64,000 bases of DNA from assembly GCF_003627755.1 (NCBI RefSeq), contig NZ_CP032697.1, positions 248,001-312,000 on the forward strand, given 5' to 3'. The stretch is from Rhizobium jaguaris (GTDB lineage: Bacteria > Pseudomonadota > Alphaproteobacteria > Rhizobiales > Rhizobiaceae). Shown one piece after another: positions 1-64,000 of the stretch (its first letter is position 1; every line of letters begins with the position of its first letter). Position numbers and translations under genes: made by a program. The notes under the pieces were generated by a model, which worked only from the letters and a program-made list of their open reading frames with translations, did no database searches and had not been told where the DNA came from.

Positions 1-657
1 AAGATGTCGATGAACCCGTTCGACGAGATCTCGGTGGAAGAGGCGCTGCGTCTGAAGGAAGCCGGCAAGGCGGAAGAGGTGGTGGTCGTGTCGATCGGCC
101 CGGCCAAGGCCGAGGAGACGCTGCGCACGGCGCTCGCCATGGGTGCCGACCGGGCGATCCTGGTCGAGACCGACGATCAAGTCGAGCCGCTCGCCGTCGC
201 CAAGATCCTGAAAGCGGTCGCCGATGCCGAACAGCCGGGATTGGTCATCGTCGGCAAGCAGGCGATCGATGACGATTCGAACCAGACCGGCCAGATGCTG
301 GCAGCGCTGCTGGGTACCGCCCAGGCGACCTTCGCCTCGAAGATCGAGATCGGTGACGGCAAAGCCCAGGTGACCCGCGAAGTCGATGGCGGCCTGCAGA
401 CGATCGAAGTCACGCTGCCGGCGGTCATCACCTCGGACCTCAGGCTGAACGAGCCGCGTTACGCCTCGCTGCCGAATATCATGAAGGCCAAGAAGAAGCC
501 GCTCGACAAGAAAAGCCCGGCCGATTTCGGCGTCGACACCACGCCGCGGCTGAAGGTGCTGAAGACCGAGGAGCCGTCCGGCCGCAAGGCCGGCGTCAAG
601 GTCAAATCGGTCACTGAGCTGGTCGACAGACTGAAGAACGAAGCCGGCGTGCTTTAA
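1..657 (+). CDS. etfB: electron transfer flavoprotein beta subunit, 5' end outside window
   Basis: This is the beta subunit of the ETF heterodimer, which takes electrons from acyl-CoA and other FAD dehydrogenases and passes them to ETF-quinone oxidoreductase. The reading frame is open from base 1. It begins inside the conserved stretch [19 protein letters not shown], so about 30 N-terminal residues lie before the window. AMP/flavin-binding features follow, such as [20 protein letters not shown] and the C-terminal [12 protein letters not shown]. The stop is 23 bases before etfA, so the two are one operon. The family call is firm. The first ATG visible here (base 4) is internal and not the real start. 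Confidence 0.95.
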
Positions 658-680
658 GCCAGGAAAGAGAGAACAACATC

Positions 681-1610
681 ATGACCATTCTTCTTCTGGC
701 CGACCACGACAACGCCAGCCTTTCCGACCAGACCGCCAAGGCGCTGACCGCGGCCGCAAAGATCGGCTCGGACATACATGTGCTGGTCGCCGGCAAGGGC
801 GCCAAGGGCGCTGCCGATGCCGCTGCAAAACTCTCCGGCGTTTCGAAGGTGCTGCTGGCCGAAAGCGACGAACTCGCCAACAATCTGGCCGAGCCGCTTT
901 CCGACCTGATCGTTTCGCTGGCCGGTTCCTACGACACGATCCTCTCGGCTGCCACCTCGACCGGCAAGAACGTGCTGCCGCGCATCGCTGCCCTGCTCGA
1001 CGTCGCCCAGGTCTCCGAAATCATCGAGGTGATCTCATCCGACACCTTCAAGCGACCGATCTATGCCGGCAATGCCATCCAAACGGTGCAGGCAAGCGAT
1101 ACCAGGAAGGTGATCACCGTGCGCACCGCCTCCTTCGCTTCCGCCGCGGCAACCGGCTCTGCCGCCGTCGAGGCGATCCCGGCGATTTCCGATCCGAGGC
1201 TGTCGCGCTTCGTCAAGGATGCGCTGTCGGCTTCCGACCGTCCGGAACTGACGTCGGCGAAGATCATCATCTCCGGAGGCCGGGCGCTCGGTTCGGCCGA
1301 GAAGTTCAAGGAAGTCATCCTGCCGGTCGCCGACAAGCTGGGTGCAGCCGTCGGCGCAAGCCGTGCCGCCGTCGATGCCGGTTATGCCCCGAACGACTGG
1401 CAGGTCGGCCAGACCGGCAAGGTGGTGGCGCCCGATCTCTATATCGCCTGCGGCATCTCCGGCGCCATCCAGCATCTGGCCGGCATGAAGGATTCCAAGG
1501 TGATCGTCGCCATCAACAAGGACGAGGAGGCGCCGATATTCCAGGTCGCCGACTACGGCCTCGTTGCCGATCTATTCGACGCCCTGCCAGAGCTTGATCG
1601 GTCGTTTTGA
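681..1610 (+). CDS. etfA: electron transfer flavoprotein alpha subunit
   Basis: ETF alpha subunit, 309 residues, the normal family length. It holds the FAD. The C-terminal FAD domain (about residues 190-309) is intact: SGGRALGS, then [30 protein letters not shown] and [20 protein letters not shown]. The start follows an AGGAAAGAGAG purine stretch and lies 23 bases after etfB, which fits translation from one etfBA transcript. A strong inverted repeat follows the stop. Nothing is odd in the sequence. Which dehydrogenase feeds this pair cannot be told from the window; the neighbouring SDR and YdiJ-like genes are separate transcription units. Confidence 0.97.
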
Positions 1611-1612
1611 AA

Positions 1613-1646
1613 CCGTCGCCCGCTTCCTGACGGGAGCGGGCGACGG
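1613..1646 (+). terminator. hairpin after etfA
   Basis: A perfect 12-bp stem (CCGTCGCCCGCT at 1613-1624, AGCGGGCGACGG at 1635-1646) with a 10-base loop lies two bases after the etfA stop. No T-run follows, so it may be Rho-assisted or an mRNA-stabilising hairpin. Confidence 0.7.
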
Positions 1647-1732
1647 CATCAGGACTGCCAGGAAGTTCTGATCGGGACGTGCAAGAGGCTCACCGCACAG
1701 GGTCGCGGTGTTTTCGCGCTAGGCAGACACTG

Positions 1733-1795
1733 TCATTTGATGGCCACAGAGATCGTGCCGGTATCGATGAAGCCGATCCGGCTAGAGATCGTCAT
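1733..1795 (-). pseudogene. N-terminal scrap of a ProC-like reductase
   Basis: A 20-codon reading frame MTISSRIGFIDTGTISVAIK ends at TGA. It matches the start of pyrroline-5-carboxylate reductase-type proteins (IGFIGTGTI, the dinucleotide-binding turn), here with D in place of the first G. The rest of the enzyme is missing, so this is probably a deletion scar at the end of the SDR operon. The call rests on one short motif. Confidence 0.45.
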
Positions 1796-1982
1796 CATGC
1801 GTCGGCGTCCAGAAGCCGCCGGCCGCGTGGGTTTGACCGATGATCACATCATCGAGGACAGGCGCGTGCACTGGCCGCTTGATGGCATAGGCGGCCGCGA
1901 TGGCTCGCAGAGCGACGCGCCGATAATTTTCTTGCAGCTTCGGCTGTTCGCCCGTTGGCTTCTGACAGTCTGCCATCCCCAT
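1782..1982 (-). CDS. small protein of unknown function downstream of the SDR pair
   Basis: A 66-residue frame whose ATG lies two bases after the stop of the preceding SDR gene, so it would be translated from the same mRNA. It has no membrane segment or signal and contains YRRVALRAIAAAYAIKRPVHAPVLDD. Its last codons overlap the ATG of the ProC-like scrap by 14 bases, which looks like a compact operon cut short. I do not recognise the family. The close coupling is the main support that it is a gene. Confidence 0.45.
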   Translation of the reverse strand: MGMADCQKPTGEQPKLQENYRRVALRAIAAAYAIKRPVHAPVLDDVIIGQTHAAGGFWTPTHDDDL

Positions 1983-1984
1983 CC

Positions 1985-2731
1985 CTACTGCTGAAACTTG
2001 ACCATCGTGCCGCCGCCCGTCGCCTGATCGGTCGGGAAGACTTCCACCCGCGCCACGTCGACGAATACGGGTAGCTCGATGGCATTGCCGATGACCGCCG
2101 CGATATGCTCGGGCTGGATAGGCCGATAGCCGTCATAGAGCACGGCCTGGGCCTGGTTGTCGACAAACGCGGTGCGGTAGAGATCCGTCTGGACACGCCC
2201 CGGCACGACCTCGGTGACGCGCACCGACGTGCCCAGCAGATCGCATCTCAGGTTATCGCAGAAGAGGCTCAGGCCAGCTTTCGATGCCCCATATGCGCTC
2301 ATCGAGGGATAAGGCGCTTGGCCGCCGCTTGAACCGACGAAGATCAGATGACCGCACTTGCGCGCGACCATGCCCGGAAGAACCGTCCGGGTTAGATGCA
2401 TCGGCGCCTTAAGGTTAACATCGATCATCGCATCGATTTCGGCCGGATCAATCTCGTGAAACAACGCCCGCGTCGACAGAATCCCGGCATTGTTGACGAG
2501 GATATCGACTTCGATGTCGGCAAACCGGGCTGCGAATGCGTCCGTGTCACGAACATCAGCCTGTACGGCGATTGCGCCTGACGACGCGGCAAGCTCTTCG
2601 AGGGCGGCAGCATTGCGGCCGATGGCGTAAACTTCAAGCCTCATTTGCCGCAGCTTGAGGACGGTTGCCCGGCCGATGCCGCTCGTGGCCCCGGTGACGA
2701 CGGCGGTCTGGTATGGCAGGCGGTCAGACAT
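1985..2731 (-). CDS. short-chain dehydrogenase/reductase (SDR)
   Basis: Classical SDR of 248 residues, a soluble NAD(P)-dependent oxidoreductase. The cofactor motif TGATSGIG is near residue 12, NNAG near 85-90, the catalytic Ser in VGSSGG and the YGASK active-site motif near 150. The start chosen (ATG 2731, MSDRLPYQ) overlaps the end of the upstream SDR by 8 bases. A longer frame reaching 2773 exists but would run deep into that gene. Two adjacent SDR genes opposite a D-2-hydroxyacid-oxidase-like gene suggest oxidation of a hydroxy or polyol acid. The substrate is unknown. Confidence 0.9.
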
Positions 2732-3482
2732 AGATGTAGCCCCCGCTGATAACCACGTTCTCGCCTGTCGCATAGGTATTGCGGCTGCTTGCCATCATGA
2801 CGATCCATTCGGCCATCTCGACCGGCTCGGCTGCGCGGCCCAAGGCGCTCGCCTTGGCGAGTTCGGGCAGGAAGCCGAGCTCCTTGGCGCGGTCGGTGGC
2901 GAAACCTGCAGGCGCGACGGAATTGACGAGAATGCCGTCGGCGGCGCATTCCTGGGCGAACGATTTCGTCAAGGAGACCACCGCTGCCTTGGTGGCCGCA
3001 TAGTGGGCATTTTGCGGATGCGCCTTGAAGGCGTCGACGGAGGTGACATTGACGATCCGACCCGTGACTTCGGGGCGGTTGACGAAGCCGCGCATGTGCC
3101 GCACCGCGGCCACCATCATATGGTATGTGCCCTTGATGTTGATGGCGTTTTCCAGATCCCACTCCTCATCGGAGATCTCGAGGATCGGACGGCGCGGATA
3201 AATGGCGGCGCTGTTGACGAGGGTGTTGATCCGTCCCAGCCTGTCGGCGATCTCGGCAAATCCGCGATGCGCTGTCTCCGCGCGCGCGATGTCGGCCACG
3301 GCCGTCGCCACTTCCGCCCCCATCGCGCGCAATACTTCGGAAGAACTGGCCAGAAGCTCGGCGTTGCGATCAATGAGACCGACCTTTGATGCACCGCGCT
3401 CGACCATCAGCTTTGCGGTCGTCAGCCCGAGCCCTGACGCTCCGCCAACGATAATCACGTTCTGCTGCTGCATATCGTTCAC
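2724..3482 (-). CDS. short-chain dehydrogenase/reductase (SDR)
   Basis: Second classical SDR, 252 residues. Cofactor loop GGASGLG near residues 12-18, NSAA near 90, catalytic Ser in NVTSVDAF and YAATK as the Tyr/Lys pair, then the C-terminal SGGYIYV. It heads a short leftward operon with the next SDR (8-base overlap) and starts 88 bases from the divergent YdiJ-like gene. An in-frame ATG three codons later (MQQQNV) is an alternative start. A TTATCACTTATA-type element in the shared promoter resembles one next to the GntR gene at 6.6 kb, so that regulator may control both directions. Confidence 0.9.
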
Positions 3483-3511
3483 CTCGACCGTTTGAATTTT
3501 AATTTCATTTG

Positions 3512-3529
3512 TATGTTATCACTTATATG
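3512..3529. promoter_or_regulatory. possible GntR operator in divergent promoter
   Basis: The AT-rich element TATGTTATCACTTATATG sits between the divergent SDR and YdiJ-like genes. Its complement carries AAGTGATAA, close to the GTGATATGTGATGA stretch just before the GntR gene at 6633 and to the TATCACTTG/CAAGTGATA repeat at 22611. This is a proposed binding site only. Confidence 0.35.
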
Positions 3530-3570
3530 CTAAATTCGAGCGCCGCCACAAGCTATTTTTGGAGAGACCT

Positions 3571-6500
3571 ATGATCCCTCGCCTGACGCTGGACAGAGCA
3601 TTCGAGCCACCGTCGCCCGGGTTCCTCGAGCGCCTGATCGAGCGAGGCTTTCGTGGCGACATCGAAACCGGGCGAGCCAGCGCGATCGTCGCCTCAACCG
3701 ATAACTCGATCTATGAAATCATGCCCGCCGGAGTCCTCTACCCGAAGGACGGCGACGATCTTCGCCTGGTTGCAAAAACGCTCGGCGAACCCGGCTTCGA
3801 AAACATCATCATGACACCGCGCGGCGGCGCCACCGGAACCAACGGCCAGTCGCTGACGCGCGGCTTTGTGGTCGACTGCTCCCGCCACATGACCCGCATC
3901 CTCTCCGTCGATGTCGACAACCGGATCGCGAGGGTCGAAGCGGGCGTCGTCAAGGATCAACTGAACCAGGCAATTCGGCAATATGGACTGTTTTTCGCAC
4001 CCGAACTGTCGACGTCAAACCGCGCGACGATCGGTGGAATGGTTAGCACCGATGCCTGCGGCCAGGGATCGTGCGTCTACGGCAAGACGAGCAATCACGT
4101 TCTCGGCCTGCGCATCGCGCTCACCGACGGGACGGACTGGTGGGCGCGCCCGTCGGACGATCAGGAACTGTCGCGGCTCATCGCCCGCACCGACAGGATC
4201 GGCGAAATCCACAGGGTCGCGCGAACCATCCAAATCGAGAAGAAAGATCTCATAGACCGGACTTTTCCCAGGCTGAACCGGTACATGACGGGTTACGACC
4301 TCGCCCATGTCATGCGCGATGACGGAAGGTTCGATCTGGCCTCCATCATCTGCGGGTCCGAGGGAACGCTCGCCTTCATCGCCGAAGCGGAACTCAATCT
4401 GCTGCCGATCCCGGCGGAAGCTGCTGTCATAAACATCCGATACGATGACTTCAACGCCGCTCTGGAGGATGCAAGGGCGCTCGCCGCGCTGGGAGTGGCG
4501 TCGGTGGAAACGATCGATGAAAAGGTTCTCCGGCTCGCCAAGGGAGACATTGTCTGGTCGTCCATCGGCCGCTTCTTCCCGGACGACGGACAGACGAACG
4601 GCATCAACATTGTGGAAGTCCTCGCAGACGATCGGGAGGGCCTCGCCTCGAAGCTCGCATCGGTTACCGCGGCCCTCGAACAATCGGGCGGCACAGGGCG
4701 AAGAGGGCACACCATTGCAGACCAAGCGGAGGACGTCGAAGCCATCTGGACGATGCGCAAACGCGCAGTCGGGCTGCTGGGCAATGTCGATGGCCCCGTG
4801 AGACCCGTGGCCTTCGTGGAAGATACGGCGGTCCCTCCCGAAAACCTCGCCTCTTACATCCGCGAATTCCGGGCACTGCTCGATGCCGAGGGACTGGATT
4901 ACGGGATGTTCGGACATGTGGACGCCGGCGTTCTGCATGTGCGACCCGCACTGGATCTGACGCGGCCCGAACACGAGGCGCTCGTGCGCCGCATCAGCGA
5001 TGCCGTGGTTGACCTGACCCGGAAATATGGCGGAGTACTTTGGGGTGAACACGGCAAGGGCGTCAGATCGGAATATGTCCGCGAATACTTTGGCGAATTG
5101 TACGAAAGCCTGAATGACATCAAGCGTGCCTTCGATCCGTACGACCAACTAAACCCGGGCAAGATCGCGACCGCCCGCTCCACGCCGCTGATCCGCATCG
5201 ATGAGCCCCCACTGCGAGGGCAAATGGACCGGGTGATCGCCGCGGACGCACGCATTTCCTATGGCAATGCCTCGTTCTGCAACGGCAACGGCGCATGCTT
5301 CGACTTCGAGGCGGACAGCCCTATGTGCCCCTCCTATAAGGGAACCCGGGACCGCCGCTATTCGCCGAAGGGCCGTGCCATGCTGTTCAAGGAATGGCTG
5401 CGATTGCTCGGCGGGGCCAGGGCCAATCCACTGGACGCGAAACGCCTGATCGGATCTGGCGACCGTCTGCTCAGCGTGCCGGTCCGGGTCTGGCACTCGC
5501 TGAACCCCGCAAACCGCACAGATTTTTCCCATGAGGTTCGACAGGCCGTAGACAATTGTCTCGCCTGCAAGGCATGCGCCGGGCAGTGTCCCGTCAAAGT
5601 CAATGTGCCGGATTTTCGCTCCAAATTTCTTGAGCTCTACCATGCGCGCTACCTCAGACCGCTTAAGGATCCGATCGTCGCCGCAATGGAACAGGTCCTC
5701 CCCTGGCTTGCCCGCGTCCGTCGAGCCTATAATGTCGTCGTTCGATCGCGGCTGGGGCAATTCGCCATGAGCTTGCTCGGCCTTACCGCGCTCCCCGAAT
5801 TGCCTACCGTCGACCTATGGCGCGAGCTACGGCGCCGGGGCGTTGAGGCCGCAACGCCCGAAAACCTTCGCGGCCTGCCTGCGCCCGATCGCGCGAATTC
5901 CGTTGTTTTTGTCGTCGATGCGTTCACCAGCTATTATAATCCGGAGCTGGTCATCGCCGCAGTGTCCCTCGCACGCAAGCTTGGTCTCCATCCCTTCGTC
6001 CGGCGCTCGATATCGAATGGAAAGGCGCTCCATGTGCATGGCTACTTGCAGCGGTTCGAGAAGACGGCAAGACGGAACGCCGCAAACCTTACGGCATTGG
6101 CGTCGACCGGCAGCACGCTCGTCGGTCTCGATCCTTCGATGACCCTTGCCTTCAGGTCGGAGTACAAAGACCTCGTCAAAGCGGTACCCACCGTGCTTCT
6201 GCCACAGGAATGGCTGATATCGCTCGGCGCGCGCCTGGGCCAGCTTTCGCGCAGGCAAGGCCTGAAAGCGCGTCTTCTGCTACACTGCACCGAGCGGACG
6301 AACGCCGCCTCGTCGAAGAAGGATTGGGAGGCTGTGTTCGAAAGCGTTGGCGTTCACCTGTCCATTCCACCCGTCGGCTGCTGCGGAATGGCGGGCACAT
6401 TTGGGCACGAGGTCAGAAACCGTGAGCTGTCCGAGCGGATTTACGCTATGAGTTGGGGGAAGGAAATGGATCGCGCAGATGGCGCCGAGCCGCTCGCGAC

Positions 6501-6591
6501 TGGCTTTTCTTGCCAATCCCAAGTGCGAAAGGCCAATGATCGTCGCCTTCGCCATCCGATCGAATTCCTCCACGACCTTCAGCAGCCATAA
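3571..6591 (+). CDS. YdiJ-type FAD-linked oxidase with Fe-S domain (D-2-hydroxyacid dehydrogenase-like)
   Basis: A 1006-residue three-part flavoenzyme, similar in length and layout to E. coli YdiJ. Residues about 45-260 are a PCMH-type FAD domain (TPRGGATGTNGQSLTRGF near 84). About 280-535 is the FAD-oxidase C-terminal half with GHVDAGVLHVRP and WGEHGKG. Then come CNGNGACFDFEADSPMCPSY near 570 and a ferredoxin-like CLACKACAGQCPVKVNVP near 663. A CCG cysteine motif (VGCCGMAGTFG) is near 936. The family oxidises D-2-hydroxy acids such as D-2-hydroxyglutarate and passes electrons on through Fe-S centres. ATG 3571 is chosen because GGAGAG lies directly upstream; a TTG at 3559 is less likely. The substrate here is inferred, not shown. 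Confidence 0.88.
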   Translation: MIPRLTLDRAFEPPSPGFLERLIERGFRGDIETGRASAIVASTDNSIYEIMPAGVLYPKDGDDLRLVAKTLGEPGFENIIMTPRGGATGTNGQSLTRGFVVDCSRHMTRILSVDVDNRIARVEAGVVKDQLNQAIRQYGLFFAPELSTSNRATIGGMVSTDACGQGSCVYGKTSNHVLGLRIALTDGTDWWARPSDDQELSRLIARTDRIGEIHRVARTIQIEKKDLIDRTFPRLNRYMTGYDLAHVMRDDGRFDLASIICGSEGTLAFIAEAELNLLPIPAEAAVINIRYDDFNAALEDARALAALGVASVETIDEKVLRLAKGDIVWSSIGRFFPDDGQTNGINIVEVLADDREGLASKLASVTAALEQSGGTGRRGHTIADQAEDVEAIWTMRKRAVGLLGNVDGPVRPVAFVEDTAVPPENLASYIREFRALLDAEGLDYGMFGHVDAGVLHVRPALDLTRPEHEALVRRISDAVVDLTRKYGGVLWGEHGKGVRSEYVREYFGELYESLNDIKRAFDPYDQLNPGKIATARSTPLIRIDEPPLRGQMDRVIAADARISYGNASFCNGNGACFDFEADSPMCPSYKGTRDRRYSPKGRAMLFKEWLRLLGGARANPLDAKRLIGSGDRLLSVPVRVWHSLNPANRTDFSHEVRQAVDNCLACKACAGQCPVKVNVPDFRSKFLELYHARYLRPLKDPIVAAMEQVLPWLARVRRAYNVVVRSRLGQFAMSLLGLTALPELPTVDLWRELRRRGVEAATPENLRGLPAPDRANSVVFVVDAFTSYYNPELVIAAVSLARKLGLHPFVRRSISNGKALHVHGYLQRFEKTARRNAANLTALASTGSTLVGLDPSMTLAFRSEYKDLVKAVPTVLLPQEWLISLGARLGQLSRRQGLKARLLLHCTERTNAASSKKDWEAVFESVGVHLSIPPVGCCGMAGTFGHEVRNRELSERIYAMSWGKEMDRADGAEPLATGFSCQSQVRKANDRRLRHPIEFLHDLQQP

Positions 6592-6632
6592 CAGGCGCGG
6601 CGGTGGCACTGACGCAAGATATGTGATATGTG

Positions 6633-7397
6633 ATGAATTACATGTATGCTTCTCGGGAGAAATCGTTGTCAGTTATCACGCAGCGCGGCAACCTGGCTGA
6701 GATCGTCGTCGCACAACTCACAAGCCGAATCGATTCCGGCATCTATCCGCCGGGCGAAAAAATTCCGTCGAGCGCGCAATTATGCGAGGAATTTGGCGTT
6801 AGCAGAACGGTCGTCCGTGAAGCACTCACGTCGCTGAGGGTTGCCGGACGCGTCACGTCGCGCCAGGGCGATGGTGTCTATGTCACGGAGCGCGATTCCA
6901 AGACGCTCAACTTTGAGATCAGCCGGATCGAGGACATTCGCTCGGCGATGGAAATTCTCGAACTTCGCCTGGGCGTCGAAATGCAATCCGTTGCACTCGC
7001 GGCTTCACGGCGCACGCCCGAAGCTCTGGCCGACATCGCCCGCGCGTTCGACCATCTGGACAATCTTCAGAGCGAAGACGCCGAGGTCGAAGCACAAGCC
7101 GATTTCGAGTTCCATCTCGCGATTGCCCGTGCAACACGCAACCCGCACTTCCCGCAGTTTCTTCAGGCCGTGTTCAGTGAGATCAGTTTCGACCTGGTCA
7201 TGAAACACCGCCACTCGGCACGCACGCATCAGGCCTATCTAAAAAAGATAAACAAGGAACATGCTGCGATTTTCGCAGCTATCACCCAGGGCGACCCGAA
7301 GGCTGCGAAAAATGCGCTTGCGGCCCATCTCGAAGAAAGCCTCACCAGATACCGGGCAATGCTGAACGAGCCCCAGATCGTGGAAATCGCTGACTAA
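6633..7397 (+). CDS. GntR-family regulator, FadR/FCD subgroup
   Basis: Transcription factor of about 254 residues. An N-terminal winged helix (about 20-85: IPSSAQLCEEFGVSRTVVREAL, then RQGDGVYV) is followed by an all-helical FCD ligand domain (about 95-230) with the metal-binding pattern DFEFHLAIARATRNPHF and a later HAAIFAAI. Such proteins usually repress a neighbouring catabolic operon until an organic acid binds. It lies 41 bases after the YdiJ-like gene, so it may be cotranscribed or self-regulated through the GTGATATGTGATGA stretch in front of it. The start is uncertain: GTG 6630, ATG 6633 and ATG 6642 are in frame and none has a clear ribosome site. Confidence 0.9.
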   Translation: MNYMYASREKSLSVITQRGNLAEIVVAQLTSRIDSGIYPPGEKIPSSAQLCEEFGVSRTVVREALTSLRVAGRVTSRQGDGVYVTERDSKTLNFEISRIEDIRSAMEILELRLGVEMQSVALAASRRTPEALADIARAFDHLDNLQSEDAEVEAQADFEFHLAIARATRNPHFPQFLQAVFSEISFDLVMKHRHSARTHQAYLKKINKEHAAIFAAITQGDPKAAKNALAAHLEESLTRYRAMLNEPQIVEIAD

Positions 7398-7885
7398 CAT
7401 CATTTCCGGGAGCCGCAGTGCGGACGAACAAAAGAGTGTCAAATGGCCACAGCGGCATCGAAGGGACGGGGTGTTTCGTTCCCTGGTTCGAGGGTGGCAA
7501 CGCTCCTGGCACGTCTCGTTACAAAACAAGTTGAGCACGGCACGCCCAGACACGCGGACAAGAGTTTGCCCAAGGTGCTTCCACCAATTTTTCCGCGTTC
7601 GGTCGGCATCATCATGATGCTTTCCGCCGATTCGGACGGCGCCCACGGAGAATATTCCAATTAGAAAAGACCGCAGATGAAAGCGGTGTTTGCGAGCCAA
7701 TGCCTTTTGCTTCCGTCATAAAACACGTCTGCTGAGCGGACTTGTGATATCACTGTCGACAATTGTTCGTACAGCAGGCAAGATGTTCCGTGACGGACCG
7801 GGCATCGGCAGTACCATCATCCGTACGCGAGAGAGTGATAGTTTCCCGGTTCTGATGATGCCGAGTTGAAAAAGAAAGAGTAATT
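7398..7885. other. intergenic region without a convincing gene
   Basis: This 488-base gap separates two rightward GntR genes. The one longer frame (7443-7664) has no family resemblance and no ribosome site, so I leave it out. The last 140 bases hold the adjoining palindromes listed at 7744-7761 and probably the promoter of the downstream regulator. Confidence 0.5.
7744..7761. promoter_or_regulatory. two abutting palindromes upstream of GntR
   Basis: GTGATATCAC (7744-7753) is directly followed by TGTCGACA (7754-7761). Both are perfect palindromes and each belongs to a motif seen at other intergenic sites in the window. They lie about 125 bases before the GntR start at 7886, a sensible place for autoregulation. 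Confidence 0.45.
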
Positions 7886-8632
7886 TTGGAAAAGTTGCGG
7901 AAAGTTGAAAATGTCAGCGGCGGGAAGGAAACCGGCAGCGCCCGCGTCTATAAGAAACTCCGTGATGACATTCTGAGAGTCCTTATCGCACCCGGCACAT
8001 CACTCGATGAAGTTAGTCTCAGCCAGCGCTTCAAGCTTTCTCGTTCGCCGATCCGGGAGGCGCTTGTGCGGCTCTCCGGCGAGGGCCTGGTGCAAATTCT
8101 ACCCAACCGTAGCGTCATCGTGGCGCCCATGGAGTTCGACAAGATGCCGGAATTTCTCGATGCGCTGGATCTGATGCAGCGTGTCGTCACGCGGTTTGCA
8201 GCGCTACACCGCACGCCGGACGATCTCGTCAGAATTCACGAGACTGAGAAAGGTTACGAGCGGGAGGCCGCCAATGCGATCAAATCAGGCGACTCCATCG
8301 ACATGATCGAACAGAACTTTGAGTTCCATATGGCAATCGCCGGCGCCTGTCGCAATTCGTACTTTGCCGACTCCTATCGGCGGCTTCTACAGGAGGGGCG
8401 GAGGCTGTTGTTTTTTCATTTCCAGTATCAAGCTTCGGATTCCAGTTTGACACTTGACGAGATGGCGACGCCCCACCGTGCTATAATTGATGCGATTGAA
8501 AAGAAGGATGCTGATCGCGCTGAGCACGAAGCCCATTTGCACGCGGTCCAATTCAGGGGTCGCTTTATGGACTTCCTGAACCAAAACCTTACCGCCAAGC
8601 TGTCCCTCGAATACAAAACCAACGCTGGCTAG
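7886..8632 (+). CDS. GntR-family regulator, FCD subgroup
   Basis: A 248-residue regulator. The winged helix covers about 20-85 with LSQRFKLSRSPIREALVRLSGEGLVQILPNRS. The FCD domain follows, with FEFHMAIAGACRNSYF and HRAIIDAIEKKD. A TTG start at 7886 behind an AAAGAAAGAG purine run is the only start that keeps the N-terminal HTH; the nearby ATG at 7911 is out of frame. The gene ends 4 bases inside the convergent shikimate-dehydrogenase-like gene. It is clearly paralogous to the frameshifted GntR at 32057 (shared ETGSARV, RFKLSRSPIREALVRLS, EGLV.ILPNRS), so the two ends of the catabolic island carry related regulators. Confidence 0.9.
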   Translation: MEKLRKVENVSGGKETGSARVYKKLRDDILRVLIAPGTSLDEVSLSQRFKLSRSPIREALVRLSGEGLVQILPNRSVIVAPMEFDKMPEFLDALDLMQRVVTRFAALHRTPDDLVRIHETEKGYEREAANAIKSGDSIDMIEQNFEFHMAIAGACRNSYFADSYRRLLQEGRRLLFFHFQYQASDSSLTLDEMATPHRAIIDAIEKKDADRAEHEAHLHAVQFRGRFMDFLNQNLTAKLSLEYKTNAG

Positions 8633-9420
8633 TAACCGAAATAAGAAACCATCAGCGCAATTTGCGAGTCGAGCATCCCTGCACCATATCGAACTTGGCA
8701 CCCGCGTGCAGCTGCGGCTCTTAGGAGTGGCGTTTCTCGCGGCTTCATGACGATGTCGGCGACCATGACCTCGGGCCGCAACTGAGATATGTCGATCGGT
8801 AGCGGATCCGTATCCGGGTGTAGGCCGCAAGGTGTAGCATTCACAAGCAAGTCTGCGTCTTGGAGGTTGGGCTCCGACGCCGTTACAACCAGACCTGGGT
8901 AGCGAACTGAGACGTCTGCAGCGAGCGTCTCTGCCCGCATACGATCAACATCGGAGATCCGTAGAGCTTTGCAGCCGCTTCGCGCAAGAGCAAACGCGAT
9001 CGCCTTACCGGCGCCGCCGGCACCGACGAGGAGCACATTGCGGCCCTGCGCGTCTTTGCCGTCATTCAGCACACCTTGGAGAAAACCGGGGCCATCCATA
9101 TTGGTTGCGACCATTCTACCATCAGGGTCCCGCCTGATCACATTGGCAGCGCCCAGCTCTTCGGCCGCAGCCTCAGCTTCGTCCGAGAGTGCGTAGGCCT
9201 GCTCCTTTAACGGGACGCTGACGACAAGCCCGCCGAGGTTACGCATTCGTTTCATCGCCTCCCAGCCAGCCGCAAAATCTTCTGGACTGAAGTGGACGGG
9301 CACCATGACTGCGTCGATCCCGCGCGCGGAAAACACAGGATTGATCACCTCTGGTGTGCGGACATGGGCGATCGGGTGGGCCAGCATAAAGAATATCTTC
9401 GTCGTTCCCGAAATCATCAT
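8629..9420 (-). CDS. shikimate dehydrogenase family protein (AroE-like)
   Basis: A 263-residue NAD(P)-dependent dehydrogenase of the shikimate/quinate family. The N-terminal substrate domain has HPIAHVRTP and VSVPLKEQA, with the catalytic Lys in PLKE. ATNMDGPGF replaces the usual NTDG. The Rossmann domain holds GAGGAGKAIAFALARSG. Such accessory copies beside a 4-OT gene and catabolic regulators usually work in quinate/shikimate or related ring-acid breakdown rather than in aromatic biosynthesis. It starts ATGATG at 9420 and faces the 4-OT/DadA-like pair across a short intergenic region with a TGTCGACA site. Its end overlaps the convergent GntR by 4 bases. Confidence 0.85.
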   Translation of the reverse strand: MMISGTTKIFFMLAHPIAHVRTPEVINPVFSARGIDAVMVPVHFSPEDFAAGWEAMKRMRNLGGLVVSVPLKEQAYALSDEAEAAAEELGAANVIRRDPDGRMVATNMDGPGFLQGVLNDGKDAQGRNVLLVGAGGAGKAIAFALARSGCKALRISDVDRMRAETLAADVSVRYPGLVVTASEPNLQDADLLVNATPCGLHPDTDPLPIDISQLRPEVMVADIVMKPRETPLLRAAAARGCQVRYGAGMLDSQIALMVSYFGY

Positions 9421-9491
9421 TAGGTGTGCCCTTAGAAACCGATTGCCTTTTTAGCGGATGCCCGCCGGACTATCTTGCATATTGTCTATGG

Positions 9492-9503
9492 AATGTCGAC
9501 ATT
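9492..9503. promoter_or_regulatory. 12-bp palindrome AATGTCGACATT in divergent promoter
   Basis: A perfect palindrome centred between the leftward AroE-like gene (start 9420) and the rightward 4-OT gene (start 9557). It belongs to the TGTCGACA family found upstream of several other catabolic operons here and is a candidate GntR operator for both directions. Confidence 0.55.
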
Positions 9504-9556
9504 AGATATGCAATATTGGTAACGAAAGCCGAATTTGCAGCGCTAGGAGTTTGAAA

Positions 9557-9757
9557 ATGCCTGTTGTGCGTGTCGACATGCTTGCTGGAAGAACATATGA
9601 GCAAAAGACTGAAATCGCTGAGGTTTTCACACGGGAGCTTGCGAGGATCGCAAAGTGTGCCGAAGACGATGTGCAGATCGTTTTCAATGAATATGAGCGC
9701 AGCAGTTGGGCGAAGAATGGCGTCATGATCGATGCAGCAAAAGCCCATGCAAAGTGA
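9557..9757 (+). CDS. 4-oxalocrotonate tautomerase family protein
   Basis: A 66-residue protein of the 4-OT/MIF tautomerase fold, which uses the N-terminal proline exposed after Met removal as general base. The start MPVVRVDML is right for this chemistry and is set by an AGGAGT ribosome site at 9545-9550; an upstream in-frame TTG at 9551 would bury the proline. The length fits the short-monomer class, which usually forms hexamers. Its 3' end overlaps the first ATG proposed for the DadA-like oxidase, so the two are probably coupled. Substrate unknown; keto-enol tautomerisation of an oxo-acid is inferred. Confidence 0.85.
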   Translation: MPVVRVDMLAGRTYEQKTEIAEVFTRELARIAKCAEDDVQIVFNEYERSSWAKNGVMIDAAKAHAK

Positions 9758-11009
9758 TCGTGATGCGGCTGTGACAGACGTTACTGTAGTCGGCGGCGGG
9801 ATCGTCGGTGTGTGCTCGGCGATTGCCTTGCAGAACGAAGGCTTTCGCGTCGAACTCGTGGATCGCGGCCTGGAAACGGAAGCGGCGAGCTACGGCAATT
9901 GCGGCCTGCTGGCGACAGGCGAGATCGTGCCGATCTCCAAGCCCGGCATCTTGCCCAAGATCCCCAAATGGCTGTCGGATCCGAAGAGCCCGCTCTTCGT
10001 GCGTCCGGGCGATATGATCAGCCAGATGCCCTGGCTGATGCGCTTTTTATGGTCGGGGCGGCGCCGGAAGGTGCTGGAGATCGTGGCGGGCATGACGCCG
10101 CTTCTGCAGCGCGCCGAGCAGGATTATCGCGCGCTCCTCGAAACGGCCGGGCTCTCCGACAAGCTCGTCAACACCCCCAACATCATGGCCTTCAATTCGA
10201 AGGCCGATATCGATGGCGACAGTTTCAGCTGGAAACTGCGCACGACCAACGGCTTCAACCACCGTTTTCTCGACGCCAACGATATGAGGGCGGTCGAGCC
10301 GGCGCTGTCGGGACCGATCACCTGTGGCCTGCTGCTGGAAGACTGGCTGCAGTTCTCCGATCCCGGCATCGTGCGCAACAGGCTTGCCGAATTCTTCCTG
10401 TCGCGCGGCGGTTCGCTACTCAAGGCCTCCGTCTCCGGGTTGGTCGCTAAGGGCGGAACAGTTACCGCAATCCGTCTCGGCGGCGGCGAGCAGGTCGAGG
10501 TGAAGCGCCTCGTGCTGTCTGCCGGCGCCTGGAGCGGCAAGCTTGCCCGGGATATCGGCATCCGCGTGCCGCTCGCGGCCCTGCAAGGCTATCACCACCA
10601 CCTGCCCAATCCGGCTGTCACGGTCAACCATGCGGTGCTTTATGCCAATGGCGGCTTCGTGCTGACCCCGATGGAAACAGGGTTGCGCATCGGCGGCACG
10701 ATCGAGGTGGCAGGGCTCGATCCGAAACCGAATTTCGATCGCGCCAACATCATCGCGGAAAAGGCGAAGGCCGTTCTCCCGGGGCTGGATATTTCCGGCG
10801 GCAAGCAGTGGATGGGGCCGCGCCCCTTCATGCCGGACACCATGCCGGTCATCGGCAAGGCGCCGGCACATGACAATGTCGTGCTCGCCTTCGGCCACGG
10901 CCAGGTCGGCATGACGCTTGGCGCGACGACGGGCCGGCTTGTCGCCGATCTCGTCGCCGGCCGCAAACCGCCCATCGACATGTCACCTTACCGGTCGAAC
11001 CGGTTCTAA
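9732..11009 (+). CDS. FAD-dependent D-amino-acid dehydrogenase-like oxidoreductase (DAO/DadA family)
   Basis: A 425-residue flavoprotein. The ADP-binding turn VVGGGIVGVCSAIALQNEGF is near residue 20, followed by VELVDRG, YGNCGLLA and the C-terminal PFMPDTMPVIGKAP and FGHGQVGMTLGATTGRLVADLV, which are typical of DadA and hydroxyproline D-isomer dehydrogenases. Such enzymes oxidise D-amino acids to imino/keto acids and feed electrons to the respiratory chain. The start is uncertain: ATG 9732 and 9747 overlap the 4-OT gene, while GTG 9771 (MTDVTVVGGG) would not. With two proline-racemase-type genes in the window, a role in D-hydroxyproline or D-proline oxidation is plausible but not shown. Confidence 0.87.
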   Translation: MQQKPMQSDRDAAVTDVTVVGGGIVGVCSAIALQNEGFRVELVDRGLETEAASYGNCGLLATGEIVPISKPGILPKIPKWLSDPKSPLFVRPGDMISQMPWLMRFLWSGRRRKVLEIVAGMTPLLQRAEQDYRALLETAGLSDKLVNTPNIMAFNSKADIDGDSFSWKLRTTNGFNHRFLDANDMRAVEPALSGPITCGLLLEDWLQFSDPGIVRNRLAEFFLSRGGSLLKASVSGLVAKGGTVTAIRLGGGEQVEVKRLVLSAGAWSGKLARDIGIRVPLAALQGYHHHLPNPAVTVNHAVLYANGGFVLTPMETGLRIGGTIEVAGLDPKPNFDRANIIAEKAKAVLPGLDISGGKQWMGPRPFMPDTMPVIGKAPAHDNVVLAFGHGQVGMTLGATTGRLVADLVAGRKPPIDMSPYRSNRF

Positions 11010-11014
11010 TGTTA

Positions 11015-11044
11015 AAAGGGCGTCGACCGCAGTCGACGCCCTTT
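11015..11044. terminator. bidirectional intrinsic terminator
   Basis: A perfect 13-bp stem (AAAGGGCGTCGAC at 11015-11027, GTCGACGCCCTTT at 11032-11044) with loop CGCA. It lies between the stops of the rightward DadA-like gene and the leftward isomerase gene. With A-rich and T-rich ends it can serve both directions. Confidence 0.85.
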
Positions 11045-11065
11045 CCCTTTCCCGGAACTTCGTTA

Positions 11066-11905
11066 TCAGCGGCGTGGGCCGACCAGCGGGCCGCAGCGCT
11101 CGATGGCGATGCGCACCGTTTCTGCCGGATCACGCTCCCACCAGTCGAGTTCGGAAAACAGCTCGAGCTCGAAAGGACCGTCATAGCCGATATCGTCCAG
11201 CCAGCCGCGGATGCGCGGGATGTCGATCACGCCATCGCCAACCATGCCGCGGTCCCGCAGGTTGCGGGTCGGGACGAGCCAGTCGCAGTAGTGGAAGGTC
11301 TGAATGCGCTGCGGCCCCGCCCGGCGCAACTCCCGCTCGAACGCGGGATCCCACCAGCAATGATAGACGTCGGCAACGAGGCTGGTCGATTCGTCTCCGA
11401 GTTCATCGATCATGTCGTTGCATTCGGTTATCAGGTTCATTGCGCTGCGATCGCCGCAATACATTGGATGTAGGGGTTCGAGGCCCAGCTTGACACCGAC
11501 CGAGCGGGCATAGGGGGCGAGCTCCACCAGCGCATCGCGGATGCGCTGGCGCTGCGCCCCGAGATCCTTGTCGCCGATCGGCAATCCGCCCACCACCATG
11601 ACCACGCAAGGAGCACCGATGGCGGCCGCCTGGTCGAGAATGCGCTTGTTGGCGTTGATCGCCGCGCGCAAGCGGGCCGGATCGGTCTCGTTGACCCAGG
11701 CACTGGTGCATAGCGATGCCACCCACATGCCGGCATCACGCAGATGCTTCACAGTCGCCTCGACCCCATAGTCGTCGAGGAAGTGACGCCAGACCGCTAT
11801 GCCAGGGATGCCCTGCGAGACATAGCCTTCGATTGCCTGCGGCATCGACCATTTCGGCGTGGTGATCTGATTGATGGCGAAACGGGAGAGGTCATAAGCG
11901 GTCAT
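11066..11905 (-). CDS. sugar phosphate isomerase/epimerase family (xylose isomerase-like TIM barrel)
   Basis: A 279-residue TIM-barrel protein of the AP_endonuc_2 superfamily. Recognisable strands and metal ligands include LGLEPLHPMY (Glu), LVADVYHCWWDP (Asp/His), TFHYCDW and the final PFELELFSELDWW (Glu). Members isomerise sugars or keto acids using a divalent metal. Its ATG overlaps the stop of the hydantoinase B gene by 4 bases (ATGA), so the three genes hyuA-hyuB-isomerase form one leftward operon ending at the 11015-11044 hairpin. The exact reaction is unknown. An accessory epimerase or hydrolase step for the lactam or hydantoin product is an inference from position. Confidence 0.82.
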   Translation of the reverse strand: MTAYDLSRFAINQITTPKWSMPQAIEGYVSQGIPGIAVWRHFLDDYGVEATVKHLRDAGMWVASLCTSAWVNETDPARLRAAINANKRILDQAAAIGAPCVVMVVGGLPIGDKDLGAQRQRIRDALVELAPYARSVGVKLGLEPLHPMYCGDRSAMNLITECNDMIDELGDESTSLVADVYHCWWDPAFERELRRAGPQRIQTFHYCDWLVPTRNLRDRGMVGDGVIDIPRIRGWLDDIGYDGPFELELFSELDWWERDPAETVRIAIERCGPLVGPRR

Positions 11906-13635
11906 TGAGCGGCTCCCTTCCGGCGCGTTGCAGTTGCTCCCTCGTCGATTGAAGTGTCATCTGCTGCGAAGACGACCCCATGATGGGCTTCAGCGTAAGC
12001 TCGGCTGATCTTTCCGTTAATGAGGTCGTCGCGGATGAGATCGAGCGAGCGCTTCAAGGGATCGCCATATCCACCGCCGGCGGCCTGTTCGTGGCGAACC
12101 ACGACATTCTTCCCAATCGTGCGGGTGATCTTGGCGGGCAGGACGATGCTCTCGCCGTCCGGATCCAGGATGTTGACGCATTTTGCGGCTGGCTTGCCAC
12201 CGAACAGGCCGTAGGGGGCGTGATCATGCCGGTCGGCGCGAATCTGCAGCACGGCTTCCTCCGCGAGCAGGCGATATTGGCGGATGAGCCCGAGGCCGCC
12301 CCGGAATTCACCGGCACCACAGGAATCGGGCCTGAGACTATATTCGTCCATCATCATCGGATAACGGACTTCCAGCGTTTCGACCGGCAGGTTGGACATG
12401 TTCTGCGAGGGGTTGGTGACACCCTCCACGCCATCCTTGTTCCAGCGGCCGCCCCAGGCGCCGTTGATCATATCGACCAGCACGAAGGGTTCGCGTGTTT
12501 CCTTGTCCCAGCCACCGAAGGCGAGAACCGTGTTGCCGCCCTCGCCTGCCGCCATCACCTTTTTCGGCGCGATCTGCGACAAAGCACCAAGCACGGTATC
12601 GACCACACGGTAGCCGGTGAGAGCACGGGCAGCGACTGCCGCCGGCATCTGCGGATTGAGGATGGAGCCCTCCGGCGCCGAGATCGTGATGCAGCGGTAG
12701 ACGCCGGCATTGTTCGGCACTTCGGCATCGAGTGCGCAACGCACCGAGAGATAGGTCGCGGACTTGACGAACGACAGCGTCGAATTGATCGCGCCCTTGA
12801 CCTGCGGAGAAGAGCCCGCGAAATCGACGTCGAGATGATCCCCCTTCACCGTCAGCTTGACGCGGATCGGAATGGCATCGGTGGAAAAGCCGTCGCCGTC
12901 GATGAAATCCTCGAAGCTGTATTCGCCATCCGGCCAGGAGCGGATCGCTGCACGCGTCAGCTGCTCGCCATAGTCGATCAGATCGTCGAAATAGCTGTCG
13001 AGTTCATCGGCGCCATAGCGCTCGATCAGGCGCAGGAGTTCACGTTCGCCGAGATTGCAGGTGGCGAACTGGGCTTCGAGGTCGCCGAACACCAGTTCCG
13101 GCAGCCGCACGTTCTTTTCGATGATGCGCATCAGCGTGTCGTTGCGCACGCCCTTGCTGTAGAGCTTCATCGGCGCGATGCGCAGGCCTTCCTGGTAGAT
13201 CTCGGTGGAGTCGGCCGCATTGGAGCCGGGGACGCGCCCGCCGACATCGCAATGATGCGCGATGACGACCGAGAAGCCGCGCAGGCTGTTGTCGCTGTGG
13301 AAAATCGGCCGGATCATGAAGATGTCAGGCAGATGCATGCCGCCTTCATAGGGATCGTTGAAGATGATGACGTCGCCTTCGGCGAGATCGTCCGCATATT
13401 CTTCCATGATGACAGCCATGGCATCCGGCACGGCGCCGAGATGCAAAGCGACGGTTTTCGCCTGCGACAGGATGCGGCCATGCTTGTCGCACAGGGTAAC
13501 AGAGTAATCGAGAACGTCACGCACGATCGGCGAACGCGCGGTGCGCATGACGGCAAAAGCCATGTCGTCGACGATCGTGTCCAACGCGTTCTTGATGACG
13601 GCGAAGGTGATGGGATCATTGGTTTTCTGGGCCAT
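11902..13635 (-). CDS. hyuB: hydantoinase B/oxoprolinase family subunit
   Basis: A 577-residue HyuB-type subunit. These act with HyuA in ATP-dependent opening of hydantoins, 5-oxoproline or related lactams, or as acetone-carboxylase-like enzymes. Family blocks seen: RTARSPIVRDVLDYSVTL, NDPYEGGMHLPDIFMI, HHCDVGGRVPGSNAADSTEI and, near the C-terminus, SCGAGEFRGGLGLIRQYR. The length is normal and no frameshift is seen. It lies 38 bases after HyuA and overlaps the isomerase gene by 4 bases. The large rightward frame on the opposite strand is only a codon-bias shadow. Confidence 0.92.
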   Translation of the reverse strand: MAQKTNDPITFAVIKNALDTIVDDMAFAVMRTARSPIVRDVLDYSVTLCDKHGRILSQAKTVALHLGAVPDAMAVIMEEYADDLAEGDVIIFNDPYEGGMHLPDIFMIRPIFHSDNSLRGFSVVIAHHCDVGGRVPGSNAADSTEIYQEGLRIAPMKLYSKGVRNDTLMRIIEKNVRLPELVFGDLEAQFATCNLGERELLRLIERYGADELDSYFDDLIDYGEQLTRAAIRSWPDGEYSFEDFIDGDGFSTDAIPIRVKLTVKGDHLDVDFAGSSPQVKGAINSTLSFVKSATYLSVRCALDAEVPNNAGVYRCITISAPEGSILNPQMPAAVAARALTGYRVVDTVLGALSQIAPKKVMAAGEGGNTVLAFGGWDKETREPFVLVDMINGAWGGRWNKDGVEGVTNPSQNMSNLPVETLEVRYPMMMDEYSLRPDSCGAGEFRGGLGLIRQYRLLAEEAVLQIRADRHDHAPYGLFGGKPAAKCVNILDPDGESIVLPAKITRTIGKNVVVRHEQAAGGGYGDPLKRSLDLIRDDLINGKISRAYAEAHHGVVFAADDTSIDEGATATRRKGAAQ

Positions 13636-13673
13636 GGGAACAGCTCCTTGAATGGGTTCAGGCCAAACGGGTC

Positions 13674-15746
13674 TCAGGCGAGTGTGGCGACGACATTGCC
13701 GAAGGCATCGAGATCGGCCTTGGCGCCCGGCGGCACGACGATGGTGGTATCCGGGCTCTGGATGATCAGCGGTCCGACGGCGCCGCCACGGAAGGTGGCG
13801 CGCTGGTGGATCGGCGTATCGATCCAGCCGTCCTTGCGCGAGAAATAGACTTGGCGGGTGGTGACATCCGCCGGACCGTCTTCCGGCTTGTGCGCCGTGA
13901 AGGCCAAGCGATTGCCGCTGGTGCCGCCGGCGTTGAGGCGGATGTTGACGATCTCGACGCCGTCGTCCGACGCATAGCCGTAGATCGCCTTGTAGGCTTC
14001 ACGGAACGATGCACGCAGGTTTGCGCGGTCCGCCTCGGTCACTGTTTCGGGGAGCGCCACCGGAATTTCGAAATCCTGCCCCTTGAAGCGCAGGTCGGCT
14101 TCGAAAGTGCACTCAATCTGGTCGTCGCTATAGCCTTCCTCCGCCAGCGAGGCATGGGCGTCGGCGCGCATCTCCTTCAAGAGCGCATTGACCTCGGCGA
14201 TCGGCAATTGATCGAGACGGCCGTTGAGGCTGCGCAGGAAATAGCGCTCCACCTTGGCCGCGAGCATGCCGGTTGCGGTGAAGACACCCGGTGAACGCGG
14301 GAAGATGACGCGGCAAATGCCGAGCGTGCGGGCAAGATCGCACGCATGCACCGGCCCGGAGCCGCCGAAGGCGAGGATCGCGAAGTCGCGCGGATCGACG
14401 CCGCGCTCCACGGTCACCGCCTTGATGGTGCGCGCCATGTTGATGTTGACGACTTCGCGGATGCCGAAGGCGGCGTCTTCGATGGACAGCTTGAGCGGGT
14501 CGGCGAGATCGCGGCTGATCGCCGCGCGAGCACCCTCCACATCGAGTTTCATGCTGCCGCCGGCAAGCACGGGCGGCAGGAAGCCGAGCACGACATTGGC
14601 GTCCGTGACGGTCGGCGAGGTGCCGCCGATGCCGTAGCAGACCGGGCCGGGAACGGCGCCCGCCGAAATCGGCCCGACATGCAGAAGGCCCCCCTCGTCG
14701 ATGCGGGCAATGGAGCCGGCACCGCTGCCGACTTCCGCCACGTCGACGGTCGGAACGCGCATCAGGTAACCGCCCGCCTTGATGAACCGGCTCGGGGTCG
14801 AGATGCCGGCGCGGAATTCATATTCGTTGGCGCGCGACAGCTCGCCCTTGTGGATCAGCGAGGCGGACGCGGTCGTGCCGCCCATGTCGAACACGACGAG
14901 GTCCTTTTCACCCGCCGCTTCGCCAAGCCGGCCCGCGCCGACAACGCCGGCCGAGCGGCCGGAGGAAATGAAGAAGACGGGCTTTTCCTGCGCCATGCGG
15001 GCGCTGGAGAGACCACCGTTGGAATTGCTGATCAGCAGCGGCGCGGAAACGCCGATGTCCCTCAGGCCATTTTCGAGGCGTTCGAAATAGGCGCGCAGCG
15101 ATGGAAGCACATAGGCATTCACCGCTGTCGTAGAGGTGCGCTCATATTCGCGGATCTCGGGCAATACGGAGACCGAGGCCGTTACCCACATGTCGGGAAA
15201 ATGTTCGCGCATGATCTCGAGAACGCGGTTTTCATTTTCGGGGTTGCGGTAGGAATTAATGAAGCAGACGGCAACCGATTCAACGCCCTCGGCTTCGAAG
15301 AAGCGGCCGATCTCGATCACTTCCTGCTCGTCAACCTCCTTGAGGATGCGGCCGTCGGCTGTCGAACGCTCGTCCACTTCCATGCGGTAGCGGCGGGCGA
15401 TCAGCGGCACGGTCTTTTCCCAACTCAGGTCAAACATTGTCGGAGTACGGACGCGCCCGATCTCCAGCACGTCGCGGAAGCCCTTGGTGGTGATCAGGCC
15501 GGTTTTCGCACCGACCTTCTGCAGCAGCGTATTGGAACCCACTGTCGTGCCATGCACCACTTCCGCCACGGTCGAGACCGCAACGCCAGCCGTCTCGGTA
15601 ATTTGGCGAATGCCGGTCAACACCGCTTCCTCGGGCTGGGCCGGAGTCGACGGCACTTTGGTGAAGAATGTCTCGCCGCCATCCCCGAAGAGAACCAGAT
15701 CGGTGAAGGTTCCGCCAATATCCACGCCGATGCGTGCACTGTTCAT
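13674..15746 (-). CDS. hyuA: hydantoinase A/oxoprolinase family subunit
   Basis: A 690-residue HyuA subunit with the ASKHA-type ATPase start RIGVDIGGTFTDLVLF (residues 4-19), GTTVGSNTLLQK near 90, VVFDMGGTTASASLI near 300 and AFGGSGPVHACDLA in the C-terminal half. With HyuB it forms the ATP-dependent hydantoin/oxoproline-type hydrolase. ATG 15746 is chosen because GAGGAGG precedes it; the frame is open to 15824 but without a ribosome site. It is divergent from a TetR gene 280 bases away, with an inverted repeat between them that could be the operator. The substrate cannot be read from sequence. Confidence 0.93.
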   Translation of the reverse strand: MNSARIGVDIGGTFTDLVLFGDGGETFFTKVPSTPAQPEEAVLTGIRQITETAGVAVSTVAEVVHGTTVGSNTLLQKVGAKTGLITTKGFRDVLEIGRVRTPTMFDLSWEKTVPLIARRYRMEVDERSTADGRILKEVDEQEVIEIGRFFEAEGVESVAVCFINSYRNPENENRVLEIMREHFPDMWVTASVSVLPEIREYERTSTTAVNAYVLPSLRAYFERLENGLRDIGVSAPLLISNSNGGLSSARMAQEKPVFFISSGRSAGVVGAGRLGEAAGEKDLVVFDMGGTTASASLIHKGELSRANEYEFRAGISTPSRFIKAGGYLMRVPTVDVAEVGSGAGSIARIDEGGLLHVGPISAGAVPGPVCYGIGGTSPTVTDANVVLGFLPPVLAGGSMKLDVEGARAAISRDLADPLKLSIEDAAFGIREVVNINMARTIKAVTVERGVDPRDFAILAFGGSGPVHACDLARTLGICRVIFPRSPGVFTATGMLAAKVERYFLRSLNGRLDQLPIAEVNALLKEMRADAHASLAEEGYSDDQIECTFEADLRFKGQDFEIPVALPETVTEADRANLRASFREAYKAIYGYASDDGVEIVNIRLNAGGTSGNRLAFTAHKPEDGPADVTTRQVYFSRKDGWIDTPIHQRATFRGGAVGPLIIQSPDTTIVVPPGAKADLDAFGNVVATLA

Positions 15747-15859
15747 TGCTGCCTCCTCGCGCGTTAGCGCCTGTGAAAAATCGAAGATGCGGGTTCCGTC
15801 CGGAGATGTCGGCCAAGCCCACAACAGCGGTTGACCGGGCTTTCCATTCCCGTTATAGA

Positions 15860-15877
15860 ACTATTTAGTTTAATAGT
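15860..15877. promoter_or_regulatory. inverted repeat between hyuA and tetR
   Basis: ACTATT (15860-15865) and AATAGT (15872-15877) form a perfect 6-bp inverted repeat with a TAGTTT spacer. It lies in the AT-rich part of the 280-base divergent region and is a plausible TetR operator controlling the hydantoinase operon. Confidence 0.45.
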
Positions 15878-16026
15878 GACACTGCTAGCGAACAGGGAGC
15901 CGTCCGTCAACCGAAAATCCACTCGGCACGTTGATTTTTTGTGTGTTTACAGAGACTTGCGAGGGCTTCATACCTCTTCCGCGAGCCTTTTCGGTTGACG
16001 ATTTGCGATCGTGACGTTCTTTGCTA

Positions 16027-16716
16027 ATGGATAGAAAGCGACCGCCCAAGCGGGGCGCAACAGACCAAGAGGCGGCAGTGAAGAAACGTATCCGCAATCC
16101 CGAGCAGACAAAGAGCCGCATCATCGAATTCGCGATGGAGGAATTCACCGAACGCGGCCTCGACGGGGCGCGCATCGATGCGATCGCAGAGCAGTCCGAG
16201 ACCAACAAGAGCCTGATCTACAAGTATTTCAACAGCAAGGAAGAGCTCTATACCGCAAGCCTGGCGAGCACCTACGAGAAGATGCGCGCCTCCCAGCACG
16301 AAATCGATCTCGATGATCCGGACCCTCTGGTTTGCATGCAGCAGCTGGTCGAGCGCACCTTCGACACCTTCGCCAACAATCCGCACATCGTGCGGATGCT
16401 GACGCACGAGAATGTGCTGAACGCGCGGTTCCTGAAAGAGACGCTGTCGGTGAAGTTGCTCTACACGCCGCTGCTCGAAAAGATGGAAAAGGTCGTCCGA
16501 GACGGCCAGGAAAAAGGGCTATTCCGGGCCGATATCGACCTCAAGCACCTCTATATCTCGATCTCGGCGCTTGGCTATTTCTACTTTTCCAACATGCACA
16601 CGCTGGGGATCGTGCTGGAGAAGAATCTGGCGGAACCCGACGCCGTCGCCTCTCAGCGGCAGATAGCCGTAGACATGACGATCGCCTATTTGCGCAAACC
16701 GCAGACATCCGGTTGA
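16027..16716 (+). CDS. TetR/AcrR-family transcriptional regulator
   Basis: A 229-residue repressor-type protein. The N-terminal HTH spans about residues 25-70: TKSRIIEFAMEEFTERGLDGARIDAIAEQS, then SLIYKYFNSKEELYTASL. The rest is the helical ligand and dimer domain, with LTHENVLNARFLKE. ATG 16027 is used; a TTG at 16021 is in frame. It is divergent from the hyuA-hyuB-isomerase operon and is its likely regulator. The ligand is unknown. Its 3' end faces the convergent aap/proline-racemase operon, separated by the hairpin at 16718-16752. Confidence 0.92.
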   Translation: MDRKRPPKRGATDQEAAVKKRIRNPEQTKSRIIEFAMEEFTERGLDGARIDAIAEQSETNKSLIYKYFNSKEELYTASLASTYEKMRASQHEIDLDDPDPLVCMQQLVERTFDTFANNPHIVRMLTHENVLNARFLKETLSVKLLYTPLLEKMEKVVRDGQEKGLFRADIDLKHLYISISALGYFYFSNMHTLGIVLEKNLAEPDAVASQRQIAVDMTIAYLRKPQTSG

Positions 16717-16717
16717 G

Positions 16718-16752
16718 GAAAAAATTGGCTCCGTGCTCAGAAGCACGGAGCC
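16718..16752 (-). terminator. intrinsic terminator of the aap/racemase operon
   Basis: An 11-bp perfect stem (GGCTCCGTGCT at 16727-16737, AGCACGGAGCC at 16742-16752). Read leftward it is followed by AATTTTTTCC, the U-tract expected of a Rho-independent terminator for the minus-strand operon. Confidence 0.88.
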
Positions 16753-16771
16753 GAGGCACCCTTGGGAGGTA

Positions 16772-17806
16772 TCAGTCGAGAAGATGCACTTGGGGACCCC
16801 AGGTATCGGAAAGCGCAAATCCTTTGGCGAATGGATCATCGTCTACCAATCGTAATTGCTGCTTGCCGTAGACGAAACCCTGGCCGGTGATCCGCGGGAT
16901 GACCGCCCTGCGTCCGCCCACTTCGGTTTCCGCCAGTGCCTGGACGAGAAATTCACCACCGATGATCGAGCGCGAGACCTTCGTGTCTCCCACCGAGATC
17001 AGCCCGCGCGCATGCAGGCTTGCGAGATTGGCCGAGCTGCCGGTACCGCAGGGCGAGCGGTCGACGCGACCAGGCTTCAGCGTCGTGCAGGTCCGAACCG
17101 CCCCATCAGGCTCCTGGCTGCGGAACATGACATAGGCGATCTCGTCCACGCCCGGCAGCGTCGGATGCTTGACCTTGACCTGCTCGGCGAGCAGCGCCTT
17201 GAGCTCGATACCGGTCTCGGCGAGTGCGCGCGCGTTGTTCGGCTCGATGGTCAGCCCGACCTGTTCGACATCGACCAGGCCGTAGTAGACACCGCCGAAG
17301 CAGATGTCGGCCTTGATGCGACCCCAACGCGGAGTGTCGATCTCCTGGTCGATGACTTCCGCAAAGGCCGGCACATTGTCGATGCTGACCGAGAGGCAAC
17401 GGCCGTTTTCGCAGCGGGCGCGCGCCGTGACCAGCCCCGCTGGCATGTCGAGACGCACGATCGTTTCCGGCTCGACCATGGCCACGCGGCCGCTTTCGAG
17501 CAGCGCCGTCACCACACAGATGCAATTGGAACCAGACATTGCATGCGCACGGTCGGCCTGAAGCACGATGAAGCCAGCGTCCGCGTCGGGACGCGTGGGC
17601 TCCAAGAGCAGATTGACGGTCATAGCAACATTCGCGCGCGGCTCAAAGGTCACGAAACGGCGTAGGCTGTCGTCGACATTGTTGATGTAGTTCATCTTCT
17701 CCAGCGCTGTTGCGCCCGGAATTTCCGGCGCGCCGGCGACAAGCACGTTGCCGATTTCCCCCTCGCAATGAACCTGGAGAATTTCAAGTTTTCGGTCGAA
17801 TATCAT
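16772..17806 (-). CDS. proline racemase family enzyme (hydroxyproline epimerase/dehydratase-like)
   Basis: A 344-residue protein of the proline racemase superfamily, which moves the alpha-proton of proline or hydroxyproline, or dehydrates 3-hydroxyproline. The second catalytic Cys is kept (DRSPCGTGSSA, Cys253). The first is replaced by Ser91 (AMSGSN instead of MCGH). Such active-site variants occur among 4-hydroxyproline epimerases and trans-3-hydroxyproline dehydratases, so plain proline racemase activity is unlikely. It is the last gene of the aapJQMP-like operon, which suggests that the transported substrate is a hydroxyproline-like imino acid. It differs from the second, frameshifted family member at 30949, which keeps both Cys. 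Confidence 0.88.
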   Translation of the reverse strand: MIFDRKLEILQVHCEGEIGNVLVAGAPEIPGATALEKMNYINNVDDSLRRFVTFEPRANVAMTVNLLLEPTRPDADAGFIVLQADRAHAMSGSNCICVVTALLESGRVAMVEPETIVRLDMPAGLVTARARCENGRCLSVSIDNVPAFAEVIDQEIDTPRWGRIKADICFGGVYYGLVDVEQVGLTIEPNNARALAETGIELKALLAEQVKVKHPTLPGVDEIAYVMFRSQEPDGAVRTCTTLKPGRVDRSPCGTGSSANLASLHARGLISVGDTKVSRSIIGGEFLVQALAETEVGGRRAVIPRITGQGFVYGKQQLRLVDDDPFAKGFALSDTWGPQVHLLD

Positions 17807-17829
17807 ATAGGCCCCTTGATTGCAGGCGT

Positions 17830-17988
17830 TCAGCCCACTTGTAGGATTGGATCGACATCCAGAGTCCCTCCGTCAGTCGTCAAATGGTAGGTAGGATCGC
17901 CGTTCCACCTTAGGGAAACGCCTGCCGAAATCTGATCAGCGGTGACCAGGAGAATATTCAGCTTTTCGGAGACCGATTGCACGTCCAT
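17830..17988 (-). CDS. 52-residue unknown protein inside the transporter operon
   Basis: A short frame between the ATPase gene and the proline-racemase-family gene. It starts MDVQSVSEKLNILLV and ends DVDPILQVG. AAAGGAT lies just before the ATG, and the ATG is 6 bases after the ATPase stop, so it is positioned to be translated in the operon. No signal peptide or membrane segment is seen and I do not recognise the family. A compact, possibly beta-rich fold is suggested by SLRWNGDPTYHLTTDGG. Support comes from spacing and ribosome site only. Confidence 0.55.
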   Translation of the reverse strand: MDVQSVSEKLNILLVTADQISAGVSLRWNGDPTYHLTTDGGTLDVDPILQVG

Positions 17989-17994
17989 ATCCTT

Positions 17995-18741
17995 TCAGTG
18001 TCCAAGAACCTGGCTAAGGAACAGCTTCGACCGCTCATGCTGGGGGTTGTCGAAGAAATCCGCTGGCGGCGCATCCTCTACAATCCTCCCCTGATCCATG
18101 AAGATCACCCGGTCGGCGACCTTTCGGGCAAAACCCATTTCGTGGGTCACGCAGACCATGGTCATACCGCCCTGTGCGAGTTCGATCATGACGTCGAGCA
18201 CTTCCGAAATCATTTCGGGATCCAGGGCGGAAGTCGGCTCGTCAAAGAGCATGATCTCGGGTTTCATGCAGAGCGCGCGTGCGATCGCCACACGTTGCTG
18301 CTGGCCGCCAGACAGCTGTCCCGGGAAATTGTGAGCCTTCTGCGGAATTTTGACTCGTTCCAGATAGGTCATTGCCTGTTCTTCGGCAGTCTTGCGATCG
18401 ATCTTGCGGACCAGCATCGGCGCTAAGACGCAGTTCTCTAAGACAGAAAGATGCGGGAAGAGATTGAAATGCTGGAACACCATTCCGACCTCACGGCGGA
18501 TTTCATTGATATTTTCGATCTCGTCGTTGAGCTCCGTACCGAGCACGCGGATCTTGCCGCGCTGGTGATCCTCAAGCTTGTTGAGGCAGCGGATCAGGGT
18601 CGATTTGCCGGATCCAGATGGGCCGCAAACGACGATCTTTTCGCCCGGTTTGACGGTCAGGCTGACGTCATGAAGCACCTGATGGGCGCCATAATATTTG
18701 ACCAAACTGTTGACTTCGATGGCCAGGGCATTTGCGGTCAT
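17995..18741 (-). CDS. aapP: polar amino acid ABC transporter ATP-binding protein (AapP-like)
   Basis: A 248-residue ATPase of the GlnQ/HisP class. Walker [10 protein letters not shown] (about 38-46), Q-loop [13 protein letters not shown], signature [15 protein letters not shown], Walker [13 protein letters not shown] and the H-loop [10 protein letters not shown] are all intact. It energises the two permeases upstream for uptake of an amino acid. It is fourth in the order substrate-binding protein, permease, permease, ATPase, as in rhizobial aapJQMP. Because downstream and upstream genes point to imino acids, its substrate may differ from the general L-amino-acid permease; the symbol denotes the family. 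Confidence 0.93.
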
Positions 18742-18830
18742 GCGTTTTGCTCCGATATCCTGCTGTCGCGCTGAACGCGCTCAAATTTCCGTCGCGCCGG
18801 ACCAGGACCCGGCGCATGGTCGCCGTTGGG

Positions 18831-19913
18831 CTAATGCCCACTCAGCTTCATCGACCGTTCCAGATAGCTGCCATACATCGACAGCGAGAAGGTGAAGACG
18901 AAGTAGATCATGGCGACGAAGCCATAGACCTCGATATGAAAGGTTTTCCACCCGCCGGTAGAGAACGCCGCGTTGCCCGACGCCGTGATCTCGAAGAAAC
19001 CCAGAATGACGATCAGCGCGGTTTCCATGAAGGCGATCACAACCTGATTGATGGTCGGCGGCAATGCAAAGCGGAAGGCTTGCGGCAGGATGATGCGCGT
19101 CACAGTCTGCCAGTAATTGAGGCCAAGCGCGGTCGCTGCCTCTTCCTGCCCGGCTGGCAGGGACTGGATACCGCTGCGGATGATTTCGGCTTGGTAGACG
19201 GCAAAGAACAAGGCAGCACCGAGGATCACACGGTAGAGCTTGTCGCCCACCAGAAAGTCCGGCAGCGTGAGCGGCAGGATGATCGCAGCGGTGAACAGGA
19301 TGGCTAGAAGCGGCAGCGAGCGGATGCCGTCGATGAAGAGCGCGGTGAGCGTTGAGACGACCGGCAGCCTGGATCGGCGCAGCAGCGCAAGCACGATAGC
19401 GAGGGGCATGCCGATGACAACGGTGGACGAGAAGACAAAGACCGTGAGCGCAAGACCGCCCCACTGTGTCTCCAGCACCGTCGGCATGCCCCAGAAGCCG
19501 CCTTTCATGAGTAGATAGAACAGGCCGTAGCCAACGGCCCAGAGGGTCGGCAGGCGTTTTGCCGACCAGAAAAAAGGCATGCAGGACAAAATGACTGTCG
19601 CGAGAATGGCGAGGCAGGCAAGCGCCGAGCGCCACTGTTCCTCGTAGGGATAAAGGCCGAAGAAGATCAGGCGATAGCGGTCGGTGATGACGGCCCAACA
19701 GGCGCCGGCCGCCTTGTGGCAATCCTCTGGCGTACCGAACCAGACAGCATTGATCAGCCCCCAGGTCGCGAGAAACTGCACCGCATAGAGGATCAACGCC
19801 AGGCATATCACGGTGAGGATCGTGCGTCCGACCGAGGAAAAATAGTCGCGCTTTAGGCTGTCCATGAGGTTGCCGGTCAACGCAGGCGCCTGAATGTCGG
19901 TAGTGGCCGTCAT
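18831..19913 (-). CDS. aapM: amino acid ABC transporter permease (AapM-like)
   Basis: An inner-membrane permease of 360 residues of the HisM/GlnP type with several membrane spans and the EAA-type loop QAEIIRSGIQSLPAGQEEAATALGLNYWQT. The long N-terminal part, with TILTVICLALILYAVQFLA, matches the enlarged AapM subgroup. Two starts are possible. ATG 19928 overlaps the previous stop as ATGA. ATG 19913 (MTATTDIQ) has GGAGAC directly upstream and is preferred. It pairs with the AapQ-like subunit to form the channel. Confidence 0.9.
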   Translation of the reverse strand: MTATTDIQAPALTGNLMDSLKRDYFSSVGRTILTVICLALILYAVQFLATWGLINAVWFGTPEDCHKAAGACWAVITDRYRLIFFGLYPYEEQWRSALACLAILATVILSCMPFFWSAKRLPTLWAVGYGLFYLLMKGGFWGMPTVLETQWGGLALTVFVFSSTVVIGMPLAIVLALLRRSRLPVVSTLTALFIDGIRSLPLLAILFTAAIILPLTLPDFLVGDKLYRVILGAALFFAVYQAEIIRSGIQSLPAGQEEAATALGLNYWQTVTRIILPQAFRFALPPTINQVVIAFMETALIVILGFFEITASGNAAFSTGGWKTFHIEVYGFVAMIYFVFTFSLSMYGSYLERSMKLSGH

Positions 19914-19924
19914 TGTCTCCGCTC

Positions 19925-21061
19925 TCATTTCTTATGTCCCGGCAGGGCAAGCGCCCGGTTGATGGCATTCATAGTGAACGAGATGCTCATGTTGATCACC
20001 CAGAAGCCGATGATCAGCAGGAAGATCAGCGAGATCGTCTGGCCTGAATGATTGATGGAATTGGCGACCACGAAGAAATAGTCCGGAAACCCGATGGCAA
20101 GGCCTATAGTGGTGGCCTTCATCAGCCAGATGATCTGATTGGTCATCGTCGGCAGGATCCGCCGTATCATCAGCGGCAGGCGGATGCGCCAGAAAATATG
20201 CCAGTTGCTGAGGCCCAGCGCATGGGCGGCCTCAATCAATCCGGCCGGGATGGAGAGAAAGCCGGCGCGGACAATCTCGGCGACATAGGATGCACCAAAA
20301 AGCGCGATGGCAACGATTGCGGTTCCGAGCTCCGGCGTCATCGTGCCGCCGCCAAGAAAGCGAAGCCCTTTCGGCTGCGGCATGTCAAAGAGCGGCGTGT
20401 CGGCCAAGCGCCCGGCATAGCCGATGGCGCAGGCAATCACCAGCGAGAGGAGAATACCGCCAAGCGACGACCCCCGGCCAGTGCGGCGTGCGACGGTAAC
20501 GGAGACGATCGTGCTGACGATAAAGACTACGATCGCTGCCAGAAGGTACCAGGCCCCGATGTTGAGCACCGGGAAAAAGATGCCGCGATTGGAGATGAAG
20601 ACGCTGCCCGGTACGGCGATGGCTTGGCGCGGCGAGGGCAGGTTCACGAAGATCGCATACCAGAAGAAGGCCTGGAGAATCAGCGGAATGTTGCGGAATA
20701 TCTGGACATAGACAGTCGCGATGGACTTGAGCAGCTTGTGGCTCGAGAGCCGCGCCGTTCCGATGACCGTGCCAAGCAGCACCGCCAGCGAAACCGAGAT
20801 CGTGCCAAGAAAAAGCGTGTTGATGAAGCCGACCAGGAGCGCGCGAGCAAAGCTGGAATCAAGGTCGTAGTCGATCAAGGTAAAGACGATGGAAGAGCCC
20901 GTGGCATAGTTCAGGAAGTTCCATCCGACGCTCAAGCCCTGGATTTCGAGGTTCCGTCGCGTCGTCATCACGGCGATGACCAGCGTTACCAGGATGATGG
21001 TGATGAAGACAGCCTGCAACAGGATATCGCGCTGCTTGCGGTTTCCGAACGAGAAAGTCAT
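19925..21061 (-). CDS. aapQ: amino acid ABC transporter permease (AapQ-like)
   Basis: A 378-residue membrane permease. A first span LLQAVFITIILVTLVIAVM is followed by the typical periplasmic insertion, then further spans and the cytoplasmic coupling loop YVAEIVRAGFLSIPAGLIEAAHALGLS. The start at 21061 (MTFSFGNRKQRD) follows an AAGGTGG site; the frame is open 39 codons further but that part reads as non-protein leader. It belongs to the same operon as the substrate-binding protein (85 bases upstream) and AapM-like permease. Confidence 0.9.
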   Translation of the reverse strand: MTFSFGNRKQRDILLQAVFITIILVTLVIAVMTTRRNLEIQGLSVGWNFLNYATGSSIVFTLIDYDLDSSFARALLVGFINTLFLGTISVSLAVLLGTVIGTARLSSHKLLKSIATVYVQIFRNIPLILQAFFWYAIFVNLPSPRQAIAVPGSVFISNRGIFFPVLNIGAWYLLAAIVVFIVSTIVSVTVARRTGRGSSLGGILLSLVIACAIGYAGRLADTPLFDMPQPKGLRFLGGGTMTPELGTAIVAIALFGASYVAEIVRAGFLSIPAGLIEAAHALGLSNWHIFWRIRLPLMIRRILPTMTNQIIWLMKATTIGLAIGFPDYFFVVANSINHSGQTISLIFLLIIGFWVINMSISFTMNAINRALALPGHKK

Positions 21062-21146
21062 GGGCCCATGTCCACCTTGCCTCGCAAGGAGGCATGAAAT
21101 GAAATGAACCTCCGCCGGAACAGAGCCCGGCGGAGGATGGCGGTTT

Positions 21147-22181
21147 TTAGTCGAGGACCGGCGCGTAGAAGACGCCACCCTTGTTCCATAGCGAGTTCAG
21201 GCCGCGTGGCAGCTTGTAGCGAGACTCGGTTCCGAAGTTGCGGTTGTACATTTCCTCGGAGTTGCCGAGCTTCTTGATGACGTTGTAAGCCCAGTCGTCC
21301 TTGAGACCGAGGCGCGTGCCGATGCCGGGCGTTGCGCCAAGCAGCTTGCCAACAACGGTGTTCGGCGGGTTGGCCTTCATCTCGTCGATGTTCTTTGAAG
21401 TCACGCCATTTTCCTCGGCAATGCGCTGTACGAAAATCACCCAGTTGGCAATGTCGACCCAGTTGTCGTCGCCCTGGCGTGTGATGATCGATTCACCCTC
21501 CAGTGACAGCGCGTCTGTCAGGATGACGTGGTTGTCCGGGTCAGCCGAAGTCGCCCGATTTGCTGCAACGATCGGGCCCCACTCGGCAAAGGAATCGCAG
21601 CGATTGGCGAAATAGGCAGCGGTAGCTTCATTGGTCTTTTCGAAGGTCACGACCTTGATGTCGTACTTCTTCTCCTTGATGTAATCGCTGACCAGCTTCT
21701 CGGTCGAGGTGCCGCCAGCGAGGCAGACAGTGCCGCCGGCGAGATCGGCGAGTGACTTGGCGTTCAGGTCCTTATGCGCCATGAACTGGGTGACGCCGAT
21801 GAAATAGGGCATGGAAAATTGCAGGCCGAGTTCGGTATCACGGCTGAACAGCCAGCCGCTGGCCTTGATGACCAGATCAATTTCGCCTGACTGCAGCGAC
21901 GGGAAGCGCTGCGCCCAGCTGATCGGGATCAGCTTCAGCTTGTCGTCATTACCAAAAATGGCAGTCGCGACAGCGCGGCAATAATCGATGTCGAGGCCGT
22001 GCCAATTGCCCTTTGCGTCAACTTCCGCGAAACCTTCGAAATTGCCGTCGCTTGACGTGCAATTGAGGGCGCCACGTGCCTGGACGGCCTTGAGCGTATC
22101 CCCCGGGGCGGCCATGGCAGCGTGCGGCACTGCAGCCGAAAGTGAAAGAAGCGCTATTGCAAGCTTCAAGGCATTTTTCAT
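21147..22181 (-). CDS. aapJ: amino acid ABC transporter substrate-binding protein (AapJ-like)
   Basis: A 344-residue periplasmic binding protein. A signal peptide is clear (MKNALKLAIALLSLSAAVPHAAMA, cleavage expected after AMA). The mature part has the AapJ/BztA pattern: ALNCTSSDGNFEGFAEVDAKG, GLDIDYCRAVATAIFG and the C-terminal LPRGLNSLWNKGG. ATG 22181 is preferred over the GTG one codon before because GAGGAT lies upstream. It heads the leftward transporter operon. Its promoter region carries two direct copies of a 17-base element with TGTCGAC and a separate inverted repeat. Confidence 0.93.
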   Translation of the reverse strand: MKNALKLAIALLSLSAAVPHAAMAAPGDTLKAVQARGALNCTSSDGNFEGFAEVDAKGNWHGLDIDYCRAVATAIFGNDDKLKLIPISWAQRFPSLQSGEIDLVIKASGWLFSRDTELGLQFSMPYFIGVTQFMAHKDLNAKSLADLAGGTVCLAGGTSTEKLVSDYIKEKKYDIKVVTFEKTNEATAAYFANRCDSFAEWGPIVAANRATSADPDNHVILTDALSLEGESIITRQGDDNWVDIANWVIFVQRIAEENGVTSKNIDEMKANPPNTVVGKLLGATPGIGTRLGLKDDWAYNVIKKLGNSEEMYNRNFGTESRYKLPRGLNSLWNKGGVFYAPVLD

Positions 22182-22455
22182 CACATTCCATCCTCTGTTG
22201 GTTTTGGATCACTTCGTCTCTGCGGCAGGCATCAGTCCCGATCTCTCTGGAGCCCCGTACCTCTCCCGCCCATCATTAAGCTCCTGGCGCAATCAAGCGT
22301 GAACCGAGACCTACCATCAGCGCATCTAGGTATCCGCCCGCACTCTGAGCGAGAAAGCCAGCCGATAGCAGCCGGCACTCTTTGTGAAGAGGCTACGTTA
22401 GATCCCACCTTTGGCGTCACACGCGCAGTTCCCGAAGTTGGCTGAGCCAATCTTT

Positions 22456-22500
22456 GTCGTTCTAATGTCGACTTTATTATTAGTCGTTCTAATGTCGACA
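22456..22500. promoter_or_regulatory. tandem 17-base repeats with TGTCGAC in the aap promoter region
   Basis: GTCGTTCTAATGTCGAC occurs at 22456-22472 and again at 22483-22499, 27 bases apart. The second copy completes the TGTCGACA palindrome (22493-22500). They lie about 280-320 bases before aapJ, and the start-to-start spacing is near three helical turns. They are candidate sites for the neighbouring GntR. Confidence 0.55.
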
Positions 22501-22610
22501 ATGTCAAGCAGTAATTTTTGCCCCGTGTGGCCGTCCCGATCAAATTCTGATCGCATTCAAAACGTCCTACGGCGGGCGTTTCTGCCCGTCTCACCGTCAT
22601 GCTGATACTA

Positions 22611-22640
22611 TATCACTTGTCATATATGTGTCAAGTGATA
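22611..22640. promoter_or_regulatory. imperfect 30-bp inverted repeat
   Basis: TATCACTTG (22611-22619) and CAAGTGATA (22632-22640) are perfect arms; extending them to 12 bp costs one mismatch. The region is AT-rich and lies between aapJ and the 3' end of the GntR gene. It could be an operator, or a hairpin ending the GntR transcript, which is read leftward into it. Confidence 0.45.
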
Positions 22641-22697
22641 GCGCACGGCTCTGGGAGTCACGGCTCTCGTGATATGAAAGCTGTGTGAGATAGAAAC

Positions 22698-23366
22698 TTA
22701 GGTTTGAGGCACTGAAGCGGTGAGCTTCTCCCCTTCCCGAAGATTGTGTTCTTCGGAGAGTTCACCGGCCAAGGCGGAATTCCGCGATAGGATTGCCTCA
22801 AGGATTGGCCGATGCTGATCCAGGATGTCCATAGGATCGGCGATCAGTGCGTCGCTCGAGCGGATGTAGACTCTGATCTGGTGTTCGATGAGCCCGTATT
22901 GCGAGCACAACCGGGAATGACCGGAGGCGTCGACCACCGCCTTGTGAAACCCGAAATCCGCCTCGGCGATTTCATCTGGATTTTTGCGCTCGCATGCAGT
23001 TTCCAGCGCATGGAAGGCTTCCCGAACGTCGGCGATCCGGGCCGGCTCGGCATTGGCTGCCGTCAGCCCGGCCGCCAGGCGCTCGACGGCGCCACGCAGT
23101 GTATAAAGCTCCCAGATATCCTGCCGGGACAGCTTGACGACTGTCCACCCCGTATAAGGCACCAGACTGACTAGGCCTTCTTGCGCCAACTGATGAAGGG
23201 CGGTGCGGACTGTGGCGCGCGAAAGCCCCATCTCGTCTGAAATCTGCACCTCAGTCAAACGGGATCCTGCGGGAATCGCGCCGTCGACGATCTGGCTCCG
23301 CAAAACGCCCAGCGCCCGCACATCCGCAGGCATTTTTTCAATTTTAGGAAGCTTGGTCCGATCCAT
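22698..23366 (-). CDS. GntR-family regulator, FCD subgroup
   Basis: A 222-residue regulator. The winged helix covers about 15-75: LRSQIVDGAIPAGSRLTEVQISDEMGLSRATVRTALHQLAQEGL is typical. The FCD domain follows with DFGFHKAVVDASGHSRL and HRPILEAI. ATG 23366 (MDRTKLPK) has GAGG upstream; the frame stays open to 23450, beyond any ribosome site. It is divergent from glycerate 2-kinase and lies upstream of the aap operon on the same strand, so it could control both. The perfect 22-bp palindrome at 23452 is the obvious candidate operator. Confidence 0.9.
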   Translation of the reverse strand: MDRTKLPKIEKMPADVRALGVLRSQIVDGAIPAGSRLTEVQISDEMGLSRATVRTALHQLAQEGLVSLVPYTGWTVVKLSRQDIWELYTLRGAVERLAAGLTAANAEPARIADVREAFHALETACERKNPDEIAEADFGFHKAVVDASGHSRLCSQYGLIEHQIRVYIRSSDALIADPMDILDQHRPILEAILSRNSALAGELSEEHNLREGEKLTASVPQT

Positions 23367-23451
23367 CGTGAGGCCTCTTCGGCTGCGCTTCAGCTTGTTT
23401 ATCGTCTTAGACCGATCCGGAACAAGAAGATCGAGTAAAAAATATCCCAAA

Positions 23452-23473
23452 GGGCTATTGTCGACAATAGCCC
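23452..23473. promoter_or_regulatory. perfect 22-bp palindrome, likely GntR operator
   Basis: Arms GGGCTATTGTC and GACAATAGCCC meet without spacer, giving dyad symmetry over all 22 bases with TTGTCGACAA at the centre. It lies 86 bases before the GntR start and 148 bases before the glycerate 2-kinase start, in the divergent promoter region. It is the strongest member of the TGTCGACA family in the window. Confidence 0.75.
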
Positions 23474-23620
23474 AACTGCGTATATTGTCTCTGCTGGCGG
23501 CCTCAGATGCCGCCGGAATTGAAATTCACCACGAGTTTAACCCCGGGGCTGCCTGCCGAGCGGGCGACATGTTGCGCCCTTTGCTCGTGCCGGACCGCGA
23601 TGCAGCAATCGAGTGTCCAG

Positions 23621-25030
23621 ATGAAAAAGATACGTAACGGAGATGAGATCCTGTCCGGAGGCGATCGATCGTCCCGGCAGATCGTGCTTGAGATCGCCGA
23701 CCGGACGCTGGACCGGTTGGATAGCTACCGGCGCATGCGCGGCATCATGCGCATGGAGGGCAGCGTGCTGCATATCGGCACCCGCTCCTGGGACCTGTCG
23801 AAGAAGCGCAATGTCTATCTCTTCGGCGCAGGAAAGGCCTGCAATCACATGGCCATGGCCGTGGATCACGTGCTCGGCGAACACCTGACCAAGGGCATCG
23901 CCATCGTCAAAGTGCTTGAGGAGACGGACCGGTTCGACAGGACCGAAGTCTTCGTCGGCGGCCACCCGCTTCCCAATGAGGAAGGCCACAAGGCCTCGAG
24001 AAAGATCATCGAAATCATCGACCAAGCGGGGCCGGACGACCTGTTCATCTGCGTCATCAGCGGTGGCAGCTCGGCGCTCATGTCCTGCCCGATCGACGGG
24101 ATCAGCCTCCAGGACGAGATCGACACAACCGATGTCCTGTTGAAGTCGGGCGCCGGGATCTATGAGATCAATGCCGTCCGGCGGCACATTTCCGCACTCA
24201 ACGGCGGCATGTTGGCGAAACGGATTCAAGATGTCGGGGCGGAGCTGATCGGCTTCGGCATCAGCGATGCGGTCGGCAATCCCGCCACCGGTGACGTTGC
24301 GCAGCCCCACGCCGCCTATAAGAGCACACCAATCGGCCCGGATGCGACGACGCTCGACGATGCGCGCGCGACAATCATCAACCGCAACGTCGCCACACGC
24401 CTGCCGAAAACGGTGGTCGACTATCTGATGAATGCCGGTCCCGAGGCGGAAACCCCGAAAGCCTTTCCTGACAACACCTATTTCCTGCTCAACACGCTGC
24501 CGGATTCCTGCATCTACGCCAAGGAAATCTGCGCCGAGATGGGCATTCCGGCGATGATCGTCTCATCCTTTCTCGAGGGCGAGGCGCGCGACGCCGGCAC
24601 CTTCCTCGCCTCGATGGCGCGCGAAATTCAGACCTATGGCAATCCGATCAAGGCGCCTTGCGTGCTCTTGAGTTCCGGCGAGGTCACGACGCTGATCGAA
24701 GACAACAGTATCATTCGCGGCCATGGCGGGCCGGGCCAGGAAATGGCGATCAGCTTTGCCATCACGGCAGCGAAAACTTCAGGCGCCTGCCTGCTGTCCG
24801 TCGACACCGAAGGAACCGACGGGACGACGCGCGTGGCCGGCGGCATCACCGACTCGTCCACCGCAAAAACCGCCGCCGCCAAGGGCATCAATCTCTATCA
24901 GGCGCTGCGGGATCACAGCTGCTTCGAGGCGCTCGATTCAGTATCCTCCGCCATCTTTACCGGCAATACCGGCACCAATCTCTGCGATCTGACCATCATG
25001 TACGTCCCTGAACTCGCGCGGGGTGCCTGA
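23621..25030 (+). CDS. glycerate 2-kinase, MOFRL family
   Basis: A 469-residue protein of the GckA/TtuD class, which phosphorylates D-glycerate to 2-phosphoglycerate; older annotation calls it hydroxypyruvate reductase. Seen: YLFGAGKACNHMA near residue 65, VISGGSSALMSCP near 145, an INAVRRHISALNGG segment and the C-terminal MOFRL domain with LLSSGEVTT, GHGGPGQEMAISFA and DTEGTDGTT. ATG 23621 (MKKIRNGDEI) is chosen; an ATG 7 codons upstream is possible. The stop is one base before the start of an enolase homologue, so product and next enzyme are coupled: glycerate to 2-phosphoglycerate to phosphoenolpyruvate. It is divergent from a GntR gene across a 22-bp palindrome. Confidence 0.9.
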   Translation: MKKIRNGDEILSGGDRSSRQIVLEIADRTLDRLDSYRRMRGIMRMEGSVLHIGTRSWDLSKKRNVYLFGAGKACNHMAMAVDHVLGEHLTKGIAIVKVLEETDRFDRTEVFVGGHPLPNEEGHKASRKIIEIIDQAGPDDLFICVISGGSSALMSCPIDGISLQDEIDTTDVLLKSGAGIYEINAVRRHISALNGGMLAKRIQDVGAELIGFGISDAVGNPATGDVAQPHAAYKSTPIGPDATTLDDARATIINRNVATRLPKTVVDYLMNAGPEAETPKAFPDNTYFLLNTLPDSCIYAKEICAEMGIPAMIVSSFLEGEARDAGTFLASMAREIQTYGNPIKAPCVLLSSGEVTTLIEDNSIIRGHGGPGQEMAISFAITAAKTSGACLLSVDTEGTDGTTRVAGGITDSSTAKTAAAKGINLYQALRDHSCFEALDSVSSAIFTGNTGTNLCDLTIMYVPELARGA

Positions 25031-25031
25031 C

Positions 25032-26305
25032 ATGCAAGACAAGATCATCTCTCTTCGCGCCCAGCAGATCATCGACTGCAAGTGCCGCCCCGCCGTCGAG
25101 GTGGAAATTCGCACCGAAAGCGGAGCCATCGGCCTTGGCGCTGCACCGACAGGCACGTCCGTCGGCATGTATGAAGCCTTTGTGCTGCGCGACGGCAACC
25201 CGGCAAGCTACAAGGGCCTGAGCGTCCACAAGGCGGTGGGCAAGGCCGTCAACATCATCGCCCCCGCGCTTATTGGCATGAATGTGTTCGACCAGCGGGC
25301 CATCGATGAGAAGATGATCGCGCTCGACGGCACGCCCGACAAGCGCAATCTTGGCGGCAATACCATCTATTCGGCGTCGATCGCCGCGTTCCGGGCAGCG
25401 GCCGCCTCGCGCAGCATTCCCCTTTACAATCACATTGCCGGTGGCGACATCCGTACCGTGCCGGTGCCTTGCTTCAACGTGATCAATGGCGGCAAGTACG
25501 AGAATTTCACCCAGTCCTTCAACGAGTTCCTGATCGTCCCGCACGGGACGGACAGCATCGATGAGGCGGTCGAAATGGCGGTGGCGGTGTTCAACCACCT
25601 CGGCTCCGTGCTCACCGCCTATCTCGGCCACAAGCCGCAGGTAGCCAGTTCCTACGGCTATGCCGCACCTTCGGACGATCCGGCCGTCGTCCTCTCCATG
25701 ATGCGCCGGGCGATCGACGAATGCGGCTATCGCGGCAAGATTTCCTTCGCGCTCGATTGCGCTTCGAGCGAGATGTATGACGCGGCCACCAAAACCTATC
25801 TCCTGAAAGGCGAACGCGTCACGTCCAGCGCGCTGATCGCCTATGTCCGCAAGCTCACCGAAACTTTCGACTTCGTCTTCATCGAAGACCTGCTCGATGA
25901 AACGACTGGGATGGCTACCGCAAGGCGGTGTTGGAGCTCCCGAGAACGATCATCCTCGGCGACGACCTCACCGTCACGAGCCTGCCTCTGCTGCGCCGCG
26001 CCCATGAGGAACATGCCGTCGACGGCTTCGTCCTGAAGCCCAACCAGGTGGGCACCGTCACCGAAGCGATGGACGCCTATCGGTTTGCGTCCGAGCACGG
26101 GATGATCGCCGTGCCGTCCGGCCGCTCGGGCGGCGTGGTGGACGATGTCGTGATGGACTTTTCCGTCGGGCTGCAGGTTCCGTTCCAGAAGAACGGCGCG
26201 CCGCGCTCCGGCGAGCGCATCGAAAAACTCAATTTCCTGATGCGCGCCAACGCCCGCAGCCCCGGCTGCCGGCTCTACGACATCAAGCCCCTCCTTCGCT
26301 TCTGA
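25032..26305 (+). pseudogene. enolase homologue with one frameshift
   Basis: The combined frames give about 424 residues of the enolase family. Seen: VLRDGNPASYKG, IIAPALIGMNVFDQRAID, ALDGTPDKRNLGGNTI, CFNVINGGKYENFTQSFNEF, VFIEDLLDE, then after the shift ILGDDLTVTSLPLL and VLKPNQVGTVTEAMDA with the catalytic Lys. The frame changes at 25900-25902: GATGAAACGAC where GATGAAAACGAC would restore DENDW, so one A is missing from a run. The usual SHRSGE loop reads SGRSGG, losing the His that contacts substrate, so it is a divergent enolase. It starts one base after glycerate 2-kinase. Whether the shift is real or a base-calling error is open. Confidence 0.82.
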
Positions 26306-26349
26306 TTGCACAATTCCGAACTTCAACACTCATCCGGAAAGGCCAAGCC

Positions 26350-27470
26350 ATGTATCCCCGCATCGATTTTCTCTATCTGTCCGAACCCGACATGATCGAA
26401 GCCGGCGTTCTCGATGCCGCGCGCTGCGTCACCGTCTGCGAGGAAACCTTCAGCCTGCTCGGTGAAGGCGACTATCTGATGGGCGGTGCCACCCACAACA
26501 GCCACGGCCTGAACATCGTCTTCCCGAAGGAAACGAAGTTTCCGAACATGCCGGTTGCCGGTCCGGACCGCCGTTTCGCCGCCATGCCGGGATATCTCGG
26601 CGGACGCTTCGACGTCTGCGGCAACAAGTGGTACGGCTCCAACCACGCCAATGCGTCAAAGGGATTGCCGCGTTCGGTGCTGACGATGATGTTGAACGAC
26701 AAGGACACCGGGGCGCCGCTCGCTCTCATGTCCGCTAATCTTCTGAGTGCTGCGCGCACCGGCGGCGTGCCGGGCGTGGCGGCCAAACATCTTGCCAATC
26801 CGGATTCGAAGGTCGTCTCCGTGATCGGCTGCGGTCCGATCAACAAGGCCTGCTTCTCGGCGATCATGACGCAACTCAAGGCGGTCGAGAAGGTCGTCTG
26901 CTTCGACATTTTCCTCGACAAGGCCAATGAATTCGCAGCCTGGGTCAAGGAGACCTATCAGGTCGAAGCCGTCGGCGTCGACGATGCCGAGGCCGGCTTC
27001 CGCGGCGCCGATGTCGTCACCGTCGCCGCCTCTCGTCTCAAGCCGCTGTTCTTCAACGATGACTGGATCAAGGAGGGCGCCACTATCCTGGTTTCCGGTC
27101 CTTTCAATACCGAGGAAAGCTTCCTCACCGACGCCAAGATCGTCTACGACCACACCTCGCTGCAGGAAGCTTACGTCGAGGACGCGGCCGCGTCCGGAAA
27201 CAAGGACGCCTATTACGGGGGCGTCATCGGCGGCCCCTTCTTCCGGTTGATCGATGCCGGAAAGCTGCCGCCGCTTCACGAGTCGACTGGGCTCGGGGAC
27301 GTGGTTAACGGCAAGAAGCCTGGACGCGAAACGCCAAGGATCGCGTGATCTTCATCGCCTGCGGCATGGCTGTCTTCGACATCAGCTGGGGCTACGAATG
27401 TTACCAGACCGCGCTCAAGAACGGCATCGGCCAGTCGCTGAACCTCTGGGAGCAACCCAGCCAGGCCTGA
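26350..27470 (+). pseudogene. ornithine cyclodeaminase/mu-crystallin family protein with 3' frameshift
   Basis: The first frame (26350-27348) gives an OCD-family NAD-binding protein: VSVIGCGPINKACFSAIM is the Rossmann turn, with SANLLSAARTGGVPGVAAKHL before it. At 27329-27331 GGACGCGAAACGCC should read GAAAACGCC; restoring one A continues as KDRVIFIACGMAVFDISWGYE and ends at 27468-27470 with LWEQPSQA. The restored protein has about 373 residues. Family members deaminate cyclic or imino amino acids, and some are annotated as tyramine oxidase subunit B. GGAAAGG precedes the ATG. It follows the enolase gene by 44 bases in the same operon. The lost base is in the same A-run context as in the enolase gene. 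Confidence 0.8.
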
Positions 27471-27489
27471 GCGACTGGAAGCTCTCGCC

Positions 27490-27510
27490 GGCCGGAGCGC
27501 CGCTCCGGCC
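27490..27510 (+). terminator. GC-rich hairpin after the OCD-like gene
   Basis: GGCCGGAG (27490-27497) and CTCCGGCC (27503-27510) form a perfect 8-bp stem 20 bases after the restored stop. No T-run follows. It probably ends the glycerate kinase operon before glutamate dehydrogenase. Confidence 0.55.
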
Positions 27511-27645
27511 GTTGCATCCATGGGGTTGCGTACTGCGCTTTTCGCGTTTGCCGGCGACGGTAGCAACTCCGCGTCGCCGGTAAGCCTGCCTTTGCATCGG
27601 GTTTCTTCCGAACCCGGTTTCCCCTATCCGATCCGAGGACATCAG

Positions 27646-28938
27646 ATGAATGTTATAGTGCGCGACAGAGCCGGGCTTTCTTACATAAGCCCGGACGCGA
27701 CGCAGCCGTGGGCCAATTTTCTCGAACAAATCGACAGGGTGACGCCCCATCTCGGCGATCTCGCACGCTGGTCGGACACGCTCAAGCGACCAAAGCGGAC
27801 GATGATTGTCGACGTGCCGATCGTGCGCGACGACGGCACGATCGCGCACTATGAAGGCTATCGCGTCCAACATACGCTTTCGCGCGGCCCCGGCAAAGGC
27901 GGGGTGCGGTTTCACCCTGATGTCACCCTCAATGAAGTCATGGGGCTTGCCGGCTGGATGACGATCAAGAATGCCGCACTGAATCTGCCATACGGCGGGG
28001 CGAAAGGGGGCGTCAGGATCGATCCCAGACACCATTCCATAGACGAATTGCAACGTGTCACGCGCCGCTACACGTCTGAAATCGGCAACTTCATCGGACC
28101 GAACCGAGACATTCCCGCGCCCGATGTCGGCACCAATGAACAGACCATGGCCTGGATGATGGACACCTATTCCATGAATGTCGGCGGAACCACGACCGGC
28201 GTCGTCACGGGAAAACCGCTATCGCTCGGCGGTTCCCTTGGTCGCCGGGAAGCGACCGGCCGCGGGGTCTTCATCACCGCGCGCGAAACCGCACGCCGCT
28301 CCGGCATTCCGATCGAAGCCTCACGGGTCGCGGTTCAAGGCTTCGGCAATGTCGGCGGCACGGCTGCCGCGATGTTCCAGGCGGCCGGCGCGAAGATCGT
28401 CGCCCTCCAGGATGATTCCGCCACGATCATCGACGAAGCCGGAATCGATGTCACTAAGGCGCTGGCCTACACCGAACAGCATAGCCGGCTTGCGGGCTAC
28501 GCCCCAGACAAAACCGCGTCGAACGAGGAGTTCTGGCAGATAGCAACGGACTTCGTCATCCCTGCGGCGATGGAAGGCCAGATCGACGCCCGTCGCGCGG
28601 CGACGCTTCCGACACGCATTGTCGTTGAAGGCGCGAATGGCCCTACGACACCTGGAGCCGACGATGTGCTGCGTGACCGCGGCATTATTGTCGTGCCTGA
28701 TGTTCTCGCCAATGCGGGCGGCGTGACCGTATCCTATTTCGAATGGGTACAGGACTTCTCGTCCTTCTTCTGGACGGAAGAAGAGATCAACGCCCGGCTC
28801 GAGCAGATCATGATCGGCGCCTTCGATGCGATCTGGACACTCGCCGATGATCGCGGCGTGTCTCTTCGAACCGCCGCTTTCATCATTGCCTGCCAGAGGG
28901 TTCTTGCTGCCCGCCAGCGCAGGGGCCTTTATCCCTGA
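27646..28938 (+). CDS. Glu/Leu/Phe/Val dehydrogenase (glutamate dehydrogenase type)
   Basis: A 430-residue NAD(P)-dependent amino acid dehydrogenase, which interconverts glutamate with 2-oxoglutarate and ammonia. Substrate-binding blocks are intact: [27 protein letters not shown] with the catalytic Lys region, and [17 protein letters not shown]. The nucleotide domain has [14 protein letters not shown], then [14 protein letters not shown] and [19 protein letters not shown] 27646 follows GAGGA. It stands alone between two hairpins. It is one of few genes of the 25-33 kb block with no frameshift. In context it probably serves nitrogen release during amino acid catabolism. Confidence 0.93.
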
Positions 28939-28954
28939 AATCCACGCAACAAGA

Positions 28955-28972
28955 GGCGGCCCAATGGCCGCC
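28955..28972. terminator. hairpin between convergent genes
   Basis: GGCGGCC (28955-28961) and GGCCGCC (28966-28972) with loop CAAT, followed rightward by CTTCGCTTT. It lies between the stops of glutamate dehydrogenase and the leftward DapA-like gene. Confidence 0.65.
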
Positions 28973-28993
28973 CTTCGCTTTATCTATCCAATC

Positions 28994-29870
28994 CTACCAG
29001 TTGAGGATCGGCTGCATGGCGGCCTTGAACTCGACCTTCTCCGTATCGGTAAGCGAGCCAAGCGGCGCCCGGCATTCACCGACGGGGAGGCCCTGCAGCT
29101 CGCAACCATACTTGATCTTCTGGACGAATTTTCCGGACTCGAGGATGTTCATCGCGCGATAGAGGGTCTTCATCATCTGGCGCGCCTTGGCGATATCGCC
29201 CGACTTGTAGGTTCGGTCCAGATCGCAGCAGGCCTTGGCCATGCAGTTCGACGGACCGCAGATCCAGCTTTCGGCACCCCAGAACATGAAGTCGAGCGCG
29301 ATGTCGTCGGAGCCGCTGACCAGCTGGATCTTGCCTTCGTAGCGGCTGGCGATATCGATCGCCCGTTGCAGCACGCCCGAGCTCTCCTTGATGCCGATGA
29401 CGCGCGGATTGTCGGCGAAATGGTCCATCAGTTCGAAGCTGATGTCGGAGCCGTCCTTCGCCGGGTAGCTGTAAAGCACGAGGTTGACGTCAACCGCCGC
29501 AAGCACCGCTTCATAGTGCCTGATCAGTTCTTCCTGTGTCGGGCGTGCGTAGAAGGGCGGTGCGAGCAGGATCGTGTCATAGCCGATCTTCCTGGCCATC
29601 TCGGTTTGCTCGATGACCTCGCGTGTCGCCGGGGCGTTCGTGCCGGCGATCAGGATCTCGCCAGGCTTGGCGAAGTCCTTCACGAACTGCAGCACGTCGC
29701 GCCGTTCCTCGGTCGTCTGGCTGAAATATTCACCCGTCGAGCCGTTCGGCACCCAGCCGGTCACCCCCGCCTCGCGCAGGTCCCATGAGCTTTTCAAAGG
29801 ACTTGAAGTCGACCTTCTTGTTTTGGTCGAAGGGGGTGACGAGAGCGGGCATGACGCCGGTGAGTTTCAT
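28994..29870 (-). pseudogene. DapA/NanA-family lyase or deaminase with N-terminal frameshift
   Basis: A class I aldolase-type TIM barrel of the dihydrodipicolinate synthase family. Translation starts at 29870 (MKLTGVMPALVTPFDQNKK) and reads to FEKLM, then shifts frame at about 29781-29786 into WDLREAGVTGWVPNGSTGEY. The rest is intact: the YSYP motif and VIGIKESSG, holding the Schiff-base Lys, are present. The restored length is about 292, normal for the family. Members include the deaminase that handles pyrroline-4-hydroxy-2-carboxylate in hydroxyproline breakdown, which would fit the epimerase-like gene nearby. That role is inferred. A ribosome site before 29870 is weak. Confidence 0.8.
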
Positions 29871-29894
29871 CGCGGGGATCCAATTGGCAAGAAT

Positions 29895-30745
29895 TTAGTC
29901 AACGAATTTTCGACCTGTCGGGTCGCGATGCGACAGGACCACGGCTTTCCTACTGCGGCTGGGCGGCGCCGCGCTGCTGTAGGCCGTGTAAACCAGCCAA
30001 CCGCAATCGACAGGCAGCACAATCCCGGTGATGGCGGCGGCGGCGGCGGAACATAGGAAGTAAATCGCTTCACCGATTTCACTCGGCTCGACAAATCTAC
30101 GAAGTGCGGATTTGGAGACGACCTTGGATGGATCGCGCTCACCTTTTTCGATGCGCTCCCGCATCGCCGGGGTCAGGGTATAACCGGGTGCCACGGCATT
30201 CACCCGCACGCCTTGCGGCCCCAGTTCGGCCGCCATCACTTCGGTCAAGGTTTTGAGCGCAGCCTTGCTCATGGCATATGCTGGCTGCGGATGCGCCTGG
30301 AAGGTCGTCAGCGAACACATGTTGATGATCGAACCGCTGCCGGCCTCCGCCATTCTCTTTCCAAAGGCTTTGCCGGTCAAAACGCTCCCGCGAAGATTGA
30401 TGTCGAGGATCCTGTCGAAGTCCTCGATCCGCATGGCCGTTAGCCGCGTCGCATTCTGTAGGATGCCGCCCGAGTTAATCAGCGCCTCGGCGCCATCTTG
30501 CGAGAAGACGGTTTCTGCAAATTTTTCGATAGCCGCTTCATCCGAAACGTCGAGATAAACGAAGCGTGTCTCGCAGTTCCCGGACCTGAGTTCGGCCGCG
30601 ATTTTCTCGCCGCGCTCGGCGTTGATGTCAGCGATAATCGTCCGCCAGCAAACCGCGGCAAATTTCCGCACCGTTGCCTCGCCAATCCCGCTTGCCCCGC
30701 CCGTAACCACCGCGAGTGGCGCACGGGCGTTGTATTTTCATCCAT
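29895..30745 (-). pseudogene. short-chain dehydrogenase with an N-terminal frameshift
   Basis: SDR family: VVTGGASGIGEATV, NSGG near the NNAG position, catalytic Ser in NMCSLTTF, then YAMSK and the C-terminal VDCGWLVYTAY (Cys where Gly is usual). A start with AGGAG upstream exists at 30745 (MDENTTP), but it enters the SDR frame only if a C is restored in the CCC run at 30725-30727, giving TPRAPLAVVTGG. No in-frame start exists otherwise. The gene lies 24 bases upstream of the DapA-like gene on the same strand. Two TGTCGACA sites precede it. Confidence 0.75.
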
Positions 30746-30795
30746 CTGCCGGCTCCTGATCCATCGATTAATTGTAGCATCAGCCGTCGATCTAA

Positions 30796-30869
30796 TGTCG
30801 ACAACATTGAAATGTCAATCGACGTTTCAAAAGGAACTTGGTAGAGCGAGAATAAGTAGTATGTCGACA
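30796..30869. promoter_or_regulatory. paired TGTCGACA operators in a divergent promoter
   Basis: TGTCGACA at 30796-30803 (context TAATGTCGACAACATT) and at 30862-30869 (ATGTCGACAT) lie between the leftward SDR/DapA-like genes and the rightward hydroxyproline-epimerase-like gene. A spacing of 66 bases would allow looping or separate control of each direction. Confidence 0.55.
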
Positions 30870-30948
30870 TTGCCCGACAATCTGCAACGTATGTCTTCAA
30901 CAACCTCCGAAACGGCACTTTTCAAGCCTCCTCAATGAAGTGATCACC

Positions 30949-31943
30949 ATGACCCGCTACATATTCGATTCCATTGAAGGCCACACCGCCGGCATGCCCG
31001 TGCGCCTGATAGTTCCGGGCAACCAGATCTTATCGGCGAAACGCAGAGCGAGCGAAGACTGGACTTCATCGCACGTCATGACTGGATTCGCAGCGGGCTG
31101 ATGTGCGAGCCCGAGGCCATGAAATGATGTCGGGCGCAATGCTGGTGCCCTCGACACGGGAGGATTGCGATACCGGCGTGCTCTATCTTGAAACGTCGGG
31201 CTGCCTGCCGATGTGCGGCCACGCCACGATCGGGCTCGTGACCTTCATCATTGAAAAGGGACTGATAGAACCGGCGACGCCGGGGCTCGTCCGGCTCGAC
31301 ACGCCGGCAGGTGTCGTCGAGGCCAAATACGAAAAGACCGGCGACAAGTCACCGGCGTTCGATTCAGCAACGTCGCCTCTTTCGTCTTTGCCGAAGGTGT
31401 CGAGTTGGACCATCCCGATCTCGGACCCATCGTCTTCGACATCGCCTATGGCGGAAATTTCTATCCCATCGTCGAGAGCCAGCCGAATTTCCGCGATTGT
31501 GCAGATTACACACTGAAGAGCTTCGGCGGATGGCGCAGGTTCTGGTCAAGCTGCTGCGAGCGTTATCGAGATCATCCATCCTGATAATCCAAGCATAAGA
31601 GGTGCACATCACACGAAAGTGGTGCGGCGCGCCAACCAACGGGGCCGACGCGCGTGCGGTCGTGATTGCCACACCCAAAATCATTGATCGCTCGCCCTGC
31701 GGCACCGGCACGTCCGCGCGCGTGGCACTCCGCGCCGCTCGCGGAGAGCAGCAGATCGGCGACGTCTTTACCCATGAAAGCCTGATAGGCTCGACATTCA
31801 AGGGACGGGTCGAGCGCCATGTAACGCTGAATGCCGGCATTCCCGCAGTTATTCCAAGCGTCGAAGGTTGTGCCTATATCACGGGTGCCTCGACTCATGT
31901 CATTGACGATTTGGAGCCATATGCGACGGGCTATCTTACCTGA
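30949..31943 (+). pseudogene. 4-hydroxyproline epimerase-like gene with several frameshifts
   Basis: Pieces in three frames join into a proline racemase superfamily protein of about 330 residues: YIFDSIEGHTAGMPVRLIV, then DFIARHDWIRSGLM, RGHEMMSGAMLVPSTREDC, ETSGCLPMCGHATIG (first catalytic Cys), DIAYGGNFYPIVES and IDRSPCGTGTSARVAL (second Cys). Frame changes are needed near 31026 (G lost), 31110 (C lost from a run), 31347 (G lost), about 31540-31560 and about 31613 (one A too many). No premature substitution-type stop is otherwise needed. With both Cys kept it is closer to true epimerases than the Ser/Cys copy at 16772. It lies between a DapA-like gene and a GntR, a normal setting for hydroxyproline breakdown. 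Confidence 0.75.
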
Positions 31944-32056
31944 TTGCAACAGCGTCTGCGCCCCGTTGAAAGCATATGCGAGATTCGGGGCGTGTGCAGT
32001 CGCTATTGAATCTCTGGCAAATCCCAGCCAGTTTGCGGCGCGAGAAAGGACCATTC

Positions 32057-32780
32057 ATGCGCCAAGAATATAAAACTGCGCCCAGCAGCGACAAGGAAAC
32101 GGGCAGCGCCCGCGTGTTCGCGCAACTGCGCAAAGACATTCTGCAAGTGATTTGGCGCCGGGATCGCCCCTGGACGAGATTCGCCTGAGCGAGCGTTTCA
32201 AGCTGTCCCGATCGCCGATCCGTGAAGCGCTTGTCCGTTTGTCCAGCGAGGGTTTGGTAAGCATCCTTCCCAACCGCAGCACGGTTGTCGCGCCGCTTAA
32301 TTTTGAAACCCTGCCAGAATTCCTAGAGGCGCTGGATCTCTATCAAAGGGCAACGACAAAATCGGCAGCGCTTTTGCGCACGGAACAGGATCTTGAAGAC
32401 ATCATCGAGGCCCAGGGCCGGTATGAGGAGCAGACACGCCTGAGCTTCGAGAGCGGCAGCTCCATTCCGATGATCGAGTCAAACTATGAGTTTCATATGA
32501 GAATCGCGCGCGCGGGCAAGAACCGCTATCTGGAGATTTCTATAGCCGCGTCCTCAACGAAGGCAGGCGCATGCTCCATTTCCATTTCGAGTTTCACAGA
32601 CTGGACCCCGAAATGAACGCCAACAAGCTTGGCGCGGATCATCATGAAATGATCGCGGCCATACGCACCCGAGATACGGAAGCGGCCGAACGCATCGCAC
32701 ACGACCATGCAATGCAGTTCAAGGGCCGTTTCATTCAGTTTCTCACAAATAATGTCCGTGACGCCCTTCGGTCAGCGTAG
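32057..32780 (+). pseudogene. GntR/FCD regulator with two single-base frameshifts
   Basis: Three frames join as one regulator of about 241 residues: ETGSARVFAQLRKDILQV, then LAPGSPLDEIRLSERFKL and SRSPIREALVRLSSEGLV, then FEFHRLDPEMNANKLGADHH to the stop at 32780. A T is missing at 32151-32153 (TTT for TTTT) and another at 32537-32539. The protein is a clear paralogue of the intact GntR at 7886. GAAAGGA lies before ATG 32057. It follows the epimerase-like gene and would be its local regulator if functional. Confidence 0.8.
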
Positions 32781-33548
32781 CTTCGTGCGACTGGGCATTT
32801 AGATCGAGTGATGAAAATTGCAGCTTCCTGACGCAGTCTTTGATGCGGACCGAGTAGCTCTTATTTTGCAATTGATGGGGTTCGAACTGCAAACCCGGAG
32901 ATGCTGACAGATCGGTGACCTCCGCCTCTCTCGAGGAAACCATATCTACCGACATCGCCAGTGAAGGTTGACGCCGACCATCCGCGGCGTGATGTGCCAT
33001 CTGATCTGGCTGAGAGGACACATCGTCAGAGCGCTCAAGACGAAACTCCGAGACGATCTCGCGCAGACGGCTGACCTCGGTCGGCAAAGCTGTGCGTGCA
33101 GGTGCGCGCGCGTCGGCATAGTTCGTCGGCCCCTCGAAGAGGCTGAGTCCGGAACACCGTTAAGCTGGCCGCAAGCCGTCTCGTCAGACGCTTCCAAACC
33201 GCCGGCAGGTTCTTCGCCTTGAACCAATTCGAACCATCGACCGCTCCACACCGAAATCGTGGAAAGACAATAACTTCAACGGCTGTGTGCATAAGTCACT
33301 ATTTCCCGACCGAAATCCTGATGTGTCAGATGCGGCCCTTAGCCGGCAACCGGACGCCGCACACTACCCATAAGGCTCAGCCAAATGGCGCTGTGTGGCA
33401 CCACGCAGCGTTCCGCTAAAATTGCATTAGTTACATGAGAAGCGTGCCCAAGTGCCCAAAAGTAGCAAATTTAATCGTGCAACATTCGGCGCCTGCCTTC
33501 CACCGAACGCCGAATTCGTGCACTCAGGTTGCAAAGAGGGGTCACACC
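32781..33548. other. region without a confident gene
   Basis: This 768-base stretch marks the change from the catabolic island to the mobile patchwork. A leftward frame at 32743-33087 (114 codons) reads somewhat protein-like, but I cannot place it in a family and it overlaps the end of the GntR pseudogene. No hairpin or repeat stands out. Composition becomes more AT-rich after about 33.2 kb. Confidence 0.4.
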
Positions 33549-33827
33549 ATGAGCACTGAAGAGCCTGACAAGTCCGAACCGGAAACGCCGAGCAGCCGGG
33601 TCTACGATCTATTCAGGGTGCTCCTTTCCTCTGTGCTCATCAGCCTGCTCCTAGCTGGTATAAGCACATCGGCGCTGAAGCTCTGGAATCGCCTTTATCC
33701 GGAGGACGTCGTGAAGGTCTGGCAGGTGTCAGAAGGGGACTACCAGCGAATCTCGACGGCCCTGAACAACTCGAATAGCAAGCTTATGCGCCTGAAGGAT
33801 TTGGTTGCCAACAATCGGAAGCGGTGA
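33549..33827 (+). CDS. small single-span membrane protein of unknown function
   Basis: A 92-residue protein: a charged N-terminus (MSTEEPDKSEPETPSSR), one membrane span (about residues 23-43, VLLSSVLISLLLAGISTSA) and a polar C-terminal part with QRISTALNNSNSKLMRLKDLV that may form a short coiled coil. GAGGGG sits before the ATG. The next gene on the same strand also encodes a small membrane protein, so the two may work together. They lie back-to-back with a degraded reverse transcriptase in an AT-richer patch. I do not recognise a family. Confidence 0.65.
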   Translation: MSTEEPDKSEPETPSSRVYDLFRVLLSSVLISLLLAGISTSALKLWNRLYPEDVVKVWQVSEGDYQRISTALNNSNSKLMRLKDLVANNRKR

Positions 33828-33909
33828 AGTTAGCAACGGCGATGCAGGAAGAGCTCAGGCTGCAAATGCGTCGATCGCGAATTCGCCATTCATCGAGCAG
33901 CGCGATACC

Positions 33910-34161
33910 ATGAGCGTCTCGTGGAATGTCATCTCCTCAGCCTACGCCAAAAGCGCGACCGGCGACACTGGCGGTCAATCCGACAACACGATCGTCTACA
34001 TTCTCTTAGCTTTGGTTGCCTTCGTGCTCGTTGCCTTCACCGGCATCTATGCCTTCTGTAAAGACAAGTCGCAGCGCGCATTCATCGAGAAGACCATCAC
34101 GACTATCGTTGGATTCGCGCTCGGGATGATAACCGGCTCAACTACCGCGCGGTTCAAGTAG
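33910..34161 (+). CDS. small two-span membrane protein of unknown function
   Basis: An 83-residue protein from ATG 33910 (MSVSWNVISS) with a strong span YILLALVAFVLVAFTGIYAF and a second weaker span IVGFALGMITGSTTA; a basic loop (CKDKSQRAFIEK) lies between. The frame is open upstream to a TTG at 33805, overlapping the previous gene, so the start is uncertain. It could be an effector or holin-like partner of the gene before it. The shape is reminiscent of small two-span proteins tied to phage-defence loci, but this is only an impression. Confidence 0.6.
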   Translation: MSVSWNVISSAYAKSATGDTGGQSDNTIVYILLALVAFVLVAFTGIYAFCKDKSQRAFIEKTITTIVGFALGMITGSTTARFK

Positions 34162-34237
34162 TCGATGGCGCAGAGGCTGCGGGGGCGACCGGCGCGGGCT
34201 TCGGGAGCGAACGGAAATATGCGGTGCGCCGCTTTTC

Positions 34238-35086
34238 TTATGACCAGTGGCACGTCTTCGACTCCACAATGTCGCAGTAGGTCTTGAACCCCTCCTCGCT
34301 GGCATCAGAGTGTTCCTCAGAGAAAAAATTCGTCAATGCGATCCTGCAAACCTCGGTTTTGCCGTTGGCCAGAATGCAATTGAAGATGTCGATCTGCGGT
34401 GCCGGGGGGGCGCGTCTTTCGTCGTTGAGGGTGAACCCTGCCTCAGCGACGGCGGCGATGAGACCCTCGAAGGCCGTCTGCAGGTCCGCCTCGCCGTTAC
34501 CCGAAAGGCATATGTCGTCCATATAGACGGATACCGTTATCGTCGCCGGTAGGCCGCGGAGGTAGATGCCTATCGCGGATTTCGCGAGAACGAGCGTCGC
34601 CAGGATGGGAGACTGGACGAATCCATACGGAAGCACATACCCTGCCCCGTAGGGATTTTTGACCGTGGACCACTTCGCATAAATATTCTGGCCGCTGGAC
34701 ATGGATGTCCTTCAGCGCGCGTTTAACGCGATTGCGCTGGATGCTGTAGAAGAATTTCGAAATGTCGATGCGGCAGAAAAACTGGTTGTTGCGGTGGCGA
34801 TGCAGCGCAAGAACGTGCGACCCGTCTTTGAAATGGTAGACAAAGCTGTCGAATTTGTAGGCCTTGTTCACCTTGCGCTTCAGTTCAGCGCCAAGTTTTT
34901 CCCCGAAGGGGTTAGGCGCATAACCGGCTTGCCGTTCTTTTTGTAAGAATAAAGGAAGTTTCGAACGCTAAGGGCATAGTTGACAACCTTGCTGTAGATA
35001 TCGAGCGCAATTGATGATCTCCAGGTGGAGTACAATATCGTCAAGACAGCTACAGCAAGGTCGAGATGCTTATGAATCTTCTTCAT
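34238..35086 (-). pseudogene. reverse transcriptase (not intron or retron type) with two frameshifts
   Basis: Three frames join into a reverse transcriptase of about 283 residues: MKKIHKHLDLAVAVL to NGKPV, then NPFGEKLGAELKRKVNKAYK and FDSFVYHFKDGSHVLA. RIDISKFFYSIQ (motif A Asp), LPYGFVQSPILATL (motif B) and VYMDDICLSG (YMDD, motif C) follow. GGAGG lies 8 bases before ATG 35086. The shifts are at 34922-34923 (one base lost from a run; restoring it gives PVYAPNPFGEK) and near 34690. The motif B wording and short size are unlike group II intron maturases or the intron protein at 42797. They are closer in style to the defence-associated RTs, though I cannot assign a class. Possible partners are the membrane proteins opposite. 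Confidence 0.78.
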
Positions 35087-35432
35087 CGGCAAATCCTCCA
35101 TTGCGAGACTTCAGCAAACTGCAACCCATGTTTAACCATGGATCGTCAACTGAGAGAACAATAGTATATTCCCGAAGCTCGTACATGAGGACAACCCGAA
35201 GGTCGAACTTTCCGTAGAGCCGTGAGCTACAGCCTATTGCTGAAATCGCCCTGGATATACGTTTGCCTTCAAAGAGTTGCAAGGGGCACAACCTCTGAAC
35301 GATAAGATTTTTGCTGGCGCTGGCGAGTTCGATCACCACCGAAGGCCGGACGTCGATCTCTATTCGGAGATATCCGCAGAGGTTGCAGAGAAGATCACGG
35401 CAAAATCGAGGTGGATGCCACTGGCTAAGCAT
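35070..35432 (-). CDS. unknown protein directly upstream of the reverse transcriptase
   Basis: A 120-residue frame whose end overlaps the RT start by 17 bases, as expected for coupled genes. The N-terminus (MLSQWHPPRFCRDLLC) is doubtful; an internal GTG near VVIELASASKNLIV could be the start. The middle contains KGRFDLR-like basic stretches and VVLMYELREYTIVLSVDDPW. It shares the lower GC of the RT. No family recognised. It may equally be an N-terminal domain or an unrelated reading frame. Confidence 0.4.
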   Translation of the reverse strand: MLSQWHPPRFCRDLLCNLCGYLRIEIDVRPSVVIELASASKNLIVQRLCPLQLFEGKRISRAISAIGCSSRLYGKFDLRVVLMYELREYTIVLSVDDPWLNMGCSLLKSRNGGFADEEDS

Positions 35433-35450
35433 CCGGCGTGCGGTCTCCGA

Positions 35451-37106
35451 TTAATTACCGCCCGCCATGAACCGTGTCTCCACGTCCGTATCGTCGCGAA
35501 CGATCATGCCGCCCTGGGCGGCGAGGGACAGGGCGGACAGCAGGCGGTCGGGCGTCGGCCCGAAGGGACCGCTCAACCTTTTGTGGATCCTGAGCCACCC
35601 GCTGTCGCCGAGCGCAAGCCGCAGGCGCTGCGTGCCATCACCGTTTCTCGCCACCGACCATCGGACATGCTGCCCGATCACCCAGGTCTCGATTAGTTCG
35701 CGCCAGAGGGTTTCGACCGTCGCTTCCGCCAGGGACAGGAGCCGCCTGTGCTGGAGCGATATCGGGAAGCGATCCGATCGCCCTCCCAGTTCGCCGAGCC
35801 TGCCATCGTCGGCACCTTCTCGCTTTAGCGCCGAATACATTGCCTGTACGTAGCCAAGAGCAGATAGGGCCAGACCTGGAATGGTCTCATAGCTGCCAGG
35901 ACCCCCGCGTTGCGCAACGGTCAGCTTTTCACTCAATGCGACCAGATCCGTGTCGCCCTTAGCGGCTGCGGCGGGCCAGCCGTGGGCCTTACAACGCTGC
36001 GACAGCGCAGTGAGCAGATCGCCGACGGTCGGGCCGGCCAAGTCCTTATCGAAATCCTCGGCTTGGCGCAGCGCCATTGCAACGAGCGCATCGGTCGATG
36101 CCGATCCGCCGTTGGTTTTGATCATCACCTCGATCCAGACGAGCATGCTTTCCAGCGCCAGGCGCTGCAACTGGCGCACCTGCAGGGAAGCCATTAACAG
36201 CCATGTCGCCTGCAGGCCGGTATCGTTCGAGCCGGTGCGAACCAGGGCGCGTCCGCCGGGTAACACGCCAGAAGCAAGCACGGCCCGTAGCTCCGGCACC
36301 GTCAGTCCGTCCGGTGTCGCTTCGATGGCTTCAAGGACAAGCGCCAGCGTGTCATTGCGCCTGGTAAAATCCGTCCTGCCCGTTTCCCGCCTCGGCTCGA
36401 ACAGCCTACGAAAGACCTCTCGTTCCTCGTTCGACGGCTCCGACGGAGGAAGATCGTCGTTCAGGCGCTGCACTTCCTCGGGGCGGAAGGTCCTTAAAGC
36501 GGGATCGACCATGTGCCGCATGGCAGACCTGGACACGATCGAATCGATCGCCCTGACGGCAGGCATGACCTGTTCGGTCGGCCGGAAAACGCCGATGACG
36601 GACGTCTGCTCGAGAAACCCGAGCGCTTTGATGGAGGGGCCGTACTGGATCGCGTCCATGATTGACGTGGAGGCCTGTCGCTTCTTCTTGACGGTTTCCC
36701 AATTCGCGCCCTTGAAGGTGAAGGGGCCTCCACCCTCCATCGGCATGCAGCTCCTCAACACCGCCATTCCAGGCAGGTCGCGTCCGCCGGCCAGCATGTG
36801 CGACCAGGCGTAGATGACCTCCAGGCGCATGACGAAATCCTTCGCCGCCGCGGAGTCGATATCCTTCATCCCGCCGTTCGACAGGAGGTCGTTGGTCTTC
36901 CACCAGGCCCAGGCCATGAAGGCGTAGGGACGGATGAACACGGTCGTGTTGTTGATCCCCGGGATCGCCCGATCCATCAGGTCCAGGTTGATCTGGCGCA
37001 GGCCAAGCGGATCCACGCCGCCGTCCTTCAGGGCAAGCCTGGTGACCAGCCGCGCGCCCGGCGCCGTCGCAAAATCGAGGTCGGTCTCCTGGAGCAGCTG
37101 GTTCAA
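35451..37106 (-). CDS. 551-residue protein of unknown function coupled to the PLD-like gene
   Basis: A GC-rich, soluble, mostly helical protein. Conserved-looking blocks are LGLRQINLDLMDRAIPGINN, TTVFIRPYAFMAWAWWKTND and, near the C-terminus, QHVRWSVARNGDGTQRLRLAL. The start is a TTG at 37106, directly after the TGA of the PLD-like gene and in the same frame. A GGAGG 8 bases before the TTG supports separate translation. I do not recognise the family with confidence. Pairing with a PLD-like protein points to a two-gene module, perhaps of defence or DNA-processing type. Confidence 0.75.
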   Translation of the reverse strand: MNQLLQETDLDFATAPGARLVTRLALKDGGVDPLGLRQINLDLMDRAIPGINNTTVFIRPYAFMAWAWWKTNDLLSNGGMKDIDSAAAKDFVMRLEVIYAWSHMLAGGRDLPGMAVLRSCMPMEGGGPFTFKGANWETVKKKRQASTSIMDAIQYGPSIKALGFLEQTSVIGVFRPTEQVMPAVRAIDSIVSRSAMRHMVDPALRTFRPEEVQRLNDDLPPSEPSNEEREVFRRLFEPRRETGRTDFTRRNDTLALVLEAIEATPDGLTVPELRAVLASGVLPGGRALVRTGSNDTGLQATWLLMASLQVRQLQRLALESMLVWIEVMIKTNGGSASTDALVAMALRQAEDFDKDLAGPTVGDLLTALSQRCKAHGWPAAAAKGDTDLVALSEKLTVAQRGGPGSYETIPGLALSALGYVQAMYSALKREGADDGRLGELGGRSDRFPISLQHRRLLSLAEATVETLWRELIETWVIGQHVRWSVARNGDGTQRLRLALGDSGWLRIHKRLSGPFGPTPDRLLSALSLAAQGGMIVRDDTDVETRFMAGGN

Positions 37107-38966
37107 TCAGGTTTCCTCCGGCTGGATGTCGACGATGATCGCGGTGCACTTCAGCCCCTGGCAGCTGGCGATCCCACCCCTGCGCAGGCGACCCGCTTCG
37201 ACCGCGGCAAGCTTCATGTGGCAGGATGGGCAATGCTTCCAGTCACTGCGAACGACGACTGTATCCCGCCGCCGGATGCCTTGGCCGATCCTGCCGAGGG
37301 CAGCGATCTCCTCGCCACTTGCGGCAGCCGAAAGATCGGGCATTGGCCCTTCCCCGTCAAGCGCGGCGATCAGGGCTCGATTGCGCTGCCATGATGTCGG
37401 CGCGGCAAGAGTCCCGGTGACGGCAAGCTTCCAGTCTCTGGCGCGGACGTCTGGCGCGAGCTGGCCTTCACGATGACCAGTTGGCGGCATTTCGAGAAGA
37501 TCGCGGTGATCTTTGGTCAATGCGCCTCGAAACCAGATCTCCAGCGCCTTGTGGATCTCGGCGCTCTTTTTCGGCTCGCGAAGGCCAGGAGCCACGGTCG
37601 CGACGGCATAGCATCGGTCGAGCGTGTCGAGGCCGGCCTGCGCTGGTCCGGCGCGCCTTGCAAGGTTTCGCCAGACCGGCAGGTGGGTCTTCAGGAACTG
37701 CTCGGGTTCCTCGACATTGTCGGCGCCGTAGAGAATGAAATCGAGCACCGACAGGATGTTTTCTCTTTTCGTCCGCCCGTCCGGAGACTCATCGATCTTG
37801 CGCATGAAAGAGCCGATCGCGCCGGCCAGCAGGTCCGCATTCGACCAGACACTCTCACCGCGTCCGTCATCGCCGCCGTCACCGGCATCACTCTCATGCC
37901 CGTGCCCCTGCCCCCGCCGCGGAGTATCCGTGATCCTCTGGCGGAAGCGCGCGATAAGTTTCTGGAACGCCGACTGACCCGTGCCTGACGCAGCGCGATC
38001 GTTTTCGGGCTTCAAGGCATCGCCAATCCCGAGCTCGCCCGCCGGGACCAGGTGCGAGGTTTCCTCCTTGTCGGCCTTGGGAGAATTGCTCCCGGACGCG
38101 ATCGGTTCGTCGCCCGCCAAGAAGGCCTCGGGATGCTTGGTGAAAAAGCCTGCAATGATATCGTTGTCGCGCGGGTTCTCGGCCCCACCGGCCGCACGCG
38201 CCATGGCTTCGGCAATTGCGCCGCGCTCGCGGACTGCTGCAATGATGTCCGTCATCACCAGCCAGCCGCGAACGGTCTCTTCGCCGCGCGCCAGCACCAG
38301 CTGCAAGGACGAGACGGCCGCATCGACCCTCCGGCGCTCGATCATGAATCGTCCGTCAACCGCGAGTTCGACCGTCCCGATCGACTCGAACCGACCGGGA
38401 GCATAAAGCGAGGCATTCCAGCATCCTTCCGGATCGACGACGTCGAGGACGCGGCCGTTGACCCCGCCGCCATCCAGACGCGCGATCAGGCATGGACACG
38501 CGGTATGGTGCGGCTCCTGCCCACCTTCCCCGACGAGGCCCTTGGGATAACCCGCTCGGCTCCAGCCGAGCCATGGCGCACCGTCTGATACGCGTGCGAC
38601 GACCACTTCGACGCTGCCAAGCCCCAGTCCGTTGACCGTCGCGTTGGCGCTCCCGGCTATCGTCAGGCGCCCTCTGGCGCATTCGATATCGAAGGCCTTG
38701 GCGTGCAACAGCTTCTCGCCCGAAAACAGCTGGTTGGTGACGGGCTGCGCCGCCAGGCCGAGGGTCTTGGCCGTATCGAAGTCGAACCAGAACGGCACTT
38801 TCGGCGGAACGAACACATTGACCGTCTTGCAGCCGAGGTCTCGCGCGAGATCGACAACCGCTTTCGGGCCGCCGAAATAAGGTGACAGAACGGTCAGCGC
38901 CTTCGCGCCACCGAGCTCCGTTGCCATCTCGACGATCTGTGGTGCGAGCGCCCGGTTGTACTCGAC
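37107..38966 (-). CDS. phospholipase D-like protein with C-terminal zinc motif, 5' end lost at a Tn3 junction
   Basis: About 619 residues remain. One HKD-type PLD half-site is visible: LLHAKAFDIECARGRLTIAG then SANAT (H-x-K and G-S-x-N). The C-terminus has paired cysteines, HCPSCHMKL and SCQGLKC, which look like a zinc ribbon. Coding sequence stays open upstream of the first ATG (38927) as VEYNRALAPQIVEMATELGG until a TAG at 38967-38969. There the Tn3-family transposase sequence begins on the other strand, so the native N-terminus has been cut off. PLD-like proteins of this kind serve as nucleases in restriction and defence modules; that role is inferred. The following gene is translationally coupled. 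Confidence 0.78.
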   Translation of the reverse strand, partial: VEYNRALAPQIVEMATELGGAKALTVLSPYFGGPKAVVDLARDLGCKTVNVFVPPKVPFWFDFDTAKTLGLAAQPVTNQLFSGEKLLHAKAFDIECARGRLTIAGSANATVNGLGLGSVEVVVARVSDGAPWLGWSRAGYPKGLVGEGGQEPHHTACPCLIARLDGGGVNGRVLDVVDPEGCWNASLYAPGRFESIGTVELAVDGRFMIERRRVDAAVSSLQLVLARGEETVRGWLVMTDIIAAVRERGAIAEAMARAAGGAENPRDNDIIAGFFTKHPEAFLAGDEPIASGSNSPKADKEETSHLVPAGELGIGDALKPENDRAASGTGQSAFQKLIARFRQRITDTPRRGQGHGHESDAGDGGDDGRGESVWSNADLLAGAIGSFMRKIDESPDGRTKRENILSVLDFILYGADNVEEPEQFLKTHLPVWRNLARRAGPAQAGLDTLDRCYAVATVAPGLREPKKSAEIHKALEIWFRGALTKDHRDLLEMPPTGHREGQLAPDVRARDWKLAVTGTLAAPTSWQRNRALIAALDGEGPMPDLSAAASGEEIAALGRIGQGIRRRDTVVVRSDWKHCPSCHMKLAAVEAGRLRRGGIASCQGLKCTAIIVDIQPEET

Positions 38967-38969
38967 GGC

Positions 38970-39737
38970 CTATTCGATCACGAGACGGCTCTCGACATCA
39001 AAGAGCATTTCACCGATACCGGTGGTGCCAGCGACCACATCTTCGCGCTGTTCGCCCTGCTCGACAAACGGTTCTCGCCTCGACTCCGCAATCTTAACGA
39101 CCGGAAATTCCATACGTTTGAGAAACCGGATGTCTACCCATGGCTGGAGAGCCATATTGGAACACCAATCAACAGCGATCTGATTCTCGCCCATTGGGAT
39201 GAGCTCTTGCATTTGGCCGCTTCGATTAAAATGAAAGCGGTTGCTCCCTCCGCAATCCTGAAGAAACTAGCAGCCTCACCCAATCCAAGCCAGCTCGCAA
39301 AGGCACTGCGAGAACTTGGCCGCCTTGAGCGGTCGCTGTTCATGATCGAATGGTATTCAAACCCGGCCTTGCGGCGACGTTGTCAAGCGGGATTGAACAA
39401 GGGGGAGGCTGCGCACAAGCTCAAGCGCGCTGTCTTTTTTCACGAGCGCGGCGAAGTTCATGACCGCTCGTTTGAAAGTCAGGCGTTTCGCGCTTCCGGC
39501 CTCAACCTCGTCGTCAGCGCAATCGTCCACTGGAACACCGTCTACCTCAGCCGAGCGGTGCAGTACCTGCGTCAGAAACGCCGCATCATTTCCAGTGACT
39601 TGCTTAAGCACGTTTCGCCGTTGAGCTGGGAACACATCAATTTGACAGGTATCTATACGTGGGACGAACCGCCAAACTTCGCCGACAGCGGCTTCAGACT
39701 GCTGCGAACTTCGACGGCAATAGCTCAAGCAGCCTGA
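38970..39737 (+). mobile_element. Tn3-family transposase, C-terminal remnant
   Basis: About 255 codons with the C-terminal hallmark of Tn3 TnpA: EHFTDTGGASDHIFALFALL, HWDELLHLAASIK, ALRELGRLERSLF, RRRCQAGLNKGEAAHKL, DRSFESQAFRASGLNLVV, SAIVHWNTVYLSRAVQYL and LSWEHINLTGIYTWD. The catalytic Asp region and whole N-terminal half are missing. The remnant abuts the truncated PLD-like gene at about 38970. No convincing 38-bp Tn3 end is visible after the stop. It marks an old insertion or deletion event. Confidence 0.88.
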
Positions 39738-39964
39738 AGTTCATTATTCGTTCACGTCTACCGTATGATTTTGAGCAGTTCTTGTTCTGACCCTTTGTTC
39801 GTCAAGTCCCTCGTCGTCAAAATCACGTCACCCAGGATCATGCTTCTGTCCGTGGTCAGCACGAAGACTGCCACACCATGCCATAAGATCAGAACCGGCA
39901 GGTCAATCTAGGCGGCGTGATTACCAAGGCATCACAGCACTACTTACGACCTTGCCAGGCTCTC

Positions 39965-40017
39965 GTCCCGGTGACGGGACCTCATTGAGACGAATTTACA
40001 ATTGCTTCGTCTCGATG
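39965..40017. ncRNA. candidate structured RNA at the 3' side of the IS110 element
   Basis: Two consecutive stems: GTCCCG/CGGGAC at 39965-39980 and CATTGAGACGA/TCGTCTCGATG at 39983-40017 (one mismatch). They lie in the roughly 240-base non-coding stretch between the transposase stop and the element edge. IS110/IS1111 elements carry a bridge RNA in a long non-coding end, so this is a candidate; the exact RNA bounds are unknown. Confidence 0.35.
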
Positions 40018-40025
40018 CTTTCTGT

Positions 40026-41057
40026 TTATGCCGCCGAGGCTTCCTTGCCCCAACGAAACTCGGTCTCATTCACCCACAGACGATGAACGACAGTCGCAAG
40101 CTTGCGGGCAAGCGCAACTTTCGCCCGTTTCATGCCACGCCGCTTTGCCACGTCGACTGCCCACCGCTTCAGCGTGGAGAATTTGGTGGCACGGGTCAGA
40201 ATGATGTGGGCCGCTTCGTAAAGAGCGGTCCGCACCATTGTGTCACCGACCCGGCTGATGCCACCGTCCAGATCCGTTTCGCCGGATTGGTATTTCTTCG
40301 GCGTCAATCCGAAGTAGGCTCCGACGGTTTGGGACTTTGCAAACCGACCAGGATCGTCCACTGCCGAACGATAGGTGATGGCCACGAGGGCGCCAACGCC
40401 AGGCGTGGTCATCAGTCTTTGGCAGACCCGATCCTGGCGGACGATCTTCAGCATCTCGCGATGTATTTTGGTGAACTCGGTCCAAAGCGCATGACGGGCC
40501 TGCAACATAGCGCCGATGACGGTCTCCAGCACGGGATGTCCCTCGACGAGCTCCAATATCCGCCCTTCAAATCGCCCGCGGCTCACCTCGCCGACCTTCA
40601 GACCATAGCCACGCAAAATGCCCCGAATGCTCAACTCCACGTCACGCAATTTGGCTTGCAGCAGTTTGCGACCGGTTAGAAGCGCTCGGACATCTTGGGA
40701 GCCGGGAGACTTCGAATGAACGGCACGATACCATCCCATTCGCAACAGTTGCGCGATGCCACGTGCATCTTTCCTGTCCGTCTTGATGATCATCGCCGAC
40801 AGGGCAGCCTTCACGTGACGGGTTTCCAGTAGAACAACATCATAGCCGGCGTTCGTGAGCCCGTCATACAGCCATTGAGACAATGGGCCCGCTTCCAGGC
40901 CGATCCGCTTCAAAGCAAAGCCCAGCGATGCAAAATGTTCGATGAGCGCATCCGGATCGCTCGCCACCTTCGTTTCACGGATGATCTTGCCCGCAGAATC
41001 CACCAAACACACGCTGCTTGCTTCCAAGGAAACATCAATTCCGGCATAGTAGTCCAT
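40026..41057 (-). CDS. IS110-family transposase (DEDD recombinase)
   Basis: A 343-residue complete transposase. The N-terminal RuvC-like DEDD domain shows YYAGIDVSLE (Asp8), LEAGPLSQWL (Glu) and KTDRKDARGIAQLLRMG (Asp pair). The C-terminal Tnp20 domain shows TTPGVGALVAITYRSAV, FGLTPKKYQSGETDL and GGISRVGDTMVRTALYEAAH with the serine expected as nucleophile. ATG 41057 follows GAGGAA; an upstream extension to 41117 lacks support. IS110 elements have no long inverted repeats, so ends cannot be fixed here: the left edge is between 39.74 and 39.9 kb, the right edge near 41.16 kb, where it cuts a NUDIX gene. Confidence 0.93.
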   Translation of the reverse strand: MDYYAGIDVSLEASSVCLVDSAGKIIRETKVASDPDALIEHFASLGFALKRIGLEAGPLSQWLYDGLTNAGYDVVLLETRHVKAALSAMIIKTDRKDARGIAQLLRMGWYRAVHSKSPGSQDVRALLTGRKLLQAKLRDVELSIRGILRGYGLKVGEVSRGRFEGRILELVEGHPVLETVIGAMLQARHALWTEFTKIHREMLKIVRQDRVCQRLMTTPGVGALVAITYRSAVDDPGRFAKSQTVGAYFGLTPKKYQSGETDLDGGISRVGDTMVRTALYEAAHIILTRATKFSTLKRWAVDVAKRRGMKRAKVALARKLATVVHRLWVNETEFRWGKEASAA

Positions 41058-41165
41058 GGCTGTTCCTCGCTTGATGTTTGGGGCCGACTTGTTCGGACCC
41101 CGTTTCAACATCGTCATTCTGAGGGACAGCCACCATCCTGGCTACATTCTCCGAAGCGCCGGCAT

Positions 41166-41425
41166 CTAGGTAAACGAACCAAATACCTCTGGTGAGACCG
41201 CCCCCTTTACGCCGGCCTCTTCGAACGCCTCGCGCTCGGCGGTTGATCTGGATGTCTCGCTGCTTTCCACGTGCCCCTTCGGCAGCCCCCATCGGCCGGT
41301 TCGGCGGCTGGCGACCAGCAGCACCTTGACCTCGCCTCTGTCAGCCCTGCGAAAGCAGATCGCGCAGAAGCGGGATGGAGATGCCGCGCATCGCTCGGCA
41401 TTTGATCTGTGACGGATATCCAAGT
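41166..41425 (-). pseudogene. NUDIX hydrolase fragment
   Basis: About 85 codons holding a complete Nudix box: GHVESSETSRSTAEREAFEEAG, preceded by VLLVASRRTGRWGLPK. The protein ends at TAG shortly after, at the edge of the IS110 element, so its C-terminal half is lost. A TTG near 41425 (LDIRHRSNAERC) is the likely start, as no ATG is in frame. Nudix enzymes hydrolyse nucleoside diphosphate derivatives. Confidence 0.8.
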
Positions 41426-41574
41426 TTGAATTTGAGGATATCCCTGCAGAATCAGGCCGAGATAGCGTGATCGTCGGTATTGAGCAATGCGAACCAGAAG
41501 TCCGCTGATGCCGAAGGCGAAATACCGCGACGAGTGGTGAGCGGAAATCCGCGTTCGGCGCGACCGAGAGATTA

Positions 41575-42330
41575 TTAAATTCGAGACGCCAGCCTTCCAA
41601 ATATCCTCGTGATGACTTCGTCGCCACGGGACTCGATACACCGGCCATGACTGAGCACAATGTGCTTCGGTCGCCAAGAGCGGATCTTTGCGAACGATGC
41701 ATTAGCCTTTCGCCGCTGCAGTAATAGCGGCAGCAGCATGCCAAAGAATATTTGCCCCCGGGGATAGTACATCCCACTGAGCTTCGTCGCCGTGCGCCAA
41801 GGCTCGGGCATTTTATTCAACTCGATGTTGATGATCGTGTCTGTGAGAATTAGTGTCTCCGAAGTCTTGTGGAAGAAGATGAACTCTTTGAAATATCCAC
41901 CGGGAAATAGCGTCTGATCGATGTCCTGCCGCCATTCCTCGGGCGGACTGAGATCGAGGTCCCGCGCAAATGTGATATCGATGTGCCGAGCGCGGGCTCT
42001 TTGGCGCACATGCGGTGAAGCCCATGTGATCGCATCGGGAAAGGCTTTCGACCACTCCCCGATATGAGCGTAGTGAAACTGGTTGGGTGACACGAGATGA
42101 CGGATTGTCCCCCTCCGCCGCAGGTCGCTTGCGAGCGCCTCATCAAATTTGATCGGCGAGTGTAGGAACAGAGTACCATTCGAAAGGCGGACTATTGTCA
42201 TCCGTGTAGTGAAAGGCAGCGGCAACCTGACACCGCCCACGGTCAGGTACTCGAATGGACCATCGACTATCCCAATGTCTGGCCCTATCGGCTTATATAC
42301 GTTGATTGGTTCGTAAAGAGAGGCACCCAC
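41575..42330 (-). CDS. DUF4336 (metallo-beta-lactamase-like) protein
   Basis: A 251-residue protein. The pattern matches DUF4336, a cupin-less beta-lactamase-fold group: TTRMTIVRLSNGTLFLHSPI, then LVSPNQFHYAHIGEWSKAFP, ETLILTDTIINIELNKMPEP and HIVLSHGRCIESRGDEVI. His/Asp metal ligands appear partly conserved (HSP, HYAH, LTD, LSHG). Function is not established for the family. It starts MGASLYEPIN at 42330. It is the only intact gene between the IS110 element and the group II intron, and a NUDIX fragment lies downstream on the same strand. Confidence 0.75.
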   Translation of the reverse strand: MGASLYEPINVYKPIGPDIGIVDGPFEYLTVGGVRLPLPFTTRMTIVRLSNGTLFLHSPIKFDEALASDLRRRGTIRHLVSPNQFHYAHIGEWSKAFPDAITWASPHVRQRARARHIDITFARDLDLSPPEEWRQDIDQTLFPGGYFKEFIFFHKTSETLILTDTIINIELNKMPEPWRTATKLSGMYYPRGQIFFGMLLPLLLQRRKANASFAKIRSWRPKHIVLSHGRCIESRGDEVITRIFGRLASRI

Positions 42331-42544
42331 GGCTCATCTTCCGGATATTCTTACAACGGAGTATCTCTGATCGCGCAGTGTCTACAACGGGTCGAAAACG
42401 GCATTTGGGGCCTGTGTTATGTCGCAGACCCTCCGGTCCCTGCATAATCCTACAATTGCGCGATGCGCCTTGGTAGGGTCTTATCTCGACATAGACATCA
42501 AACTTGGCGACCTGAAGCTGAAGCGCAATGGCTCCTCGTCGAGC

Positions 42545-42712
42545 TCAAGCAACGCGGATACGTTGCTCGCCGGCCACCTTGAACTTAGGGCCCGCCTTCT
42601 TGCCCACCCCTTTAGCCGCCGCCAGACCTTCGAGCGTGCGCTGCTGGATGACGTCGCGCTCGAACTGAGCGAAGGAGACAGTGATCGAAAAGAACAACCG
42701 GCCGTTGGGCGA
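42545..42712 (-). pseudogene. serine recombinase (resolvase/invertase) fragment
   Basis: A 55-codon remnant: NGRLFFSITVSFAQFERDVI, then QQRTLEGLAAAKGVGKKAGP. This is the long helix and hinge of resolvase-type serine recombinases (compare FERALIRERTQAGL). Catalytic Ser and HTH parts are missing. The fragment stops at TGA 42545 and its 5' side diverges just before the group II intron, so the recombinase was probably broken before or by that insertion. Confidence 0.75.
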
Positions 42713-42796
42713 CACCTATGCCTCAGCGTACTCAAGAGCAAAAGGTGCGGGGGAATTCGCGCTTAGTGCGGCTGCAAAGCCGATGGAAGATAGTTG

Positions 42797-44620
42797 ATGA
42801 AAGTTCAATACAGAGAAGAAGTGGCGAATCACTCTGACCCCGAGTCATGCGGCGCACATCGCGAGGTGTGCGTCGAAGCGTTGACAGGGGAAACCGGCAG
42901 GCCGGCCATTGAGCCGCGAAATGATCAATTCGGGATGCCGACGCTGTTAAGCGAAGCGGAAGGCAACACGGTGCATGGCGTCAATCGCAAGCCATGCCCC
43001 GATCCCGCGCGGTCGAAGACCCTGTGCATGCCGGGAAGTCTTTCATACGGAAGCAGCGAGATCTCATCAGTGTCCAGTGCAAATGGACTGGACGGGACTG
43101 GGAAGGTCGTTGACCACAATCCAGCCATCTACGCTGATGAGAAGTCGGATACAGCCATAGTACCGCGGAAGTTGCCGAACAAGGGAGATGATCTTGCGGA
43201 GGTAATGGAGGGAAGGGGTGTAATCGGAGGGAACGTCTTCGAAACCCCAGCGTGCCGGACACAGAGCCGGATCAAACACGCTTCGATGGGTGTCGAAGGT
43301 GTACGGGAAGCCGCCAGACGGGACCCGAAGTTGCGTTTCACGGCGCTGATGCACCACATCACTCCGACGCTATTGGTGGAGAGCTTCCATGCGCTTCGCA
43401 AGCAGGCGGCGAGCGGTGTGGACGGCGTGACGTGGTACGACTATGAGAAGACGCTCGAAGGGCGCGTGCACGAATTACATCGGGAAATTCAGTCCGGTGC
43501 TTATCGCGCACAACCGTCCCGACGGATCTACATTCCGAAGAATGACGGAAGACTCCGTCCACTCGGCATTGCAGCGTTGGAAGAAAAGGTCGTGCAGATG
43601 GCCGTGTCCACGGTTCTGAGCGCGATCTACGAACAAGACTTCCTCGGCTTCTCATACGGGTTCCGGCAAGGAAGGGGCCAGCATGACGCGCTGGACGCCT
43701 TGTGGTTTGGTATCGACAAGCGGAAGATCAACTGGATACTGGACGCGGATATTCGCTCGTTCTTCGATGAAATCGATCACGAGTGGATGCTCCGTTTTCT
43801 GTCACATCGAGTAGGTGACCGCCGTCTGATACGTCTGATCCACAAATGGCTGAAAGCGGGCACGATTGAGGATGGCCGCCGCGTAGCATCAGCGCGAGGA
43901 ACTCCTCAAGGCTCTGTAATTAGCCCCGTGCTATCGAATATCTACCTGCATTACGCATTGGATTTATGGGTCCAGCAATGGCGTACTCGAAATGCTAAAG
44001 GCGACGTGATCATTGTACGTTATGCCGACGACAGCGTGATTGGGTTCCAGTACGAAGGAGAGGCGCAGCGCTTCCTGCAAGAACTGCGGGAGCGCTTCGC
44101 CCAGTTTGGCTTGCAACTGCACCCGGAAAAGACGCGGCTGATACGCTTTGGGCGGTATGCTGTGCAACAATGCCGGGAACGTGGTATCCGCAAGCCAGAG
44201 ACCTTCGACTTTCTGGGATTCACGCATTGCTGCGGCAGGCGTCGCAATGATGGAGGCTTCAAGATTGTCCGTCTGACGATCAAGAAGCGAATGCGCACGA
44301 CGCTGGCGGCCGTTCGAGAAACGCTAATGCGACGACGCCATGAACCGGTGGCAGTAGTAGGTCGGTGGCTACGGCAAGTGTTACAGGGGTACTTGAACTA
44401 CCATGCGGTGCCAGACAATCTAAGAAGATTGGGAGGGTTCCGCTGGGAAGTTGGTCGAGCCTGGCGACACGCATTGATGCGTCGAAGCCAGCGACACCGC
44501 ATGCCTTGGGATCGTTTCCAAAGGCTGCTTCGCAAATACCTGCCACCGTGCCGCCTGATGCATCCGCATCCAGATGCTCGGCTTACCGTTACAACATCCG
44601 ATAGGAGCCGTATGCGGTAG
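42797..44620 (+). CDS. ltrA: group II intron reverse transcriptase/maturase
   Basis: A 607-codon frame. RT blocks are complete: SGVDGVTWYDYEKTLEGRV, RRIYIPKNDGRLRPLGIAAL, SYGFRQGRGQHDAL, WILDADIRSFFDEIDH (motif A), RGTPQGSVISPVLSNIYLHY (motif B), VRYADDSVIGFQ (motif C, YADD) and PEKTRLIRFGR. A maturase X-like region with TFDFLGFTH and LNYHAVPDN follows. The first 150 codons, before GVREAARRDPKL, overlap intron RNA structure and are often included in annotations; the true start may lie near 43.2 kb. No frameshift is seen, so the intron may still be mobile. Confidence 0.93.
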   Translation: MKVQYREEVANHSDPESCGAHREVCVEALTGETGRPAIEPRNDQFGMPTLLSEAEGNTVHGVNRKPCPDPARSKTLCMPGSLSYGSSEISSVSSANGLDGTGKVVDHNPAIYADEKSDTAIVPRKLPNKGDDLAEVMEGRGVIGGNVFETPACRTQSRIKHASMGVEGVREAARRDPKLRFTALMHHITPTLLVESFHALRKQAASGVDGVTWYDYEKTLEGRVHELHREIQSGAYRAQPSRRIYIPKNDGRLRPLGIAALEEKVVQMAVSTVLSAIYEQDFLGFSYGFRQGRGQHDALDALWFGIDKRKINWILDADIRSFFDEIDHEWMLRFLSHRVGDRRLIRLIHKWLKAGTIEDGRRVASARGTPQGSVISPVLSNIYLHYALDLWVQQWRTRNAKGDVIIVRYADDSVIGFQYEGEAQRFLQELRERFAQFGLQLHPEKTRLIRFGRYAVQQCRERGIRKPETFDFLGFTHCCGRRRNDGGFKIVRLTIKKRMRTTLAAVRETLMRRRHEPVAVVGRWLRQVLQGYLNYHAVPDNLRRLGGFRWEVGRAWRHALMRRSQRHRMPWDRFQRLLRKYLPPCRLMHPHPDARLTVTTSDRSRMR

Positions 44621-44638
44621 TACCGCACGTACGGATCT
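44605..44638 (+). ncRNA. group II intron domain V
   Basis: GAGCCGTATGCGG, then TAGTA, then CCGCACGTACGGATCT folds into the 34-nucleotide domain V hairpin, with the catalytic AGC triad at the 5' strand and a two-part stem. It overlaps the last bases of the intron gene. Confidence 0.85.
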
Positions 44639-44800
44639 GGCCGGGGGGCGATGGGCAACCATCGTCCCTACCGGGACCGTTGATCCCCAGGTCCCCGAGA
44701 GACTTCCCTCGCACTGAATTCCCAGCGACAGAAATCGAACCTCAGTGGTCTTGAAAAGCTTCTTTCCCCGGGGCAGGCTGGGCGATGAGGATGCGCCACC

Positions 44801-46252
44801 TCAGCGCCAGAAACGCTTCGTGTCGATAAACTCATCGTGCGCCTGCGCGGCTTCGTGCAGAAGCTCCTCCTTGTCATCGGCACTGGAAAGCTCTGTCGCG
44901 CCGGAGACCTCCGAAAGCCCGAGCGCTGCCAGCGCCTTCGGAGCGGTGACGAGGTCATTCAGATTGCCGAGCTGATCCTGAAGGCTTTCCATTGCGGCGA
45001 TGAAGCGGCGATGGCGTTTGGCTTCGCGCTTGCTGTTGTAAAGCGGTGCGAAGAACTCCGCCGAATAGCGCAGCTTCTTCGCGGCGATGCGCAGTTTATG
45101 GCGGCTCTCATCGTCGGCGTCGATCATGTTGCGGCCGCCCTTTGCCACTTTCTTCCAAAATCTGTCGAACACCGCGGCGGCAAATTCTCTCGCCGGAGCC
45201 TCCAGCATCGCTTCGCCCGATCGGTCGCTTCGCCAGTCTTTAGCGGAAATCCATTCGGTTGCATCGATCATCAAAGAGCGGGCGCGCGCCGAAGAAAAGG
45301 CTGCTTCGACCATTCCGTAGGCATCGTCTCGGGGGACCTGCAGACGCTCCGAGAGCTCCTCCCCTCTCGCCCCGACGATCATGACGTCGATATTGCGGGC
45401 GTCACCGGTTTCTCCGGCGAGCCAGCGGAACTCGTCGCGAAGCTGGTCAAAACGGCTGTCCTGGAATAAAGGCTTGCTGATCGACAGGAGCGCGCGCAGT
45501 CGTCGCAGTGCCACACGGGCCTGGTGCAGGACGTCCGCGTTGCGGGACCAGTCAAGCGCGATTTCGTTGAGGCGAAATTGCTTGAGACACGATCCGGCGA
45601 TGCGCTCGAATGCCATTGCTGTGTGCATGTCGGGCGCCAGCGGGCTTGGGCTCGCCTTAACGGCACCAGGCGCCGGTCCCAGCAGCCGGAAGCCGCGTTC
45701 CGCCTTGCTCAGCACGCCAAGATGAACCGGGGTCGTCCGGTCGACCTGACGGGCAAGCGCAAACAGCGCCGCCGGCGGGCCGGCCTTGCTTTCGAACTCA
45801 ATCTCGCAAAGCGGCGCCTCGCGGTCGGCTGCGACGACATTGCCGAGATCCACCACGACCTCGACCGTGGCATCCCCGTCCGTCACATTCCAGCGGTGCC
45901 GCCTAACATGCACCTCGAATTGGGGCGCGAGCTCCGCCTCAACTCCATCGAGTAGGGCACGGATTTGCGGATCGTCAAGAACCGGCGCATCGCCAGCGAC
46001 CGGTTGCTCCCATTCGTCGCGTGCAAACGAGCCGGCCGCACTCCCATCCCAGGTCTTGATGGTTTGGATCCGCTCGTTTCCCGACTGCCGGATGCGAAGC
46101 GACACACCGCGCTTGAGGAGGTCCCATTTGGCGGTATCGAAATAGATCGATTTCTGCTGAAGGATCGTCGCCGGCGATTCGAACGGATTTTTCTTCAGAA
46201 GCGCCGCCGCTCCCGCGCGTGACAGTTCGAGCTTCAGTTCCGTTTCCTGCAT
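44801..46252 (-). CDS. CYTH and CHAD domain protein (inorganic triphosphatase-like)
   Basis: A 483-residue protein. CYTH domain, residues about 1-200: the ExExK signature is at residues 3-7 (ETELKLEL), with IYFDTAKWDLLKRGVSLRIR and IEFESKAG. CHAD domain, about 215-470: DVLHQARVALRRLRALLSI, DARNIDVM and KLRIAAKKLRYSAEFFAPLY supply conserved His and basic residues expected to bind polyphosphate. Related CYTH-CHAD proteins hydrolyse inorganic triphosphate. It is a stand-alone leftward gene with ATG at 46252. Its presence between mobile elements suggests it belongs to the older replicon. Confidence 0.93.
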   Translation of the reverse strand: MQETELKLELSRAGAAALLKKNPFESPATILQQKSIYFDTAKWDLLKRGVSLRIRQSGNERIQTIKTWDGSAAGSFARDEWEQPVAGDAPVLDDPQIRALLDGVEAELAPQFEVHVRRHRWNVTDGDATVEVVVDLGNVVAADREAPLCEIEFESKAGPPAALFALARQVDRTTPVHLGVLSKAERGFRLLGPAPGAVKASPSPLAPDMHTAMAFERIAGSCLKQFRLNEIALDWSRNADVLHQARVALRRLRALLSISKPLFQDSRFDQLRDEFRWLAGETGDARNIDVMIVGARGEELSERLQVPRDDAYGMVEAAFSSARARSLMIDATEWISAKDWRSDRSGEAMLEAPAREFAAAVFDRFWKKVAKGGRNMIDADDESRHKLRIAAKKLRYSAEFFAPLYNSKREAKRHRRFIAAMESLQDQLGNLNDLVTAPKALAALGLSEVSGATELSSADDKEELLHEAAQAHDEFIDTKRFWR

Positions 46253-46736
46253 GATTTCCTCGCCTCACTGCCTAACACAAGGGCCCTCCGCATGTTCCGT
46301 CATCAAATCGTCATAAACAATAGCGCCTCGCTTCTCATGCCGGCAAGTCTTCAGATTGCATTGGCTGCAATCGTCAGACCGGCACGGCGGTCGGATCGAT
46401 CAGTGCAGCAATGCGCTGCAAGTGCAAGCTGCGAAAATCGGCCAGTCAGTAAGATCCAAGGCGAATTGGCCGTGCTCGCACCGAGACTCCTTCCGACGAA
46501 AAAAGCTCTGCTCACGTCGTCAGCACAAAGCATGCGTTGAAATTCTGACGAACCCGCAAGCCTCGTTGCCTGGAGCCTTCCGCACGGTTCGCACTTCATT
46601 CTGCGGTATTCGCTTAAGCGCGTTGATCAGGACTAAAGTACGCAACCATCTGTCTGACCCGATGGTGCGGGCGTTACTTTTTAGATGCTAGCCCTAAGTT
46701 ACATATTCATCGATCTGCGCATAGCGGAGGCGCGTC
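46253..46736. other. intergenic region without a gene
   Basis: A 484-base gap between the CYTH/CHAD gene and a rightward membrane protein gene. A short inverted repeat GATTGCA/TGCAATC (46354-46372, loop TTGGC) is present, and the region presumably holds both promoters. No frame with family resemblance was found. Confidence 0.45.
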
Positions 46737-47129
46737 TTGGAACGATCGCTCTTTCTTGCCAGGCTCCTGGGGCCGACATTCGTCGCGGTGGCGCTCGGGA
46801 TGCTGCTCAATCTCGGCATGTACGAGACGATAATCGCGGAGGGGCTGCATTCCGGAATCCTGTTCTATCTGTCCGGTTTGCTGTCGTTGCTCGCTGGCCT
46901 GTCAATCGTCAACCTGCACAACAGGTGGCAGGTGGATTGGCGCGTGGTCATCACGGTGCTGGGCTGGCTGATGACAATCGGTGGCACCTTCCGGATCGTC
47001 CTGCCGCAGGTTGCGATTGCAGTAGGTTCGACCATCTATGGCGGTCGCGCCTCTATTGTCGTGGCCGCACTGACAACCGGGGCGCTGGGCGCGTTCCTCA
47101 GCTTCAAGGGTTACGTGCAGCGTTCCTAA
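46737..47129 (+). CDS. small multi-span membrane protein
   Basis: A 130-residue protein with four predicted spans: LLGPTFVAVALGMLLNLGMY, ILFYLSGLLSLLAGLSIVNL, VVITVLGWLMTIGGTFRIVL and a weaker one around ASIVVAALTTGALGAF. It starts with TTG at 46737, six bases after a GGAGG. The signature TxxGTFRIVLP resembles small uncharacterised inner-membrane proteins of proteobacteria. Function unknown. It stands alone. Confidence 0.7.
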   Translation: MERSLFLARLLGPTFVAVALGMLLNLGMYETIIAEGLHSGILFYLSGLLSLLAGLSIVNLHNRWQVDWRVVITVLGWLMTIGGTFRIVLPQVAIAVGSTIYGGRASIVVAALTTGALGAFLSFKGYVQRS

Positions 47130-48159
47130 GCCACGAAATTTGGAGGCTGTTCCCCACCACTGGTGGGTTCGGCCACTACTAAGAATCGGTGGATGTAGGT
47201 GCAGAAGCTAACAAAAACGCACGTCGCCATCCAATTTGTCGTGAGCGTTCTCTTCGTGCTTCAAGTCGTATTGTCCACAACCATCTCGCTCGGCTGGCTT
47301 TCTTGAGCCAGCTCGGAAAATATTGGTGCGCGGACAGCGTTGCTCTGACTCACTCCCGTCGTCTGCCCGACGCAGCAGCGAAAGATCTGGAGCCCGCTGA
47401 CGGATCGTCTTTTTTCGCCAGCTTCTCCGATCGGCCGTGCCAGCGCGGAATAATCAAATATCGGTGCCGGCGACGCGTTCCCGCCGATCATCTCACCGGC
47501 ATTCGGGCTCCATCAGCGCTTCCCCTCCCCTACCTCGCGTGAAGCGGTAAGGTCAAAAACAAAGGCCGATTTTTTCGCTTACCGCTTCAATTGAAATCGG
47601 TAACTAAAAGCCACATTAACCATATGAATTAACGCCATACTTTCCTTTATCGGAAGCAAATGTCCCTCTAGCTTCCTTCACTCACGGTCGATGTGGGAGC
47701 AACACATCACCTTCCGATAGGTTGCAGGTATCGATAGTGTCGCGTCTGGAGGCAGAAAATTGCCGATGTCAGTCATCGAGGATCGGCGAAAAAGCCGCAA
47801 ATCCGGGCCTTTTGCGGCCTTTTCATTTTGGATCGGTGGAAAATTCTGCCTGATTGAGCGGAAATAAGCGCGCCGAACCGGTCGAGTTCCTCCCCTCCCC
47901 TTCCACCTTTCGGCGTCAGAACCTGACCAAAAAGCCAGAGCCGGAGCCGACCCCTTCCAAAATAGCCGATTTCCCTGCGTTTCCGCCATGGATGCCCACT
48001 GACGTGCTTTCTGGGTCGCTATGGATCTGCGCCCATCTCACGTCAGAAAACGCTCCGTATCGCCTCCCATTTCTATCATAAAACACGCTTGCAAACCTTC
48101 CTTTTCTCACGCATTCATTATCTGTACAAAACACCTCAAATGGATCGCCGGAAAGCCGG
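47130..48159. other. long intergenic region with a repeated element
   Basis: About 1 kb with no frame I can support; frames at 47189-47542 and 47916-48209 have no ribosome site or family resemblance. It holds the 76-base element listed at 47537-47612. A CCTCCCCTTCC-rich stretch and an AT-rich run precede the serine recombinase gene. Confidence 0.5.
47537..47612. repeat. 76-base structured element, copy 1
   Basis: Begins GCGTGAAGCGGTAAGG and ends GGTAACTAAAAGCC. An 11-bp perfect inverted repeat (GAAGCGGTAAG at 47541-47551, CTTACCGCTTC at 47578-47588) closes the first part, and TTCAATTGAA (47586-47595) is a palindrome. The equally long copy 2 is at 56255-56330. Function unknown. Confidence 0.6.
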
Positions 48160-49077
48160 ATGGCAAAAAGACAAACAGTTAACGTCCCCCAACCCCCGAA
48201 GCGGCTCATTGGCTATGCTCGCGTCTCTACTGACGACCAGGTCCACGACGCCCAGATGGACGAACTCCGCGCCGCCGGCTGCGATCGGATCTTCCAGGAA
48301 CACGGTTCCGGGGCATCGCGTGCTCGGCCGGTCTTGACGCGGCTGCTTGGAGATTTCGGCGCGGGAGACGTTCTGGTCGTCGTCCGGCTGGATCGCCTCG
48401 CCCGTTCGGTCAGCCATCTGTTGCAAGTGATAGAGGATCTTGAAGAGCGCGGCGTCCATTTCCGATCGATCCGCGATCCGATCGACACGTCGACGCCACA
48501 GGGCATGTTCTCCCTGCAGGTCCTCGGAGCCGTTGCACAGCTCGAGCGCGCGCTGATCGCCGAACGAACCAAAGCCGGTATCAAGGCGGCAAAGGCGCGC
48601 GGCAAGCTGCCGGGGAATCCCGGGCTGCGAGAGCGGCGGCCAGATGCGATCAAGGCGGTGTCGAAGGCGCGAGACAAACTCTATCTCGACGAGCTGATCT
48701 CGTCCGCCCAAACCTGGCTGCCGATGGTGCGGCAACTCCGGCCTCAGCACAGCTGGGACAATGTCGTCCGGATCCTCAATCGCCGTGGCCATGACTGGAC
48801 GGTCGAGCGGCTACGGCGCGCGGTGCATCGCATGGTTCGTGAGAAACTCGCGGAGCCAGAGCTGCTGGCTCGCTCGCCGCGCCGCGCACCCGAAGATCAC
48901 TTGATGAAGCTCGTCGCGGCCATTGCCATTGCCGATCCCGATCTGTCGCTGCGCGACATTGCCGCTCAACTGGACCAGATGGGAGAACGGCCTGCGCGCG
49001 GCGGCAACAAGTGGCAACCCTCCTCCGTCCGGGATCTGCTGGACGAAGCCCACCGATTTGGCCTCATCCGCCGCTGA
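48160..49077 (+). CDS. serine recombinase, resolvase/invertase family
   Basis: A 305-residue site-specific recombinase. The catalytic domain begins LIGYARVSTDDQVHDAQMDE with nucleophile Ser23, then VVRLDRLARSVSHLLQ and FSLQVLGAVAQLERALIAER for the long helix. The C-terminal part is longer than in a simple resolvase and contains NVVRILNRRGHDWTVERLRRAVHRM and a final PSSVRDLLDEAH, likely two DNA-binding helical units. It could resolve plasmid multimers or belong to a lost transposon; the Mu/TniA-like transposase remnant lies just downstream on the other strand. It appears intact. Confidence 0.9.
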   Translation: MAKRQTVNVPQPPKRLIGYARVSTDDQVHDAQMDELRAAGCDRIFQEHGSGASRARPVLTRLLGDFGAGDVLVVVRLDRLARSVSHLLQVIEDLEERGVHFRSIRDPIDTSTPQGMFSLQVLGAVAQLERALIAERTKAGIKAAKARGKLPGNPGLRERRPDAIKAVSKARDKLYLDELISSAQTWLPMVRQLRPQHSWDNVVRILNRRGHDWTVERLRRAVHRMVREKLAEPELLARSPRRAPEDHLMKLVAAIAIADPDLSLRDIAAQLDQMGERPARGGNKWQPSSVRDLLDEAHRFGLIRR

Positions 49078-49291
49078 GGGCATGGTTCATCAGGCGAGCG
49101 ATCACGCGGCTCTTTTTCCTGCCGCTGCCCGTCAGCATAGTCTTCCAGGCTTGGCTATTGAGAATCTGCAGCGCCAGGCGCCGGTAGTCGCTATCGGTCC
49201 GCAGTTTCAGCTCAGCGCTTACATCCTCGGCCGCGGCGGCGGGTTGTTCCGCCTGCTCGCCCCCCTTCCCGGAACGTCCTGAAGGCTTCAT
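49064..49291 (-). CDS. small unknown protein convergent with the recombinase
   Basis: A 75-residue frame (MKPSGRSGKGGEQAEQ to MNHALSGG). It has an Ala/Glu-rich start, then KLRTDSDYRRLALQILNSQA and a basic SGRKKSRVIARLMNH tail. Its end overlaps the end of the recombinase gene by 14 bases. No family recognised. It may be the remains of a gene of the transposase module beside it. Confidence 0.4.
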   Translation of the reverse strand: MKPSGRSGKGGEQAEQPAAAAEDVSAELKLRTDSDYRRLALQILNSQAWKTMLTGSGRKKSRVIARLMNHALSGG

Positions 49292-49786
49292 GCAGGAAGA
49301 CGATACAGCACGAGGCTCGACCAGGCCTGCGAGCTCAGCCATGGCTTCGATGGCGGCGGCCTCCCATACGGAAGCGAGATCCCGAGGTAGGCGATATAGG
49401 GCGATCCGTGCGGCTGTGCGGCCCAGAAAAAGCGGCAAGCGGCCGTCACCCCGTCGAGCTGCACTCCGTCAATCGCGCGACTGATGGCTGACATCGATTC
49501 CGGCATCCTGCTCCGTCGTGGTTGCTGTCGCCCTCTTTCCGAGATCAGCCAACTGTCCTTCGGCAAAACAAGATGCTGGATAGCCAAGGCCACGGACGTC
49601 GACGACGGGTTTTCCAGACTGAGATAGAACCCAGCCACCATCCGGCTCGCCACATCAATTGCCAGCGTCAGCCACGGTCGCTGAAGCGGTTGCCGGCTAC
49701 CCGAGCCTATTCGATAGTTCCTTCACCTTGTCCACCGTCAAGTAAGCCGATCTCAAAACTAAAATAGCCTCGCCATCATCGACCAT
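49290..49786 (-). pseudogene. Mu/TniA-type transposase (DDE integrase core) fragment
   Basis: Starts MVDDGEAILVLRSAYLTVDK, then VKELSNRLG and a stop at about 49714. It continues in another frame as RPWLTLAIDVASRMVAGFYL and SLENPSSTSVALAIQHLVLP, which are the first Asp (AID) and flanking helices of the Mu-type integrase core. Everything between the N-terminal piece and the core, and the rest of the protein, is lost or scrambled. It is a decayed TniA-like gene. Confidence 0.72.
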
Positions 49787-49793
49787 CGGCGGA

Positions 49794-50069
49794 TCAGTCG
49801 GCTGGTGTGTCTAGACGGATGACGTCCCCCCTCGCCCAGCCCTCGGCGAGACTCATTAAAAAGTCCATCTCCTTTTTCAGGGTGACGAACCGGACGACGT
49901 CGACTGCATGTTCGCTCTCGCTGCGAACGTGGTAGAATTCGCCGACGGGGATCCCCATGGCTTTTCGCCTACCCTCAAGCGCCGACTTCAGTCTCGTCAG
50001 CTCTTCCCTCAGTGCGAAATAGCGTCGCATGACGGCAATCAAACGCAAGTCGTTGTCGGCAGCATCCAT
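49794..50069 (-). CDS. small unknown protein, probably helical
   Basis: A 91-residue protein (MDAADNDLRLIAVMRRYFALRE). It has a helical start with REELTRLKSALEGRRKAM that may form a coiled coil, and the C-terminal FLMSLAEGWARGDVIRLD. AAGGTG precedes ATG 50069; a frame extension to 50129 has no support. It lies 7 bases before the TniA-like remnant on the same strand. No family recognised. Confidence 0.5.
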   Translation of the reverse strand: MDAADNDLRLIAVMRRYFALREELTRLKSALEGRRKAMGIPVGEFYHVRSESEHAVDVVRFVTLKKEMDFLMSLAEGWARGDVIRLDTPAD

Positions 50070-50320
50070 TGTGGCACCTTTCAGAACTGATGGCCCCGCT
50101 GAAGAAACAGATTCGCGCCGTATTGTCACGGACTACGAGATGCTCATTCGCCTCCGCTCTGAAACAGAAAAAGTGCGGCGCGGGAGGAGGTGCGCCGGGC
50201 TTTCCATGCTGATAGACAACTCGGAGGAGCAGCGCTGCCAACCCCACGCAACAGCTCGGGAGAATGAAAGCTGTTCCGATAATACCGGGGACATAGTGTT
50301 GCAGTGGATTTCTTGCGCAG

Positions 50321-51082
50321 TTAGTTCCCCTTTCCCCTCGGGGAGATCACGTAACTGCGGGCGAGGCTCGCAATTTCTTCTGCAGTGATTACACCCTGAT
50401 CTTTGCGCTGGGAGACAGTGTCGAAAAGCGCATGAATTACTTCTTCCAGATCTGGAATCGGGATTTCAGTGTTTCGGCAAATGAGGGTACGTGCACGTTT
50501 GCCTACCTCAACCTGGCGAACAAGAACTTCCATCTTATGCCCTTTCGGCGCCTGAAACTGCAAGACATCCTCTGGTAAGCTTGAAGCTTCGCTCTCAAAC
50601 ATCGGACGAAGCCGATGTGAGCGATCCGGGTTGTTCTTGAACCACGCGGCGTCGTCCTTCTTCCAGGCTGTATCCTCTAAAAAGAGGGCTCGAGCTTCGC
50701 CTTTAAGGCCGGCTTGCTTCATCACCCGGCCGGAAATGCTGTCCAATTCGTCAAAATGATCGTGCATCACCTCAACGGCGCCCTCCATTTCAGACGACGA
50801 GAGCCTCTTAATGGATTTCCTGTCGGCGATGGGAATCTCGTGGATTTTGCGTATCACATAGACGCCGGAAGCCATGACATATTCGACTTTTTCTCGGCAA
50901 CAGTCGCCGGTCAAAACAGTGCGCCCGCCGGGAGTGAGACCGCCGTACGTCTTATTGTTGTGCTCGAAGGGCCTTCGACATAAGGTGCACGCCTCGCTGT
51001 CGCGATCAATCAATGTCCTGAATTCTTTTTCAAATCGGCGGCGATCGGCTCTGCGCATTTCTCGGCTTTCATACGTCACCAC
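50321..51082 (-). CDS. unknown protein with an N-terminal zinc-ribbon-like motif
   Basis: A 253-residue protein. Near the N-terminus lie paired cysteines CTLCRRPFEHNNKTYG and GDCCREK, which could bind zinc. The rest is charged and mostly helical, with SGRVMKQAGLKGEARALFLEDTAWKKDDAAW and VLVRQVEVGKRARTLICRN. The start is uncertain: GTG 51082 or ATG 51058 (MRRADRRRFEKEF). The gene stands alone among broken mobile elements. I do not recognise the family; hypothetical rhizobial plasmid protein is the best label. Confidence 0.6.
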   Translation of the reverse strand: MVTYESREMRRADRRRFEKEFRTLIDRDSEACTLCRRPFEHNNKTYGGLTPGGRTVLTGDCCREKVEYVMASGVYVIRKIHEIPIADRKSIKRLSSSEMEGAVEVMHDHFDELDSISGRVMKQAGLKGEARALFLEDTAWKKDDAAWFKNNPDRSHRLRPMFESEASSLPEDVLQFQAPKGHKMEVLVRQVEVGKRARTLICRNTEIPIPDLEEVIHALFDTVSQRKDQGVITAEEIASLARSYVISPRGKGN

Positions 51083-51649
51083 GACTGATGGGCCGGTTTA
51101 TCTGCTCGTAGCTCTCGTACGTCTCGAGCAAACCTTACCTCCATGTCAATGACAGCGTCGCCCGCGTGCTTCGCCCGTGCTTGCCGACAAGGCGAACAAT
51201 GAAACGGCATGATCACTGGCACCGCCGGCAGCGGTGAACCCTGTCAATTATCGAAGCAAGTTGCGTGCCGTTGATCGCGGGACCACTTGTCCCCACCGGT
51301 TACGTGCCTTCGGCAACTATTTTGGTCCGGTTTCCGGTATAGTTGTTCTGCTTCGGACACAAAGAGGCTGGCGGCTTGACACGCGCCGGAAAACGAATGC
51401 AGACGCAGCGATCCAGTCCGAACTCAAACGCTCGCCCAAACATGAACCGGCTAGCCGGATGAAATGCCTGCCATCATACACTTGAGCGATCTGGATGATG
51501 ACCTCCAGAGTTCAGATCCATTTGAGGTGCACCGCACGTGTATGCATCCGTTTTGTCAATGTGCTCTATTCAAACAATCAATTACCTCGGTTGGCCGATA
51601 AGGCATATGAACGAGACTAGTGGGGCTGTCTCATTAAGGAGGATTGGCG
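51083..51649. other. intergenic region without a supported gene
   Basis: A 567-base stretch. A frame at 51234-51485 reads as non-protein. The 3' end has the AAGGAGG ribosome site of the RTX gene. No clear repeat or hairpin is seen. Confidence 0.4.
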
Positions 51650-52468
51650 ATGGAAAAAACAATTCTGGGTGGCCCTGGTAGCAACAGTCTCTTTGGCAGC
51701 AATGGTGACGATATAATAGTCGATCCCACGGGAAATGACTGGATCGACGGTGGTCCCGGCAGCGACTCCATCTCGGCCGGCGAGGGCAACGACCGAGTCT
51801 TCGGTGGTGTGGGCAATGACCACGTCTTTGGCGACGAGGGCAATGACTACCTCTACGGCGACCTTGGCCGCGGCAACCCGCGTATCCCCGCACCGGCCAT
51901 CCTCGGTGCGGACAACGACAAGCTCTACGGCGGCCCCGGCGACGACTCCCTCTTCGCTGGCGACGGCAGGGACTCTTTGACCGGAGGTGCCGGCCACGAC
52001 ACCTTTGTGTTCCAGTTCCACGACCCGTTCCCCGGGATTGATCAAAACTACGGGCCAACCGCGGAGGACCACACCAGCATTGTGGATTTTGACCCAGCGC
52101 AGGATACTTTCACCTTCGACGCGGTGGGCCTTGGCAGCGATGGTCTTGCGGCGAATTTCGTCAATCATGCGGGCCGCGGCCATCAGGTGGACACGTTCTA
52201 TAGTGGCCCCGCCCACGGCGCGCAGGGCGAGCACGTCGTCGTGATCACCGATCACGCTTTTGCCGATGGTTCAGCCGCAGCCAGGGATATCTCCGGCGAG
52301 GCTGCAGGCGATATCGTTGCCTATTTTAATTACAACACCATGACGGCGGATCTGGGTTATGTTACCTCCGACAATCAGGTGGATGACTTCGCGCATTTGG
52401 CTAATGTGCAGAGTTTGCTCCACTTGGCCGGCCTGGGTCTGACCGCGTCCGATTTCATGTTCTGCTAA
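51650..52468 (+). CDS. RTX (hemolysin-type calcium-binding) repeat protein
   Basis: A 272-residue protein. Residues about 5-115 are nonapeptide GGxGxDxUx repeats: GGPGSNSLFGSNGDDIIV, GGPGSDSISAGEGNDRVFG, GVGNDHVFGDEGNDYLYG, then GGPGDDSLFAGDGRDSLTG and GAGHDTFVFQFHD. These fold as a calcium-bound beta-roll. The C-terminal half (SIVDFDPAQDTFTFDAVGL) resembles the cap domain of secreted RTX proteins of rhizobia. No N-terminal signal is expected, as type I export uses the C-terminus. The start is firm: AAGGAGG at 51636-51642. No exporter genes lie nearby. Confidence 0.9.
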   Translation: MEKTILGGPGSNSLFGSNGDDIIVDPTGNDWIDGGPGSDSISAGEGNDRVFGGVGNDHVFGDEGNDYLYGDLGRGNPRIPAPAILGADNDKLYGGPGDDSLFAGDGRDSLTGGAGHDTFVFQFHDPFPGIDQNYGPTAEDHTSIVDFDPAQDTFTFDAVGLGSDGLAANFVNHAGRGHQVDTFYSGPAHGAQGEHVVVITDHAFADGSAAARDISGEAAGDIVAYFNYNTMTADLGYVTSDNQVDDFAHLANVQSLLHLAGLGLTASDFMFC

Positions 52469-52556
52469 TCCGGAAAATCGTGGGGAACCGCGCACGCCGG
52501 CTCAAGCGCAGTCCGGAAAAACCGCGGCCGCAAAAGAGCACTGATACGACGACGCG

Positions 52557-52769
52557 CTAGGCATCGAGACTGTCGGCCGACATTTTGCCGGACCGGCGGT
52601 CCTTTACCAACTCGTAGGTGATCTTCTGGCCATCGGTCAAACCGCGCAGGCCGGCGCGCTCGACCGCCGAGATATGAACGAACGCATCCGCACTGCCGTC
52701 ATCCAGCTGAATGAAGCCAAACCCCTTGGTCCCGTTGAACCATTTTGGCTCCTGAACATCTGTGGACAC
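52557..52769 (-). CDS. cold-shock domain protein
   Basis: A 70-residue CspA-type RNA chaperone. RNP1 (KGFGFIQ) and RNP2 (DAFVHIS) are intact, as is the AVERAGLRGL and QKITYELVKDRRSGKMSADSL pattern of alphaproteobacterial Csp proteins. The usual ATG-TGTVKWFN start is missing: the frame reads STDVQEPKWFNG from a GTG at 52769, while an ATG near 52756 is out of frame. So either GTG is used, or the N-terminus was shifted by a small indel. Confidence 0.82.
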   Translation of the reverse strand: MSTDVQEPKWFNGTKGFGFIQLDDGSADAFVHISAVERAGLRGLTDGQKITYELVKDRRSGKMSADSLDA

Positions 52770-52819
52770 CCCCTTAAGTGCAAGAGGATTTTTAAGGCAA
52801 GGTACTTTGCGCATAGTCG

Positions 52820-53134
52820 GTGCTGACATCCGCCAGGATCGACAGCGGACCGTTCTTCCGGCGCATCGATCAGTGGGGCAATATCGATCGGCGGGCACTC
52901 ACACCGCAATCGGTCAATTTGATCCTCAAGACCCGTTGCAAGCAGGCCGGCCTGGATCCGGAGGCGTTTTCGGCACATGGGTTACGCTCCGGCAATCTGA
53001 GCGAGGCCGCCAACCGCGGCAATCCCTTACCCGAAGCGATGCAGCAATCGCTGCACAAGTCGGTAACGCAGGCAGTGAGCTACTATAACAATGCCGAGCG
53101 GAAGAATGGCCGGGCGGCACGGTTGGTTATTTGA
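52820..53134 (+). pseudogene. tyrosine recombinase, C-terminal fragment
   Basis: About 100 codons with ALTPQSVNLILKTRCKQAGL, then FSAHGLRSGNLSEAANRG, PLPEAMQQSLHKSVTQAVSYY and NNAERKNGRAARL. This is the XerD/integrase catalytic core: Arg (HGLRSG), His (QSLHKS) and the Tyr nucleophile (SYYN). The N-terminal half with the first Arg is absent. It is a relic of an integrated element. Confidence 0.85.
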
Positions 53135-53269
53135 TGGAACGACGAGTCGCGAAGGAGGAGTAAAACTTCGTCTATGAACTCGAACTTGCTTCGGGAGCCT
53201 GGCGACATCTAGTCGGTGTGATGACGATCAAACCAATTCGCTTTACTACGATTGACAACGAGCTTGGGC

Positions 53270-53638
53270 TTATCCCGCCAGCATACGTGCGAGCATATTT
53301 CTGATGTGGTGCTGCGCGCCGTAGAAAATTGCCGCGACAATGATTGTGCGACTATGTTCCACCGGTAGAAACCAAATAGCCGCCTTGTCCCGCCGAAGAA
53401 ACCGGATCCCGGGATGAATATCGGGCCGCAGAGTCCCGATATAAGGCGTATCGACGAGTCGATCGATTTCGACACGCAATTTGTGGATCCGTTCAGCGGT
53501 ACGCTCCACGGCCTCGTCAGGCGAGTCCCCGAATTCTACATAGGCGTCGAACAGGTGATCGAAGATCAACTCGAAATCGCGTTCGGCAGCCTCAGAATAT
53601 TCAAGAGTCCACACGAACAACCCGTCGCTTCCGCTCAA
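53270..53638 (-). CDS. parE: ParE/RelE-superfamily toxin
   Basis: A toxin of up to 122 residues: WTLEYSEAAERDFELIFDHL opens the RelE/ParE fold, then TPYIGTLRPDIHPGIRFLRR and the core strand IWFLPVEHSRTIIVAAIFYG. It follows and overlaps the antitoxin gene. Two starts fit: 53638 (38-base overlap) or GTG 53614 (14-base overlap). ParE toxins block DNA gyrase; RelE types cut mRNA. I favour ParE from the family wording, but the target is not shown. The pair would act in plasmid maintenance. Confidence 0.85.
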   Translation of the reverse strand: MSGSDGLFVWTLEYSEAAERDFELIFDHLFDAYVEFGDSPDEAVERTAERIHKLRVEIDRLVDTPYIGTLRPDIHPGIRFLRRDKAAIWFLPVEHSRTIIVAAIFYGAQHHIRNMLARMLAG

Positions 53639-53876
53639 TCATTGCCGCGACGCGGCTTTCCATTTCCGTCGCAGAAATCATCGGTCCGTTCAATCGCCGC
53701 TGGACCAATTCGCGAAGCGCTGCCGTTTCGACGGTCTCAGTTTCCGTCTTTTGGCGAAGCAGTTCTAGGCCCTGCTGCAGAACCGAACTCATGCTGGAAT
53801 ACCGGCCGCTCTCCACCAGCGAACGGGCAAACGCATCCTGCTGGTCAGTCAGCGAGATCGACGATTTGACACTCAT
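53601..53876 (-). CDS. parD: ParD-like ribbon-helix-helix antitoxin
   Basis: A 91-residue antitoxin: VKSSISLTDQQDAFARSLVE and SGRYSSMSSVLQQGLELLRQ form the RHH DNA-binding part, followed by an acidic-basic helical tail (AALRELVQRRL, MESRVAAMIERKRR) that wraps the toxin. It is first in the two-gene operon. An 11-base inverted repeat in the promoter (53904-53914) is a fitting autoregulatory operator. Confidence 0.87.
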   Translation of the reverse strand: MSVKSSISLTDQQDAFARSLVESGRYSSMSSVLQQGLELLRQKTETETVETAALRELVQRRLNGPMISATEMESRVAAMIERKRRVVRVDS

Positions 53877-53903
53877 CGGTTTAACTCCTTTGAGTCTAGT
53901 TTG

Positions 53904-53914
53904 CTACTCAGTAG
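53904..53914. promoter_or_regulatory. antitoxin promoter operator
   Basis: CTACT-C-AGTAG is a perfect inverted repeat 28 bases before the antitoxin ATG, inside an AT-rich promoter-like stretch. It is a candidate autoregulation site for the toxin-antitoxin pair. Confidence 0.5.
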
Positions 53915-54140
53915 TACATTTGTCAATCTGACGAGATGTCCATCAGGGCGACAAAGTCAACGAGTTCGGTGCAGAAGCAGCTCGGCCATGCGAGCGCCAA
54001 AGGACCCCCAAATATCAGTGCCGTCACGACCGTTTCCGGGTCAGTCTCACCAAGTATTAGGCATCCGAGATGCCTAGCCACCAAGTGTTGCGGCAAACCA
54101 CTGTAGTCTATGCCAGGCATCCTCGAGCTTGAAGAATGCG

Positions 54141-56057
54141 TTATACGATCAAGCCGCCGCTGCCTCGGCACCCATCCGTTGCGATGCAGTCGCGATCGTT
54201 TGTCTTGGCATCATAGAGCGCGTGGTCCGCAGCCTCCACCAACTCAACTGGGTTTGTGAACGTCGATGTATCGGACATACTCACCACGCCAATGCTAGCC
54301 GTCACGATCGATTTGTTGCTTGCTCTGTGTGGTATTGCAAGCAGGTGCAAAGTGGAGCGTAGAGCTTCGGCCAGGCGCATTGCGCCGTCCCTGTCTGTCC
54401 CAGGCAGGACAATCGCAAACTCCTCACCTCCAAAGCGCGCTGCAAGATCGGACGGTCGCACCAACACGGAACGAAGAGCGTCGCCGATCGCCTTGAGGCA
54501 CTTGTCTCCCTCGAGGTGGCCGTAAGTGTCGTTGTAGGTCTTGAAATGATCGATATCCAGGAGCAGCAGACTAAGGGGCGAACGACTGCGGCGCGCTAGA
54601 GCAAACTCTTTCAACATCACATCATCGAACACTCTTCGATTTGCGAGGCCGGTCAGTGAATCAATGTAAGCGAGCCCTCGCATTTCGTGAGCAACTTGCT
54701 TCAGCTGTTCCTCGGAATGCTTCATCGACGTGATATCCGAAACCACCACCAGAGCCGATCCATCAGACGCCAAACGCGTGCGCAGACTCAGCCACCGCCC
54801 ATCAAACAGAGGAATTTCGGTATCTCGCGTCAGGAACAGCTGCGCGGCAGACGCCTGGATCCAATCTTCGCTAACGTCCGGACTGACATCGATCCTTTCC
54901 GCATTCCGAACCACGGCCCTCACGATATCGGAGATGTGGGCGCCCGGCTGTCTGGCATAGGCCGAACGGGGGAAAGCTGCACGATACTGATCGTTGCAGA
55001 AAACCAGCCTGCCATCTCGGCCGAACATTGCAAGCCCGTCCGACATTTCCGCCATCGCTTGGGAAAGCACATCCTTGCTATCGAGTGCTTCCTGCACCAG
55101 CCGCTTCTTCTCGATGATGTCGCGGGTGACGCCCGCAAGCCCAATCAGATCGCCATGGCGATTTCGCAGCGGGACCTTTGTGGTCAGGAACCAGCGCTCC
55201 CGGCCGCTCTCAACGACAAAGGGTTCTTCGAAATCCACCATTGGTTCGCCGGTCGCCATAATCTGTTGCTCGCGATCGAAAAGCGCCTGGGCCAGTTCGC
55301 GAGGATAGAGATCGAAGTCGGTCAGACCCACCATCTCAGACGATTTCGTCCGACCGTGATTTCGAGCGACATTCAGATTGGCAACGAGGAAGCGGCTGTT
55401 TCGGTCTTTCACATAGTGGAGATCCGGCGCCTGCGTCAGGGCGGCCCGCAAGATATCCCGTTCTGCGGTGAAGGCATGGAAGTAAGTGATAACAGAAGCC
55501 GCTGCCAAGGTCGCAACAAACCCGATCGCCGCAAAGCCAAGCAACGGAATCGAGGATTCATCATGTCGATATGCCAGGCCGATCGCCAAAGAAACCATAG
55601 CCACAGTTAGCGCAGTGACCACAATTCTCTTGAGGTCCATCGGTTGTCGGCGGGATGCAAAATGGACCGACAGCCCCAGGAGCGACACCGCAACGATCGA
55701 GATGGAGCCTGGCTCAAGGCCGGCGCCGCCCATCTAGGTTCGATAGGCCAGTGTCAGAGCGGCGGTGACAAGGATAGCCAGTGGGCCACCATAGACCGCG
55801 GACACCGCGAGCAAGGTCGAACGCAGATCGAGATAGTAGCCCGTATCGATCTCTACCGACAGCAGCATCGAAAGAAGTGCTCCCAGTCCCATCATCAAGC
55901 CAAAGCCGAATTTGGCCTGCACCGCCGAGAGGCGATAGAACCTGTAATGGAGATGCATCCAAATCGAGATGAGGAGCGAAACGGCAGTCACATTGCCGAT
56001 CAGAACTTGCCAAGCCACTATTGTTTTCCACAAAATTTCGAATAGCTTAGCTTGCAT
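54141..56057 (-). pseudogene. membrane diguanylate cyclase (PAS-GGDEF) with an in-frame TAG
   Basis: The frame runs from MQAKLFEILWKTIVAW (56057) to the stop at 54141. It is split by a TAG at 55734-55736, directly followed in the same frame by ATG GGC GGC (55733). The membrane part (VLIGNVTAVSLLISIWMH, AVSAVYGGPLAILVTAAL, then GSISIVAVSLLGLSV) matches the 5TMR-LYT type sensor and spans the stop. Then come two PAS-like segments (HYVKDRNSRFLVANLN; AMFGRDGRLVFCNDQYRAAF) and a GGDEF domain with DSLTGLANRRVFDD and RPSDLAARFGGEEF. The last has both active site GGEEF and the inhibitory RxxD site. It would make cyclic-di-GMP. Without readthrough only the 530-residue C-terminal part could be made, from ATG 55733. 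Confidence 0.85.
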
Positions 56058-56254
56058 TCTTTGATGAAGTCTAAATCCGTGGCGTATGTGAACTGCACTT
56101 GTCCTTCTCCGCCCCTTCCGACGGACCCTTAAGCTCGACGGGATCTCGACATCCGGCGGCAATGCGGCACACCCGCAGACGAGGTCACCGAAGTGACGCT
56201 GCTGCGTCAATTTCGCCAAAACATCCCGATTTGAAATCGCGCCTTTCCTGCCCG

Positions 56255-56330
56255 GCGTGAAACCGTTAGCAGAAAACCCGGCCCTGAAATTTCAGCATAC
56301 GGCTTTAACTGAAATTGGAAACTAAAAGCC
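56255..56330. repeat. 76-base structured element, copy 2
   Basis: Begins GCGTGAAACCGTTAGC and ends GGAAACTAAAAGCC. It has the same length as copy 1 at 47537 and matches it at both ends, with GGCTTTAACTGAAATTGG against CGCTTCAATTGAAATCGG. The inner inverted repeat is less perfect than in copy 1. Confidence 0.6.
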
Positions 56331-56644
56331 GCGCGTCCCAAATCGGTCGAAGCAGGATCTGGATAGGCAATCGGCAATCTCCTGTTTTTCAGCGCCTTGG
56401 ATGCACAATGCCGCCGGCAAAAAGGCCCCCAAGAAACCTTTACAACTGATCATTTCCCCTCGTCTTCAGCGATTGGAAGAGCTGCCATGGCTTCTAACAA
56501 GTATAGCATATAGGGGCAGCCTGAAATTGGTCGCTGGCTGCATAGTGGTACGTCGTGTTCGGCTGCGCATCGCCGCCTGGTCGGGTCGCGATCGCATCCT
56601 GCAGGCTGTTGACGCAGCACTGCCTGTAACATCGTAAAGTTAGT

Positions 56645-56880
56645 GGGGAAAGGAAGCTCTGCCCCCTCTCCCCAGCAAGGGCAAAAAAGCTGTTTCCCCA
56701 TCCTTCGGTCTGTCGCCCTGCAGGACGATCGCGCCGCCGGTGCAATCGCCACTCCGGTCGGCCGCTTGTCGCGCCCTCCCTCCGGGTGGGTGATCCCCCT
56801 CACCTTTTTACCCTTGCCCCCCTCTCTCCCGCTGCTCCGCGCGAACTCGGGAAGCAGGAGCGGGTGCTCCCGCTTCGCGA
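56645..56880. repeat. 236-base leader repeat, copy 1
   Basis: GC-rich direct repeat of the block at 60270-60503: both contain GGGGAAAGGAAGCTCTGCCC, CCCATCCTTCGGTCTG, GTCGGCCGCTTGTCGCGCC, GGGTGGGTGATCCCCCTCAC and GAACTCGGGAAGCAGGAGCG. It ends 28 bases before the DUF932 gene. The second copy stands before a small membrane peptide and the ParB-like gene, so it may be a shared promoter/leader. Confidence 0.8.
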
Positions 56881-56907
56881 GACCAAAAGGAACAAGGAGA
56901 GTTCAAG

Positions 56908-57762
56908 ATGACCATCTATACCGATACCGCCCGTTTCGACACCGGCCGGGCCATGACCGAAATCGAAATGCGCAAGTTCGCTCCCTCGATCTTTGCAACG
57001 ACGGCGCATGAAAGCCGGTCAGAGCGCTTCAAGCCAATCCCCACCATAGATGTCCTGCGCGGGCTTATGAATGAGGGTTTTGTGCCAGTCGGAGCTAAGC
57101 AGAGCTCTACTCGCACCCGAGGGAAGGCAGAGTTCACCAAGCATCTTATCCGGCTGCGTCGCATCGATGACGGCAAGATCTACAGGGTCGGCGACACCGT
57201 CTGCGAAATCCTCCTGAAGAATGCCAATGACGGCACCAGCGCCTACGAGCTGCTGGCCGGCCTCTTCCGCATTCGCTGCATGAATTCCCTGGTTACGCAG
57301 ACCGGCACCATCGACGCCATCAAGGTTCGCCACTCCGGCGATGTCGGCGCAAAGGTCATCGAGGGGACATACCGGGTTCTCAACGAGGCGGAGCGCACGC
57401 TTGCAGCTCCGCAAGACTGGTCCATGCAAATGCTCAATCGCGATGAGCAACGGATCATGGCTGAGGCAGCGCATCTTGTGCGCTTTGGCGATAGTGAAGG
57501 CGAAACTACCACGCCCATCAAGCCGCAACAGCTTCTCATACCGCGTCGTCACGACGATCGCGCTAATGATCTTTGGACGGTTTTCAACGTCGTGCAGGAA
57601 AACGTCGTAAGGGGTGGCTTACGAGGCATCGGCCGGGACGATTTCGGCAGGCCGCGCCGCGTCAAGTCGCGCGCGGTCAATGGGATCGATCAGGACATCA
57701 AGCTCAATAAGGCCCTGTGGCTGATCGGCGCAAAAATGGCCGAGCTGAAAGAAGCAAAGTGA
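56908..57762 (+). CDS. DUF932 family plasmid/phage-like protein
   Basis: A 284-residue protein of DUF932, common on rhizobial plasmids and phages, function unknown. Recognisable: FKPIPTIDVLRGLMNEGFVP, AEFTKHLIRLRR, YELLAGLFRIRCMNSLVTQT, IKVRHSGDVGAKVIEGTYRV and LWTVFNVVQENVVRGGL. AAGGAGAG precedes ATG 56908. It sits 28 bases after the GC-rich leader repeat. In such backbones it is found with DUF736, ParB-like and repABC genes, as here; a role in plasmid upkeep or transfer is inferred from that company. Confidence 0.88.
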   Translation: MTIYTDTARFDTGRAMTEIEMRKFAPSIFATTAHESRSERFKPIPTIDVLRGLMNEGFVPVGAKQSSTRTRGKAEFTKHLIRLRRIDDGKIYRVGDTVCEILLKNANDGTSAYELLAGLFRIRCMNSLVTQTGTIDAIKVRHSGDVGAKVIEGTYRVLNEAERTLAAPQDWSMQMLNRDEQRIMAEAAHLVRFGDSEGETTTPIKPQQLLIPRRHDDRANDLWTVFNVVQENVVRGGLRGIGRDDFGRPRRVKSRAVNGIDQDIKLNKALWLIGAKMAELKEAK

Positions 57763-57803
57763 CGGTTGAGGGCATGGGGCGGGCGCAGAAGCACCGCCCC
57801 CAA

Positions 57804-57832
57804 AAGGGCAAGCCGCCAGGGCGGTTGCCCTT
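57804..57832 (+). terminator. hairpin after DUF932
   Basis: AAGGGCAA (57804-57811) pairs with TTGCCCTT (57825-57832), with a further CCGCC/GGCGG inner stem. It stands 42 bases after the DUF932 stop. No T-run. Confidence 0.6.
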
Positions 57833-58000
57833 GCCGCTGCGAATCACCGATAAGGGATGAAAGAGTTTCGAGGGCAAAAGCAGCCGCGCCGTGCCAGCCG
57901 GCGCTATCGGAAAGGATCGGCCATTCCGACCGTGGCAACGGCCTTGCCCTTGAACTGGAGATAACGCAAATGTGGCTTCTGCCATTTAGCGTGTGAAGAA

Positions 58001-58034
58001 GACCCGGACGAGCTGGCTACTCACGATCCGGGTC
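58001..58034 (+). terminator. possible terminator
   Basis: GACCCGGA (58001-58008) pairs with TCCGGGTC (58027-58034); TCATTTATC follows. Loop of 18 bases. It stands just after the 8-codon frame at 57970-57996. Confidence 0.5.
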
Positions 58035-58306
58035 TCATTTATCACATAAGGAAGGGTCAGGCGGGCGAAAGCTCGTCTCACACTCCGGTATATATGCCGT
58101 TGTTTTCACGTTTTCCAAGTACACCTCCTGCCAGCCGCGCTGCCTCCCATGCCGCTATCGAAGCGGCCCGTGACAGGTGCAAGGGGAGCCCGTGCCCCTC
58201 CCCTCTCGCTCCCCTTCCCGCCCAGGAGCAGAATGCCCGTTGGGCATAAGCCTCGTTCTTCCCGCAGCAACCCCGGGCCGAAGGCCAGGGCGCTTAGTTC
58301 CTGGGA

Positions 58307-58610
58307 TTATTCCCGGGTCAGGCGTGACCTGGATCCGGTTGCCTTTCCGAACAGCGACCGAAATTGGCATTGAGCCTGCCGCAACCGATGTTGTCATAGG
58401 GAAGGCGCAGGCGCCGAACTTACCTCATGCTTCTTCCAAATGCCGTCGATCTCGACGCGCTTGGCGCAGGCAGTCAATCGGCAAATGGATCAGTGAGGCG
58501 GCGTTGGTGATTGTCGGCCCGTTTCCCGACGCTGCTGCAGGGCCGGCGATCGAGGCGATATTCCCAGTCAGGGTGCCATCATCGAATGCGGAGGAGACGA
58601 AATCGCCCAT
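58307..58610 (-). pseudogene. degraded, inverted copy of DUF736
   Basis: Read leftward from MGDFVSSAFDDGTLTGNIAS, it matches the intact DUF736 gene at 58864 (NNNGTLTGNIAS), then loses frame repeatedly; a RVEIDGIWKK-like stretch and a GGGAATAA end can be aligned at nucleotide level. Even the downstream CCCGGCC hairpin of the intact gene is kept (about 58255-58300). So this is an inverted duplicate in decay, 250 bases from the working copy. Confidence 0.7.
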
Positions 58611-58863
58611 TATCCGGTCTCCGTGTTCCCGTTGCCTTGATGGATGGATCACTACGGCCGGCCGGACAGCCAGCAACCGCCTCCGTTGACGATTTTCCCC
58701 TGCCGCCCGCGCAAGCTTCGCTTGTCGCTTTGCGCCATTCCTCGCGATACAAAATCGTCGTCTCCGGCGGCGCTCTGTTCCACTCCGCCCCTAAGGGTGC
58801 AGCCCGCCCTCTCTCCGGCCGTTTTTCGTGCCCATCGGCAACGCAAACAAAGGAGACCCTGCA

Positions 58864-59184
58864 ATGACCGATCTCGTCAACTTCATCCGCTTCAACAACA
58901 ACGGCACCCTGACCGGGAATATCGCCTCGGTCGCCTACGACCTCGATATTTCAGGCGAACAGTTCGAAAGCACCAACGCCAGGGCACCTGCCTACCGCCT
59001 TTTCGCCAAAAGCCCTCGGGGCAAGCGCGTAGAGATCGGTGGGATCTGGAAGAAGCAGAACCAGAGCGGTGGCGATTATTTTACCCTCTCCGTCAACACC
59101 GGTTACGGCAGGCTCAATGCCAATCTCGGACGCTATCCCGGCCAGGACGACGAAGACCTCATGGCCGTCATTCCCTGGGAATAA
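58864..59184 (+). CDS. DUF736 family protein
   Basis: A 106-residue protein of DUF736, a small beta-rich family of alphaproteobacterial plasmids, function unknown. Seen: NNGTLTGNIASVAYDLDISG, APAYRLFAKSPRGKRVEIGG, IWKKQNQSGGDYFTLSVNTG and LNANLGRYPGQDDEDLMAVI. AAAGGAGA lies before the ATG. A strong hairpin follows the stop. It sits between DUF932 and ParB-like genes, its normal company. Confidence 0.92.
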   Translation: MTDLVNFIRFNNNGTLTGNIASVAYDLDISGEQFESTNARAPAYRLFAKSPRGKRVEIGGIWKKQNQSGGDYFTLSVNTGYGRLNANLGRYPGQDDEDLMAVIPWE

Positions 59185-59200
59185 ACCCAGGGACGAGGCG

Positions 59201-59219
59201 CCCCGGCCATCGGCCGGGG
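59201..59219 (+). terminator. hairpin after DUF736
   Basis: CCCCGGCC (59201-59208) and GGCCGGGG (59212-59219) with loop ATC; TTGCTGCC follows. Strong stem with a weak T-run. It also ends the convergent small gene only partly. Confidence 0.7.
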
Positions 59220-59230
59220 TTGCTGCCTGC

Positions 59231-59458
59231 TCAACTCCGCTTTGATCCCTGAGCCAGCGCCTTGTTTGCCTTATCAAGGCAAATGGCGGCGCCGGCCAGC
59301 AATATCGCGCAGATCGAAGAAAAAATGGTGTTGTGCCAGACACTCGCCAATCCAACGTCTATGCGCAGAAATTGCAGGTTCGCGCCGATAAAAAAGAAGA
59401 GCGCGGCGAAGCCCAAAATCAGAATAAGACCATTCAGTATAAGGCCAACCGCTTTCAC
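59231..59458 (-). CDS. small two-span membrane protein
   Basis: A 75-residue protein with two hydrophobic spans: LILNGLILILGFAALFFFIG (about 5-24) and IFSSICAILLAGAAICL (about 45-61), and a basic C-terminus (DKANKALAQGSKRS). No family recognised. It lies between the DUF736 hairpin and the leftward HTH regulator. Confidence 0.6.
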   Translation of the reverse strand: MKAVGLILNGLILILGFAALFFFIGANLQFLRIDVGLASVWHNTIFSSICAILLAGAAICLDKANKALAQGSKRS

Positions 59459-59555
59459 GTTGCTTGCTCACTATCTGGAAAAAGGGGCGTCGGGCAAAAC
59501 GACTTCAGAAATATGGTAGCCGCTTCCAATCGGTTTTCCAAGTCGCGGACCGGTG

Positions 59556-59999
59556 TCATTCCTGAGTAAGTGCGCCGACAAGGGAAACAACGCGCTTCCG
59601 GACGCGAGGCGAAAGCAGCAGCATTCTCGCTATCAAATCGCGTCCTTCCGTCGTCGAGATGTAAGCAATGTGGTCGTCGACCCCACGGGCGGCTTCGTTG
59701 GAAGGGCCGGTAACAGCTTCTGGAATTCCTTCGAAAAAGCGCGCTGCAGGCACGGAAAAGAACTTCGCCATCTGATACAACATCGAGGCGCTGACACGGT
59801 TCCTGCCGATCTCATACTTTTGTATTTGTTGATAGCTCAGCCCGATTCCTTTGCCGAGATCGCTCTGGGATAGCCGCATCTGAATTCTCAGAATTCGAAT
59901 TTGCTGTCCAACATGGAGGTCGACCGATTGGATTGTTGGTTCTAGGCGCCGTTTCTGTCGGCGTTCGGATTTGATTGGTGGCGTCACCTTGCCATTCAT
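59556..59999 (-). CDS. helix-turn-helix XRE-family regulator
   Basis: A 147-residue protein. The Cro/CI-type HTH is at about residues 30-85: VGQQIRILRIQMRLSQSDLG, KGIGLSYQQIQKYEIGRNRV, then LYQMAKFFSVPAARFFEGIP. This is the alphaproteobacterial group in which the C-terminus has LLSPRVRKRVVSLV. ATG 59999 (MNGKVTPP) is preferred; the frame reaches 60059 without a ribosome site. It is likely a local regulator of the plasmid backbone or of a lysogenic function; targets are unknown. Confidence 0.85.
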   Translation of the reverse strand: MNGKVTPPIKSERRQKRRLEPTIQSVDLHVGQQIRILRIQMRLSQSDLGKGIGLSYQQIQKYEIGRNRVSASMLYQMAKFFSVPAARFFEGIPEAVTGPSNEAARGVDDHIAYISTTEGRDLIARMLLLSPRVRKRVVSLVGALTQE

Positions 60000-60269
60000 A
60001 CCCAACTCCAAAGTTGAAGAAGGGGTTTGATAGACAAGGCTGCACAGCCCGACTGTCAAAATCTTGTTCTAAAGTCCGTTTGCCTGCCGCAATTCCCAGT
60101 TTCGGATGATCGGCAGCATCATTGGCACGTCGCGTGAACGACCGCGATCTATGCTGTGCACGGAGCCAGGCTGAAGCCTGTCTCCGCCGATCCCGATAAC
60201 GATCGCTCGTGCAAGCTGCGTTGGCCGCGCCAAGACGTCGGCGCCACCGGCGACATCGTCTCCTTCAGT

Positions 60270-60503
60270 CGGGGAAAGGAAGCTCTGCCCCTCTCCCCAG
60301 CAAGCGCAAAAAGCCGTCTCCCCATCCTTCGGTCTGACGCCCTGCAGGACGATTGCGCCTCCGCCGCCATCGCTGCTCCGGTCGGCCGCTTGTCGCGCCC
60401 GCCCTCCGGGTGGGTGATCCCCCTCACCTTTTTAACCTTGCCCCCTCTCTCCCGCTGCTCCGCGCGAACTCGGGAAGCAGGAGCGGGTGCTCCTGCTTCG
60501 CAG
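60270..60503. repeat. 236-base leader repeat, copy 2
   Basis: Direct repeat of the block at 56645-56880, with small differences. It ends 36 bases before the 27-residue peptide gene and about 150 before the ParB-like gene. The shared content points to a common leader or promoter of the backbone genes. Confidence 0.8.
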
Positions 60504-60539
60504 GAATAAGACCGCTCCGCGGAAAAAAGGAAACCGAGC

Positions 60540-60623
60540 ATGACCATGAAGATGATTCTTGAAGCCATCAGCCTGACCGCGTTCTTCGCCGCCGTCTGCC
60601 TTTGGGCCGCCGCCTTCGCCTGA
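60540..60623 (+). CDS. 27-residue hydrophobic peptide
   Basis: A short frame MTMKMILEAISLTAFFAAVC, then LWAAAFA, behind an AAAAAAGGAAACCGAG ribosome-site stretch. It is almost wholly a single membrane span. It stands 33 bases before the ParB-like gene and just after the leader repeat, so it is probably cotranscribed. No function is known to me. Confidence 0.55.
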   Translation: MTMKMILEAISLTAFFAAVCLWAAAFA

Positions 60624-60656
60624 TCAACCCTTCAATCGCCAAAAAGGAATAGACCA

Positions 60657-62616
60657 ATGACCGACATCATCACCATCGCTCTAAACAAGCTCGACGCCGA
60701 TCCCTTGAACGTCCGCAAGACCTACAGCGAGGACGGAATCGAGGAGCTGGCCGCGAATATCCGCCATGACGGCTATCGCCTTCTGCAGAACCTTGTCGTC
60801 CGCAAGAGCGACAAGAAGGGCCGCTTCCTCGTGATTGCCGGCGAACGCCGTCGTCTGGCGCTTATGCTGCTCGCGGAAGCCGGAGAGATCGCCAAGGATT
60901 TTCCGGTGGAGTGCAAGGAGCGCGAAGCCGACGACGCCACCGAAATCAGCCTTGCCGAAAACATCATGCGTGAGGAAATGCATCCGGTGGACCAGTATCA
61001 CGCCTTCCGTGTCATGGCAGACAAGGGTACGCCGTTCGCTGACATTGCCGTCCGCTTCGGCACCACCGAAACCATCGTGCGCCGTCGTCTGGCACTGGCC
61101 CGCGTGTCGCCGGTTCTGCTGAACCTCTACAGGGAAGAGGGAATGAGCTTCGATCAGCTCTCGGCTTTCACATTGACGGACGATCATGCGAGACAGGAGG
61201 AAGTTTGGAGCAGCCTGCCGTCGTGGAATCGTTCGGCCTACGACATTCGCAGGGCATTGCAGTCCGGAGCCGTCAAAGCGACCGACAAACGCATTGTGTT
61301 TCTTGGTGGCTTGGAAGTCTATGAAGCAGCGGGCGGCGGTATCCGTCGCGACCTGTTCGACACCAACAATAGCGGCTTTGCCACCGATGTGGCTCTCGTT
61401 GAACGTCTGGTTGCCGACAAACTGACTGCCGAGGCTGAGAAGGTCAGCGCCGAAGGCTGGGCTTGGGTTGAATGCCATGCTGAAATGCCGCACGAGGGCA
61501 ATCGCATGCGGCGCGTCTATTCCGAGCTGGTGGCGCTTGCCGACGATCAACAGGCGGAACTTGATCGGCTAGATGGAGAATACACCGAGCTTGCGGAATT
61601 GATCGAAGCGGGCGTTGCCGGCGAACAGGCCGAAGCCCGCCTGAAGGTCCTCGAGGATCGGATAGAGGTGTTGCAGAATCCCGGAAAAATCTATCAGCCG
61701 ACCGATATCGAGAAGGCTGGTGCGTATGTCTGCATCGATCACTATGGCAGGCTGCGCATTGAGCGCGGCCTCATCAAGCCGGAGGCCAGCGTCAATGAAA
61801 CCACCAGCAGTGCGGCGGGTGAGGGGGACGGCGGCAGCACAGTCAGCGGCGGGGCAAAGCCTGCGAAGCCCTTTGCGCTTTCCGCAGCACTGATGCAGGA
61901 GCTGACGGCTCAGAAGACGGCGGCGATCAGAGCTGAACTCGCACATAATCCCGACATTGCGCTTGCCGCCGTTGTTCATGCGTTGCTGCTCAGCATCGAG
62001 AATGCGTACGGCAGTGATGAGACCTGCCTTGAGCTGCGCTTGACGAGCGAGCGGTTGGAAAACAGCATCAAGGAACCGGCAGGAATGCAAGGGCGTGCAG
62101 GTGCTGGACGACCTTGCGGAAAATCATTCGTCGCACTTCCCCGGCAATCCCGCCGATCTTTGGGATTGGTGCCTGGAGCGGACGCGCGACGAGCTGCTGT
62201 CGCTTCTGGCCTTTGCCGCTGCAAACTCTGTCAATGCGCTGCAACTGCCGCACTATGCCAGAACCAACCAGCGCCGCCATGCCGATAAGCTGGCCGAGGC
62301 ACTCAAGATCGACATGACCGATTGGTTCACGCCGACGGCGGGGAATTATTTCGGGAGGATCAGCAAGGCGGGTATTGAGTTGGCGCTCGCCGAAGCGAAG
62401 GGCAGGGACGTCGCGTCCGGTGTGGCGGGGATGAAGAAGGCTGAGGCCGCAGCCTATGCGGAGCGGGTGATTGCCGAAACCGGCTGGCATCCGTCGGCGA
62501 TACGCATCACAGCCCTCGAGACTCTCGATGGCGATAGCAAGCCGTTCGATCAGGATGATGAAGACGGCGATACAGACGGCGGTCCGCAAGATGAACTTGT
62601 GGAGGCCGCTGAATAA
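60657..62616 (+). pseudogene. large ParB/RepB-like nuclease-domain protein with one frameshift
   Basis: The joined frames give about 652 residues. The ParB N-domain is clear: LDADPLNVRKTYSEDGIEELAANIRHDG, FLVIAGERRRLAL and EISLAENIMREEMHPVDQY, followed by a KorB-like HTH (FGTTETIVRRRLALARVSP). The C-terminal part, in another frame from about 62094, is VQVLDDLAENHSSHFPGNPA and DWFTPTAGNYFGRISKAGIE. The shift is at GGG 62091-62093; with GG the frames join as MQGVQVLDDL. Such large ParB-like proteins are common on rhizobial plasmids beside DUF932; they are not the RepB of repABC. AAAGGAA lies before ATG 60657. Confidence 0.82.
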
Positions 62617-62624
62617 TCATTGAT

Positions 62625-62653
62625 GCCGGTCGCGGCACGCCCCCGCGACCGGC
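62625..62653 (+). terminator. hairpin after the ParB-like gene
   Basis: GCCGGTCGCGG (62625-62635) and CCGCGACCGGC (62643-62653) form a perfect 11-bp stem with loop CACGCCC. No T-run follows. Confidence 0.7.
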
Positions 62654-63054
62654 TCGGCAGACATGCGGCTGGGCTGTAAATCCGATGCCTGTCTGGCGAA
62701 AATGTTAGCAGCCGAGATGCCGGAAGACCGGCGCCAGGGTGTGCCTTGGCGGATCGACCGCTCAGGCCACAGCGAGGGAACCCCGCAAGCCGCGTCCTCT
62801 CTCACACTTTCTCTCCAGCCGAAACGATGAGTGTCAGAGGCACAAGGATTCCCATCGCGTTCGGCAAACCCTTCGGCGCCATAAGCGCCTTTGTTTGACT
62901 TTCGAAGGCGGAAGTGAGTCGCAGACATCCGCTGTCATTCGGTTGCAGAATTGGCTTTGACGACGGCCTTAGGGCAGCTTTCTCTATTGGAATTGTCACC
63001 TGACAATTCTGGTAACGCATTGATATCGCGAATTAAATTTCGCAGACCACAACT

Positions 63055-63070
63055 GTTAATTTCAGTTAAC
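63055..63070. promoter_or_regulatory. parS-like site upstream of repA
   Basis: GTTAATTTCAGTTAAC has the GTTnnnn..nnnnAAC frame of repABC partition sites (centre TC instead of GC). It overlaps AACTG/CAGTT arms at 63051-63067 and stands 76 bases before repA. A RepB binding site is likely. Confidence 0.55.
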
Positions 63071-63145
63071 CAAAAAATGCTTGACGCTAACGCGCGATTG
63101 AAGATTATTTGCGGAAACTTCGATGAATTTCTGGATTTTACGTGA

Positions 63146-64000
63146 ATGGCGACAAAACCTGCGATTGTTGATAACCGACAGAAGAGCGCACGGGTCTCGA
63201 TTGACGAAACCATAGCGCACGACTCGGCCGCCCTTAGTGGCCAGTTGCAGATCTTATTCGAGAAGCTCTTTTCGCCAAACGCCAAGAAAACTCTGCGGCG
63301 TTTCAGTAGCACAGAAGCTGCAAAGCTTCTCGGCGTCACTGACAGCTATGTCCGCCACATCGCCGCGCAGGAAGAGGCCGTCACATCCGAAAAGACTGCG
63401 GGTGGACGAAGGACGTTCTCCTTGGAAGAAGTGAACACGATCCGGCAATTTCTCGGACGAACAAAACCATCGTATTTGCCTGGCCGCCGCAAAGGTGACC
63501 ACCTTCAGGTGATTGCGGCGACCAACTTCAAAGGCGGCTCGGGCAAAACGACGACAGCTACCCACATGGCTCAGTACCTTGCCTTGCGCGGTTATCGTGT
63601 GCTTGCGGTCGACCTCGATCCTCAAGCCTCTATGTCAGCCATGCTCGGCTTCCAACCTGAGTTCGATGTGCACGAAAATGAGACACTCTACGGCGCTATC
63701 CGATACGACGCCGAACGGCGTCCAGTAGGGGAGGTGGTCCGGAAAACCTATTTCGCTGGGTTGGATTTGATTCCAGGTAACCTAGAACTTCACGAGTTTG
63801 AACATGACACGCCGCGGGCGCTTGCGTCGCGGGAATCTGCGGACACCGATATGTTTTTTATGCGTGTCGGTCACGCGCTCACAGATCTACAGGATCGGTA
63901 TGATGTCGTAGTGATCGACTGCCCGCCCACTCTTGGCTTCTTGACGCTATCGGCCCTTTGCGCAGCTACATCTGTGCTGGTTACCGTTCATCCCCAGATG
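63146..64000 (+). CDS. repA: plasmid partitioning protein RepA (repABC), 3' end outside window
   Basis: The first 285 codons of the ParA-type ATPase of repABC replicons. An N-terminal HTH (FSSTEAAKLLGVTDSYVRHI, about 54-73) is followed by the deviant Walker A NFKGGSGKTTTATHMAQYLA near residue 128. Then come VLAVDLDPQASMSAMLGF and DVVVIDCPPTLGFLTLSALC (Walker B region). RepA with RepB segregates the plasmid at parS and represses repABC. ATG 63146 gives MATKPAIVDNRQ; the sequence runs off the window with no frameshift. repB and repC should lie just beyond. Confidence 0.95.
   Translation, partial: MATKPAIVDNRQKSARVSIDETIAHDSAALSGQLQILFEKLFSPNAKKTLRRFSSTEAAKLLGVTDSYVRHIAAQEEAVTSEKTAGGRRTFSLEEVNTIRQFLGRTKPSYLPGRRKGDHLQVIAATNFKGGSGKTTTATHMAQYLALRGYRVLAVDLDPQASMSAMLGFQPEFDVHENETLYGAIRYDAERRPVGEVVRKTYFAGLDLIPGNLELHEFEHDTPRALASRESADTDMFFMRVGHALTDLQDRYDVVVIDCPPTLGFLTLSALCAATSVLVTVHPQM

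Follow-up and report, generated by a model that had tools for sequence, protein, structure and literature searches.

With moderate confidence, we interpret the locus at positions 33549-35432 of a 64,000-nt stretch of Rhizobium jaguaris NZ_CP032697.1 (the whole of which we call the window) as a decayed copy of a previously undescribed, retron-like module of three parts, probably anti-phage, with a mini-protein as its effector. The three parts are a structured non-coding RNA, a small hydrophobic open reading frame (the mini-ORF) and a compact reverse transcriptase (RT). Comparison of relatives shows both their conserved order and the helices that run through them: across 48 relative loci the core order of RNA, mini-ORF and RT is constant, the mini-ORF being found in 47. 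The anti-phage role and the toxicity of the mini-protein we infer. A preliminary description of this DNA had pointed to phage defence, and a defence-type role of the module is plausible.

The locus and its relatives

Positions 33300-35500 match eight of 72,556 plasmid records by blastn, and two plasmids match at 84.7% identity over 99% and 85.9% over 93%; the two loci are those of Rhizobium gallicum (L049) and Agrobacterium salinitolerans (L048). Identities of this order on two plasmids indicate that the patch is more than chance. The preliminary description had called the patch AT-richer, which is true with respect to its right side, where the GC fraction is 0.61-0.66 (35.25-38.75 kb) against 0.47-0.58 at 33.5-35.5 kb, whereas the left side (30.5-33.5 kb) is intermediate at 0.53-0.60.

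As had been described, the RT lies in frameshifted minus-strand pieces (open frames 34880-35101, 34497-34871 and 34238-34702), which together contain the motifs RIDISKFF, SPILATL and YMDD. Matches to RVT_1 of Pfam cover 34497-34871 at E 1.9e-4, below the Pfam cut-off score, and 34238-34702 at E 1.2e-9. In L048 the RT is one gene of 277 aa and the gene facing it encodes a single 204-aa protein with two transmembrane (TM) segments. Since these intact counterparts span the window pieces, both the RT and the two-TM gene are interrupted in the window. The two small membrane proteins reported earlier are therefore one frameshifted gene, the 204-aa relative aligning across both frames at 80-86% identity. 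The small upstream frame proposed as a partner overlapping the RT start (35070-35432) consists mostly of structured RNA (35105-35248), whereas a true overlapping partner does exist in the form of the small ORF from 35086. As a gene, the 120-aa frame at 35070-35432 was rejected: it had no family match in Pfam, PADLOC or PHROGs, and the region is RNA instead. The RT was analysed through its unrepaired pieces in the window and through relatives with intact genes. Coordinates are collected in Table 1.

Shifted frames also occur directly to the left of the locus (30.9-32.8 kb, read from the list of ORFs), where the open frames at 30940-32780 read to us as an enzyme of racemase type and a regulator of GntR type, each broken into shifted pieces. 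Genome-wide frameshift error was rejected as the cause, the coverage by ORFs of at least 250 aa being 0.53-0.85 in 15 sampled stretches of the genome. By quarter of the window this coverage is 0.82 and 0.74 in the first and second, and lower, at 0.54 and 0.41, in the third and fourth. With shifted frames adjoining on the left and ordinary long-ORF coverage in the sampled stretches, the locus looks locally decayed, although an assembly error confined to the patch may be the cause of the frame shifts. Further interrupted copies of the RT family are present in Aquamicrobium and Gluconobacter (L018/L043 and L042), so that loss has occurred repeatedly.

Table 1. Features of the locus, in window coordinates, with the basis of each assignment
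Feature	Position	Strand	Basis
Two-TM protein gene, frameshifted, intact at ~204 aa in relatives, convergent to RT	33549-34161	+	tblastn of L048 protein over both pieces
RT gene, frameshifted (decayed)	34205 (~)-34977	-	Pfam, alignment; start inferred from aligned relatives
Small hydrophobic ORF, part upstream of RT start	34978-35086	-	Comparison with relatives
Structured non-coding RNA core	35105-35248	-	Covariance model R1: 102.9 bits, E 2.9e-24
P1 5' arm (retron a1-like), followed by AAUAGG	35239-35247	-	Helix counts
P1 3' arm (retron a2-like)	35107-35115	-	Helix counts
P4 5' arm, within small ORF	35050-35061	-	Helix counts
P4 3' arm, within small ORF, including AAGG upstream of RT start	34986-34997	-	Helix counts
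P5 5' strand, in non-coding RNA, complementary to bases directly before RT start	35143-35151	-	Helix counts; position by eye
P5 3' strand, directly upstream of RT start codon	34978-34987	-	Helix counts
Predicted -10 box	35254-35259	-	Pattern in 26/31 relatives vs 5.2% of shuffles; position by eye
Predicted -35 box	35277-35282	-	Promoter pattern; position by eye

The reverse transcriptase family

The complete RT relatives used are about 240-300 aa long, and the family consensus carries the motifs RVDIxRFFYS, PYGFVQSPILATL and YMDD. No match exceeded a curated NCBIfam cut-off, which bears out the preliminary view that the combination fits no named system. Three members scored 39-56 bits against the retron St85 RT of NCBIfam (cut-off 235), 19-25 bits against Drt3a and 15-21 bits against the group II maturase-RT (group_II_RT_mat). 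Of six members compared with PADLOC, two had RT_I-B as their top model (up to 72 bits), one had RT_II-A and three had a CRISPR-associated RT (48-57 bits); these top models score 48-72 bits, as compared with 21 and 31 bits for Drt3a, the best UG/DRT matches among the best 25 families per protein. In a profile search of PDB sequences, retron RTs took ranks 1-8 of 51, Eco8 and Ec86 being nearest. An AlphaFold2 model of the RT of a Rhizobium relative (pLDDT 92.8, pTM 0.82) gave a similar picture by Foldseek, with retron RTs at ranks 1-9 and DRT9 at rank 10.

A tree was built from 45 sequences, 30 of them family members and 15 others; the window RT is absent from it, and L097, L103, L105, L107 and L108 were left out. 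The family is monophyletic (UFBoot 100). It lies outside a clade (96) of four retron references and two unnamed RTs, in a small reference set with long branches, and apart from two other clades, one of group II RTs joined by two more unnamed RTs (97) and one of Drt3a with a single unnamed RT (99). A group II origin, which the preliminary description had already set aside, was rejected on the grounds of 15-21 bits against a cut-off of 300, this separate clade and the position of the only group II RNA of the window, at 42.8-44.7 kb. Membership of a DRT class was likewise rejected, given weak UG profile scores in PADLOC and the separation from Drt3a in the tree. A 440-aa RT-like protein elsewhere in the same genome (L007, C1:2745027-2748515) groups loosely with the Drt3a references (support 71).

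Two motifs, VTG at the start of region Y and NAXXH in region X, are absent from the family consensus, which has IDIFN in place of the former and ALHxH, its last H invariant, at the latter. Both are given as retron RT motifs in PMC6868368 and PMC4244168. In the retron-like set of PMC4244168, VTG is reported for 47% of the sequences and NAXXH for 59%, so that kinship with retrons is compatible with their absence. We call the family retron-like rather than retron because it lacks VTG and NAXXH and falls outside the clade of four retron references, in what is a small set with long branches. The earlier phrase 'not obviously retron type' calls for revision: the nearest RTs by PDB profile, NCBIfam score and fold are those of retrons and the anatomy of the RNA is retron-like. 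In the open-access literature searched, PMC8934634, PMC12632851 and PMC12548924 included, we found no description of the family.

A structured RNA upstream of the RT

The relatives share a conserved block upstream of the RT. RNAalifold on 26 sequences gave 22 pairs, 11 of them changed on both sides, and a covariance model (R1) built from those 26 loci, with the window excluded from training, recovered the window RNA at the score given in Table 1. The conserved non-coding RNA beside the RT, named beforehand as a check, was thus found. Strong R1 matches (69.6-118.9 bits) were obtained in 36 of the 43 sources searched, 26 of them training loci and the rest mostly duplicates or close kin; L017, L027, L041 and L044-L047 gave no strong match. 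The window RNA is the single match in its own genome. Four of 397 genomes of the order have an R1 match, and in the three others (L069-L071) the RT start adjoins the RNA. At gathering thresholds Rfam returned no match for the RNA in the window or five relatives, and at E <= 10 nothing meaningful on 401 bases of one relative.

Pairing was counted in alignments from which near-duplicate loci were omitted. Over 31 alphaproteobacterial sequences, 93.1%, 95.7% and 90.6% of cells were paired in P1, P3 and P4, respectively, and 92.9% in the three together, compared with 32-47% for slid versions. Changes on both sides occurred in 15 of the 30 pairs against a shuffle mean of 12.0, a value reached by 3 of 500 shuffles. 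For P1 the alignment-based count was preferred to a motif-plus-stem script, which misplaced the helix in alphaproteobacterial L031, L039, L042, L029, L052, L071 and L092 and placed none in L036.

P5 joins the RNA to the start of the RT gene, and in the same 31 sequences 97.4% of its cells were paired, compared with 6-44% when slid. Independent compensations are few here: two of five measures were no better than shuffles, since 68 of 500 shuffles equalled the number of pairs changed on both sides and 423 of 500 equalled that of further pair types, and five sequences have possibly one common compensatory event. A divergent set of 14 sequences, mostly gammaproteobacterial, viral-contig and plasmid, was also counted for P4 and P5 (14 of 17 loci; L044, L017 and L072 omitted; alignment A7). 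In this set the letters of P5 differ and its register is kept, with 92.0% of cells paired against 22-52% slid and five of eight pairs compensated; the corresponding values for P4 were 86.5% against 34-52%, with seven of nine pairs compensated. These compensatory changes, seen at the level of sequence, support a P4 stem inside the mini-ORF and a long-range P5 pairing to the RT start. Because P3 and P5 have bases in common they are mutually exclusive, and for the same reason the RNA could alternate between a fold that engages the RT start and one that does not (alignment A6).

The ends of the RNA resemble those of retrons, in that self-complementary RNA ends upstream of the RT, as in the retron msr-msd, are present as P1, with the mini-ORF intervening before the RT. 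At the place where retrons have the priming-guanosine AGC, after the 5' arm, the sequence is UAG in 22 of the 31 alphaproteobacterial sequences and UAAG in two, followed by G or C; the exceptions include UAAC, UAUC and UGAC, and this lack of universality counts against the retron-like reading. The P1 arm and following motif were placed in all 17 divergent loci, with scores that no more than 10 of 200 shuffles equalled in any locus, the presence of a UAG-type motif there being partly by design since the P1 script searches for it.

Upstream of P1, the pattern TTG-N19-22-TA occurs in 26 of the 31 alphaproteobacterial sequences, as against 5.2% of shuffles, and its end is separated from the P1 5' arm by 5-10 nt, most commonly 7; it is the looser of two patterns and was selected after inspecting the sequences, six of 31 of which had fitted a stricter sigma70-type promoter pattern (against 6.2% of shuffles). 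Since the promoter pattern ends just upstream of P1, the RNA probably starts at P1. Retron RNAs start with a1.

The mini-ORF between the RNA and the RT

A script that required openness, with hydropathy not a criterion, located a frame with an ATG and a ribosome-site-like word between RNA and RT in 47 of 48 loci; in the single miss, L091, an ATG frame is readable by eye. Most of these frames extend beyond the RT start in another frame, and 36-38 codons precede that start in 29 of 30 loci. Predicted lengths are mostly 41-75 aa, three reaching 91, 104 and 110. In its own frame the product is hydrophobic (19-residue mean Kyte-Doolittle value of at least 1.6) in 39 of 47 loci, compared with five and none of the 47 in the other frames. 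For two close subgroups, the 16 pairs that join one to the other have dN/dS ratios of 0.23-0.42, and six pairs inside one of the two have 0.34-1.01; over 135 pairs of a wider set the median is 0.607. The E. coli mini-ORF is annotated by NCBI as a 57-aa CDS (WP_000380485.1), whereas the plasmid annotations examined omit this near-universal mini-protein. Taken across loci, these comparisons show the mini-ORF to be coding. In the window the frame from 35086 is open, with its middle altered relative to relatives, and lies within the listed frame 34880-35101. The all-pair median of 0.607 and the one close pair at 1.01 tell against the effector reading, and the mini-protein could be a cofactor or leader peptide instead.

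Two other roles for the mini-ORF were weighed. It could be a leader peptide, P4 hiding the ribosome site of the RT and translation of the leader exposing it, and the product of the module would then be RT, RNA and cDNA alone. We think this unlikely: although the AAGG upstream of the RT start does fall within the P4 3' arm and the ORF overlaps the RT start, the hydrophobic stretch is kept in 39 of 47 loci, there is purifying selection between the close subgroups, and the distance from P5 downstream to the RT start is greater in the divergent group, by as much as about 20 nt, so that hiding of a ribosome site cannot explain everything. The mini-protein could instead have a structural role, as a subunit by which the RT is anchored or activated, with no toxin involved, as might suit a frame that in the loci examined always adjoins and overlaps the RT start. 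This too seems improbable, as the RT is predicted to be compact and is modelled confidently alone (pLDDT 92.8), and the hydropathy of the peptide, weak evidence in itself, resembles that of a membrane segment. A membrane-acting effector is the role that we favour for the mini-protein.

The two-TM gene

The convergent two-TM gene is an accessory of one rhizobial branch. It was found at that position in nine of 35 loci, two of the nine on one contig and a few other contigs ending soon after the RT, which makes absences there unsure; its stop always lies 7 nt inside the RT 3' end. L027 has a weak partial match, and a search with the protein gave nine sequences, one of them of the same length as the window's own 118-aa piece. 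As a universal partner the protein was rejected, being present in only nine of 35 loci. The co-occurrence with the RT that was to be checked thus applies to a subgroup of RT loci, whereas in the other direction all three plasmid records with the two-TM gene also have the RT. Its structure model is poor (pLDDT 56.7). Rhizobium sp. R634 (L020, L021) has the entire module twice on one contig, each time with the RNA and the two-TM gene.

Retrons of the Ec48 type have a two-TM effector, and by analogy with such retrons the two-TM protein could be the effector here and the mini-ORF regulatory; despite the fixed 7-nt convergent overlap in its nine loci and plasmids that never have it without the RT (three of three), we regard this as very improbable, since 26 of 35 loci showed no such gene in that position (a few contigs ending soon after the RT) and it is absent from the E. 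coli slot.

Distribution and genomic neighbourhood

On the evidence of homology searches, the RT family is rare but widespread. Within the taxonomic family the RT piece matches nine of 394 genomes, own included, and 28 loci among GTDB species genomes; the RT alignment matches two of 385 genomes of the class, again own included, and 15 viral-contig loci in IMG/VR, nine of them strongly (E <= 5e-31). Among plasmid and phage records, RT matches number eight of 72,556 and 14 of 50,697, the latter comprising 13 Klebsiella and one annotated type I-B retron. A protein search returned 533 sequences at E <= 0.001, among which those beyond the best 120 may include other RT classes.

In E. coli, 34 of 5,426 genomes match, all chromosomally; the match spans at least 80% of the query in 32 of them, and in 29 the identity is no less than 99%. 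The two copies examined lie between ogr and the tmRNA gene, where a P2-like prophage ends; one slot additionally contains an IS421 transposase. In the other, that of strain C2, there are RNA, mini-ORF and RT, and the sole other frame of at least 50 aa is on the opposite strand, largely within the RT. As these prophages carry an intact copy of about 1.3 kb, priming, template and effector are directly testable in laboratory strains.

Other relatives adjoin an EruA-like NACHT gene (817 bits, below the cut-off of 1000) and AbiEii, an Abi family gene, and S8 peptidase/ATPase pairs. From 149 ORFs of 14 loci, 78 neighbour proteins (12 loci) were sampled; among their best 25 families they match Lamassu, Gabija, UG20, type IIG, PD-Lambda-1 and Mza, the matches not being assigned to loci. 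In an own-genome control 78 of 80 proteins also match models among their best 25 families (for example IetS, mad, Cas1 and PDC-S24), and over this control the systematic scan gave no clear enrichment of defence genes around the loci.

Beside the RT in the window, positions 35451-38927 hold two adjacent genes of 551 and 606 aa that match no family in NCBIfam or, at cut-off, in Pfam. R. gallicum (L049) has a pair 91% identical to them next to its RT, genes of partial similarity (27% and 37%) occur in S. glycinis (L023), and the 606-aa protein has a weak PADLOC match to ZacB (E 3.5e-4). The two are possibly a separate defence pair.

Comparison with known systems

The closest likeness is to retrons, above all those of type I-B (Eco8) and of the Ec86 type: they supply the nearest RTs by PDB profile and fold, the St85 family of NCBIfam scores 39-56 bits and RT_I-B of PADLOC up to 72 bits, and there is an RNA upstream of the RT with a closing stem at its predicted 5' end and, in most alphaproteobacterial sequences, UAG(G/C) after the 5' arm, as well as carriage on prophages and plasmids. 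The family differs from retrons in that its RT forms a clade of its own and is without VTG and NAXXH, a hydrophobic mini-ORF containing a conserved stem stands between RNA and RT, the RNA pairs with the RT start, and the E. coli slot is without a large effector gene.

Other systems are further removed. The DRT/UG systems (DRT3a, DRT9, DRT2) also combine an RT with an associated RNA, and DRT9 appears at Foldseek rank 10, but UG scores are weak, the family RT has about 240-300 aa and it is separate from Drt3a in the tree. A CRISPR-associated RT is the top PADLOC model for three of six members at 48-57 bits, yet this model has 161 positions and covers just an RT domain; no cas gene is listed in the annotated neighbourhoods examined on plasmids. 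With type I toxin-antitoxin systems the module has in common a small hydrophobic protein whose message is bound up in RNA structure, and it differs in having an RT and an RNA folded in cis.

Proposed mechanism

As we picture it, a single promoter would give one transcript carrying the structured RNA, then the mini-ORF, then the compact RT. The 5' domain of the RNA would be closed by the long stem P1, like a1/a2 of retrons, with the UAG(G/C) motif following, and P4 and P5 would couple RNA folding to translation of both mini-protein and RT. The RT may copy part of the RNA, and a complex of RNA, cDNA and RT would restrain the mini-protein until phage attack frees it; the freed mini-protein would then damage the membrane and so halt infection. 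One rhizobial subgroup may add the convergent two-TM protein as a second membrane component.

A bolder version, which we put forward tentatively and give somewhat less than an even chance, is that the module represents a new class of retron-like systems in which the effector, a very small membrane peptide, is encoded within the RNA fold of the RT itself. The mini-ORF holds P4 and is flanked by the two strands of P5, and copying or folding of the RNA would here set the output of both toxin and RT, the RT acting as an RNA-level antitoxin to its own message. A single region serving both as membrane peptide and as covarying RNA stem would, if true, be a rare regulatory design. The compact RT lineage was left unnamed by the libraries searched (Pfam, NCBIfam and PADLOC), and its RNA is without an Rfam match.

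Other features of the window

A group II intron occupies positions 42794-44677, with an RT (608-aa frame) and matching RNA ends; a near-identical RT is present in a genome of the same genus. An ar14 small RNA match lies at 50166-50284 on the minus strand.
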